In this document: positions 1-34,619 of the stretch, one piece after another
Numbering within the stretch: position 1 is the stretch's first letter
How the letters are laid out: the number at the start of each line of letters is the position of its first letter
Assembly (NCBI GenBank): GCA_003152215.1
Contig: PLZP01000065.1
Span: 1,423-36,041, forward strand
Direction: 5' to 3'
Source: Acidimicrobiaceae bacterium
Lineage (GTDB): Bacteria > Actinomycetota > Acidimicrobiia > Acidimicrobiales > RAAP-2
Length of the DNA stretch: 34,619 bases
Notes under the pieces: model-generated
Database searches by the model: none
What the model was told of the DNA's origin: nothing
The model's input: the letters and a program-made list of their open reading frames with translations, nothing else
Made by a program: the position numbers and the translations under genes

Positions 1-465
1 TTCTGGGAGAAGTTCTACTTCCGCCCGGGCAACCTCGGCTACCCGATCTTCGACACCGCCGTTGGGCGCATTGGCGTGTACATCTGTTACGACCGACACT
101 TTCCTGAAGGGTGGCGTGCGCTGGGCCTCGCCGGCGCCAAGATCGTCTTCAATCCGTCGGCGACCAGTCGGGGACTGTCGGCCTACCTGTGGCAGCTCGA
201 GCAACCCGCGTCGGCGGTCGCGAACGAATACTTCGTTGGCGCGATCAACCGTGTTGGTGTCGAGGAGCTCGGCACCAACGATTTCTACGGGCAGAGTTAC
301 TTCGTCAGCCCACGCGGTCAGTTCGTGGGTGAGGTCGCCAGTACCACCGACGCCGAGCTCGTCGTTCGCGACCTCGACATGGATGAACTGAAAGAGGTCC
401 GCGAACAGTGGGCTTTTTATCGCGATCGTCGTCCCGACATGTACGAGCCCCTCACGGAGTGGTAA
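1..465 (+). CDS. Carbon-nitrogen hydrolase (nitrilase superfamily; N-carbamoyl-beta-alanine amidohydrolase-like), 5' truncated by window edge
   Basis: Frame 1 is open from base 1. It reads FWEKFYFRPGNLGYPIFDTAVGRIGVYICYDRHFPEGWRALGLAGAKIVFNPSAT, with the nitrilase-type catalytic Cys context (ICYDRHFPE). It sits directly upstream of a dihydropyrimidinase. Confidence 0.88.
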   Translation, partial: FWEKFYFRPGNLGYPIFDTAVGRIGVYICYDRHFPEGWRALGLAGAKIVFNPSATSRGLSAYLWQLEQPASAVANEYFVGAINRVGVEELGTNDFYGQSYFVSPRGQFVGEVASTTDAELVVRDLDMDELKEVREQWAFYRDRRPDMYEPLTEW

Positions 466-469
466 CGAA

Positions 470-1882
470 ATGGCACGGATCCTCATCACTGGCGGTGAAG
501 TCATCTCCGCGACGGGCTCGCAGCGCACTGACGTATTGGTTGAGGGCGACGAGATTGCGGCGTTGGGAGCGCCGGGCTACTTCGGCGACGTAATGCCGAC
601 CTGCGACCGTGTGCTCGACGCGCGTGGAAAGTACGTACTGCCCGGCGGTGTCGACGTGCACACGCACATGGAGCTGCCATTTGGTGGCACCGCGGCATCG
701 GACACATTCGAAACTGGCACCATCGCGGCGGCGTTCGGCGGGACGACATCGATCGTCGACTTTGCGGTCCAGCGAACCGGCGAGGACGTCCACGACGGAC
801 TTGCGGCGTGGCACTTGAAGGCCGACGGTAACTGCGCGATCGACTACGGATTTCACCAGATCATGGGCGGTGTCGACGACGCTGCGTTAGAGGCAATGGC
901 CGATCTCACGAACAACGAGGGTGTGACGAGCTTCAAGCTGTTTATGGCCTACCCCGGTGTCTTTTACTCCGACGACGGGCAAATCCTTCGCGCGATGCAG
1001 ACCGCGGCAGATCTCGGTGCGACGATCATGATGCACGCGGAGAATGGTCCGGCGATTGACGTGTTGGTCACCCAAGCGCTCGAGCGTGGCGAGACTGATC
1101 CCCGGTACCACTCGCTCACGCGTCCCGTCGAGCTGGAAGAAGAGGCGACGCACCGTGCCATCATGCTCGCCAAGGTCGCCAACTGCCCCCTCTACATCGT
1201 GCACGTCAGTGCGCGAGAAGCGGTTGAAACGATTGCTCGCGCGCGCGGCATGGGCGCCAACGTCTTCGCCGAAACCTGCCCTCAGTACTTGTACCTGAGC
1301 CTCGAGGAGCACCTCTCCAAGCCGGGCTTCGAAGGTGCGGCGTACGTCTGTTCAACGCCGCTGCGCTCTCGGGCCGAGGGCCACCAAGACTCACTGTGGC
1401 AGGCGCTTCGCACGAACGACCTTTCGGTCGTGAGTACCGACCACTGCCCATTTTGCATGAAGGATCAGAAGGAACTCGGCCTCGGGAACTTCTCCAAGAT
1501 TCCTAACGGCATCGGTTCCGTCGAGCACCGGATGGACCTGCTCTACCAGGGTGTCGTTACCGGTGAGATCGGACTCGCGCGCTGGGTCGAGTTGGCGTCG
1601 ACGACGCCCGCGCGGATGTTTGGCCTCTATCCGAAGAAGGGGGTGATCGCTCCGGGTAGTGACGCCGACATTGTCATCTATGACGCCAAGGGCACGACGG
1701 ACATCAGTGTGAAGACGCACCACATGAACATGGACCGTTCGGCCTACGAAGGCATGCACGTTGACGGACGTGTGGAGACGGTGCTCTCACGCGGTCGAGT
1801 CATCATCGAGAACAAGACCTTCACTGGTGCCGTCGGTCACGGGAAGTTCCTTCGACGCGGACTCAGCCAGTATCTGTTGTAG
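470..1882 (+). CDS. hydA: Dihydropyrimidinase / D-hydantoinase
   Basis: 470 aa. Cyclic amidohydrolase motifs: GGVDVHTHMELPFGG, SFKLFMAYPGVFYSDD, MHAENG, PLYIVHVSAREAVE, STDHCPF, GSDADIVIYD. Confidence 0.93.
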   Translation: MARILITGGEVISATGSQRTDVLVEGDEIAALGAPGYFGDVMPTCDRVLDARGKYVLPGGVDVHTHMELPFGGTAASDTFETGTIAAAFGGTTSIVDFAVQRTGEDVHDGLAAWHLKADGNCAIDYGFHQIMGGVDDAALEAMADLTNNEGVTSFKLFMAYPGVFYSDDGQILRAMQTAADLGATIMMHAENGPAIDVLVTQALERGETDPRYHSLTRPVELEEEATHRAIMLAKVANCPLYIVHVSAREAVETIARARGMGANVFAETCPQYLYLSLEEHLSKPGFEGAAYVCSTPLRSRAEGHQDSLWQALRTNDLSVVSTDHCPFCMKDQKELGLGNFSKIPNGIGSVEHRMDLLYQGVVTGEIGLARWVELASTTPARMFGLYPKKGVIAPGSDADIVIYDAKGTTDISVKTHHMNMDRSAYEGMHVDGRVETVLSRGRVIIENKTFTGAVGHGKFLRRGLSQYLL

Positions 1883-1926
1883 ATCGTCGTGAATGTGTAC
1901 CAGAGGCGCAAGCGAGGGGAGTGATA

Positions 1927-2949
1927 GTGGAGTTCGGCATCGTCTTACAGACCAATCCGCCGGCGTCGCGCGTCGTCGACCTCGCCACGCGTGCCGAGCA
2001 ACTCGGTTTTCACTACGTATGGACGTTTGATTCGCACATCCTGTGGGAAGAACCCTTTGTGATCTACAGCGCGATCCTGGCATCGACGAGGAAGATCAAA
2101 GTCGGACCAATGGTCACGAACCCCGCGACCCGTGATTGGACAGTGACGGCCAGTCTCTTCGCCACGCTCAATGAGATGTACGGGAACCGCACGGTCTGTG
2201 GAATTGGCCGCGGCGACTCTGCCGTTCGCGTGACCAACGGCAAACCAACGACGCTCGCCACCCTGCGCGATTCGATTGAAGTAATACGTGAACTCGCCAA
2301 TGGCCGACCAGTCGACTACCACGGCTCGACACTTCGTTTCCCGTGGGGCGAGAAGAGTTCGCTCGAGGTTTGGGTCGCGGCCTACGGGCCCAAGGCGTTA
2401 CAGCTGGCCGGCGAAGTCGGCGATGGCTTCATCTTGCAACTCGCTGACCCCGACATCGCGCGTTGGATGATCACGACGGTTCGTGAAGCGGCAGCCAATG
2501 TTGGACGCGACCCCGCGGAGTTGACGTTTTGCGTCGCGGCGCCGGCGTACGTGGGAAACGATCTCGAGCATCAACGCGACCAGTGTCGTTGGTTCGGTGG
2601 CATGGTGGGCAATCACGTTGCGGACATTGTTGAGCGCTACGGGAACGATCCCAACGCAGCGATACCGGAAACGCTGACCGACTACATCAAGGAACGCAAG
2701 GGCTATGACTATAACGAGCACGGGCGTGCGGGCAACACGCACGCCGACTTCGTGCCCGATGAAGTGATTGACCGGTTCTGTCTCTTAGGCCCCCCAGCGC
2801 AACACATTGCGCGACTCGAGGAACTTCGCAGTATCGGTGTCGACCAGTTCGCGCTCTATTTGCAGCACGACGCGAAGTCGACGACGCTCGAGGCCTATGG
2901 GGAGACAATCATCCCCGCGATGATCGACTCCACCACGGCTAAGTCGTAA
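1927..2949 (+). CDS. LLM-class flavin-dependent oxidoreductase, probably F420-dependent (TIGR03842-like)
   Basis: Luciferase-like fold signature (EFGIVLQTNPPASRVVDLATRAEQLGFHYVWTFDSHILWEEPFVIYSAILASTRKIKVGPMVTNPATRDWTVTAS). The GTG at 1927 has a better-spaced AGGGGAG than the listed GTG at 1921. Confidence 0.85.
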   Translation: MEFGIVLQTNPPASRVVDLATRAEQLGFHYVWTFDSHILWEEPFVIYSAILASTRKIKVGPMVTNPATRDWTVTASLFATLNEMYGNRTVCGIGRGDSAVRVTNGKPTTLATLRDSIEVIRELANGRPVDYHGSTLRFPWGEKSSLEVWVAAYGPKALQLAGEVGDGFILQLADPDIARWMITTVREAAANVGRDPAELTFCVAAPAYVGNDLEHQRDQCRWFGGMVGNHVADIVERYGNDPNAAIPETLTDYIKERKGYDYNEHGRAGNTHADFVPDEVIDRFCLLGPPAQHIARLEELRSIGVDQFALYLQHDAKSTTLEAYGETIIPAMIDSTTAKS

Positions 2950-3142
2950 CGTCAGCGGTCCCACCGTCGTGCCGAGAAGTTTCGGCGCATCAAAGACGAA
3001 GTGATTGCTTGGGCCCTTGGTCCTCTCTCCACCAAGGGGACGCGTAAGGCGCGCTGGTAAGGTCGTTAGGTTGCGATTGACCCGAAAACGGCGTTTGTTG
3101 CGCAGTAATGGCCGACGAGTCGGCCTCGACTGAGGAGATTGT

Positions 3143-4336
3143 ATGAAGGTATTGGTACTCGGCGGTGACGGGTTCTGCGGTTGGCCGACGTCGCTGCACC
3201 TCTCGGACCTGGGGCACGAAGTCACGATCGTTGACAACCTCAGCCGACGTGAGATTGACCTCGAACTCGAGACCGATTCGCTCACACCGATTCGTCCGAT
3301 GGGGGAACGCCTGCGCGTGTGGAAGGAGCTCACGGGCAACGTCATCGACTTCGTCCACCTCGACCTGGCCGAAGAGTACGACCGCTTTGAATCGCTGTTG
3401 AAAGAAGTCCGTCCGGACGCAATCGTGCACTTCGGCGAACAGCGCGCCGCTCCGTATTCGATGCGCAGCACCGCGGCGAAGCGCTACACGGTGGACAACA
3501 ACGTCCGCGGCACGCACAATGTCCTGACGGCGATCGTCGCGAGTGGACTCGACATCGCCCTCGTGCACCTGGGCACCATGGGTGTCTACGGCTACGGATG
3601 GTCTGGCTCTGCGCCGATTCCTGAGGGCTACCTCACCGTGATGGTGCCCACCCCCGACGGTGAAATTGAGCGCGAGATTCTCCACCCCGCGAACCCCGGC
3701 TCGGTGTATCACATGACCAAAACGCTGGACCAGCTGCTCTTCGCCTTCTACTGTGCGAACGACCAACTACGCATCACCGACCTGCACCAGGGCATCGTGT
3801 GGGGCACGCAAACCCCCCAGACCGCGCTCGACGAGCGACTCATCAACCGCTTCGACTACGACGGGGACTACGGCACCGTGCTCAACCGGTTCTTGATGCA
3901 GGCGGCGATTGGCCACCCTCTCACCGTGCACGGCACCGGGGGTCAGACCCGCGCGTTCATTCACATTCGTGACACGGTTCGCTGCATCCAGATCGCCCTG
4001 GAGAATCCTCCGCAGCGCGGCGAAAAGGTCAAGGTCTTCAATCAGGTCACCGAGGTGTACCGCGTTCGCGACCTGGCCGAGTTGATCTCCAAGGAGACCG
4101 GCGTCGAAATCGCAAACCTGCCCAATCCCCGTCGCGAAGCCGTCGAGAACGACTTGAACGTGAGCCGCGATCAGTTCCTGGCACTCGGCCTCGACCCGAC
4201 GTATCTCTCGGAGGGGATGCTCGAAGAGATTCGCGACGTGGCGCACAAGTACAAGGACCGCGCCGACACGAGCAAGATCATTGCCCGTTCCGTCTGGCGC
4301 AAGGGTATGGAGACGTCACCGGACCTGGTTGGCTGA
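3143..4336 (+). CDS. sqdB: UDP-sulfoquinovose synthase (SqdB/SQD1-like, NAD-dependent epimerase family)
   Basis: Rossmann GGDGFCGWPTSLHLS, VDNLSRR, HFGEQRAAPYSM, HLGTMGVYGYG, YHMTK (YxxxK), LNRFLMQAAIGHPLTVHGTGGQTRAFIHIRDTVRCIQIALENPP, and PNPRREAVEND...LGLDPTYLSEG. All closely resemble plant and bacterial SQD1/SqdB. Confidence 0.88.
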   Translation: MKVLVLGGDGFCGWPTSLHLSDLGHEVTIVDNLSRREIDLELETDSLTPIRPMGERLRVWKELTGNVIDFVHLDLAEEYDRFESLLKEVRPDAIVHFGEQRAAPYSMRSTAAKRYTVDNNVRGTHNVLTAIVASGLDIALVHLGTMGVYGYGWSGSAPIPEGYLTVMVPTPDGEIEREILHPANPGSVYHMTKTLDQLLFAFYCANDQLRITDLHQGIVWGTQTPQTALDERLINRFDYDGDYGTVLNRFLMQAAIGHPLTVHGTGGQTRAFIHIRDTVRCIQIALENPPQRGEKVKVFNQVTEVYRVRDLAELISKETGVEIANLPNPRREAVENDLNVSRDQFLALGLDPTYLSEGMLEEIRDVAHKYKDRADTSKIIARSVWRKGMETSPDLVG

Positions 4337-4358
4337 TTCACCATCTTGGCGGCACGGA

Positions 4359-4517
4359 ATGAGCGCTGAGGAAACCATTGCGCTCATGCGCGACGCTGCA
4401 CCCCGCGCTACAGCGGTGGTGCTCGAACGCATCCGGGCAACGACTTTCCATGACCACATTGAGCACGTTGTTCATTGGTTTGTGCAGCCCGGTCGGCTTG
4501 ACTTCGACGGCGTTTGA
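4359..4517 (+). CDS. Possible small protein (52 aa), unknown function
   Basis: Short ORF MSAEETIALMRDAAPRATAVVLERIRATTFHDHIEHVVHWFVQPGRLDFDGV in the sqdB to 4576 gap. No clear ribosome binding site. Confidence 0.25.
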   Translation: MSAEETIALMRDAAPRATAVVLERIRATTFHDHIEHVVHWFVQPGRLDFDGV

Positions 4518-4575
4518 GAGATTTGCGCCGTGCGCACGCAGTGGCGCCGACGCCAAAACGTGTGAGAATTCGAAG

Positions 4576-5052
4576 ATGCCGAATATTTATGAATACGTGC
4601 GTCATCCCCGAGCGGAAGAACTGCAATTATCTGGCCCGACGAAGACCCGCGATCTGCGTCGGCTCGACCATCCGAATGTCTTCATCCGCTTTAACGCGCG
4701 ATTTGGTCTTCGGGTCACGCTCGTTGTCGGCACCATGTGGGCCGCATACGTGTTCACGGTGATCGCGCTGTTCGCGTTGCCCGACGCCATCAAGCAAGGC
4801 ACGTACTTCATCATCGTGTGGCTGTCGAGTTCATTCCTGCAACTCGTACTACTGCCGGTCATCATTGTGGGACAGAACATTCAGGCGCGAGCGGCGGACA
4901 AGCGATCTGAGGACACGTATAAGGACGCGGAGGCCGTGTTGAAAGAGTCCGAGGAGATCCAGAAGCACCTGTTGGCGCAGGACACCGCGATTTCGAACAT
5001 CCTCGAGCGTCTCGAGGCATTGATGGCTCAACAAGAGAAGAAGTTGCCCTAG
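4576..5052 (+). CDS. Small integral membrane protein (DUF1003-like), two TM segments and a C-terminal coiled coil
   Basis: MPNIYEYVRHPRAEEL...FIRFNARFGLRVTLVVGTMWAAYVFTVIALFALP...TYFIIVWLSSSFLQLVLLPVIIVGQNIQ..., followed by a charged helix. The internal ATG at 4576 is preferred over the track start at 4378. Confidence 0.6.
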   Translation: MPNIYEYVRHPRAEELQLSGPTKTRDLRRLDHPNVFIRFNARFGLRVTLVVGTMWAAYVFTVIALFALPDAIKQGTYFIIVWLSSSFLQLVLLPVIIVGQNIQARAADKRSEDTYKDAEAVLKESEEIQKHLLAQDTAISNILERLEALMAQQEKKLP

Positions 5053-5109
5053 TCAAACGTCGCGCGGCATTGGGAGCGAACACGCGTCAGCTAAGAGTGG
5101 AGGTAGTAC

Positions 5110-5259
5110 GTGGTTTCCATTGTTGGGGCTTTGACGACCTCGAGCGTGCATCGTGGATCGATTCTTCCCGCGGCGCGGATCATTGTGCTCGGTGTGCCCC
5201 TCACGTTCGCCTTCCTCTACTGGTTCATCATCGTGCGGCGAAGGGACGGTTCGAAATGA
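5110..5259 (+). CDS. Small single-TM membrane protein (49 aa), overlapping the start of the DUF3445 gene
   Basis: GTG at 5110. Reads MVSIVGALTTSSVHRGSILPAARIIVLGVPLTFAFLYWFIIVRRRDGSK* with one hydrophobic segment and an RRR positive cluster. Its TGA (5257-5259) overlaps the ATG (5256-5258) of the next gene. Below the 60-aa ORF-track cutoff. Confidence 0.5.
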   Translation: MVSIVGALTTSSVHRGSILPAARIIVLGVPLTFAFLYWFIIVRRRDGSK

Positions 5260-6071
5260 GGGCATTCCCTTACGTCCCGCTCGAGGCGAAGGGCTGGCGC
5301 ATGGCGATGGGTCTTCGGCCCCTCGATATGGACCAATGGCTCGAGGTCGACGAACGCCGCGACGTCGAGCTCGAGGAGAAGCGACAACTCTTGGCGTCGA
5401 AGTACGACGCCGTCGTGGCAACGAATCCCGCGGGGGACGAGGGCAGCGCCGAGCTGCTCTCTGACGTCACGGCGTTCTTGGCGACGCACTTCTCGAACTT
5501 CACGACGGTGACGTCACCTGACGACCACCCGATCGTCGCGGCGTCACGAGTGGTCCAAGAGGACCTGTGTGTTCTCGTACGAAGTGACGCGTGGCGACTC
5601 CAGGCTGCGTGCGTCTGCTTTCCTTCGCGCTGGAACCTTGCGTCAAAATTGGGCACGACGCTTGACGACATTCATCGGCCGGTGCCGGGCTACGACGTGG
5701 AACTCAGTCGTCCGACCAATGCATTCTTCGAGCGGCTCAAGCCGGAGCGCTCGTTCTGGCGGCTCAACTGGACCCTGATCGACAATCCCGCACTGCATCA
5801 GCCAACGAGCGCTCGCCACAGTCCCGACGGTGACCTCGACAACTGGTATTTCCGTGTCGAGCGACAGACTCTTCGACGCCTTCCCCACAGCGACGCGATC
5901 ATCTTCACGATTCGAAACTACGTCACGTCGGCGCGTAATTTGTGTGACGCGGACGCGGCGTTCGGGGAGACGCTCCTGCTCAATCTCGACACGGCGCCCG
6001 ACGCGATGCTCGAGTACAAAGGGTGGCGAGGTGTGGCGGACCGCCTGCGCGAGTCGCTCAGCGCAACGTGA
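5256..6071 (+). CDS. DUF3445 family protein (heme-dependent oxidative N-demethylase-like)
   Basis: MRAFPYVPLEAKGWRMAMGLRPLDMDQWLEVD... plus LVRSDAWRLQAACVCFPSRWNLASKLGTTLDDIHRPVPGY and the LPHSDAIIFTIRNYV region are typical of DUF3445/HDOD. The start at 5256 is preferred over 5070. Confidence 0.78.
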   Translation: MRAFPYVPLEAKGWRMAMGLRPLDMDQWLEVDERRDVELEEKRQLLASKYDAVVATNPAGDEGSAELLSDVTAFLATHFSNFTTVTSPDDHPIVAASRVVQEDLCVLVRSDAWRLQAACVCFPSRWNLASKLGTTLDDIHRPVPGYDVELSRPTNAFFERLKPERSFWRLNWTLIDNPALHQPTSARHSPDGDLDNWYFRVERQTLRRLPHSDAIIFTIRNYVTSARNLCDADAAFGETLLLNLDTAPDAMLEYKGWRGVADRLRESLSAT

Positions 6072-7286
6072 CTAGTCGCGGACGAGGTCCTTCGCAATCG
6101 CGACAACCTGCATTTCGTCGGTACCGGCGTAGATGCGCAGTACGCGTGCGTCGCGACTGAGCTGCTCGACTCGGTATTCGGCGATGTAGCCGTTGCCCCC
6201 GAAGATCTGGATTGCGTCATCGGCGACCTGGCAGGCAGCCTGCGCAGCGTAGAGCTTCATGGCCGAGGCCTCGGCGAGGGTCGGTACCGCGCCGGCGGCG
6301 GAGCGCTCGATATGGGCGAAGACCATATTGCGAACGTTGATCCGAGCGACTTCCATCTGAGCCAGTTTTAGTTGGATGAGCTGGAAGTCCGCGATTGCGG
6401 TGCCCCAGAGACGACGGTGCTTGGCGTAGTCAATGGAGAGCTTGACGCACTCCTCAATGATGCCGAGCGACATCGCGGCGACGCCGGCACGCTCGGCCAC
6501 GAAGTTGTCCTTGGCACTCTGACGACCGCCGCCCTTTGTCGCCTCGCTCTCGCCGAGCAGACGGTCACGGCCCACGCGCACGTCACTGAGGAACACCTCG
6601 CCGGTCGGGGAACCATGCTGGCCCATCTTTCGCATCGGTTTGGCCTGCTCGAGACCGGGCATTCCCTTGTCGAGCACGAAGGTCAGAACCTTGCGGTTTC
6701 GCATCTCTTCACCGCTGCCGTCATCGAGCTTGGCGTAGAGGACAATCGTGTCGGCGTAGGGCCCATTGGTGATCCAGGTCTTCTGTCCGTTGATCACGTA
6801 TTCGTCGCCGTCACGCTTGGCGCTGGTACGCATGCCGCCCAACGCGTCCGAACCCGAATCGGGCTCGGTGATGGCCCAGGCACCAATCTTGTCGAGGGTC
6901 ATGAGGTCAAGTGACCAGCGTTCCATCTGTGCGGGCGTGCCGAGCTTGTTGATGGTGCCGGCGGCGAGACCGGTGGAGACCCCGAGCGACGTGAGGAGTC
7001 CCGGGCTCACGCGACAGAGTTCGATCGTCGAGATGAGTTGGGCTGCGGGGTCTGAGCTTCGGTTCTCGCGCGTCGCGTCCTCACCGGAAATCTTTCGCTT
7101 GAGCTGTCGAGCGAAGTTCTCTTGCGCCATCTCTCTTAGACCGAAGGTGACGTACATCTTTCGCAGAATCTCGTACGGCGGTACGCCGTTGTGCTCGAGA
7201 TCGTCGAGGTGAGGACGAATCTCCTCGTCGACGAATCGACGCACGACGGCGATGATGGCCTGTTGTTCCTCCGACCAGTCGTACAC
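6072..7286 (-). CDS. Acyl-CoA dehydrogenase
   Basis: GAWAITEPDSGSDALGGMRTSAKRDGDEYVINGQKTWITNGPYAD, RLWGTAIADFQLIQLKLAQMEV, IFGGNGYIAEYRVEQLSRDARVLRIYAGTDEMQ. Convergent with the previous CDS, zero gap. Confidence 0.95.
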   Translation of the reverse strand: MYDWSEEQQAIIAVVRRFVDEEIRPHLDDLEHNGVPPYEILRKMYVTFGLREMAQENFARQLKRKISGEDATRENRSSDPAAQLISTIELCRVSPGLLTSLGVSTGLAAGTINKLGTPAQMERWSLDLMTLDKIGAWAITEPDSGSDALGGMRTSAKRDGDEYVINGQKTWITNGPYADTIVLYAKLDDGSGEEMRNRKVLTFVLDKGMPGLEQAKPMRKMGQHGSPTGEVFLSDVRVGRDRLLGESEATKGGGRQSAKDNFVAERAGVAAMSLGIIEECVKLSIDYAKHRRLWGTAIADFQLIQLKLAQMEVARINVRNMVFAHIERSAAGAVPTLAEASAMKLYAAQAACQVADDAIQIFGGNGYIAEYRVEQLSRDARVLRIYAGTDEMQVVAIAKDLVRD

Positions 7287-7289
7287 GAA

Positions 7290-7856
7290 CTACTCCTCGC
7301 GACTAACGAGCTTCAAAGTGTTGCGATCGGTGTGCATGACGACCGAGGGGTACTTCTTGTGCTCAATCTCGGTCGTCTCATCGTACGTAAACGAGTCATC
7401 GGTGTACGAGACGGTGACGTCAAAGCGGGTCGAGTGGGCGACCTCGTCAATGTGCTGATTCGACAAGATGCCATAGGTGTTGGAGCCAATGCGCGCCTCG
7501 AGGCGGAAGGACGTCGCGTCGGGCTCGACCGTGGCACCCGCGATCAACGCCTGGGCTCGGGGAATCACAAAGCAACGGGTGACCTGTTTGTTCTTGGCGT
7601 CCCACATCCAGTAGCCGACCTCGGTGTGGAAGGGGTTCTCTTCGCCTTCGCGCCACGCCGCGGTGCGGTAGTCCAGGCCGTAGAGGTACTGCTCACCGTT
7701 GTCGACCGGGCCAAATGGCTTGAAGGTCGTCCTTTCTCGATAGGGCGTCTCGTGGATCTTTCCCTGGTCGTTGTGAAACGCCACGTCGAGGCCGCCCCAG
7801 TCCGACTCCCAGGTTCCAATGAGACCTGCCAACGGTCCCCACAGTTCATTTGCCAC
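7290..7856 (-). CDS. Heme-binding-like beta-barrel protein (nitrobindin / DUF1794 / FABP-like)
   Basis: LAGLIGTWESDWGGLDV near the N-terminus, EVGYWMWDAKNKQVTRCFVIPRAQALIAGA, and C-terminal VVMHTDRNTLKLVSR. Starts 3 bp upstream of the acyl-CoA dehydrogenase block on the same strand. Confidence 0.72.
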   Translation of the reverse strand: MANELWGPLAGLIGTWESDWGGLDVAFHNDQGKIHETPYRERTTFKPFGPVDNGEQYLYGLDYRTAAWREGEENPFHTEVGYWMWDAKNKQVTRCFVIPRAQALIAGATVEPDATSFRLEARIGSNTYGILSNQHIDEVAHSTRFDVTVSYTDDSFTYDETTEIEHKKYPSVVMHTDRNTLKLVSREE

Positions 7857-7903
7857 GGTGCTGTCTCCTGATACTCATTGACCTTGTCGACGTGCCCGTC
7901 ATC

Positions 7904-8521
7904 CTAAAGGGCGGGCGATGAGGTCGCCGACGGCGCGCTTAGCAGTTTTTCAATCAAGGCGGCGACCCACGTCGACTCGCCAACCGCCAGAATGACCGGC
8001 GCAACGCAGAGCCACATTTCGTGGTGGAACTGGACAACGAACAGCACCAGCAAGAACACGTCGGCGCCGACGCGTTGAAGGGGCCGACCGCCGAGACGTC
8101 GAGTGACGACACTCAGGACGGCGAAAAGATTAATGAGGGGGACGAACGCCCACCATTTCCACCGCCCTACGAGTTCCCGGGCGGCGAAGGCAAAGCAGAC
8201 GGAGCCGAACAGCACCAGTGCGACCGCAAGATTGCTCAATGTCACGGCAAACGTTTCGGAGACCGGTCGGGCGCTGCCCGGCCAATGGGCCTGGACACTG
8301 ACAAGCGTTGCCAGTCCGATGAAGAACATTGCGATCCCGTAACGGACGAGTCGGTGCAACGCCTGTATGAGTGCAATGTCCGAAACAATGCTCACGGGTG
8401 GCATCGGATCGCCGTAGGGAATGGTTGACGCCGCCCACGCACCACCGGTCCACCAACGCCATTGACGTTCACCCGAGGGATCGGGATACCAGCCCATGGG
8501 AACTTCGGACGTGCTCAACAT
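7904..8521 (-). CDS. DUF2510 domain membrane protein
   Basis: N-terminal MLSTSEVPMGWYPDPSGERQWRWWTGGAWAAST (DUF2510 signature), then about four hydrophobic segments. Start trimmed to the ATG at 8521. Confidence 0.7.
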   Translation of the reverse strand: MLSTSEVPMGWYPDPSGERQWRWWTGGAWAASTIPYGDPMPPVSIVSDIALIQALHRLVRYGIAMFFIGLATLVSVQAHWPGSARPVSETFAVTLSNLAVALVLFGSVCFAFAARELVGRWKWWAFVPLINLFAVLSVVTRRLGGRPLQRVGADVFLLVLFVVQFHHEMWLCVAPVILAVGESTWVAALIEKLLSAPSATSSPAL

Positions 8522-8596
8522 CACGGAACCAGCCTCGCATATAACCAGTGGGGGGTAGCAACGTGAGCCAGACTCGAGGAGCCGGTCCCAACTTCG

Positions 8597-8941
8597 GGGA
8601 ATCAGGCCTACGCCGTGCTCGACGAGTCGGCAATCGATGCCGCTGTCGCCGATCTTCGCTACGGCGCGATCGGCGTCACTCTGTGGCACGCGATGAGTTA
8701 CGCCTTGGCGTCGACGACGTGGGGTGCATTACCCGGAGACCCAATCACTGACATTCCGCCGGGGAGTGGTTCCGTGGGATACGCCTACCTCTTCGCTCGT
8801 CCTCAAAGGTCCGTCGTCCGCGGTTCATTCGTGGCGAAGTCCGCACCGGCGTGGTTCGCGACGAATAGGAACGCCGGGGTCGTCATGCGTACGTTGCTCG
8901 CCTTTGAGGGCAATCCCCCCTGGGCGAAGTTGCGTTCCTAG
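8597..8941 (+). pseudogene. C-terminal remnant of an aldehyde dehydrogenase family protein
   Basis: The frame reads GNQAYAVLDESAIDAAVADLRYGAIGVTLWHAMSYALASTTWGALPGDPITDIPPGSGSVGYAYLFARPQRSVVRGSF...APAWFATNRNAGVVMRTLLAFEGNPPWAKLRS*. This resembles an ALDH-family C-terminus. No N-terminal or catalytic domain lies upstream, and an in-frame TGA is at 8564. Confidence 0.6.
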
Positions 8942-8966
8942 GCCTTATCGCGGCGTCGCGAAAGGG

Positions 8967-10019
8967 CTAGGAGCTCAACGTCAACAGGGTCGTGACGCCG
9001 ATGCCGGCGCAGACCTTGGGACCGCAGGCCAGTTGAAGAATCGGTGACGGTACGTACTTCAGTTTCCGCGTCTTCAGCGCCCCATTGGTGTAGGTGGCGA
9101 GCCACGGTGTCGACCCGTCCTTGGTGCCCCCGACCACGCAGTGCGTCAGGGTCGCACAGGCGAACGTCGGCGCCGTATTGACGGCGACACTGAAGGCTGA
9201 CTTCACCGACCAGGTTCGACCGAGCGCGGCGGTACGAACAATGTGCCACCCCGTCTGCAGTTCGGCGAGACCGACACACACGAGCTTTCGACAGGTCAAC
9301 GGCGTCAGGGTCTCCCACGTGGCGGTGGACGACGTACGCAGTGTCCACGTGGCGCCGCCGTCGATGGTTGCGTAGATGTCGACGGCGTCGTTCGACGATG
9401 CCGTTACGACGATGCAGTCAAGTGAGGAGCCGCAGGCCAAAGAACGGACATTGTCACCAGTTTGGGGTAGTGCCACGGGCGTCGACCACGTGTCGCCGCC
9501 GTCGCTGGTTGTTTCGAATCGCGGGCCAGATCCTGTAGCGTCGTCAATCGTCGCGCACGAGAGCGGTGCGTAGCAACTCACCGCGTCCACCGCGATGCCA
9601 CCAGTTGGAGTATTCACTTGCGACACCGAGTCCGTCGACGCTTCATAGCGCCATATGACGTCGCCACTGGAATCTTGACCAACGAACAGGCACGTGTCGG
9701 TCCAACACGATGACCCTTGGATATTGACCGTGCTCGTGAGCATCGGGGTATCGATAACTTTCCAGCCACCACTCGCACCGCGCACTTCCCCCACTGATAT
9801 CGATGCGACGTCCGTTATCGACGTGCCGATGGCGACGCACGTGTTGGTCGTGCAGCCCACCGACGTGAGCGGCACCGAAATGCTTGTCGACGGTACGCCC
9901 GAGACGAGAGGAGTTGGCGCAACGGCTGGCGTGCCGCACGACGCCAAGATCAGTGCAGCGATGGTGCTCGCGACGGCGACACGCGCCCATGAGCGCACGT
10001 TGGCTGATTCTCGGCTCAT
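8967..10019 (-). CDS. Secreted lipoprotein with beta-propeller / BNR-like (sialidase-like) repeats
   Basis: Signal peptide with lipobox (ALILASCGT). Repeated motifs: SDGGDTWSTPVALP, DGGATWTLRTS, LGRTWSVKSAF. Confidence 0.75.
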   Translation of the reverse strand: MSRESANVRSWARVAVASTIAALILASCGTPAVAPTPLVSGVPSTSISVPLTSVGCTTNTCVAIGTSITDVASISVGEVRGASGGWKVIDTPMLTSTVNIQGSSCWTDTCLFVGQDSSGDVIWRYEASTDSVSQVNTPTGGIAVDAVSCYAPLSCATIDDATGSGPRFETTSDGGDTWSTPVALPQTGDNVRSLACGSSLDCIVVTASSNDAVDIYATIDGGATWTLRTSSTATWETLTPLTCRKLVCVGLAELQTGWHIVRTAALGRTWSVKSAFSVAVNTAPTFACATLTHCVVGGTKDGSTPWLATYTNGALKTRKLKYVPSPILQLACGPKVCAGIGVTTLLTLSS

Positions 10020-10122
10020 GGATTCCTTGTCATCCGAACGACGGTTGTCCCTGCGTTGATGTTACCGAGCCGATGTCCTCCTTCAACTGTGCTGCGAAGA
10101 GCTGCACGTCTACCCTTGGGGC

Positions 10123-11274
10123 GTGAACTGGGTCGACATCCTCATCGTGGCCATCGTTATCGTTGCGGCGATTCGAGGGTGGTACCAAGGGGCGATCCGC
10201 CAGGCTCTTGGTTGGTTGGGCTTCGTCGCCGGCTTCCTCGTGGGGTCGGCCGTCGCCCCGTCCCTGTCGACTCGAATCACTCATGCGGCGTGGCGGCCAA
10301 TTCTCGCCATTGCCATCGTCATCGTGGTCGCCTACATCGGTCACTTCGCCGGGCATATCGTCGGCTCGACCATTCGCAGGTCGATCAAAATGATCAAGCT
10401 GGGCTTCGTCGACTCGGGTCTAGGTGTCGCCGTGGGCGTTGCGGGTGCATTGCTCACGTGTTGGCTCCTCGCGGCGCTGCTGGTTGCGACGCCGTGGACC
10501 ACGGTCGCCGCCGGCGTCCAGAGTTCAAGAGTCGTGAAGGCACTTGACGGCGCGCTACCTCCCGTGCCCTCCTTTGAGGCGAAGTTGCAGACGCTCCTGC
10601 ACAACGCGAACTTTCCAAGTGTGTTCGCGAGCGTCGTCGCACCGAGTGTGCCCTCGGCCGGTTCTGCTCCCACGCTGAAGGCAAACACCCTCGCTCGCGG
10701 TGGGCCAAGTGACGTCGTGAAGGTGCTCGCCACTGGATGCACTGACACGCACCAAGGCACCGCGTTCTTCATTCAGCGTCACGTTGCGGTAACGAACGCG
10801 CACGTGGTGGCCGGGGCGACCAGCGTTACCGTCGATGGAGCGAAGGCCATTGTCGCCTCTTTCGACCCGGTAAATGACATCGCGATCCTGCGCGTTCCCT
10901 CACTCAACCTCGTGCCGATGCGATTTCTCGCTTCCGTACCGACGTCGGGCTCGGAGGCCTCGGTCGTTGGTTTCCCACTGGACGGGTCGCGAACACTCAG
11001 TCCGAGCGTCATCAGCGGTGAGATCACCGCCCAATCACGAGACATCTATGACCAGAATCTCTTTAATCGAACCGTGCTCGTCCTGTACGCCAATGTCGAT
11101 CCGGGCAACTCGGGAAGTCCAGTGATCGTGAACGAGCACGTGGCCGGCGTCTTGTTCTCTAAGTCACTCAGTCAGTCTTCGACGGCGTACGCCATCCCCG
11201 CCACAACCGTGGAGCACGATCTGGCACGGACACCGGCGAGCGGCTCTGCGTCAACGAAAAGTTGTGTGAGTTAA
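10123..11274 (+). CDS. MarP-like membrane serine protease (CvpA-type TM domain plus trypsin-like domain)
   Basis: N-terminal CvpA-like domain (NWVDILIVAIVIVAAIRGWYQGAIRQALGWLGFVAGFLVG), then VTNAHVVAG (His), DPVNDIAILRV (Asp), DPGNSGSPVI (Ser). Confidence 0.88.
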   Translation: MNWVDILIVAIVIVAAIRGWYQGAIRQALGWLGFVAGFLVGSAVAPSLSTRITHAAWRPILAIAIVIVVAYIGHFAGHIVGSTIRRSIKMIKLGFVDSGLGVAVGVAGALLTCWLLAALLVATPWTTVAAGVQSSRVVKALDGALPPVPSFEAKLQTLLHNANFPSVFASVVAPSVPSAGSAPTLKANTLARGGPSDVVKVLATGCTDTHQGTAFFIQRHVAVTNAHVVAGATSVTVDGAKAIVASFDPVNDIAILRVPSLNLVPMRFLASVPTSGSEASVVGFPLDGSRTLSPSVISGEITAQSRDIYDQNLFNRTVLVLYANVDPGNSGSPVIVNEHVAGVLFSKSLSQSSTAYAIPATTVEHDLARTPASGSASTKSCVS

Positions 11275-12608
11275 CTCGCCGAGCGTACGGCCGCCGCAAG
11301 GACACTCAGCCCGTCGGCCAACTGCTCGTCGCTGATGACCAACGGCGGCAAGAGGCGCACGACGTTGCCGTAGGTGCCACACGAGATTGCGAGCACGCCC
11401 TGCTGGTTGCAGTAGGTGACGATCGCCTTGGCCGCCGCGGCGTTGGGCTCTTTGGTGCCGGGGTTGACGAACTCCATGGCCACCATCGCGCCTCGACCTC
11501 GGACGTCGCCGATGATGGCGACGTCCTGCTGCAATGAGCGAAGATTGGCGAAGAGAATCTCTCCAATCTCACGCGCGCGCGCCACCAGGTTCCGGTCCCG
11601 CAGTGTCTTGATAGTTGCCAGCGCCGCGGCGCACGCGACGGGGTTGCCCCCGTAGGTGCCACCGAGGCCGCCTTCGTGCACGGCGTTCATCAACTCGGCA
11701 CGACCAGTGACACCCGCTAGCGGCATGCCACCGGCGAGGCCCTTGGCGGTGGTGACGATATCGGGTACGACATCTTCGTGGTCGACGGCGAACCAGTCGC
11801 CAGTGCGACAGAATCCGCTCTGAATCTCATCGGCAATGAACACGACGCCGTTCTTGGTCGTCCACTCAGACAGCGCCGGCAAGAAGCCGTCAGCGGGGAC
11901 GATGAATCCGCCCTCACCTTGGATCGGTTCGATCAGGAGCGCCGCGACGTTGTGTGCACCGACCTGGGTCTCAATCAACTTGATGGCCAACGCGGCGGCC
12001 TCCGCTCCGCTGAGTCCATCGAGGAACGGGTAGCTCATCGGGACTCGGTAGATCTCTGGCGCGAAGGGACCGAAGCGGTCCTTGTAGGGCATGTTCTTGG
12101 CGGTGAGCGCCATCGTCAAGTTGGTGCGGCCATGGTAGGCGTGGTCAAAGACGATGATTGCCTCACGGCCAGTCGCGAGTCGCGCGACCTTGACGGCGTT
12201 CTCGATGGCCTCAGCGCCGGAGTTGAACAGAGCGGACGTCTTCGCGTGCGAGCCGGGCGTGAGTGAAGCGAGTTCCTCACAGACCTCCACGTAGCTCTCG
12301 TAGGGCGTGACCATGAAACAGGTGTGCGTGAAGGCGGCCACTTGGTCGCTCACGGCGTCGATGAGCTCGGGCACGGCGTGGCCAATTGAGGTAACGGCGA
12401 TGCCGGAACTGAGGTCCAGTATCCGGTTGCCGTCGATGTCGACCAGGATTGCACCCTCGGCGCGCTCAATATATATGGGGAAGCCTTGGGTGAGACCGGC
12501 GCTCACGACGGCCTTGCGGCGCTCGTGGAGCGCCCGCGACTTTGGTCCGGGCAGTTCGGTGACGACGTTTCGTTCGGTACCGACGGAAGAATCGATTGAA
12601 GAGACCAT
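11271..12608 (-). CDS. gabT: 4-aminobutyrate / beta-alanine aminotransferase (class III PLP)
   Basis: FPIYIERAEGAILVDIDGNRILDLSSGIAVTSIGH, ALFNSGAEAIENAVKVAR, FDHAYHGRTNLTMALTAK, FIADEIQSGFCRTG, TTAKGLAGGMPLAGVTGR (PLP Lys). Confidence 0.92.
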   Translation of the reverse strand: MVSSIDSSVGTERNVVTELPGPKSRALHERRKAVVSAGLTQGFPIYIERAEGAILVDIDGNRILDLSSGIAVTSIGHAVPELIDAVSDQVAAFTHTCFMVTPYESYVEVCEELASLTPGSHAKTSALFNSGAEAIENAVKVARLATGREAIIVFDHAYHGRTNLTMALTAKNMPYKDRFGPFAPEIYRVPMSYPFLDGLSGAEAAALAIKLIETQVGAHNVAALLIEPIQGEGGFIVPADGFLPALSEWTTKNGVVFIADEIQSGFCRTGDWFAVDHEDVVPDIVTTAKGLAGGMPLAGVTGRAELMNAVHEGGLGGTYGGNPVACAAALATIKTLRDRNLVARAREIGEILFANLRSLQQDVAIIGDVRGRGAMVAMEFVNPGTKEPNAAAAKAIVTYCNQQGVLAISCGTYGNVVRLLPPLVISDEQLADGLSVLAAAVRSAS

Positions 12609-12690
12609 GATGTGCTCCTGGGTTACGTCGGCTTGCGCCAGACAGTTCCAATCGTACCGCCACTTCTTAGTGACCTTGCCAGAGTACGGA

Positions 12691-12714
12691 AACGGGTGAC
12701 CGAAGTCACCCGTT
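12691..12714 (-). terminator. Probable intrinsic terminator of tRNA-Ser, cUUCGg tetraloop
   Basis: Perfect 10-bp stem aacgggtgac / gtcacccgtt, 4-nt loop. On the minus strand it reads AACGGGTGAC-TTCG-GTCACCCGTTT, starting 6 nt past the tRNA CCA end. Confidence 0.75.
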
Positions 12715-12720
12715 GTCCGC

Positions 12721-12808
12721 TGGCGGAGGAGGTGGGATTTGAACCCACGGTGCCCGTAGACACAGCAGTTTTCGAGACTGCCCGATTCGGCCGCTCTCGC
12801 ACCCCTCC
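12721..12808 (-). tRNA. tRNA-Ser(CGA), CCA end encoded
   Basis: Minus strand GGAGGGGTGCGAGAGCGGCCGAATCGGGCAGTCTCGAAAACTGCTGTGTCTACGGGCACCGTGGGTTCAAATCCCACCTCCTCCGCCA. 7-bp acceptor (one G-U), loop CTCGAAA (anticodon CGA), long variable arm, GTTCAAATC T-loop. Confidence 0.97.
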
Positions 12809-12887
12809 GTCGAACAGCCTACAACGTCGACTTGCGGGGACTCTGGGCGGCGAAACGCCGTTGCGCGACCATCTACGATTCGACTTC

Positions 12888-13352
12888 ATGGGGAAGACGG
12901 ACGATGACGAACTGTTCATGCGTACGGCACTCGATCTCGCGGTTGTGGCCGCGACGCACGACGAGGTGCCGGTTGGTTGCGTTCTCGTAGAGCACGGCGT
13001 CGTCATTGGCGTCGGGGAGAATCGCCGAGAGCGCGACCATGACCCCACGGCGCACGCCGAAATGGTCGCGCTACGCGACGCGGCACTCTCGCGCTCCACG
13101 TGGCGGATGGAGAGTGTTACGGCGTACGTCACGTTGGAGCCGTGCGTGATGTGCGCGGGCGCACTGCTGAACGCCCGCGTTGAACGGGTCGTGATCGGCG
13201 CGCTCGACGAAAAGGCCGGCGCCGTCGGATCTCGTTACAACCTCTTGAGCGATCCACGTCTGTTGCACGAAGCGTCGATCACCTACGGCGTCTTGGCGGA
13301 CGAGTCGAGCGAGCTCCTGCAGTCGTTCTTCCAAGAGCGCCGTCCCACGTAA
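12888..13352 (+). CDS. tadA: tRNA adenosine(34) deaminase
   Basis: HDEVPVGCVLVEHGVVIGVGENRRERDHDPTAHAEMVALRDAA...TLEPCVMCAGALLNARVERVVIGALDEKAGAVGS. HAE and PCxxC zinc-deaminase motifs present. Starts after the tRNA. Confidence 0.93.
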   Translation: MGKTDDDELFMRTALDLAVVAATHDEVPVGCVLVEHGVVIGVGENRRERDHDPTAHAEMVALRDAALSRSTWRMESVTAYVTLEPCVMCAGALLNARVERVVIGALDEKAGAVGSRYNLLSDPRLLHEASITYGVLADESSELLQSFFQERRPT

Positions 13353-13389
13353 GTCGACGAGAAAAGTGTTCACCGGACGACACGTAATC

Positions 13390-13419
13390 GTCACCGAGGT
13401 GAAACGTACGCGACATAAC
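13390..13419 (+). promoter_or_regulatory. Candidate promoter/operator of the phosphonate cluster
   Basis: Palindrome TCACC-GA-GGTGA (13391-13402), overlapping a possible -35 (GTCACC). A CATAAC -10-like hexamer is at 13414-13419, 8 bp before the GTG. Confidence 0.3.
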
Positions 13420-13427
13420 TTCGCGTC

Positions 13428-14564
13428 GTGTTGCATGAAATCGACCAGACATTGGATGGACAGCGAGTCGTCGTCGTCGGCGCGGGCGTGCTGGGCACGA
13501 TGCACGCGCTGTTTGCACTCGCACGCGGAGCGAGTGTGGTGCACCTCGAGCGCGACCTGGTGCCGAGCGGCGCCACGGTGCGCAACTTCGGTCTCATCTG
13601 GGTGAGTGGTCGCGCGGTCGGACAAGAGCTCGCTCTGGCGCAACGCGCCCGGGACCTTTGGGAGCACATCGCGCTCGACGTGCCGGACATCGGATTTCGG
13701 GCCAATGGGTCGATCACGTTGGTGAACAACCTCCACGAACTTCAGGTGGTGGAGAAGGCACTCCTTCGCGACGACGCGCACGCGCGAGGGTTCGAGTTGC
13801 TCGACCGCGACGCAGTTGTCAAGCGAAATCCCGCGCTGCAGGGTGTGTTCGTGTCGGGGCTGTTCTGCAGTCGCGACGCAGCCGTGGAGTCGCGAACGGC
13901 ACTTGGAGCGCTTCGCTCCTTCATGGAGCAGACTGGACACTACGACTACCTGCCGGGACGCGAACTCGTGGGCATTGAGGACAACGGCGTTGTCGATCAT
14001 CGAGGTATCCATCACGGTGGCGACCACGTCATCCTGTGTTTAGGCGCAACCCTGAGCGGCTTCGCCGCGGAACTTTTCGAGGACGAACCACTTCGAAGAG
14101 TCCGCCTCTACATGGCCGAGACGGAACCACTCGGTCGGACCTTGACGACATCAATCGCCAATGGTGACTCGTTCCGTTACTATCCGGGATTCGCCGCGTT
14201 CGCGAACGAATTCCTCGAGCGGCAACCGCCGCTCGCCGCGGACTACGCCATCCAACTGCTTTGCCAACAGCGTCTCCATGGAGGACTGACGATTGGCGAC
14301 ACCCACGAACCCGAGACGCCCGGACTCTTTGAGACACTGGATCGTCCAATGGACATCATCGAAGCGGCCGCCCGGCTCGTCATTGGCCCGGAGATGCCGC
14401 GCATCGAACGTCGCTGGAGCGGTGTCTACCATCAGCTGCGTGATCCCGCGCCGGGCGAGGTGTACTTCTGCAAAGAAGTCGCTCCCGGGGTCAGCGCTAT
14501 AACCGGAGCCGGGGGACGAGGCATGACCCTCGCCCCGGCCATTGCAGAGGAGAGCTTCCAGTGA
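13428..14564 (+). CDS. FAD-dependent oxidoreductase of phosphonate-catabolism clusters (TIGR03364-like, DAO family)
   Basis: DGQRVVVVGAGVLGTMHALFALARGASVVHLERD (dinucleotide fold), ATVRNFGLIWVSGRAVGQELALAQRARDLW, AITGAGGRGMTLAPAIAEES. Overlaps a phosphonatase-like gene by 4 bp. Confidence 0.82.
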   Translation: MLHEIDQTLDGQRVVVVGAGVLGTMHALFALARGASVVHLERDLVPSGATVRNFGLIWVSGRAVGQELALAQRARDLWEHIALDVPDIGFRANGSITLVNNLHELQVVEKALLRDDAHARGFELLDRDAVVKRNPALQGVFVSGLFCSRDAAVESRTALGALRSFMEQTGHYDYLPGRELVGIEDNGVVDHRGIHHGGDHVILCLGATLSGFAAELFEDEPLRRVRLYMAETEPLGRTLTTSIANGDSFRYYPGFAAFANEFLERQPPLAADYAIQLLCQQRLHGGLTIGDTHEPETPGLFETLDRPMDIIEAAARLVIGPEMPRIERRWSGVYHQLRDPAPGEVYFCKEVAPGVSAITGAGGRGMTLAPAIAEESFQ

Positions 14565-15238
14565 ACGACGTTGAATTGATCTGTTTTGATATGGCGGGTA
14601 CGACCCTGATTGACAACGGCTTGGTGCTCGAAGCCTTCCGTCGAACCATTGACGATCTTGAGGTCACGGGCGAAGACGCGACGTTGGCCGAGGCGTACGT
14701 GATCGAGACGATGGGCCAATCCAAGATCGAGGTATTTACCGCGCTATTCGCCGAACGCGCCTCGGTGGCCAACGAGGCGTTCGAGCGAAACTTCGTCGAC
14801 GCCGCACAGGAACTTGGTGTCAGTGAGATCCCCGGTGCGCGTTCAACGGTTGAGACGCTGCGCAGCATCGGACTCCAGGTGGCGTTGACGACGGGCTTCT
14901 CGCCGAGCACCCGAGAGGCGTTGATAGAAGAACTCGGATGGGGTGATCTCTTTGAGCTTCGGGTGTCGCCCGCCGACGCCGGGCGGGGTCGACCGGCGCC
15001 CGACATGTTGTTGTGGTGCGCGTTGAAGTCACAGATCACGGCGATGAACGCCCTCATGGTGGTGGGTGACACGTCATCGGACATGCAGGCCGGACTTCGC
15101 GCGGGTGCCGGCTACTGCGTTGGTGTGCTGTCGGGCAACGACGACGCCCCCCGGCTGTTGGAAGCGGGCGCCGACGACGTCATCGACTCGGTCGTTGACC
15201 TACTCGGGTTCGACCTCCTAACTGAACCTCGAGTGTGA
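14561..15238 (+). CDS. Phosphonatase-like HAD hydrolase (phosphonoacetaldehyde hydrolase-like, TIGR03351-like)
   Basis: LICFDMAGTTLIDNG (DxAGT motif of the phosphonatase clade), cap segment MGQSKIEVFTALF, AGRGRPAPDMLLW, VVGDTSSDMQAGLRAG. Confidence 0.85.
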   Translation: MNDVELICFDMAGTTLIDNGLVLEAFRRTIDDLEVTGEDATLAEAYVIETMGQSKIEVFTALFAERASVANEAFERNFVDAAQELGVSEIPGARSTVETLRSIGLQVALTTGFSPSTREALIEELGWGDLFELRVSPADAGRGRPAPDMLLWCALKSQITAMNALMVVGDTSSDMQAGLRAGAGYCVGVLSGNDDAPRLLEAGADDVIDSVVDLLGFDLLTEPRV

Positions 15239-15299
15239 CGAGTCGTTCGCAAAGAATCCGTGTAGCCGTCACACTTGTTGCTCCGTCGCGTCACACTCG
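15230..15299. promoter_or_regulatory. Candidate operator cluster: three copies of an 8-10 bp GTCACACT(CG) element
   Basis: cgagtgtgac at 15230-15239 (inverted), gtcacactt at 15268-15276, gtcacactcg at 15290-15299. They lie between the HAD gene stop and the binding-protein gene. Confidence 0.3.
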
Positions 15300-15368
15300 G
15301 CTAACTCTCGACACTTACTGTCATCGCGAGTCACCAACGGGGTGCACTCACCTTTAGGAGGACAACGC

Positions 15369-16499
15369 GTGTCGTTAAACAAAATGAAGGTGGCGGTGGC
15401 CGCCGGACTGTTAAGCACCGTGGTTGCCGGTGTTTCGATGACCGTCGGAGCCAACGCAGCCACGAAGAAAGTCAACTGGGCAACCGTGACATCGGCGAAG
15501 GCCGGAGGCGGTATGGCCGCCCTCGTCAAGGCCGCACAGAAGGAGGGTCACGTCAACGTGATCACCATTCCTCTGTCGGGTTGGGCCAACTACGGGGCCA
15601 TCATGAAGGACTTCACCAAGAAGTACGGGATCCACATCAATGACGCGAACCCGAACGGTTCGAGCGCCCAGGAAATCACCGCGATCCAGCAGGACAAGGG
15701 TCGCGCGGACGCGCCGGACGTGGTTGACGTCGGCACCACGTACGCCACGAGCAACCTCGCTCTGTGGGCTCCGTACGAGGTGGCGAACTGGAGTCAGATT
15801 CCCTCGAGCGCCAAGGATGCCAAGGGTCGCTGGTTTGATGACTACGGCGGCTACGTCGCGATTGGTTGTGATACCAAGATCGTGACCACCTGCCCGACAT
15901 CATTCGCCGACCTGACGAACCCGATTTACAAGAACGAGGTCGCCATTAATAACGACCCGACCTCGGCGTCGGCGGCCTTCTACGCCGTCTGGGCTGCGTC
16001 GATTGCGAACGGTGGCTCCTTCAACAACGTCACGCCGGGCATTGCGTTCTTTGCCAACCTGAACAAGATCGGAAACTTTGTTCCCGGGGGCACCGCAGCC
16101 ACTGCGGCGGCCGGTTCGACGCCGATCCTCATCTGGTGGGACTACCTGCAGAATGGTGTCGCCTCGAGCGTGCCGGGCTGGAAGTCAGTGATTCCCACGG
16201 ATGGCACGATTTCGGCGTACTACACCCAGGCAATTACGAAGGACTCGCCCGACCCCGCGGCGGCCCGTCTCTGGGAGGAGTACCTGTACTCGAGCGTCGG
16301 TCAGAACCTGTTCCTTCAGGGCTACGCCCGCCCGATTGAATTGGCGGCAATGACGGCGAACAAGTCCGTCAGCCAGAGCTTCTTGTCGAAGTTGCCCGCG
16401 GCTCCTAAGGGTACGTTGACCCTTCCCACCATTGCGCAGGTCACGTCCGCATCATCCACAGTTGACGCCAACTGGGCTGCCGCAATCGCCGCCGGTTGA
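15369..16499 (+). CDS. ABC transporter substrate-binding protein (Fe3+/2-aminoethylphosphonate type)
   Basis: SD TAGGAGG before GTG at 15369. Signal peptide MSLNKMKVAVAAGLLSTVVAGVSMTVGANA. Extracellular binding-protein body (AAQKEGHVNVITIPLSGWANYGAIMKDFTKKYGI...). Followed by permease and ATPase genes. Confidence 0.86.
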   Translation: MSLNKMKVAVAAGLLSTVVAGVSMTVGANAATKKVNWATVTSAKAGGGMAALVKAAQKEGHVNVITIPLSGWANYGAIMKDFTKKYGIHINDANPNGSSAQEITAIQQDKGRADAPDVVDVGTTYATSNLALWAPYEVANWSQIPSSAKDAKGRWFDDYGGYVAIGCDTKIVTTCPTSFADLTNPIYKNEVAINNDPTSASAAFYAVWAASIANGGSFNNVTPGIAFFANLNKIGNFVPGGTAATAAAGSTPILIWWDYLQNGVASSVPGWKSVIPTDGTISAYYTQAITKDSPDPAAARLWEEYLYSSVGQNLFLQGYARPIELAAMTANKSVSQSFLSKLPAAPKGTLTLPTIAQVTSASSTVDANWAAAIAAG

Positions 16500-16520
16500 T
16501 CGAACAACTCATTCATCACC

Positions 16521-17486
16521 ATGTCTGAGCTCACCACTGACACCAGTCCTTCCCCTTCTGGTGTCAGTGGTGAGCTCAGCGAGAAGAAATTCACGCCGGG
16601 TGCACTGTTTCGGTCGGTCCGAACCGGTGCACCCGTCGCACCTTTTCTGCTGTACGTAACACTCGGTCTGCTGATTCCCACGGTCGCCATTATCAATCTG
16701 GCGTTCCGGTCAAACTCGGGCAAACTCACGTGGGCCAACATCACGACGATTCTCGCTCCAGGCAAGATGACCGATGGAATCATGATCGGTGGTCAGTTCC
16801 GTGCCGGCTTCGAAAACAGCCTCAAGCTGGCTCTGGTCACCGCCATCATTCCGGGCATCCTCGGTACCTTTATTGCGTACGCCATCGCCACGTCCAAGCA
16901 CGAACCGTTCAAGCGCATCACCTCGGCCTGCTCGGGTGTGCTCGCGCAGTTCGGCGGCGTGAACCTCGCATTCATGTTTATTGCCGCACTGAACGCCACT
17001 ACCGGTGTCGTCACGAAGTGGCTCTCCAAGATTGGGCTCGACCCCTGGAATCACGGCTTCAATCTCTACAAGTTCTGGGGCGTGGCGTTCGTCTACATGT
17101 ACTTCCAGCTTCCACTAATGATCCTCATCATCACGCCGGCCTTTGCGGGTCTCCAGGAGTCGTGGCGTGAGGCCGCGGGCGGTTTGGGCGCATCGTCGTG
17201 GCGCTACTGGCGGCACGTGGGAATACCCGTCCTGGCGCCCGCCGTGCTTGGCAGTATGTTCCTCCTCTTTGGTAGTGGCTTCTCCGCCTACGCGACGGCC
17301 GAAGCGCTGACCGGAGGCACCATTGCGATTACCCCGATCCAGATCGGTTCCATTTTGAATGGCAACGTCCTCTCGGGTCAGACGCACATTGGTTACGCCT
17401 TGGGCTTCGCCATGATCGTGATTCTGCTCATCTCGGTCGTGTTTTACGCCCTCTTACGTCGAAGGACGTCGCGATGGCTTCGTTAG
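16521..17486 (+). CDS. ABC transporter permease (phosphonate-type cluster)
   Basis: Multi-TM protein with a binding-protein-dependent permease loop (EAAGGLGASSWRYWRHVGIPVLAPAVLGS). The start is uncertain: no clear SD, and a strong hairpin covers the first codons. Confidence 0.87.
   Translation: MSELTTDTSPSPSGVSGELSEKKFTPGALFRSVRTGAPVAPFLLYVTLGLLIPTVAIINLAFRSNSGKLTWANITTILAPGKMTDGIMIGGQFRAGFENSLKLALVTAIIPGILGTFIAYAIATSKHEPFKRITSACSGVLAQFGGVNLAFMFIAALNATTGVVTKWLSKIGLDPWNHGFNLYKFWGVAFVYMYFQLPLMILIITPAFAGLQESWREAAGGLGASSWRYWRHVGIPVLAPAVLGSMFLLFGSGFSAYATAEALTGGTIAITPIQIGSILNGNVLSGQTHIGYALGFAMIVILLISVVFYALLRRRTSRWLR
16525..16579 (+). repeat. Perfect 22-bp inverted repeat with 11-nt loop
   Basis: Arms ctgagctcaccactgacaccag (16525-16546) and ctggtgtcagtggtgagctcag (16558-16579), exact reverse complements. 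Spacer tccttcccctt. Confidence 0.97.
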
Positions 17487-18322
17487 AGCTCGGACAGGTC
17501 CTCGAGCACGACCATTTCATGGAGGAGTACAGCCGGGGTAGCGAGGGCCTCTCGTGGTGGCGTCGCGTGCACTGGGGACGCGGCGTTGCGCTGTTCCTCG
17601 CCGCCGCGTACTTCATCATCCCCTTCTACGCCGCCATGCAATTCTCGCTCGCCAACAAATACGGACAGTTTTCCTTGCAGCCACTGACCCAGATAGCTGA
17701 CGCGCCGCAATTCCTCTCGGCCCTGTGGCTCTCGACCGAGTTGGCCGTGGCGACCATGGTGATCGTCATGGGCCTGATGGTGCCGACCATGATCTACGTG
17801 CACCTGCGGATGCCACGATTCCGTCGCGTCATGGAAGTCATCACGATTCTGCCGATCGTCATTCCACCAATCGTCCTCATCGTGGGGGTCGATGGTGTCA
17901 CGCCAAGCTGGTTGAAGGCGTCACAGTGGCTCCTCGCGCTGGTCTACGTCGTGCTCGCGATGCCCTACGTGTACCGAGCACTCGATGCCGGACTGGGCGC
18001 GCTCGATCTAAAGACGTTGGTCGAGGCGTCTCGTTCGTTGGGATCAGGGTGGGCCAACACCATTTGGCGCGTGCTCGTACCGAATTTGCGTAGTGCGCTC
18101 ATGTCGGCGTCGGTGCTGACACTCGCTCTCGTCTTTGGCGAGTTCACGATTGCGAGTCTCGACGGATGGCAGACGGTCCCCGTGTGGATCTACCTCGCGC
18201 CGACCGACGACCCACGTATCAACACGCTCGTCGCGATGATGGCCCTCTTGGGGACGTGCCTCGTCCTCACCGTTATCGTGTCCCTCGACCGTTCGAAGAA
18301 CCGAAACTCTAGGAGGAGCTGA
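17474..18322 (+). CDS. ABC transporter permease
   Basis: Multi-TM protein with a permease EAA-like loop (VEASRSLGSGWANTIWRVLVPNLRSALMSASVLTLALVFGEFTIAS). Overlaps both neighbours. Confidence 0.88.
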   Translation: MASLELGQVLEHDHFMEEYSRGSEGLSWWRRVHWGRGVALFLAAAYFIIPFYAAMQFSLANKYGQFSLQPLTQIADAPQFLSALWLSTELAVATMVIVMGLMVPTMIYVHLRMPRFRRVMEVITILPIVIPPIVLIVGVDGVTPSWLKASQWLLALVYVVLAMPYVYRALDAGLGALDLKTLVEASRSLGSGWANTIWRVLVPNLRSALMSASVLTLALVFGEFTIASLDGWQTVPVWIYLAPTDDPRINTLVAMMALLGTCLVLTVIVSLDRSKNRNSRRS

Positions 18323-19425
18323 TGCTCATGGATATAGAGTCCCAAGCACCCATGGCGAATGCCGCGACGCAGCCCCGGGGCGGTGCACCCGTCGTGCTGG
18401 ACAACCTCACGCGCCAGTTCGGCGCGACCAGAGCACTCGACGGCTTCTCGCTGAACATCGCGCCGGGCGAGTTCGTCGCCCTGCTCGGTCCCTCGGGCTG
18501 TGGCAAAACGACGGCGTTGCGTGTGCTCGCCGGCTTCGAACGACCCGACGTCGGCAGAGTGCTGGTCGACGGGAAGGATGTGGTGCACGTTCCCGCCCAG
18601 AAGCGTGACATGGGCATGGTCTTTCAGAGCTACTCACTCTTCCCGAACATGACGGCCCGCGACAACGTTGCGTTCGGACTGCAGCTGCGCCATCAAAAGA
18701 GTGGACCCCGACGCGCCCGCGCGGTCGAACTCTTGGGACTGGTTGGCTTGGACGAGCATGTCTCGAAGTACCCGCACCAACTTTCGGGTGGGCAACAACA
18801 ACGCGTTGCTTTGGCCCGCGCGCTCGCCATCGAGCCCAGAGTACTGCTCCTTGACGAACCGCTCTCGGCGCTCGACGCGAAAGTTCGGGCCGAACTGCGC
18901 GATCAGATTCGCGCGCTGCAGCAACGACTTGCCATTACGACCGTGTTCGTTACTCACGACCAGGAGGAGGCGCTCTCAATGGCCGACCGCGTGTGCGTGA
19001 TGTCGCGCGGACGCGCCGAGCAGATAGCGACGCCGGCCGAGCTCTATTCAAAGCCGTCGACGGAGTTCGTGGCGAGGTTCGTTGGAATCTCTAGCCGCGT
19101 GGGTGTGACCCGTACCGGTGACTCGGTGCAGTTGTTTGGGCGCGACGTGAAGATTCGCGGCGACGTGCCAACGACGGACGGGCCCTTGGATGCCCTGCTT
19201 CGTCCCGAGGACGTTGACGTCCATGTCGCACCGACGGGACTCGGGGTGGTCACGCACAAGAGTTTCCTCGGGGCCACGACCAGACTCGAGATTGGCATTG
19301 CGGGGGCCACGGTGAAAGCCGACGTGATGAGCAGTGCTGCCGCCGACTTTGAACTGGGGACTCGCGTTGAGCTGAGCGCCAACGCCCGCGACGTGCTCGT
19401 TACCGAGGCGCAGTCAGCGACCTGA
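18322..19425 (+). CDS. ABC transporter ATP-binding protein (spermidine/Fe3+/phosphonate type)
   Basis: Walker [11 protein letters not shown], signature [15 protein letters not shown], Walker [13 protein letters not shown], switch His [10 protein letters not shown]-terminal TOBE-like region. Confidence 0.96.
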
Positions 19426-19960
19426 CGATTGGCTCCCAGTCGCGAAGCTCTCCGACGTGCAGTCCTTCAATCTTCCCGGCGTCGTCCCACGTACGCAACG
19501 CAATGGCGTCATTGAAGCCCGGGTGGGCCTCGAAGCGTTCGCACTCCTCGTCGCTCAGCAGTCCGCCTTGAGCAATCAATGTTGCCTGTGACGCGGCGGA
19601 GAGCCGCTGGTGGTAGTCGGGCTCTTTCGTACACAGCCAGCGCTTCGCGATCACGTGCAGGGCGACCGGTTGCGCGACGGTTGGACCGAAGAGTGGTGCG
19701 AGTATTCGTGCCCCGAGTGCTTCGTGGCGATCGTCGTCGTGACTCATATCGAAATCTTCGTTGCCCTGCACGTCAAGCACGAGGTGGCCAACGTCGTGGA
19801 AGAGCGCGGCGACCATGAGTTCGTCGTTCACGCCGTCGGCCCGTGCGAGGGCCGCGCACTGCAGCGCGTGGTCGTTTTGCGTGATGCCTTCGCCGTAGTG
19901 CTGCGAACCCTTGGCCTCATAGAGGGCGAAGAGTTCGTCAATGTTCGAGGGTCCACTCAT
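19400..19960 (-). CDS. HD-domain protein of phosphonate clusters (TIGR03276 / PhnZ-like)
   Basis: MSGPSNIDELFALYEAKGSQHYGEGITQNDHALQCAALA...VAALFHDVGHLV...DDDRHEALGARILAPLFGPTVAQPVALHVIAKRWLC...RTWDDAGK. HD and accessory His/Asp residues match PhnZ-type HD oxygenases. ATG at 19990 is an alternative start. Confidence 0.82.
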   Translation of the reverse strand: MSGPSNIDELFALYEAKGSQHYGEGITQNDHALQCAALARADGVNDELMVAALFHDVGHLVLDVQGNEDFDMSHDDDRHEALGARILAPLFGPTVAQPVALHVIAKRWLCTKEPDYHQRLSAASQATLIAQGGLLSDEECERFEAHPGFNDAIALRTWDDAGKIEGLHVGELRDWEPIVRSLTAPR

Positions 19961-20053
19961 TCGCTCATCGTAGGCACGCGTGTTAATCAATTCGTGACAA
20001 GTGGAATGCGTTGTGGAAATCGATTCGTCACGTACGCCTCACGTCGCTCGGTG

Positions 20054-23000
20054 CTACGGCGTGTCGTGATGCACGAGCGGTGAGGGTGCGGCGCCAAGGT
20101 ATTCGTCGAGCATTTCGAGCAGTCGTCGAAGGTCAATAGGTTTGGTGAGGTAGTCGTTCGCCCCGGCCTGGAGAAAACGTGCGGTCTGCCAGTCGGTCGC
20201 GTCGGCTGAGAGTACGACGACGGGTATGTCCTTCGTCCTTGGATCGTCTCGCAACCGGTGCAGTACGTCGAATCCGTGGATGTCGGGGAGGTGGACATCG
20301 AGCAAGATGAGGGCCGGCTTGAGTTGCTGTGCCAATTCGATGCCCATCCCGCCCTGCAAGGAAGTAACTAAATGCACCGTCGTTCGATTCAACATGAGTC
20401 GCTCAATCAAGTGGATGTTGGAAACATTGTCCTCGATGTAGAGGACGGTCGTCTCGGGTAGCGCAGGCTTGGTGGTCGCGACTCTCACTCTGGGCTGCGG
20501 CGCGACCGAACGCGGGACATCAGTGGCTGGCACGTCAATCCAAAAGGTCGATCCCTTTCCAGGCACGCTCTCAACGCCAACGGAACCACCGATTGCTTCA
20601 ATGAGCGACTTGGAGTGGGCAAGGCCGAGACCCGTCCCTTGGATGCCCTTCGCATCGGCGTCGAGACGTTCAAAGGCGATGAAGAGTCGATCCACCATCT
20701 CAGGGGTAATGCCCGCACCGGTGTCAGTGACGTTCAGTCGGACCCGATCGCCCTGCGTGATGCACTCGATGGTGACGGTGCCGTGCACGGAGTTGAACTT
20801 GACCGCGTTGCTCATGAGATTGAGGAGCACCTGGGTCAGCCGCTGTTGGTCTGAGAGGACCTGCGCGTCGTGACAGTCGCGGGCAACCAACGTAATGCCG
20901 GCGTCACTGGCTTGGGGCGTCATGATCCGAATGCACTCGTCGACGACATCATCGACCGACACGGATTCGAGTGAGACATTGATGTGTCCCGATTCGACGC
21001 GCGAAATGTCGAGGACTTCGTTGATGAGGTCGAGCAGATGACTTCCGGACTTAAAGATGTGTTCGACGAGTTCCAGCTGATCGGGTGACTCGAGTTCCAT
21101 TTGGAGGATCTGTGAGAAGCCCAGTACGGAGTTGAGTGGCGTACGAAGTTCGTGGCTCATCCGCGACATGAACTCGCTCTTGGCGAGGTTGGACTGCTCG
21201 GCCGCCTCCCTGGCGTTCTTCATCGCCTCTTGCGCCGCAAACTCTTCGGAGACATCGCGCGAGACCATGACGGCCTGGGGCACCTGACCGTCGATGTTGC
21301 GCAACAACCGAGCGCGCGTCTGTATCCGCATCCACGTTCCGTCGGCGTGGTGTGCACGAAAGCGCATGGTGATGGTGTTGTCGGCGCCCAGACGAAAGAG
21401 ACGCTTCAGGGCGGCGACGTACTCGAACTGGTCGTCGGGGTGGACAATGAAACGTACCGATTGGCCCCGGCGATCGGCTCTCGGGATTCCGAACAGTCGT
21501 TCGGCCCCGGCGCTGGAATTGATCACGCGAAGTTGGTTGTCGATAGTCGTGATGGAATCCGGTGCAGCTTCGAGAATTGCGGACGTCAGGGCAACACTGT
21601 CGGCCAATGCCGCCTCGGCGGCGACGGCATCTGAAATGTCGCGAGAGACGATCACGGCTCTCGGAGCGCGTCCGCTCTCATCGGACAACACCAAACCACG
21701 AGCTTCAATCGTGAGTGTGTGACCGTCCTTGTGCTGCGCGCCAAAACGGATTCTGAACGGTTCCTTCCTCTTCTCTCGGAAGAATCGGCGAAGTTCACCT
21801 TCGACCCGCTCCCTGTCGTCGGCAAGGACGACGTCGAGCGCGCTCGCACCCACTCGTTCGGCGGGCGTCAGGCCGAAAGTCCGTTTTGTCGACGGACTTG
21901 CCTCGAGGATGTTCAGATCTGCGTCAATCATGATTATCGGGTCAGGCGCCGCCTCCAATACGGCCCGAGTGGTCTCGACGCTTGCGGCGAGGTCCTCCTC
22001 CGCCTTAACCGACTCGGACATATCGCGGGCAATAAAGACCGCCAAATTTGGTGGGCCCAGCGGGTTGTACAAACTGCGACCTCTCGATTCGATCGTCGCC
22101 ACCTCCCCGCCGCCGCGCAGCACCCGGTAACGAGCGGTGACAATCTCGTCGCTGTCGAACATCCGTTGGCCCGCCTCGAGCACGAGGCCTAAGTCGTCGG
22201 GATGGACGTCGTCCAAGGAGGCCAGACCGGACCGTTGGTCGGCGGTCGAGCCGAACAAGCTCGCACTCGCGAGGTTCGATTCGACGACTTGGAAATCTCG
22301 ATTGACCATCACGATGCCGTCGGCCGCCGCGTCGAAGATTGCTCTCGTTGTCTCAAGGCTGGCCGCGAGTGCCTCTTCATTCTCAACGGTTTTTGAAATG
22401 TCGCGCGCGATGAAGACCGCCACGTTCGTTGGCCCTTGCGGGTTAAAGAGCCCTCGACCCCGTGACTCAATTTTCACCCAATGACCATCTGCGTGTTGTG
22501 CCCGGTAGCGAACAGTGACGATCTCGTCGCTCGTGAAGAGTCTCTTCGCCGCGTCGCGTACCGCCGCCACGTCGTCGGGGTGAATGAACGTCATCGCGAC
22601 CTGGTTCGCTTCCCGATCTGACGTGACGCCAAGCATGTGGGCGACGGCTGCGTTTGATTCCACGATGTGAAAGTTCCGGTCCATCATCACGATGCCGTCG
22701 ACCGCTGCGTCGAAGATTGCTCTGCTCAACTCGAGACTCTCGGTGAGAGCGGCCCTCGCAGCGTTCGCTTCGGTCGCGTCGCGACCGATGAAGACCAGTC
22801 TGGTTGGTACTCCGTCGTCACTGCGAAGGGATCGCCCCCTCGCCTCCAGGGCAACGTAGTGGCCATCGGCATGGCGTATGCGAAAATTGAGGATCGCCAC
22901 GCCGCCATCTTCGAAGGAGCGTAGAAGCGTGCGCTTGATGTTCTCTCGGTCATCGGGATGGATGAGATCCAGCACATTATGGTTGCGACGGACGGTTGAT

Positions 23001-23500
23001 GAGTGGCCATGGATCTCTTCGCTCGATGCATTGGTTTCAACGATGTTGAGGTCACGGTCAATGACCACGATCGAGTCGAGTGCCGCGTCGGAGATCGCAC
23101 GAGTCGTCTCCAGGCTCTCGGCGAGGGTGGCGAGCGTTGTCTTTCGATCGGTGATGTCTCGACCAATGGCGTACAGAGTGTCGCCCATCATGCCGGCGGT
23201 CCAGTCGGTCCAACGATACGCACCGTCTTTGCACCGGATGCGGGTCTCATGGACGACGATCGTCTCTTTGGAGCCGTCCATCAGTACTTGGTATTCGAGC
23301 ATCGTCGATGCGAGGTCGTCGGGATGAATCAAATTGAAGACTGACGTTCCGACCAGTTCGTCGTGCGACCATCCGAGCGTGGTCAACCATGCGGTGTTCA
23401 GATCCGCGACGTTGGCGTTCGCATCGGCAATCAACATAAGGTCGCTCGAAATCTGAAAGAAACCTCGGAAGTCTGATTCCAGAGAAGCAATGCGGGCCAT
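20054..23500 (-). CDS. Soluble hybrid histidine kinase: six tandem PAS domains, HisKA, HATPase, C-terminal receiver
   Basis: Repeats of the form LAxSLETTRAIxDAAxDxIVxxDRDxxIVESN. MSHELRTPLNSVLGFSQIL (H-box), NLMSNAVKFN (N), GTGLGLAHSKSLIEAIGG (G), LYIEDNVSNIHL...ILLDVHLPDIHGFDVLHRLR (REC). The internal ATG at 23500 has SD AGAAGGAG 6 nt upstream; the track start is 23521. Confidence 0.93.
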   Translation of the reverse strand: MARIASLESDFRGFFQISSDLMLIADANANVADLNTAWLTTLGWSHDELVGTSVFNLIHPDDLASTMLEYQVLMDGSKETIVVHETRIRCKDGAYRWTDWTAGMMGDTLYAIGRDITDRKTTLATLAESLETTRAISDAALDSIVVIDRDLNIVETNASSEEIHGHSSTVRRNHNVLDLIHPDDRENIKRTLLRSFEDGGVAILNFRIRHADGHYVALEARGRSLRSDDGVPTRLVFIGRDATEANAARAALTESLELSRAIFDAAVDGIVMMDRNFHIVESNAAVAHMLGVTSDREANQVAMTFIHPDDVAAVRDAAKRLFTSDEIVTVRYRAQHADGHWVKIESRGRGLFNPQGPTNVAVFIARDISKTVENEEALAASLETTRAIFDAAADGIVMVNRDFQVVESNLASASLFGSTADQRSGLASLDDVHPDDLGLVLEAGQRMFDSDEIVTARYRVLRGGGEVATIESRGRSLYNPLGPPNLAVFIARDMSESVKAEEDLAASVETTRAVLEAAPDPIIMIDADLNILEASPSTKRTFGLTPAERVGASALDVVLADDRERVEGELRRFFREKRKEPFRIRFGAQHKDGHTLTIEARGLVLSDESGRAPRAVIVSRDISDAVAAEAALADSVALTSAILEAAPDSITTIDNQLRVINSSAGAERLFGIPRADRRGQSVRFIVHPDDQFEYVAALKRLFRLGADNTITMRFRAHHADGTWMRIQTRARLLRNIDGQVPQAVMVSRDVSEEFAAQEAMKNAREAAEQSNLAKSEFMSRMSHELRTPLNSVLGFSQILQMELESPDQLELVEHIFKSGSHLLDLINEVLDISRVESGHINVSLESVSVDDVVDECIRIMTPQASDAGITLVARDCHDAQVLSDQQRLTQVLLNLMSNAVKFNSVHGTVTIECITQGDRVRLNVTDTGAGITPEMVDRLFIAFERLDADAKGIQGTGLGLAHSKSLIEAIGGSVGVESVPGKGSTFWIDVPATDVPRSVAPQPRVRVATTKPALPETTVLYIEDNVSNIHLIERLMLNRTTVHLVTSLQGGMGIELAQQLKPALILLDVHLPDIHGFDVLHRLRDDPRTKDIPVVVLSADATDWQTARFLQAGANDYLTKPIDLRRLLEMLDEYLGAAPSPLVHHDTP

Positions 23501-24319
23501 ACGGCGCTCCTTCTGCGACATCTAAGAAGGAGAACGTCGCAGTCGAGGCACTCACGAGTCTCGCGAACAACGTGCCTTAAAGCCAACCTAACCTCGCTGA
23601 ATTGCGCTTTCGGCGGAAGAACCGCTCGTCGGGAGTGTTCCGACCTCCAATTCGCTCCACAGTCGTTATAAAGAGCGACCGGGACTCTCGACTCAAATTC
23701 TCAACAATTCGTGACGTCGAGGTGAAACGGAGCGATTCTTCGCCAACCAAGGTGTTACGAAGCGACGAAGATTGGGAGATCGATTGAAAAGACCGATCCC
23801 TTTGCGGGCGTACTTTCTTCTGGAGTTCGCCCGACCTCCCCGAGGTCAGGAACGGCTGCCTTGTCATCCGACACGACCTAAATCCCCACTTTCGACCCGC
23901 CACTCAGGAAACGAGGGGCTAGGTTCCGCAACAGAGTTCGACCTTCATCAGGTGACTGGTCCACCCGTGCAAAACGTACCTGCAAACCCTGGCCGTTTAT
24001 GAGTGGTTGTGGTGAGGTTGTCCACGGTGCACGCAACGACGGCCGCCACTGAGCAACGCCCGTGGGCCACCATCGGCTATCTCCGGGGGTCATGGGTCGT
24101 AAAGAGGCATCTTTCCTCCTTGAATTCACGGCCACGCCGACGTCGTGGGCAATCCCGGACAAGAATCTGTCTGTGACGTTGAACGGGGACTCCAAGGTGC
24201 ACACGTTGCGACCGCACCACCCGATCGATGGCGGTGTCCTAGCGCTGATCACGTTTTTCGCGAAGGGGGGTCGCGGCCCATCGCAAAGGACCGGCATCCG
24301 CATCCGCGCCAGCTCGATT

Positions 24320-25042
24320 GTGCGAGCGAGTTGTCGAACATCCATTGTCAGTGTGGTGATGCTGGGTGTGGTCACCGTCGCGAGCCCGGTCGCTTCTTCA
24401 GCGGTTCCGACGAGCAACGTTGGTGCCCGGTCTGTACCGCACCTCGATGAATCGCGCGCCGGGGCGCAGAAAGCGGCGACACTTGCCGCTCGTCAAGCGG
24501 TTGCCGGCACGTTCACTGTTGTGCGTTCGCGTTCGCGTACGCACAACGGAGCGAGCGGGGTGACACCCGCGCCGCTGGCCCAAAGATACCAAGGACTGTC
24601 GATTTGTACGGACGCATCGGGCCTCAAGGTCGCGCAAGGTCGCACAGAGGTCGTGTCAGGAAGCGCGTATACGACGATCATCTTCGTGAATGAGGGACCG
24701 TCGAACTGCTACCTGAACGGCACGCCCTTCACCCAGCCGGTCGGCGCCGCGTACACGCCGGTCGGACCGCGGGCCGCCGCATATTTTGATCCCAGTCGTG
24801 GTGGCTACGTGGTGCTGGACGCGGGTGGCGGCACCGCCAGTACCTCGCTCGGTATGGCGAACACGGCCAAGTACTACCCCAGAGCGTCATGTGTCCCCAG
24901 GAAAGTGATTGGCGTCACGCTGCGCTTCAGTTACCCCGCGGACTTCTTCTTTCGCTTCGCCGCAGGTCCCATCTCCGTGTGCCAAAGAATTACGACGACG
25001 AGTATTACTGGCGTTGCCAGAGGTGTCATCGAGGGCCCCTAG
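24320..25042 (+). CDS. Secreted DUF4232-like protein
   Basis: Signal-like MRASCRTSIVSVVMLGVVTVASPVASSA. Domain CTDASGLKVAQGRTEVVSGSAYTTIIFVNEGPSNCYLNGTPFTQPVGA resembles DUF4232. The track start at 24062 adds an implausible N-terminus; GTG at 24320 is proposed. Confidence 0.62.
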   Translation: MRASCRTSIVSVVMLGVVTVASPVASSAVPTSNVGARSVPHLDESRAGAQKAATLAARQAVAGTFTVVRSRSRTHNGASGVTPAPLAQRYQGLSICTDASGLKVAQGRTEVVSGSAYTTIIFVNEGPSNCYLNGTPFTQPVGAAYTPVGPRAAAYFDPSRGGYVVLDAGGGTASTSLGMANTAKYYPRASCVPRKVIGVTLRFSYPADFFFRFAAGPISVCQRITTTSITGVARGVIEGP

Positions 25043-25345
25043 GCATGCACCGTGTCGAGCGACGACTTCGCCGATTGCTCAACCCCTTTTCAACCGGCTT
25101 CGCCATCGTGTCGGCATTTTCGTCACTACGCCGATGGGCGTTGCGACATAATGTCCGCGTGCTCACTGGCCGACGTCGTCCGAGGGCGCCGGTGCCCCGC
25201 TTCGAGAATGTTACGAACTGTTGAAATTCTGAGTCGTAGGGAGCGATTTACGCGTCCGAGTCAGTACCTTGATGGTGAATTGATTTTCGAATGAGAAGGT
25301 CTAGGACCAATTCAACTTCCTGTCTACACACCCTGAGGAGGGGCG

Positions 25346-25798
25346 ATGCAACGGCTGCGGGCACTCGCTTCGTGGATAACTACAGGGGCTGTCACGCTGG
25401 CGCTGGCGCTGGCCGTGGTCGCGTCGGGTCAATTGGCAAAGGTTCCCACGCCTGTCGCGAAACCAGTCGTTACGACCATTGCCGTGAGTCATCGAGCAGC
25501 AGTTGCGGTCACGCACGATGTCGTGGGGGCCGTTCGTTCGAGGTTGGTGGCGACGACGCCCGTGAAACGTCACACGATCACGCGCAATGCACCGGCACAT
25601 CCCGCCACCGTTGCTACGACGACAGTTCCTCCGACCACGACCAGTACTTCGACAACGAGCACGACCACGACGACGACCACCACGACGACGACGTCAACGT
25701 TGCCGCCAGCCACCACGACGACGCGACGGCACCGCGGCGGCGATGGCGGTGGTTCTGGGAGTGGCGGCGGTTCCGACGACCCGCCGGGGAGCGATTAG
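25346..25798 (+). CDS. Secreted/anchored Thr-rich low-complexity protein
   Basis: SD GAGGAGGGG before the ATG, one N-terminal hydrophobic helix, then a Thr-rich tract (TTSTSTTSTTTTTTTTTTTSTLPPATTTTRR) and a Gly-rich tail. Confidence 0.65.
   Translation: MQRLRALASWITTGAVTLALALAVVASGQLAKVPTPVAKPVVTTIAVSHRAAVAVTHDVVGAVRSRLVATTPVKRHTITRNAPAHPATVATTTVPPTTTSTSTTSTTTTTTTTTTTSTLPPATTTTRRHRGGDGGGSGSGGGSDDPPGSD
25650..25725. repeat. Imperfect ACG/ACC trinucleotide tract encoding poly-Thr
   Basis: cgacaacgagcacgaccacgacgacgaccaccacgacgacgacgtcaacg, within the Thr-rich CDS. Boundaries approximate. Confidence 0.7.
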
Positions 25799-26365
25799 AT
25801 GGCTCGCTTCTTCGCAAAGAGGGGCTCGAGTGAGCGATCGGCCCTCGCTTCACCCCAGATACGTCGACGCAGCTTCACTCGCGTTCGCCAACTCACTCAG
25901 GCGATATTCATTGGTTCGGGACTCGTATCTGCTTTCGGGGTTCACTATTTCGCCAGCGTGGCGAACCTCGCGAGTTCGACCGCCGCCACCGTGGTTAGCG
26001 CCCCTCGCGTGCCTACGAGTTCGGTGCCCGCATCGGTGAAGGGGACGACGAAGCGTTCAACTAGTCATACGACGACGACCTTGCGAGGTCACTCCGTCAC
26101 ACGACAACCCGCAGGCGGACGTCCTGTCAGTCATTCGAGCACGACGTTGGCACTGCACCCAACGTCACCCACCTCGACCGTGACGCCGTCGCACGGCGCG
26201 GTCACTACGACCAGCAGGCCGGTGAGCACGCCGACAACCGCTCCGGCTACGCCAACGACGTTGCCGTCGCTGACGACGACTCCCTATGTTCCACCGACGA
26301 CGGTTCCGGTCACCACACCGACGGTATGCACAACGACTCCGTCTGGAAAAATGAGGTGCACCTAA
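25799..26365 (+). CDS. Membrane-anchored Thr/Pro-rich extracytoplasmic protein
   Basis: Starts immediately after the previous TAG. One TM (LTQAIFIGSGLVSAFGVHYFASVANLA), then a Thr/Ser/Pro-rich extension with two Cys near the C-terminus (TVCTTTPSGKMRCT). Confidence 0.62.
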   Translation: MARFFAKRGSSERSALASPQIRRRSFTRVRQLTQAIFIGSGLVSAFGVHYFASVANLASSTAATVVSAPRVPTSSVPASVKGTTKRSTSHTTTTLRGHSVTRQPAGGRPVSHSSTTLALHPTSPTSTVTPSHGAVTTTSRPVSTPTTAPATPTTLPSLTTTPYVPPTTVPVTTPTVCTTTPSGKMRCT

Positions 26366-26366
26366 G

Positions 26367-26531
26367 GTGAACGCTCGGACCGTTCGAGCCGAAATGGGTT
26401 CGTTCACGAGCGTCATACGATCGATCGAGGTTTCGGTACTCGCTTGCGAAGACGCGTCATACTTCACGGGTCAGTCGTTGGTGGTCGACGGGGGACTTCT
26501 CTGTCACATGTGGGTGCGCGAAGCGCATTGA
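26367..26531 (+). pseudogene. C-terminal remnant of a short-chain dehydrogenase/reductase
   Basis: 54-codon frame MNARTVRAEMGSFTSVIRSIEVSVLACEDASYFTGQSLVVDGGLLCHMWVREAH*. The segment LACEDASYFTGQSLVVDGGLL is the canonical SDR C-terminal motif. No SDR N-terminus lies upstream. Confidence 0.6.
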
Positions 26532-26646
26532 CGCCGGTCGACTAGTGCGCAGATTCGCCGTCTCCTCTCTCGACGAGCGATCTAGGCAACGAAGATGTGA
26601 CTTTCGACACGCCTAGAGGCAGTAGGTCTGGTGCCAAGGTGGGCCA

Positions 26647-26784
26647 ATGACTGAAGGCGTGCGCGTTGTGGGCGCGAAATTCCGCTGGCAGCCTCACCAC
26701 GTTCTCGGCGATGACGGACTGGCCGCAAGCGTCATTGAAGACACGATTCACGGTCTCGATTGCTCACCTGAGAAGTGGCCGTGA
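26647..26784 (+). CDS. Possible small protein (45 aa) overlapping the ABC ATPase start
   Basis: ATG at 26647: MTEGVRVVGAKFRWQPHHVLGDDGLAASVIEDTIHGLDCSPEKWP*. Its TGA overlaps the start region of the next gene. Confidence 0.3.
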   Translation: MTEGVRVVGAKFRWQPHHVLGDDGLAASVIEDTIHGLDCSPEKWP

Positions 26785-27527
26785 CGAGGCGCGCGGGTTC
26801 GCGAGCGAGTACCAACGACCTAACCGTGCCGGACGGGTCCGCGCGCTCGCCGGCCTTTGAGGTTCGAGGGCTCACACGCACCTACGGAACTGGAGATGTT
26901 GCCGTGCGCGCTCTGCGTGACGTCTCATTTGAGGTCGATTACGGCGACGTGGTGTGCATCATGGGCAAGAGCGGGTCGGGCAAGTCGACACTGCTGCGTC
27001 TACTCGGTCTCCTGGACACGCCGACCTCGGGAATGGTTCTCCTGAACGGCATTGACGTAACTCGACTTCGAGAGAGCCGACGACGAGTCCTGAGGCTCGG
27101 ACGCTTGGGTTACGTATTTCAGGAGTACGCCCTACTGCCGGAACTCACTGCCGAAGAGAACGTGTACCTGCCGTCGCTTATGTCGGGCTGTCCGCTACGC
27201 GAGTCTCGGCTGCGAGCGCGACAACTGCTCGCGATGCTCGATCTTGAGAACCGCGCTCGCCACCGTCCCTCGGAACTCTCCGGCGGACAGCAGCAGCGTG
27301 TCGCGATTGCTCGCGCCATGGTGAACGAACCGGCGGTGCTCTTCGCGGATGAACCGACGGGCAACCTGGACACGGAATCGAGCGAAATGGTGATGACGGC
27401 GCTCTCGCAGATGAACGCCGAGTTGGGCGTGACGATACTCTTCGTCTCTCACGACCCTGACGATCGACGGTATGCAAAGAACCTCATAGTCCTGCGCGAC
27501 GGCGAGATGGTGGAGGACGCGAGTTGA
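26775..27527 (+). CDS. ABC transporter ATP-binding protein (MacB/LolD type)
   Basis: Walker A GKSGSGKSTLLRLLG, signature [15 protein letters not shown], Walker B VLFADEPTGNLDTESS, VSHDPDDRRYA. GTG at 26780 is out of frame; the in-frame GTG at 26775 is kept. Confidence 0.93.
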   Translation: MAVTRRAGSRASTNDLTVPDGSARSPAFEVRGLTRTYGTGDVAVRALRDVSFEVDYGDVVCIMGKSGSGKSTLLRLLGLLDTPTSGMVLLNGIDVTRLRESRRRVLRLGRLGYVFQEYALLPELTAEENVYLPSLMSGCPLRESRLRARQLLAMLDLENRARHRPSELSGGQQQRVAIARAMVNEPAVLFADEPTGNLDTESSEMVMTALSQMNAELGVTILFVSHDPDDRRYAKNLIVLRDGEMVEDAS

Positions 27528-28741
27528 TGTCATCACTTTGGTCGCTGCGCGTTGCCATGTTCCTAAGTCGACGCGCGATTATCCGTGGCAATCGTGGCAT
27601 CGTCGTGCTCACGGTCGCGATGATGGCGGTGATTTACGCCGAGCTGATGTTCGTGCCGTCCCTGATCCAGGGTGCGACCAACGAGATCCAACAGGAGCTT
27701 CGTGAGTACGTGACGTCCAGCATCGCGATCACGCCCTCGCACTTTGATCTGACCATTCCCGGCGCGCCTACTCTGCTCAACCGGGTCCGAGCCAACCGAG
27801 GTGTGGTGGCCGCGACCGCTACCTCGCTCGCCGGCAGCGAGGTCAGCTTCGAGGGCCGCACGAATTCGTTTCCCGTGGTCGCGATCGACCCCACGTCCTA
27901 CTCGAAGACGTTCGCGACGCCCAGCGCAATGCTGCAGGGGTCGTTCCTCGGGCCGGGCGCGAACGACGAGATCGTGCTCGGCATTGGAATTGCTGGGGAC
28001 GGGATGTCCCGCGTGTCCACGTACGAGTCGTCACTGCAGAACGTCCACGTTGGGGATCGGGTGACGGTGACGCTTTCCGGTGGTCGCACACACGTCTTCG
28101 TGGTGAAGGGAATCTACGAAACCGATCTCTCAGAAGCCAACGCCACGGCCTTCATCACGACCGCCTCCGCCGACCGATTGATCCCGCCACTACGGGGGAG
28201 CGTCACGGCGATTTACGTGAGAACCAAGGAGATTGGCGACGAAAGAGCGATCATGGGCGATCTTCGCGGCGATCATCCCCGTGCCACATTTCAATCGTGG
28301 GAGAGCCTGTCTTCGAGCGTCAAGGAAATCACCGGATCTTTCGACACCATCAAGTCGGTGCTCAACGCGGTATCGCTGTTCGTCGCCGCAATTGCCGTGT
28401 TCATCGTGACTTACGTTGATCTCGTCAATCGACGACGCACTATTGGCATTGAGCGAGCCATTGGCATCAGTGGCCCGGCCATCATCGTGAACTATCTCCT
28501 CAAGGCGGTGGTCTTTGCGTTCTTCGGCGTTCTCTTGGGAGCGGGACTCTTTTTCGGGGCCGCGATGCCGTTGGTTCGTTACCACCCATTTCAGTTCCCA
28601 ATCGGTCCGGTCACGCTCAGCGTCTCGGCGACCGAACTACGTAGTGACGCCCTGATCTTGCTCGCGGTCGCCGTGATCGGTGCCCTGATTCCCGCCTGGA
28701 GGGCGATGCGAATCCGCGTACTCGATGCCGTCTGGCGTTGA
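27524..28741 (+). CDS. ABC transporter permease (FtsX/MacB family)
   Basis: N-terminal TM, a large extracytoplasmic MacB-PCD-like region, then three C-terminal TMs (SLFVAAIAVFIVTYVDLVNRRRTIGIERAIGISGPAIIVNYLLKAVVFAFFGVLLG). Overlaps the ATPase by 4 bp. Confidence 0.88.
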   Translation: MMSSLWSLRVAMFLSRRAIIRGNRGIVVLTVAMMAVIYAELMFVPSLIQGATNEIQQELREYVTSSIAITPSHFDLTIPGAPTLLNRVRANRGVVAATATSLAGSEVSFEGRTNSFPVVAIDPTSYSKTFATPSAMLQGSFLGPGANDEIVLGIGIAGDGMSRVSTYESSLQNVHVGDRVTVTLSGGRTHVFVVKGIYETDLSEANATAFITTASADRLIPPLRGSVTAIYVRTKEIGDERAIMGDLRGDHPRATFQSWESLSSSVKEITGSFDTIKSVLNAVSLFVAAIAVFIVTYVDLVNRRRTIGIERAIGISGPAIIVNYLLKAVVFAFFGVLLGAGLFFGAAMPLVRYHPFQFPIGPVTLSVSATELRSDALILLAVAVIGALIPAWRAMRIRVLDAVWR

Positions 28742-29088
28742 GGGCTCGGTCGCTCAAGCGCAATGAAATATCGTTCAGCGCAGGTTGGTGCAAGGAGTGG
28801 CGTGCCAACCCGAGCCACAACTCTCCACCAGTCCTGAACATAGAGAGCGTGAAGGGAATCGGAAAAGGTTATTTAGTCACATCCGACGCACGCACCTTCC
28901 CCAAGGGGCGGCGTCAACCCAGAACAGGGCGGCGGTCACTCTGACTTGGCTCGGCTCACTTCAACGGCGCGCCATCGATTTCGAGGTAGATAGACAGGGG
29001 CAGAAGCCCCGCTCCGCCAATCGATTGATGTCGCCACGGCAGTCGACCGGCGCGCGTAATGTCCCGCGATCCCAACGGACCGGAACGC

Positions 29089-29304
29089 TTAACTCTTTCT
29101 CGAAGCTTTCTTGACCCGGCTGGCCGCCTTCTTCAAGTCCTTGCCAGCTTCCTTGAAGTCCTGACCGGCATTCTTGAGGTCCGACTCGACCTGATCAGCG
29201 ACTCCCTTGGCCTGAATCGCCTTGCCCACGACCTTGCCCACGAGTACTTCGGCCCGGCCCTTCATTTCGAGGGTCTTGTTTTCGACACTCGCCTTCTTTG
29301 TCAT
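29089..29304 (-). CDS. CsbD family stress-response protein
   Basis: MTKKASVENKTLEMKGRAEVLVGKVVGKAIQAKGVADQVESDLKNAGQDFKEAGKDLKK, with SD GAGGAGAG upstream of the ATG at 29304. Confidence 0.78.
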   Translation of the reverse strand: MTKKASVENKTLEMKGRAEVLVGKVVGKAIQAKGVADQVESDLKNAGQDFKEAGKDLKKAASRVKKASRKS

Positions 29305-29698
29305 GACGACTCTCCTCTCATCATTGAGGTGTGCACGTCTCGCCATGCACGCCAATTCATTCGTGCCGTGGAACTGACGATCTGTGCCAACGCGCCTCAC
29401 CCTTCAACGTAGATGTTCGAGAGTGGTCCTCACAGTGCCGAAGGTCCTTTTGTCAACCGAAGTTCATGTTCTCGTCGTGGGAAAATTGGAAGCCACGCGG
29501 GGGCGTGAATCGTGATATCGCCCGTGATCGCCCGTCATGGCCCTGGCCGGTTGCGTCCAACACTGAGAATCAGCCTCGAAATTATGACTTTCGACCTCCG
29601 AATTTCGGCCCCGACGCTCTGTACCGTGAAGGACAGGAGCGAGTGCATCGCGAGTTCACGGCGGACATGAGTGCGATGACTCTGGTTGGGAGGAACGA

Positions 29699-30004
29699 AT
29701 GCCACATTCGGATTACGAATTGAAGGTTCTCGCGGAACTCGAACAGTCACTCAAGTCCCAGGACCCGCGTTTGGTCGAATTCATGAGCGGCGGCAACGAT
29801 ATCTCATCGTGGCGACGGCACGCGTGGTCGGGAGTGGCGGCCTACGTGTTGGGCACGATCATTTTGGTGGTCTGCTTCACCACGACGCTCTGGCTCGGTT
29901 TGGTCGGCGTCGCAGTGATGACAGTCTCCGCGTTCGTGATCGAGCACAACGTTCGACGTCTGGCGCGGGCGTCGAGTTCTACGCAAGATCCTGAAGTCGA
30001 TTGA
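29699..30004 (+). CDS. DUF3040 family membrane protein
   Basis: MPHSDYELKVLAELEQSLKSQDPRLVEFM..., followed by two hydrophobic segments. SD GGGAGGA upstream. Confidence 0.75.
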   Translation: MPHSDYELKVLAELEQSLKSQDPRLVEFMSGGNDISSWRRHAWSGVAAYVLGTIILVVCFTTTLWLGLVGVAVMTVSAFVIEHNVRRLARASSSTQDPEVD

Positions 30005-30014
30005 CGATCGCGCC

Positions 30015-31589
30015 ATGACCGAGGACCTGGAGAGCGCTGAGACCGTCTCGCGCGTGACACGACGCATCGCGATGACCGCGATCTGTCTCGTGATGTTTCT
30101 CACGTTCATGGACATGACGATCGTCAGCGTGGCGCTCGGCGACGTCCAGTCGAATCTGCACGCCGGCGTTACCCAACTGCAGTGGGTCGTCAATGGTTAC
30201 GGCCTGACGTTCGCCACCTTCATGTTGATCGGCGGAACGTTGGGCGACCGCCTCGGCCGAAAGAAGGTCATGCTCGGGGGGCTGCTGCTCTTCGCGGCGG
30301 GCTCGCTGTTGGGCGCCCTCGCGCCGAATCCCGACGTCCTGATCGGAGCACGCGTCATCATGGGCGTTGGCGCCGCGGCCTCGGAGCCGGGAACGCTTTC
30401 AATCATCCGTCACATGTTCCCGGATCGCGCTTCACGAGCCCGAGCCATCGGCACGTGGGCGGCGGTCGCGGGACTGGCACTTGCCTTCGGGCCGGTCATC
30501 GGTGGACTCCTCGTGGCTTTGGGCGATTGGCGCGGGGTGTTCTGGTTCAACGTGGGAGCGGCGGTGCTCATCGTGCTGCTCGCCGTGAAGACCGTCCCCG
30601 AATCGTCGAGTCCCCAATCGGTACGCCTGGACGTTCCCGGTTTCGTCACTGGAGCCGCGGGACTCGGAGCGATGACCTTCGCGGTGATTCTGGGCGAGAC
30701 CGATGGCTATCGCAACTCCGTCGTCATCGGACTCTTCCTCGTGGGCGTGGCCGCCCTCGTTGGCTTCGCTCGGATCGAACGACGCAGTGCCTCACCGCTC
30801 TTGAATCTTGAGTATTTCCACTCGCCACGATTCAGCGGGGCGATTGTCGTGGCCTTCATCTTGTACTTCTCCATTTTTTCCATCTTCTTCTTCACCGCGC
30901 TTTATCTCACGGCGGTGATCGGCTACGCACCCGCCCGCATCGCCCTCGAATTCGTGCCGATGGCGCTCGCGATGATCGTCGCGGCCATCGTGGCCGGACG
31001 GCGCGTGGCGCAGGTGGGACCTCGTGGCATCATGGCTGGGGGGTGTGTGCTCGCGGGCGCCGGCATCTTGTTGTCTGCGTTGTTGCTGCTCTCGTCCCAT
31101 CCGTCACTGTGGCTGATGGCGACCTTGGCCATGGCGGGCTACGGCTTTGGCTCCAGCGTCGTGCCAATGACGTCGGTGGCGCTCAGCGAAGTGCCCCCCG
31201 AACATTCCGGAATGGCGGCCTCGGCGACCAACACCAGTCGTGAGCTCGGGGCCGTGTTCGGCGTCGCCGTGTTGGGCGCTCTGGTGAACGCTCATCTCAA
31301 CGGCGACCTTACGCACCGTCTCCATGTTCTCAAGATCCCTCACAACTTCATCTCGATCATCATTAACGCCGTCGAGACGGGGACGGTCCCGAGAGGCGTC
31401 GGCCAGGGTCACGGCACCGGCAGTTCCATTGAGAACCACGTCGTGGAGGCCGCCTACGGTGCGTTTCGCAGCGGACTCGAGCAGTCACTCGTCATCGCCG
31501 GCGTCGGCATGCTCGTGGCAGCGGTGATCGCCGCTCGCACGCTGGGACCGCGAAGCGAGCAGACCGGTGACGCCCCTTTCGAAGTGTGA
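30015..31589 (+). CDS. MFS drug transporter (DHA2 / EmrB-QacA family)
   Basis: FMDMTIVSVALGDVQSNLHAGVTQLQWVVNGYGLTFATFMLIGGTLGDRLGRKKVMLGGLLLFAAGSLLGALAPN. About 14 TM segments. Confidence 0.94.
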   Translation: MTEDLESAETVSRVTRRIAMTAICLVMFLTFMDMTIVSVALGDVQSNLHAGVTQLQWVVNGYGLTFATFMLIGGTLGDRLGRKKVMLGGLLLFAAGSLLGALAPNPDVLIGARVIMGVGAAASEPGTLSIIRHMFPDRASRARAIGTWAAVAGLALAFGPVIGGLLVALGDWRGVFWFNVGAAVLIVLLAVKTVPESSSPQSVRLDVPGFVTGAAGLGAMTFAVILGETDGYRNSVVIGLFLVGVAALVGFARIERRSASPLLNLEYFHSPRFSGAIVVAFILYFSIFSIFFFTALYLTAVIGYAPARIALEFVPMALAMIVAAIVAGRRVAQVGPRGIMAGGCVLAGAGILLSALLLLSSHPSLWLMATLAMAGYGFGSSVVPMTSVALSEVPPEHSGMAASATNTSRELGAVFGVAVLGALVNAHLNGDLTHRLHVLKIPHNFISIIINAVETGTVPRGVGQGHGTGSSIENHVVEAAYGAFRSGLEQSLVIAGVGMLVAAVIAARTLGPRSEQTGDAPFEV

Positions 31590-31693
31590 GCTCAGCCGTC
31601 GATTCGAATCCGAGTCACGACCCGCGTGGAACTCGACGCACGGTCTATTCGAGCGCTGAAGCACGGTGGGCGTTGGTCGGTGTTCTTAAGGTG

Positions 31694-32275
31694 TTACTTC
31701 GATGGATTGGGCCGTTCGTCGGGCTCGAGGCCGAGCTTTTCACGCTCCGCCTCGACGATCTTGTAATCGCGAAGCCTCCTCGGAAGAGGATCGACGCCCG
31801 TGTCCTGATGGAGCGCTGACATGGTGGTCATCGCCATGCGTCGGTAGAGCCAGAAGAAAAAGATGCCGAGCGGCAGTTCAGCGCCGAACCCCGTGAGCAT
31901 GGTCAGCCATTCGTCACGGTGGCCGAGGGACGTGACCATGTCGAACCACGCGTCGCAGACGAGCAGGGTCCCGGCGACCATGGCAATCGCGGCGAGTATC
32001 TGGCGTCGGTACCACGCCGCCCACGCCGCGAGGAGGAGCACGGCGACGAGCGCCGCGTCGAACCCGGTCCAAAGAAGCCGCCAGTGCTCAGCGTCATATC
32101 TCGGGGGGAGCGTGAGTGCTAGGAAAACGGTCCAGGGGATGAGTGCCCCGGCGCCAACGAGGAAGCACAGGGAGACGAGCTGCGCTCGTCGCGACAGTGA
32201 GAGATGAAAACGTAGCGCGCGGAACTTTTCGCTCCGGCTTCGTACGTCGTCGGATTGCGGTCGATCGCCGGGCAC
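31694..32275 (-). CDS. Four-to-five-TM membrane protein of unknown function
   Basis: Hydrophobic segments LVSLCFLVGAGALIPWTVFLALTLP, FDAALVAVLLLAAWAAWY, ILAAIAMVAGTLLVCDAWFDMVTSLG, LTGFGAELPLGIFFFWLYRRMA. GTG at 32275 is one plausible start; the track start is 32419. Confidence 0.62.
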   Translation of the reverse strand: MPGDRPQSDDVRSRSEKFRALRFHLSLSRRAQLVSLCFLVGAGALIPWTVFLALTLPPRYDAEHWRLLWTGFDAALVAVLLLAAWAAWYRRQILAAIAMVAGTLLVCDAWFDMVTSLGHRDEWLTMLTGFGAELPLGIFFFWLYRRMAMTTMSALHQDTGVDPLPRRLRDYKIVEAEREKLGLEPDERPNPSK

Positions 32276-32312
32276 GGGGTCATTGTCGCACACGACGATA
32301 GGACGCCGGCCG

Positions 32313-32453
32313 TCACGTCCCCGCGAAGAGGACGGCGATTCCAATCCAACAAACCCGCGTCGAGTTACGGCGATACGTGGCAAAGGCGCTTCTGGTGGTC
32401 GGGTCGTCCCAAGCAACACTGCCCGTTACGGCTCGAGCGTCTTCGTTGTCCAT
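32313..32453 (-). CDS. Possible small protein (46 aa)
   Basis: Minus-strand ATG at 32453 with SD GAGGAG 8 nt upstream: MDNEDARAVTGSVAWDDPTTRSAFATYRRNSTRVCWIGIAVLFAGT*. Below the ORF-track length cutoff. Confidence 0.32.
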   Translation of the reverse strand: MDNEDARAVTGSVAWDDPTTRSAFATYRRNSTRVCWIGIAVLFAGT

Positions 32454-32590
32454 CTGGGCATCTCCTCAGCTAAGAAGATTGCCCCGACGCCGTCGACGTT
32501 GGAACACGTCGGGCGTTCAGGTGCGCGATGGACAGACCCGTCCACTTCGTGCCGTAGCCTCCGATCGCGGGCTGTGCTTGTCACGTTCAG

Positions 32591-33853
32591 TTACGTCGCG
32601 GATGCGTGCCATGTCAGGCCCCCGTTGGTAGAGATAATCAACGTCGAAGTCGTCGCCGTTCTCTGGACGATGGCGTAACCGAGACGCGACGAAGTGAAGG
32701 ATACGAACTGAATGACGGGACTGAAGGGAGTGGGCGGGGTGGCGTACACCGAGGTCCAGGTCTTGCCGCCATTTCGGGTCAAGTAGAGATGATCAATCGT
32801 GGACAGACCGTGGGCAACCGATTTGGCGACGAAGATCTTTCCCGCTGCGGGTGACGCCGGCAGACTTGGCAGTTGATCGAGATATTCAGAGGATCCGTCG
32901 GCCACCACGCGATGAGTGGGATCGAACGTCAGTCCCGCATCATGAGAGGTGAAGACCCAGTTGGATTGGAGTTTCAAGTAGTGAGGAGTACCGGGGGCGA
33001 CGTCTGCCCCGAATCCGCCGATAGTGCAGACGTCGACGAGCGTCGTCGCGCTGTAGGCGACGGGCGCCGAGAAACTGCCGCCAACGCTGTCACACGGAGC
33101 GGTCCATTTGACCCACCGACCTGAACGGGCCAGGCGGGCGCTGGCGGTGGCGCCTCGGTCATTGCCCAACATCAGCCAACCATTGGCGCCCTTGAAGATC
33201 AACGCGCCCTCCATATTCGATCCACCGGCCGCCGAGTACAGAGCGGGAGTGCTGAGCCGTTGCCACGAGTCGGTCGCGACCGATGAGCGCCAGAGCCCGA
33301 AAGTTTGCCCGGTCCGCCAACTGATGGCGTAGACCAATCCGCGGCTCGCCGCCACGGTGAGGACATCGAACCTCATTCCCAGCGACTTCGTGTCGACCGC
33401 GGACCAGGTCGCCCCACCATCGTGCGTGGACCAGATCTCAGCGTCGTATGAGTCGTTCGTCTCCGCGACGTGGCCGGGTTGTGCCGATCCGTAGATCCAT
33501 CCGTTCTTCGCGTCGGCGAAGTAGATGTTCTGCTGAACGAGGGGGAAGTAGCTCGCCACCGTTGGATTCGCCACCGTGCGCAGGCCGGATGGGAGGGGCA
33601 CGGACGTCCACGACCGTCCGTCGTTCATAGTCCTCTTCACGGCGATGCAGACGCTTGTCGAGCAGTGGTACCCCGACAAGATCCAGCCTTCCCCGGAGGG
33701 CAGGAATGACGCCGACACGGGCGACGTCGTGGCGTTCGTCGTGGACGCGGCATCCGGCGAGGTCGCCACCATGGCGAAGACGGTGGCGAGAGAGAGGCCG
33801 AGCACTATCGAGACGGCAACGGCGACATGTTCGAACTTGAGCGACGCACGCAC
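32591..33853 (-). CDS. Secreted beta-propeller / BNR-like protein
   Basis: N-terminal signal/anchor VAVAVSIVLGLSLATVFAMVA. Repeats MNDGRSWTSVPLP, THDGGATWSAVDTKS, SHDAGLTFDPTHRV, TRNGGKTWTSVYATP, STNGGLTWHASAT. Confidence 0.76.
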   Translation of the reverse strand: MRASLKFEHVAVAVSIVLGLSLATVFAMVATSPDAASTTNATTSPVSASFLPSGEGWILSGYHCSTSVCIAVKRTMNDGRSWTSVPLPSGLRTVANPTVASYFPLVQQNIYFADAKNGWIYGSAQPGHVAETNDSYDAEIWSTHDGGATWSAVDTKSLGMRFDVLTVAASRGLVYAISWRTGQTFGLWRSSVATDSWQRLSTPALYSAAGGSNMEGALIFKGANGWLMLGNDRGATASARLARSGRWVKWTAPCDSVGGSFSAPVAYSATTLVDVCTIGGFGADVAPGTPHYLKLQSNWVFTSHDAGLTFDPTHRVVADGSSEYLDQLPSLPASPAAGKIFVAKSVAHGLSTIDHLYLTRNGGKTWTSVYATPPTPFSPVIQFVSFTSSRLGYAIVQRTATTSTLIISTNGGLTWHASAT

Positions 33854-34173
33854 CCCTCCAGTATCTCAGCCCCGGGGTGCTACTGCCGAGGGCACCACCC
33901 CTGGGCCTCGATCACGTCGAATGACTTTCTTAACGGGTTGAGGTTTACCTTCGTACGCACTCTTTGGCGGGGTGTTTACGAAACCATTGTGGCCCGGCGA
34001 TCATTGGTCTTGCCGACGTGCGCAATCAACTGCCCCACACGATTTCGGCCAACGTGACCACACATTCAAGAGGCCGTGGTGGCGACCAGTCTGAACCGTT
34101 GATTCAACTGGTCGCGAGTCCGAGCTCGAGCGACGTGGACGCCAACGGTATTCATCCGGGACTCCATGTCGGG

Positions 34174-34617
34174 TCAGATGAGAGTTGAATTGTTGACTGA
34201 CCTTGATGTCGGTACGGCAGCCGTGAGGTCGCAGTCCGTTACCCCGGCCAGCGCGAAACCCGTCGTCCACCAACGCGTCCCGTCGAGTCCTACGACGAAG
34301 GCTTCGTAGCCCGCCAACGACTCGAAGGTGGCGAGCATTTCCTCGCCGGCCACGCACAGCGCAGTGGCCAACGCGTCACACATTCCGAGGTGCGGTCCGC
34401 TCACGCTCGCCGAGGCGAGGCGGACGCCTGCTCGACCGGTGAATGGATCGATCAGATGCGTGCCGCGCTCGTAGGTGCCCGACGTGGCCAGGGCCGCGCG
34501 CAAGTCCACCAACGCCACCAACGAGTCGGGTCGAAAGGGATCGACGATGCCCACGCGAAAGAGTTCGCCGGTGGGTGGCACGCCGTAGCCGGCTAGGTCG
34601 CCGGCCGCGTTCACCAT
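34174..34617 (-). CDS. apbE: FAD:protein FMN transferase (ApbE), N-terminus beyond window edge
   Basis: MVNAAGDLAGYGVPPTGELFRVGIVDPFRPD...AALATSGTYERGTHLIDPFTGR. ApbE motifs NxGGD-like and ATSGxYER...HxIDPxTG. Confidence 0.85.
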   Translation of the reverse strand: MVNAAGDLAGYGVPPTGELFRVGIVDPFRPDSLVALVDLRAALATSGTYERGTHLIDPFTGRAGVRLASASVSGPHLGMCDALATALCVAGEEMLATFESLAGYEAFVVGLDGTRWWTTGFALAGVTDCDLTAAVPTSRSVNNSTLI

Positions 34618-34619
34618 CG

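Follow-up and report, generated by a model that had tools for sequence, protein, structure and literature searches.

A seven-gene cluster at positions 13428-19960 of the window (the whole 34,619-nt stretch of DNA that was analysed) is probably an operon for aminophosphonate uptake and hydrolysis to which a side branch has been added. This cluster type has already been published, and the addition made here is substrate evidence for two of its enzymes. In particular, the upstream partner of the HAD hydrolase was found to be interchangeable, either a FAD oxidoreductase gene or PhnW occupying that place, and this interchange, together with a conserved Schiff-base lysine, points to phosphonoacetaldehyde as the HAD substrate. 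We infer the substrates of these particular FAD, HAD, and HD proteins by analogy with the reactions known for their PbfD, PhnX, and PhnZ relatives.

All seven ORFs were found in the arrangement that the sequence-only reading had described. The gene for a TIGR03364 (PbfD-type) FAD-dependent amine oxidoreductase (13428..14564, + strand, GTG start) overlaps that of a TIGR03351 phosphonatase-like HAD hydrolase (14561..15238, +) by 4 nt, GTGA being common to the HAD start and the FAD stop. These are followed on the same strand by an ABC transporter consisting of a solute-binding protein (SBP; 15342..16499), permease 1 (16521..17486) and permease 2 (17474..18322), which both match PF00528 and whose genes overlap by 13 nt, and a PhnT2-like ATPase with a TOBE domain (18322..19425). 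The last gene encodes a TIGR03276 HD-domain mixed-valent di-iron oxygenase of the PhnZ/TmpB type (19400..19960, - strand), which is convergent with the ATPase gene and overlaps it by 26 nt. The HD ORF reaches 19990 (TTG start), and its likely start is the ATG at 19960, the coordinate at which the cluster had originally been ended. No sigma-70-like site was found in a promoter scan, and no LysR regulator was seen adjoining it. On the left, the cluster is flanked by genes for TadA (12879..13352, +; NF008113, 164.8 bits, cut-off 150) and the 4-aminobutyrate transaminase GabT (11271..12608, -). The complete order, from GabT (reverse) and TadA through FAD, HAD, SBP, the two permeases, and ATPase to the convergent HD, was also found in three named Acidimicrobiaceae metagenome-assembled genomes (L137, L138, and L140), with 61-82% identity to the window per protein from FAD through HD, and a fourth (L139) has the same order up to its contig end; the arrangement in the window is therefore not due to chance.

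The three catalytic proteins were compared with curated family models, and the families proposed from the sequence were right, although every score fell short of its curated NCBIfam cut-off, some narrowly and some clearly. The FAD protein matched TIGR03364 over the full length of the model (2-365/365) with 281.0 bits (cut-off 285.1), and related FAD proteins scored on either side of that value (282.8 bits in L137 and 292.4 in G231). It also matches PF01266 (146 bits) over the full length (1-348/353), as a DAO fold like that of glycine/sarcosine oxidase, and its AlphaFold model (pLDDT 92.5) resembled PDB structures of glycine oxidase and sarcosine oxidase with a TM of about 0.7-0.76. The protein is 27% identical to the TIGR03364 protein of the ABC-FAD-PhnW-HAD locus of A. 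baumannii and is not assignable to PbfD1 or PbfD2. PbfD1, a member of TIGR03364, and PbfD2 convert N-methyl-AEP (M1AEP) and AEP to phosphonoacetaldehyde using O2 (PMC10590968). By analogy, the FAD enzyme of the window is proposed to form phosphonoacetaldehyde from M1AEP or AEP, as had been suggested from the sequence; it would oxidatively deaminate M1AEP, and probably AEP too, with release of methylamine or ammonia and reduction of O2 to H2O2, and would thereby take the place of the transaminase PhnW, a proposal in keeping with the alternation of FAD and PhnW genes described below.

The absences on which such a replacement bears extend to the whole genome, within the limit set by an assembly completeness of 89.5%. 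In this 89.5%-complete assembly (G000) no PhnW was found, the best TIGR02326 score being 30.5 bits, and the PhnW-like match of 30 bits at C117 was at background level and was rejected as PhnW. Likewise, no PF05721 (PhyH/PhnY*) match was obtained in this genome, at the same completeness, or in the congener G141, and a search of the 89.5%-complete genome for PhnJ gave none, so that C-P lyase was not found. That PhnW and PhnY could not be recognised in the cluster thus holds for the genome as far as it is assembled.

The HAD is a member of TIGR03351, a sister family of PhnX, and is not canonical PhnX; the earlier label of phosphonatase-like is correct as far as it goes, but it missed this sister family. 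TIGR03351 was the best family and matched over its full length (193.2 bits, cut-off 218.9), whereas the canonical phosphonatase model TIGR01422 gave 76.6 bits, far under its cut-off of 220. The G190 HAD, which is 47-48% identical to that of the window, is above the TIGR03351 cut-off. The PhnX-type DxAGT, GRP, and GDT motifs are all present (D10, AGT, GRP143-145, and GDT169-171), as is the cap lysine K55, which aligns with the Schiff-base lysine K53 of PhnX and is invariant in 25 aligned actinobacterial homologues; in the same alignment D10, A12-G13-T14, MGQSK55, TTGF, GRPxPD, and GDT..D are invariant or nearly so. The predicted structure (pLDDT 90) gave top PDB matches that mix PhnX, beta-phosphoglucomutase-like, and phosphoglycolate-phosphatase folds, and the fold search was set aside as a test of PhnX versus other C1-cap HADs because it does not discriminate between them. 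The HAD is proposed to be the TIGR03351 counterpart of PhnX and would cleave phosphonoacetaldehyde, bound to a lysine as a Schiff base, into acetaldehyde and phosphate.

Genes upstream of the HAD were compared among relatives, of which at least 566 candidate loci were confirmed in Actinomycetota. In the 80 best named actinobacterial loci, a FAD gene lies upstream of the HAD in 63, those sampled being TIGR03364, and 17 have no FAD gene directly upstream. In G190 this upstream place is taken by PhnW (443.7 bits, over cut-off), whose gene shares the strand of the HAD and is separated from it by about 75 nt. In the congener G141, which has the HAD but lacks a FAD homologue, PhnW is encoded away from the locus, between carbohydrate-metabolism genes and outside any phosphonate cluster. 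The two partners are not strictly exclusive, since G296 (L137) carries the FAD gene plus PhnW elsewhere. The upstream partners in G064, G060, G131, and G010 gave no identification by Pfam. TIGR03351 hydrolases are common in Actinomycetota, where they are labelled merely 'phosphonatase-like', and a literature search for the family returned no paper; the pairing of PhnW with HAD and the alternation of FAD and PhnW yield a specific prediction, phosphonoacetaldehyde, for the family as a whole.

The HD protein is an oxygenase of the PhnZ type that has been kept although the partner hydroxylase is absent. TIGR03276 was its best family and matched at full length (209.3 bits, cut-off 214.6), in the PDB the protein matched TmpB (107 bits) and PhnZ (94 bits), and the hydroxymethylphosphonate dioxygenase model scored higher than the TmpB model (174 versus 145 bits, both far below cut-off). 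All 13 of the PhnZ metal, loop, and second-sphere positions that were checked are kept (H..HD..H..H..D, H62/K108, and the Y/E loop), the loop being YGE (YxE), one residue shorter than the YxxE of PhnZ. In congeners the corresponding locus carries the HD gene as the second member of a pair of the PhnY*-PhnZ type. The HD comes directly after a PhyH gene, akin to that of the methylphosphonate hydroxylase PhnY, in seven relatives (G250, G130, G055, G063, G165, G235, and G047). The loci without PhnY* are exactly those taken by HAD or FAD-HAD, so its absence from the window, which had been noted correctly, is not incidental. PhnW-PhnX does not act on (R)-1-hydroxy-AEP (R-HAEP), and homologues of PhnZ are repeatedly found next to clusters of this kind (PMC8154272). 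The most likely role of the HD, judged from its residues and from these pairs, is that of a second branch, as had been supposed: it was probably inherited from the oxidative pair, its active site being kept after loss or displacement of PhnY*, and would split imported R-HAEP, which the hydrolytic route cannot handle, to glycine and phosphate. This series of loci within one genus indicates that the route for the same nutrients can shift between an oxygenase and an oxidase plus hydrolase, and it opens the role of PhnZ-type enzymes that lack PhnY* to testing.

An HD-TmpA fusion protein, overlooked by the sequence-only reading, is encoded elsewhere in the genome on C117, and relatives encode phosphodiesterase-HD-TmpA fusions; the N-terminal domain of the latter was considered as PhnA and rejected, as it belongs to PF01663, matches nucleotide pyrophosphatase/phosphodiesterases, and has no match to a PhnA model. 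We consider it possible, if doubtful, that the window HD belongs to a complete oxidative pathway in which hydroxylation is done by the TmpA-like domain of the C117 fusion, the excess, or substrate in another methylation state, falling to the HD. The TmpA domain of the fusion is over its cut-off (427 versus 400 bits), and FAD-HAD with a transporter of this type has an HD and a TmpA gene as neighbours in L191 and a TmpA gene as neighbour in L199. Nevertheless, the fusion has an HD domain of its own, and G141, with the same locus, keeps the HD though no comparable fusion was found there in the searches made.

Combinations close to that of the window are on record, and the cluster is not of an unassigned type. 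The Achromobacter cluster hpnW-phnSXUT / lysR / phnHD (PMC11203657) comprises PbfD, PhnX, a transporter, and PhnHD without phnW in the cluster, and it resembles the window in having a TIGR03364 FAD enzyme in place of PhnW, a phosphonatase, an AEP-type ABC transporter, and an adjoining TIGR03276 HD; it differs in having an assayed PhnX where the window has a TIGR03351 HAD, a LysR, and phnW elsewhere. Annotated plasmids are similar: that of Rhizobium tumorigenes (NZ_CP117258) carries LysR-FAD-phnX-SBP-P-P-ATP, with the six metabolic and transport genes in window order and the same 4-nt FAD/HAD overlap, but with canonical PhnX (TIGR01422, 336 bits) in the HAD slot and no HD in the 13-kb stretch read. 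Mariniblastus fucicola PbfD2-PhnX (PMC10590968) also joins a FAD oxidase to a phosphonatase in a genome without PhnW, but its hydrolase is PhnX and its pathway scheme has no HD branch. PbfD1 of Acinetobacter baumannii is a TIGR03364 protein like the window FAD, from a cluster that contains PhnW and PhnX. The HD shares PhnZ-family metal and substrate residues with the PhnY*/PhnZ, GmPhnY/GmPhnZ, and TmpA/TmpB systems, unlike which the window genome is without PhnY*.

We give about an even chance to a joint reading of these results, namely that TIGR03351 is a second phosphonoacetaldehyde-hydrolase family, with no characterised member in the searched literature and with a TIGR03364 oxidase and PhnW as exchangeable suppliers of its substrate, and that an acidimicrobial PhnY*-PhnZ locus was converted, PhnY* being replaced by an oxidase-hydrolase module around the retained HD and transporter and the HD left as a stand-alone (R)-hydroxy-AEP salvage enzyme. 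A hydroxylated substrate for the module appears improbable. The FAD enzyme would then deaminate 1-hydroxy-AEP to 1-hydroxy-phosphonoacetaldehyde, which the TIGR03351 HAD, unlike PhnX, would hydrolyse; this was proposed in the TIGR03364 model description (quoted in PMC10590968), an alpha-hydroxyphosphonate enzyme, the HD, adjoins, and, as PhnX itself does not accept the hydroxy-aldehyde (PMC8154272), there could be a separate family for that compound. However, phosphonoacetaldehyde is indicated by G190, where PhnW immediately precedes a HAD of this family, and by G141, which has PhnW and HAD but no FAD; canonical PhnX stands in the same slot of the matching Rhizobium operon; the compounds oxidised by PbfD1 and PbfD2 are M1AEP and AEP (PMC10590968); and a second HAEP route would be redundant with the HD present.

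With the phosphonoacetaldehyde reading retained, the ABC transporter would import aminoethylphosphonates. The best of 191 families for the ATPase was PhnT2 (TIGR03265, 386.5 bits), though below its cut-off of 457.7; the PhnS match of the SBP was weak (41-45 bits, far under cut-off), its other scores being 72.5 bits for PF13343 and 128 bits for PDB entry 5t1p, where the ligand is not stated, and the SBP was rejected as substrate evidence, having no informative PDB or family match. That the transporter serves another nutrient (ferric iron or polyamine) and the catabolic genes adjoin it by accident is very improbable, for although models of iron, sulfate, polyamine, and AEP transporters all score weakly and about alike with the SBP and permeases, and the SBP has weak iron-binding protein matches in the PDB, a transporter of this type is found with FAD-HAD in the distant actinobacteria L164, L191, L193, and L199 and in G269, stands beside PhnY*-HD alone in G250, and has a homologue in the Rhizobium FAD-phnX operon, and PhnT2 is the best family for the ATPase. 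GabT, which is not assigned to the proposed pathway, was rejected as a hidden replacement for PhnW or PbfA, as it is above the GABA transaminase cut-off (TIGR00700, 585.7 bits, cut-off 506.65) and also flanks PhnY*-HD standing alone; this flank was found at L136-L140, L072, and L069.

The seven genes assigned to a phosphonate cluster at 13428-19960 by the sequence-only reading were all found at those coordinates. By HMM comparison, the six forward-strand genes encode an FAD oxidoreductase (13428-14564; best family TIGR03364), a HAD hydrolase (14561-15238; TIGR03351), a solute-binding protein (15342-16499; PF13343), two permeases (16521-17486 and 17474-18322; both PF00528), and a PhnT2-like ABC ATPase (18322-19425), and the reverse-strand gene encodes an HD oxygenase (19400-19960, in an ORF running to 19990; TIGR03276). 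The FAD stop and the HAD start share GTGA, and the HD gene is convergent with the ATPase gene, with a 26-nt overlap. The families proposed for the FAD, HAD, and HD proteins stood as best, full-length matches, but all three scores were below the curated cut-offs (281 against 285.1 bits, 193 against 218.9 bits, and 209 against 214.6 bits, respectively). Because the HAD scored only 76.6 bits against canonical phosphonatase TIGR01422 (cut-off 220), it should not be named PhnX. Immediately past the HD gene (20054-23521, reverse strand) lies the gene for a hybrid histidine kinase of 1155 aa, which contains a receiver domain and six PAS boxes. A HODM_asu-like haem-dependent oxidative N-demethylase (5070-6071, forward strand; PF11927, 198 bits) is encoded 7 kb away and might be relevant to how methylamine is handled.

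The cluster type has already been published, and the window cluster is a further case in Acidimicrobiia. An hpnW-phnX-transporter-phnHD cluster of Achromobacter (PMC11203657) and the PbfD2-PhnX pathway (PMC10590968) have been described, and synteny with phosphonatase-like enzymes is stated in the TIGR03364 model text. Where those two systems have PhnX, the window has a TIGR03351 HAD; the HAD slot is likewise filled by canonical PhnX in a Rhizobium tumorigenes plasmid operon with the same gene order and overlap, and in Asticcacaulis HD, FAD, and phnX occur together. The TIGR03364 protein PbfD1 of A. baumannii, and likewise PbfD2, uses O2 to oxidise N-methyl-AEP and AEP, yielding phosphonoacetaldehyde (PMC10590968). 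The window FAD enzyme has a glycine/sarcosine-oxidase fold in its predicted structure and is only 27% identical to the A. baumannii locus copy, a divergence comparable to that reported within PbfD (about 30% identity between PbfD1 and PbfD2). The lack of a recognisable PhnW or PhnY noted for the cluster extended to the assembled genome: the window genome, a 2.65-Mb MAG of 127 contigs that is about 90% complete, yielded no PhnW (best match 30.5 bits), no PhyH-type PhnY*, and no PhnJ of the C-P lyase. Since the genome seems to be without PhnW, the FAD enzyme is likely to be active on plain AEP as well, as PbfD2 reportedly is.

Among the best 80 named loci, an FAD gene was directly upstream of the HAD gene in 63. 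These FADs form two deep groups, and nine sampled from both had TIGR03364 as best family, above the cut-off or no more than 3 bits under it; that of genome G214 was far under. Two genomes link the HAD to PhnW instead: in G190, PhnW scored 443.7 bits (cut-off 400.8), and about 75 nt separate the end of its gene from a downstream gene for a HAD scoring above its own TIGR03351 cut-off, and G141 has the HAD, no FAD, and PhnW elsewhere. The latter PhnW, above cut-off on contig C12 (L133/L125), is flanked by an alpha-amylase gene on one side and a DUF3417/phosphorylase gene on the other, outside any phosphonate cluster. D10, AGT, K55 (the position of the PhnX Schiff-base lysine), GRP, and GDT were kept in the HADs of a 25-row alignment, and a few more distant HADs deviate. 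Because PhnW can feed the HAD and PhnX can take its slot, the TIGR03351 HAD would most simply act on phosphonoacetaldehyde; no paper with an assayed TIGR03351 member was found in the literature search.

At this locus, named relatives come from Acidimicrobiales/Acidimicrobiaceae MAGs, and several of these carry a bog or palsa label. The order GabT (reverse), TadA, FAD, HAD, binding protein, two permeases, ATPase (all forward), and HD (reverse) is complete in loci L137, L138, and L140, and L139 agrees as far as its contig end; FAD-to-HD proteins are 61-82% identical to those of the window. In the tree, the window FAD and those of L137-L141 form a fully supported six-member group, and all six adjoin a TIGR03351-type HAD. 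The GabT-TadA-[X]-HD position was compared in four genomes of one genus: it holds FAD, HAD, and transporter in the window, HAD and transporter in G141 (which has no FAD homologue anywhere), the transporter without FAD or HAD in G250, and neither FAD-HAD nor transporter in G130. A PhyH gene directly precedes HD on the same strand in G250, G130, and the HD loci of G055, G063, G165, G235, and G047; against the PhnY model for methylphosphonate hydroxylase, whose cut-off is 500, PhyH proteins of four loci reached 229-261 bits. No PhyH was found at the locus in the window, G141, L137, L138, or L140, nor genome-wide in the window genome, G141, or the genomes of L137 and L140; the L138 genome has one, without a match to the PhnY*-type query. 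This perfect 5:7 split would have a chance of 1/792 if the genomes were independent, but they are not, so that it is a clear pattern and not a statistical test. Given this pattern and the HD tree, in which the window HD sits among PhnY*-linked HDs (nearest G141, L137, and G250), the window HD most likely once belonged to an oxidative pair as its second member, and the first member is now missing.

All 13 PhnZ positions checked are kept in the window HD, among them H62, K108, the residues that bind the di-iron centre, and the Tyr and Glu of the loop (loop function from PMC8177086); as in the PhnY*-linked relatives, the loop reads YxE rather than YxxE. PhnW-PhnX do not properly process (R)-HAEP, and PhnZ homologues recur next to phnWX and phnWAY clusters, never with PbfA (PMC8154272). 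The simplest role for the window HD would be salvage of imported (R)-HAEP. As GmPhnZ accepts hydroxymethylphosphonate as well as (R)-HAEP (PMC10574752), the former is a possible further substrate. In other members of the class, a different HD subgroup (L080-L085, L058) is convergent with HAD genes, several of which are accompanied by FAD (upstream of the HAD in G162, G146, G206, and G068). This subgroup lacks the loop Tyr (D-[GED]-E loop) and the H62 of PhnZ and may have a different substrate; the association of the cluster with HD thus spans more than one HD subgroup.

Several HD fusions were also observed. The window genome encodes a 551-aa protein (L056; contig C117:4749-6401, reverse strand) with an N-terminal TIGR03276 HD, bearing HDxGW in place of HDxGH, and a TmpA (2-trimethylaminoethylphosphonate dioxygenase) domain (427 bits; cut-off 400), which would place a hydroxylase and a C-P cleaving oxygenase in a single chain. 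In other families of the order, ORFs of about 790-835 aa (L229, L232, L233, L234, L236, and L237) join PF01663 (type I phosphodiesterase/nucleotide pyrophosphatase), HD (TIGR03276), and TmpA, a three-domain combination for which the literature search found no published bacterial example. Assignment of the first domain as PhnA was rejected, as it resembles nucleotide pyrophosphatases; it perhaps splits a phosphonate ester, so that the freed phosphonate can then be oxidised. PhoF is a known fusion of PhnY and PhnZ from fungi (PMC10574752), and a 545-aa PhyH (PhnY*-like)-HD fusion in G027 (L062:9269-10903, reverse strand) is a bacterial counterpart of such a fusion. At L191 and L199, FAD-HAD and the same transporter type adjoin a TmpA gene, at L191 with an HD gene as well, which suggests that a single cluster handles AEP with various numbers of N-methyl groups.
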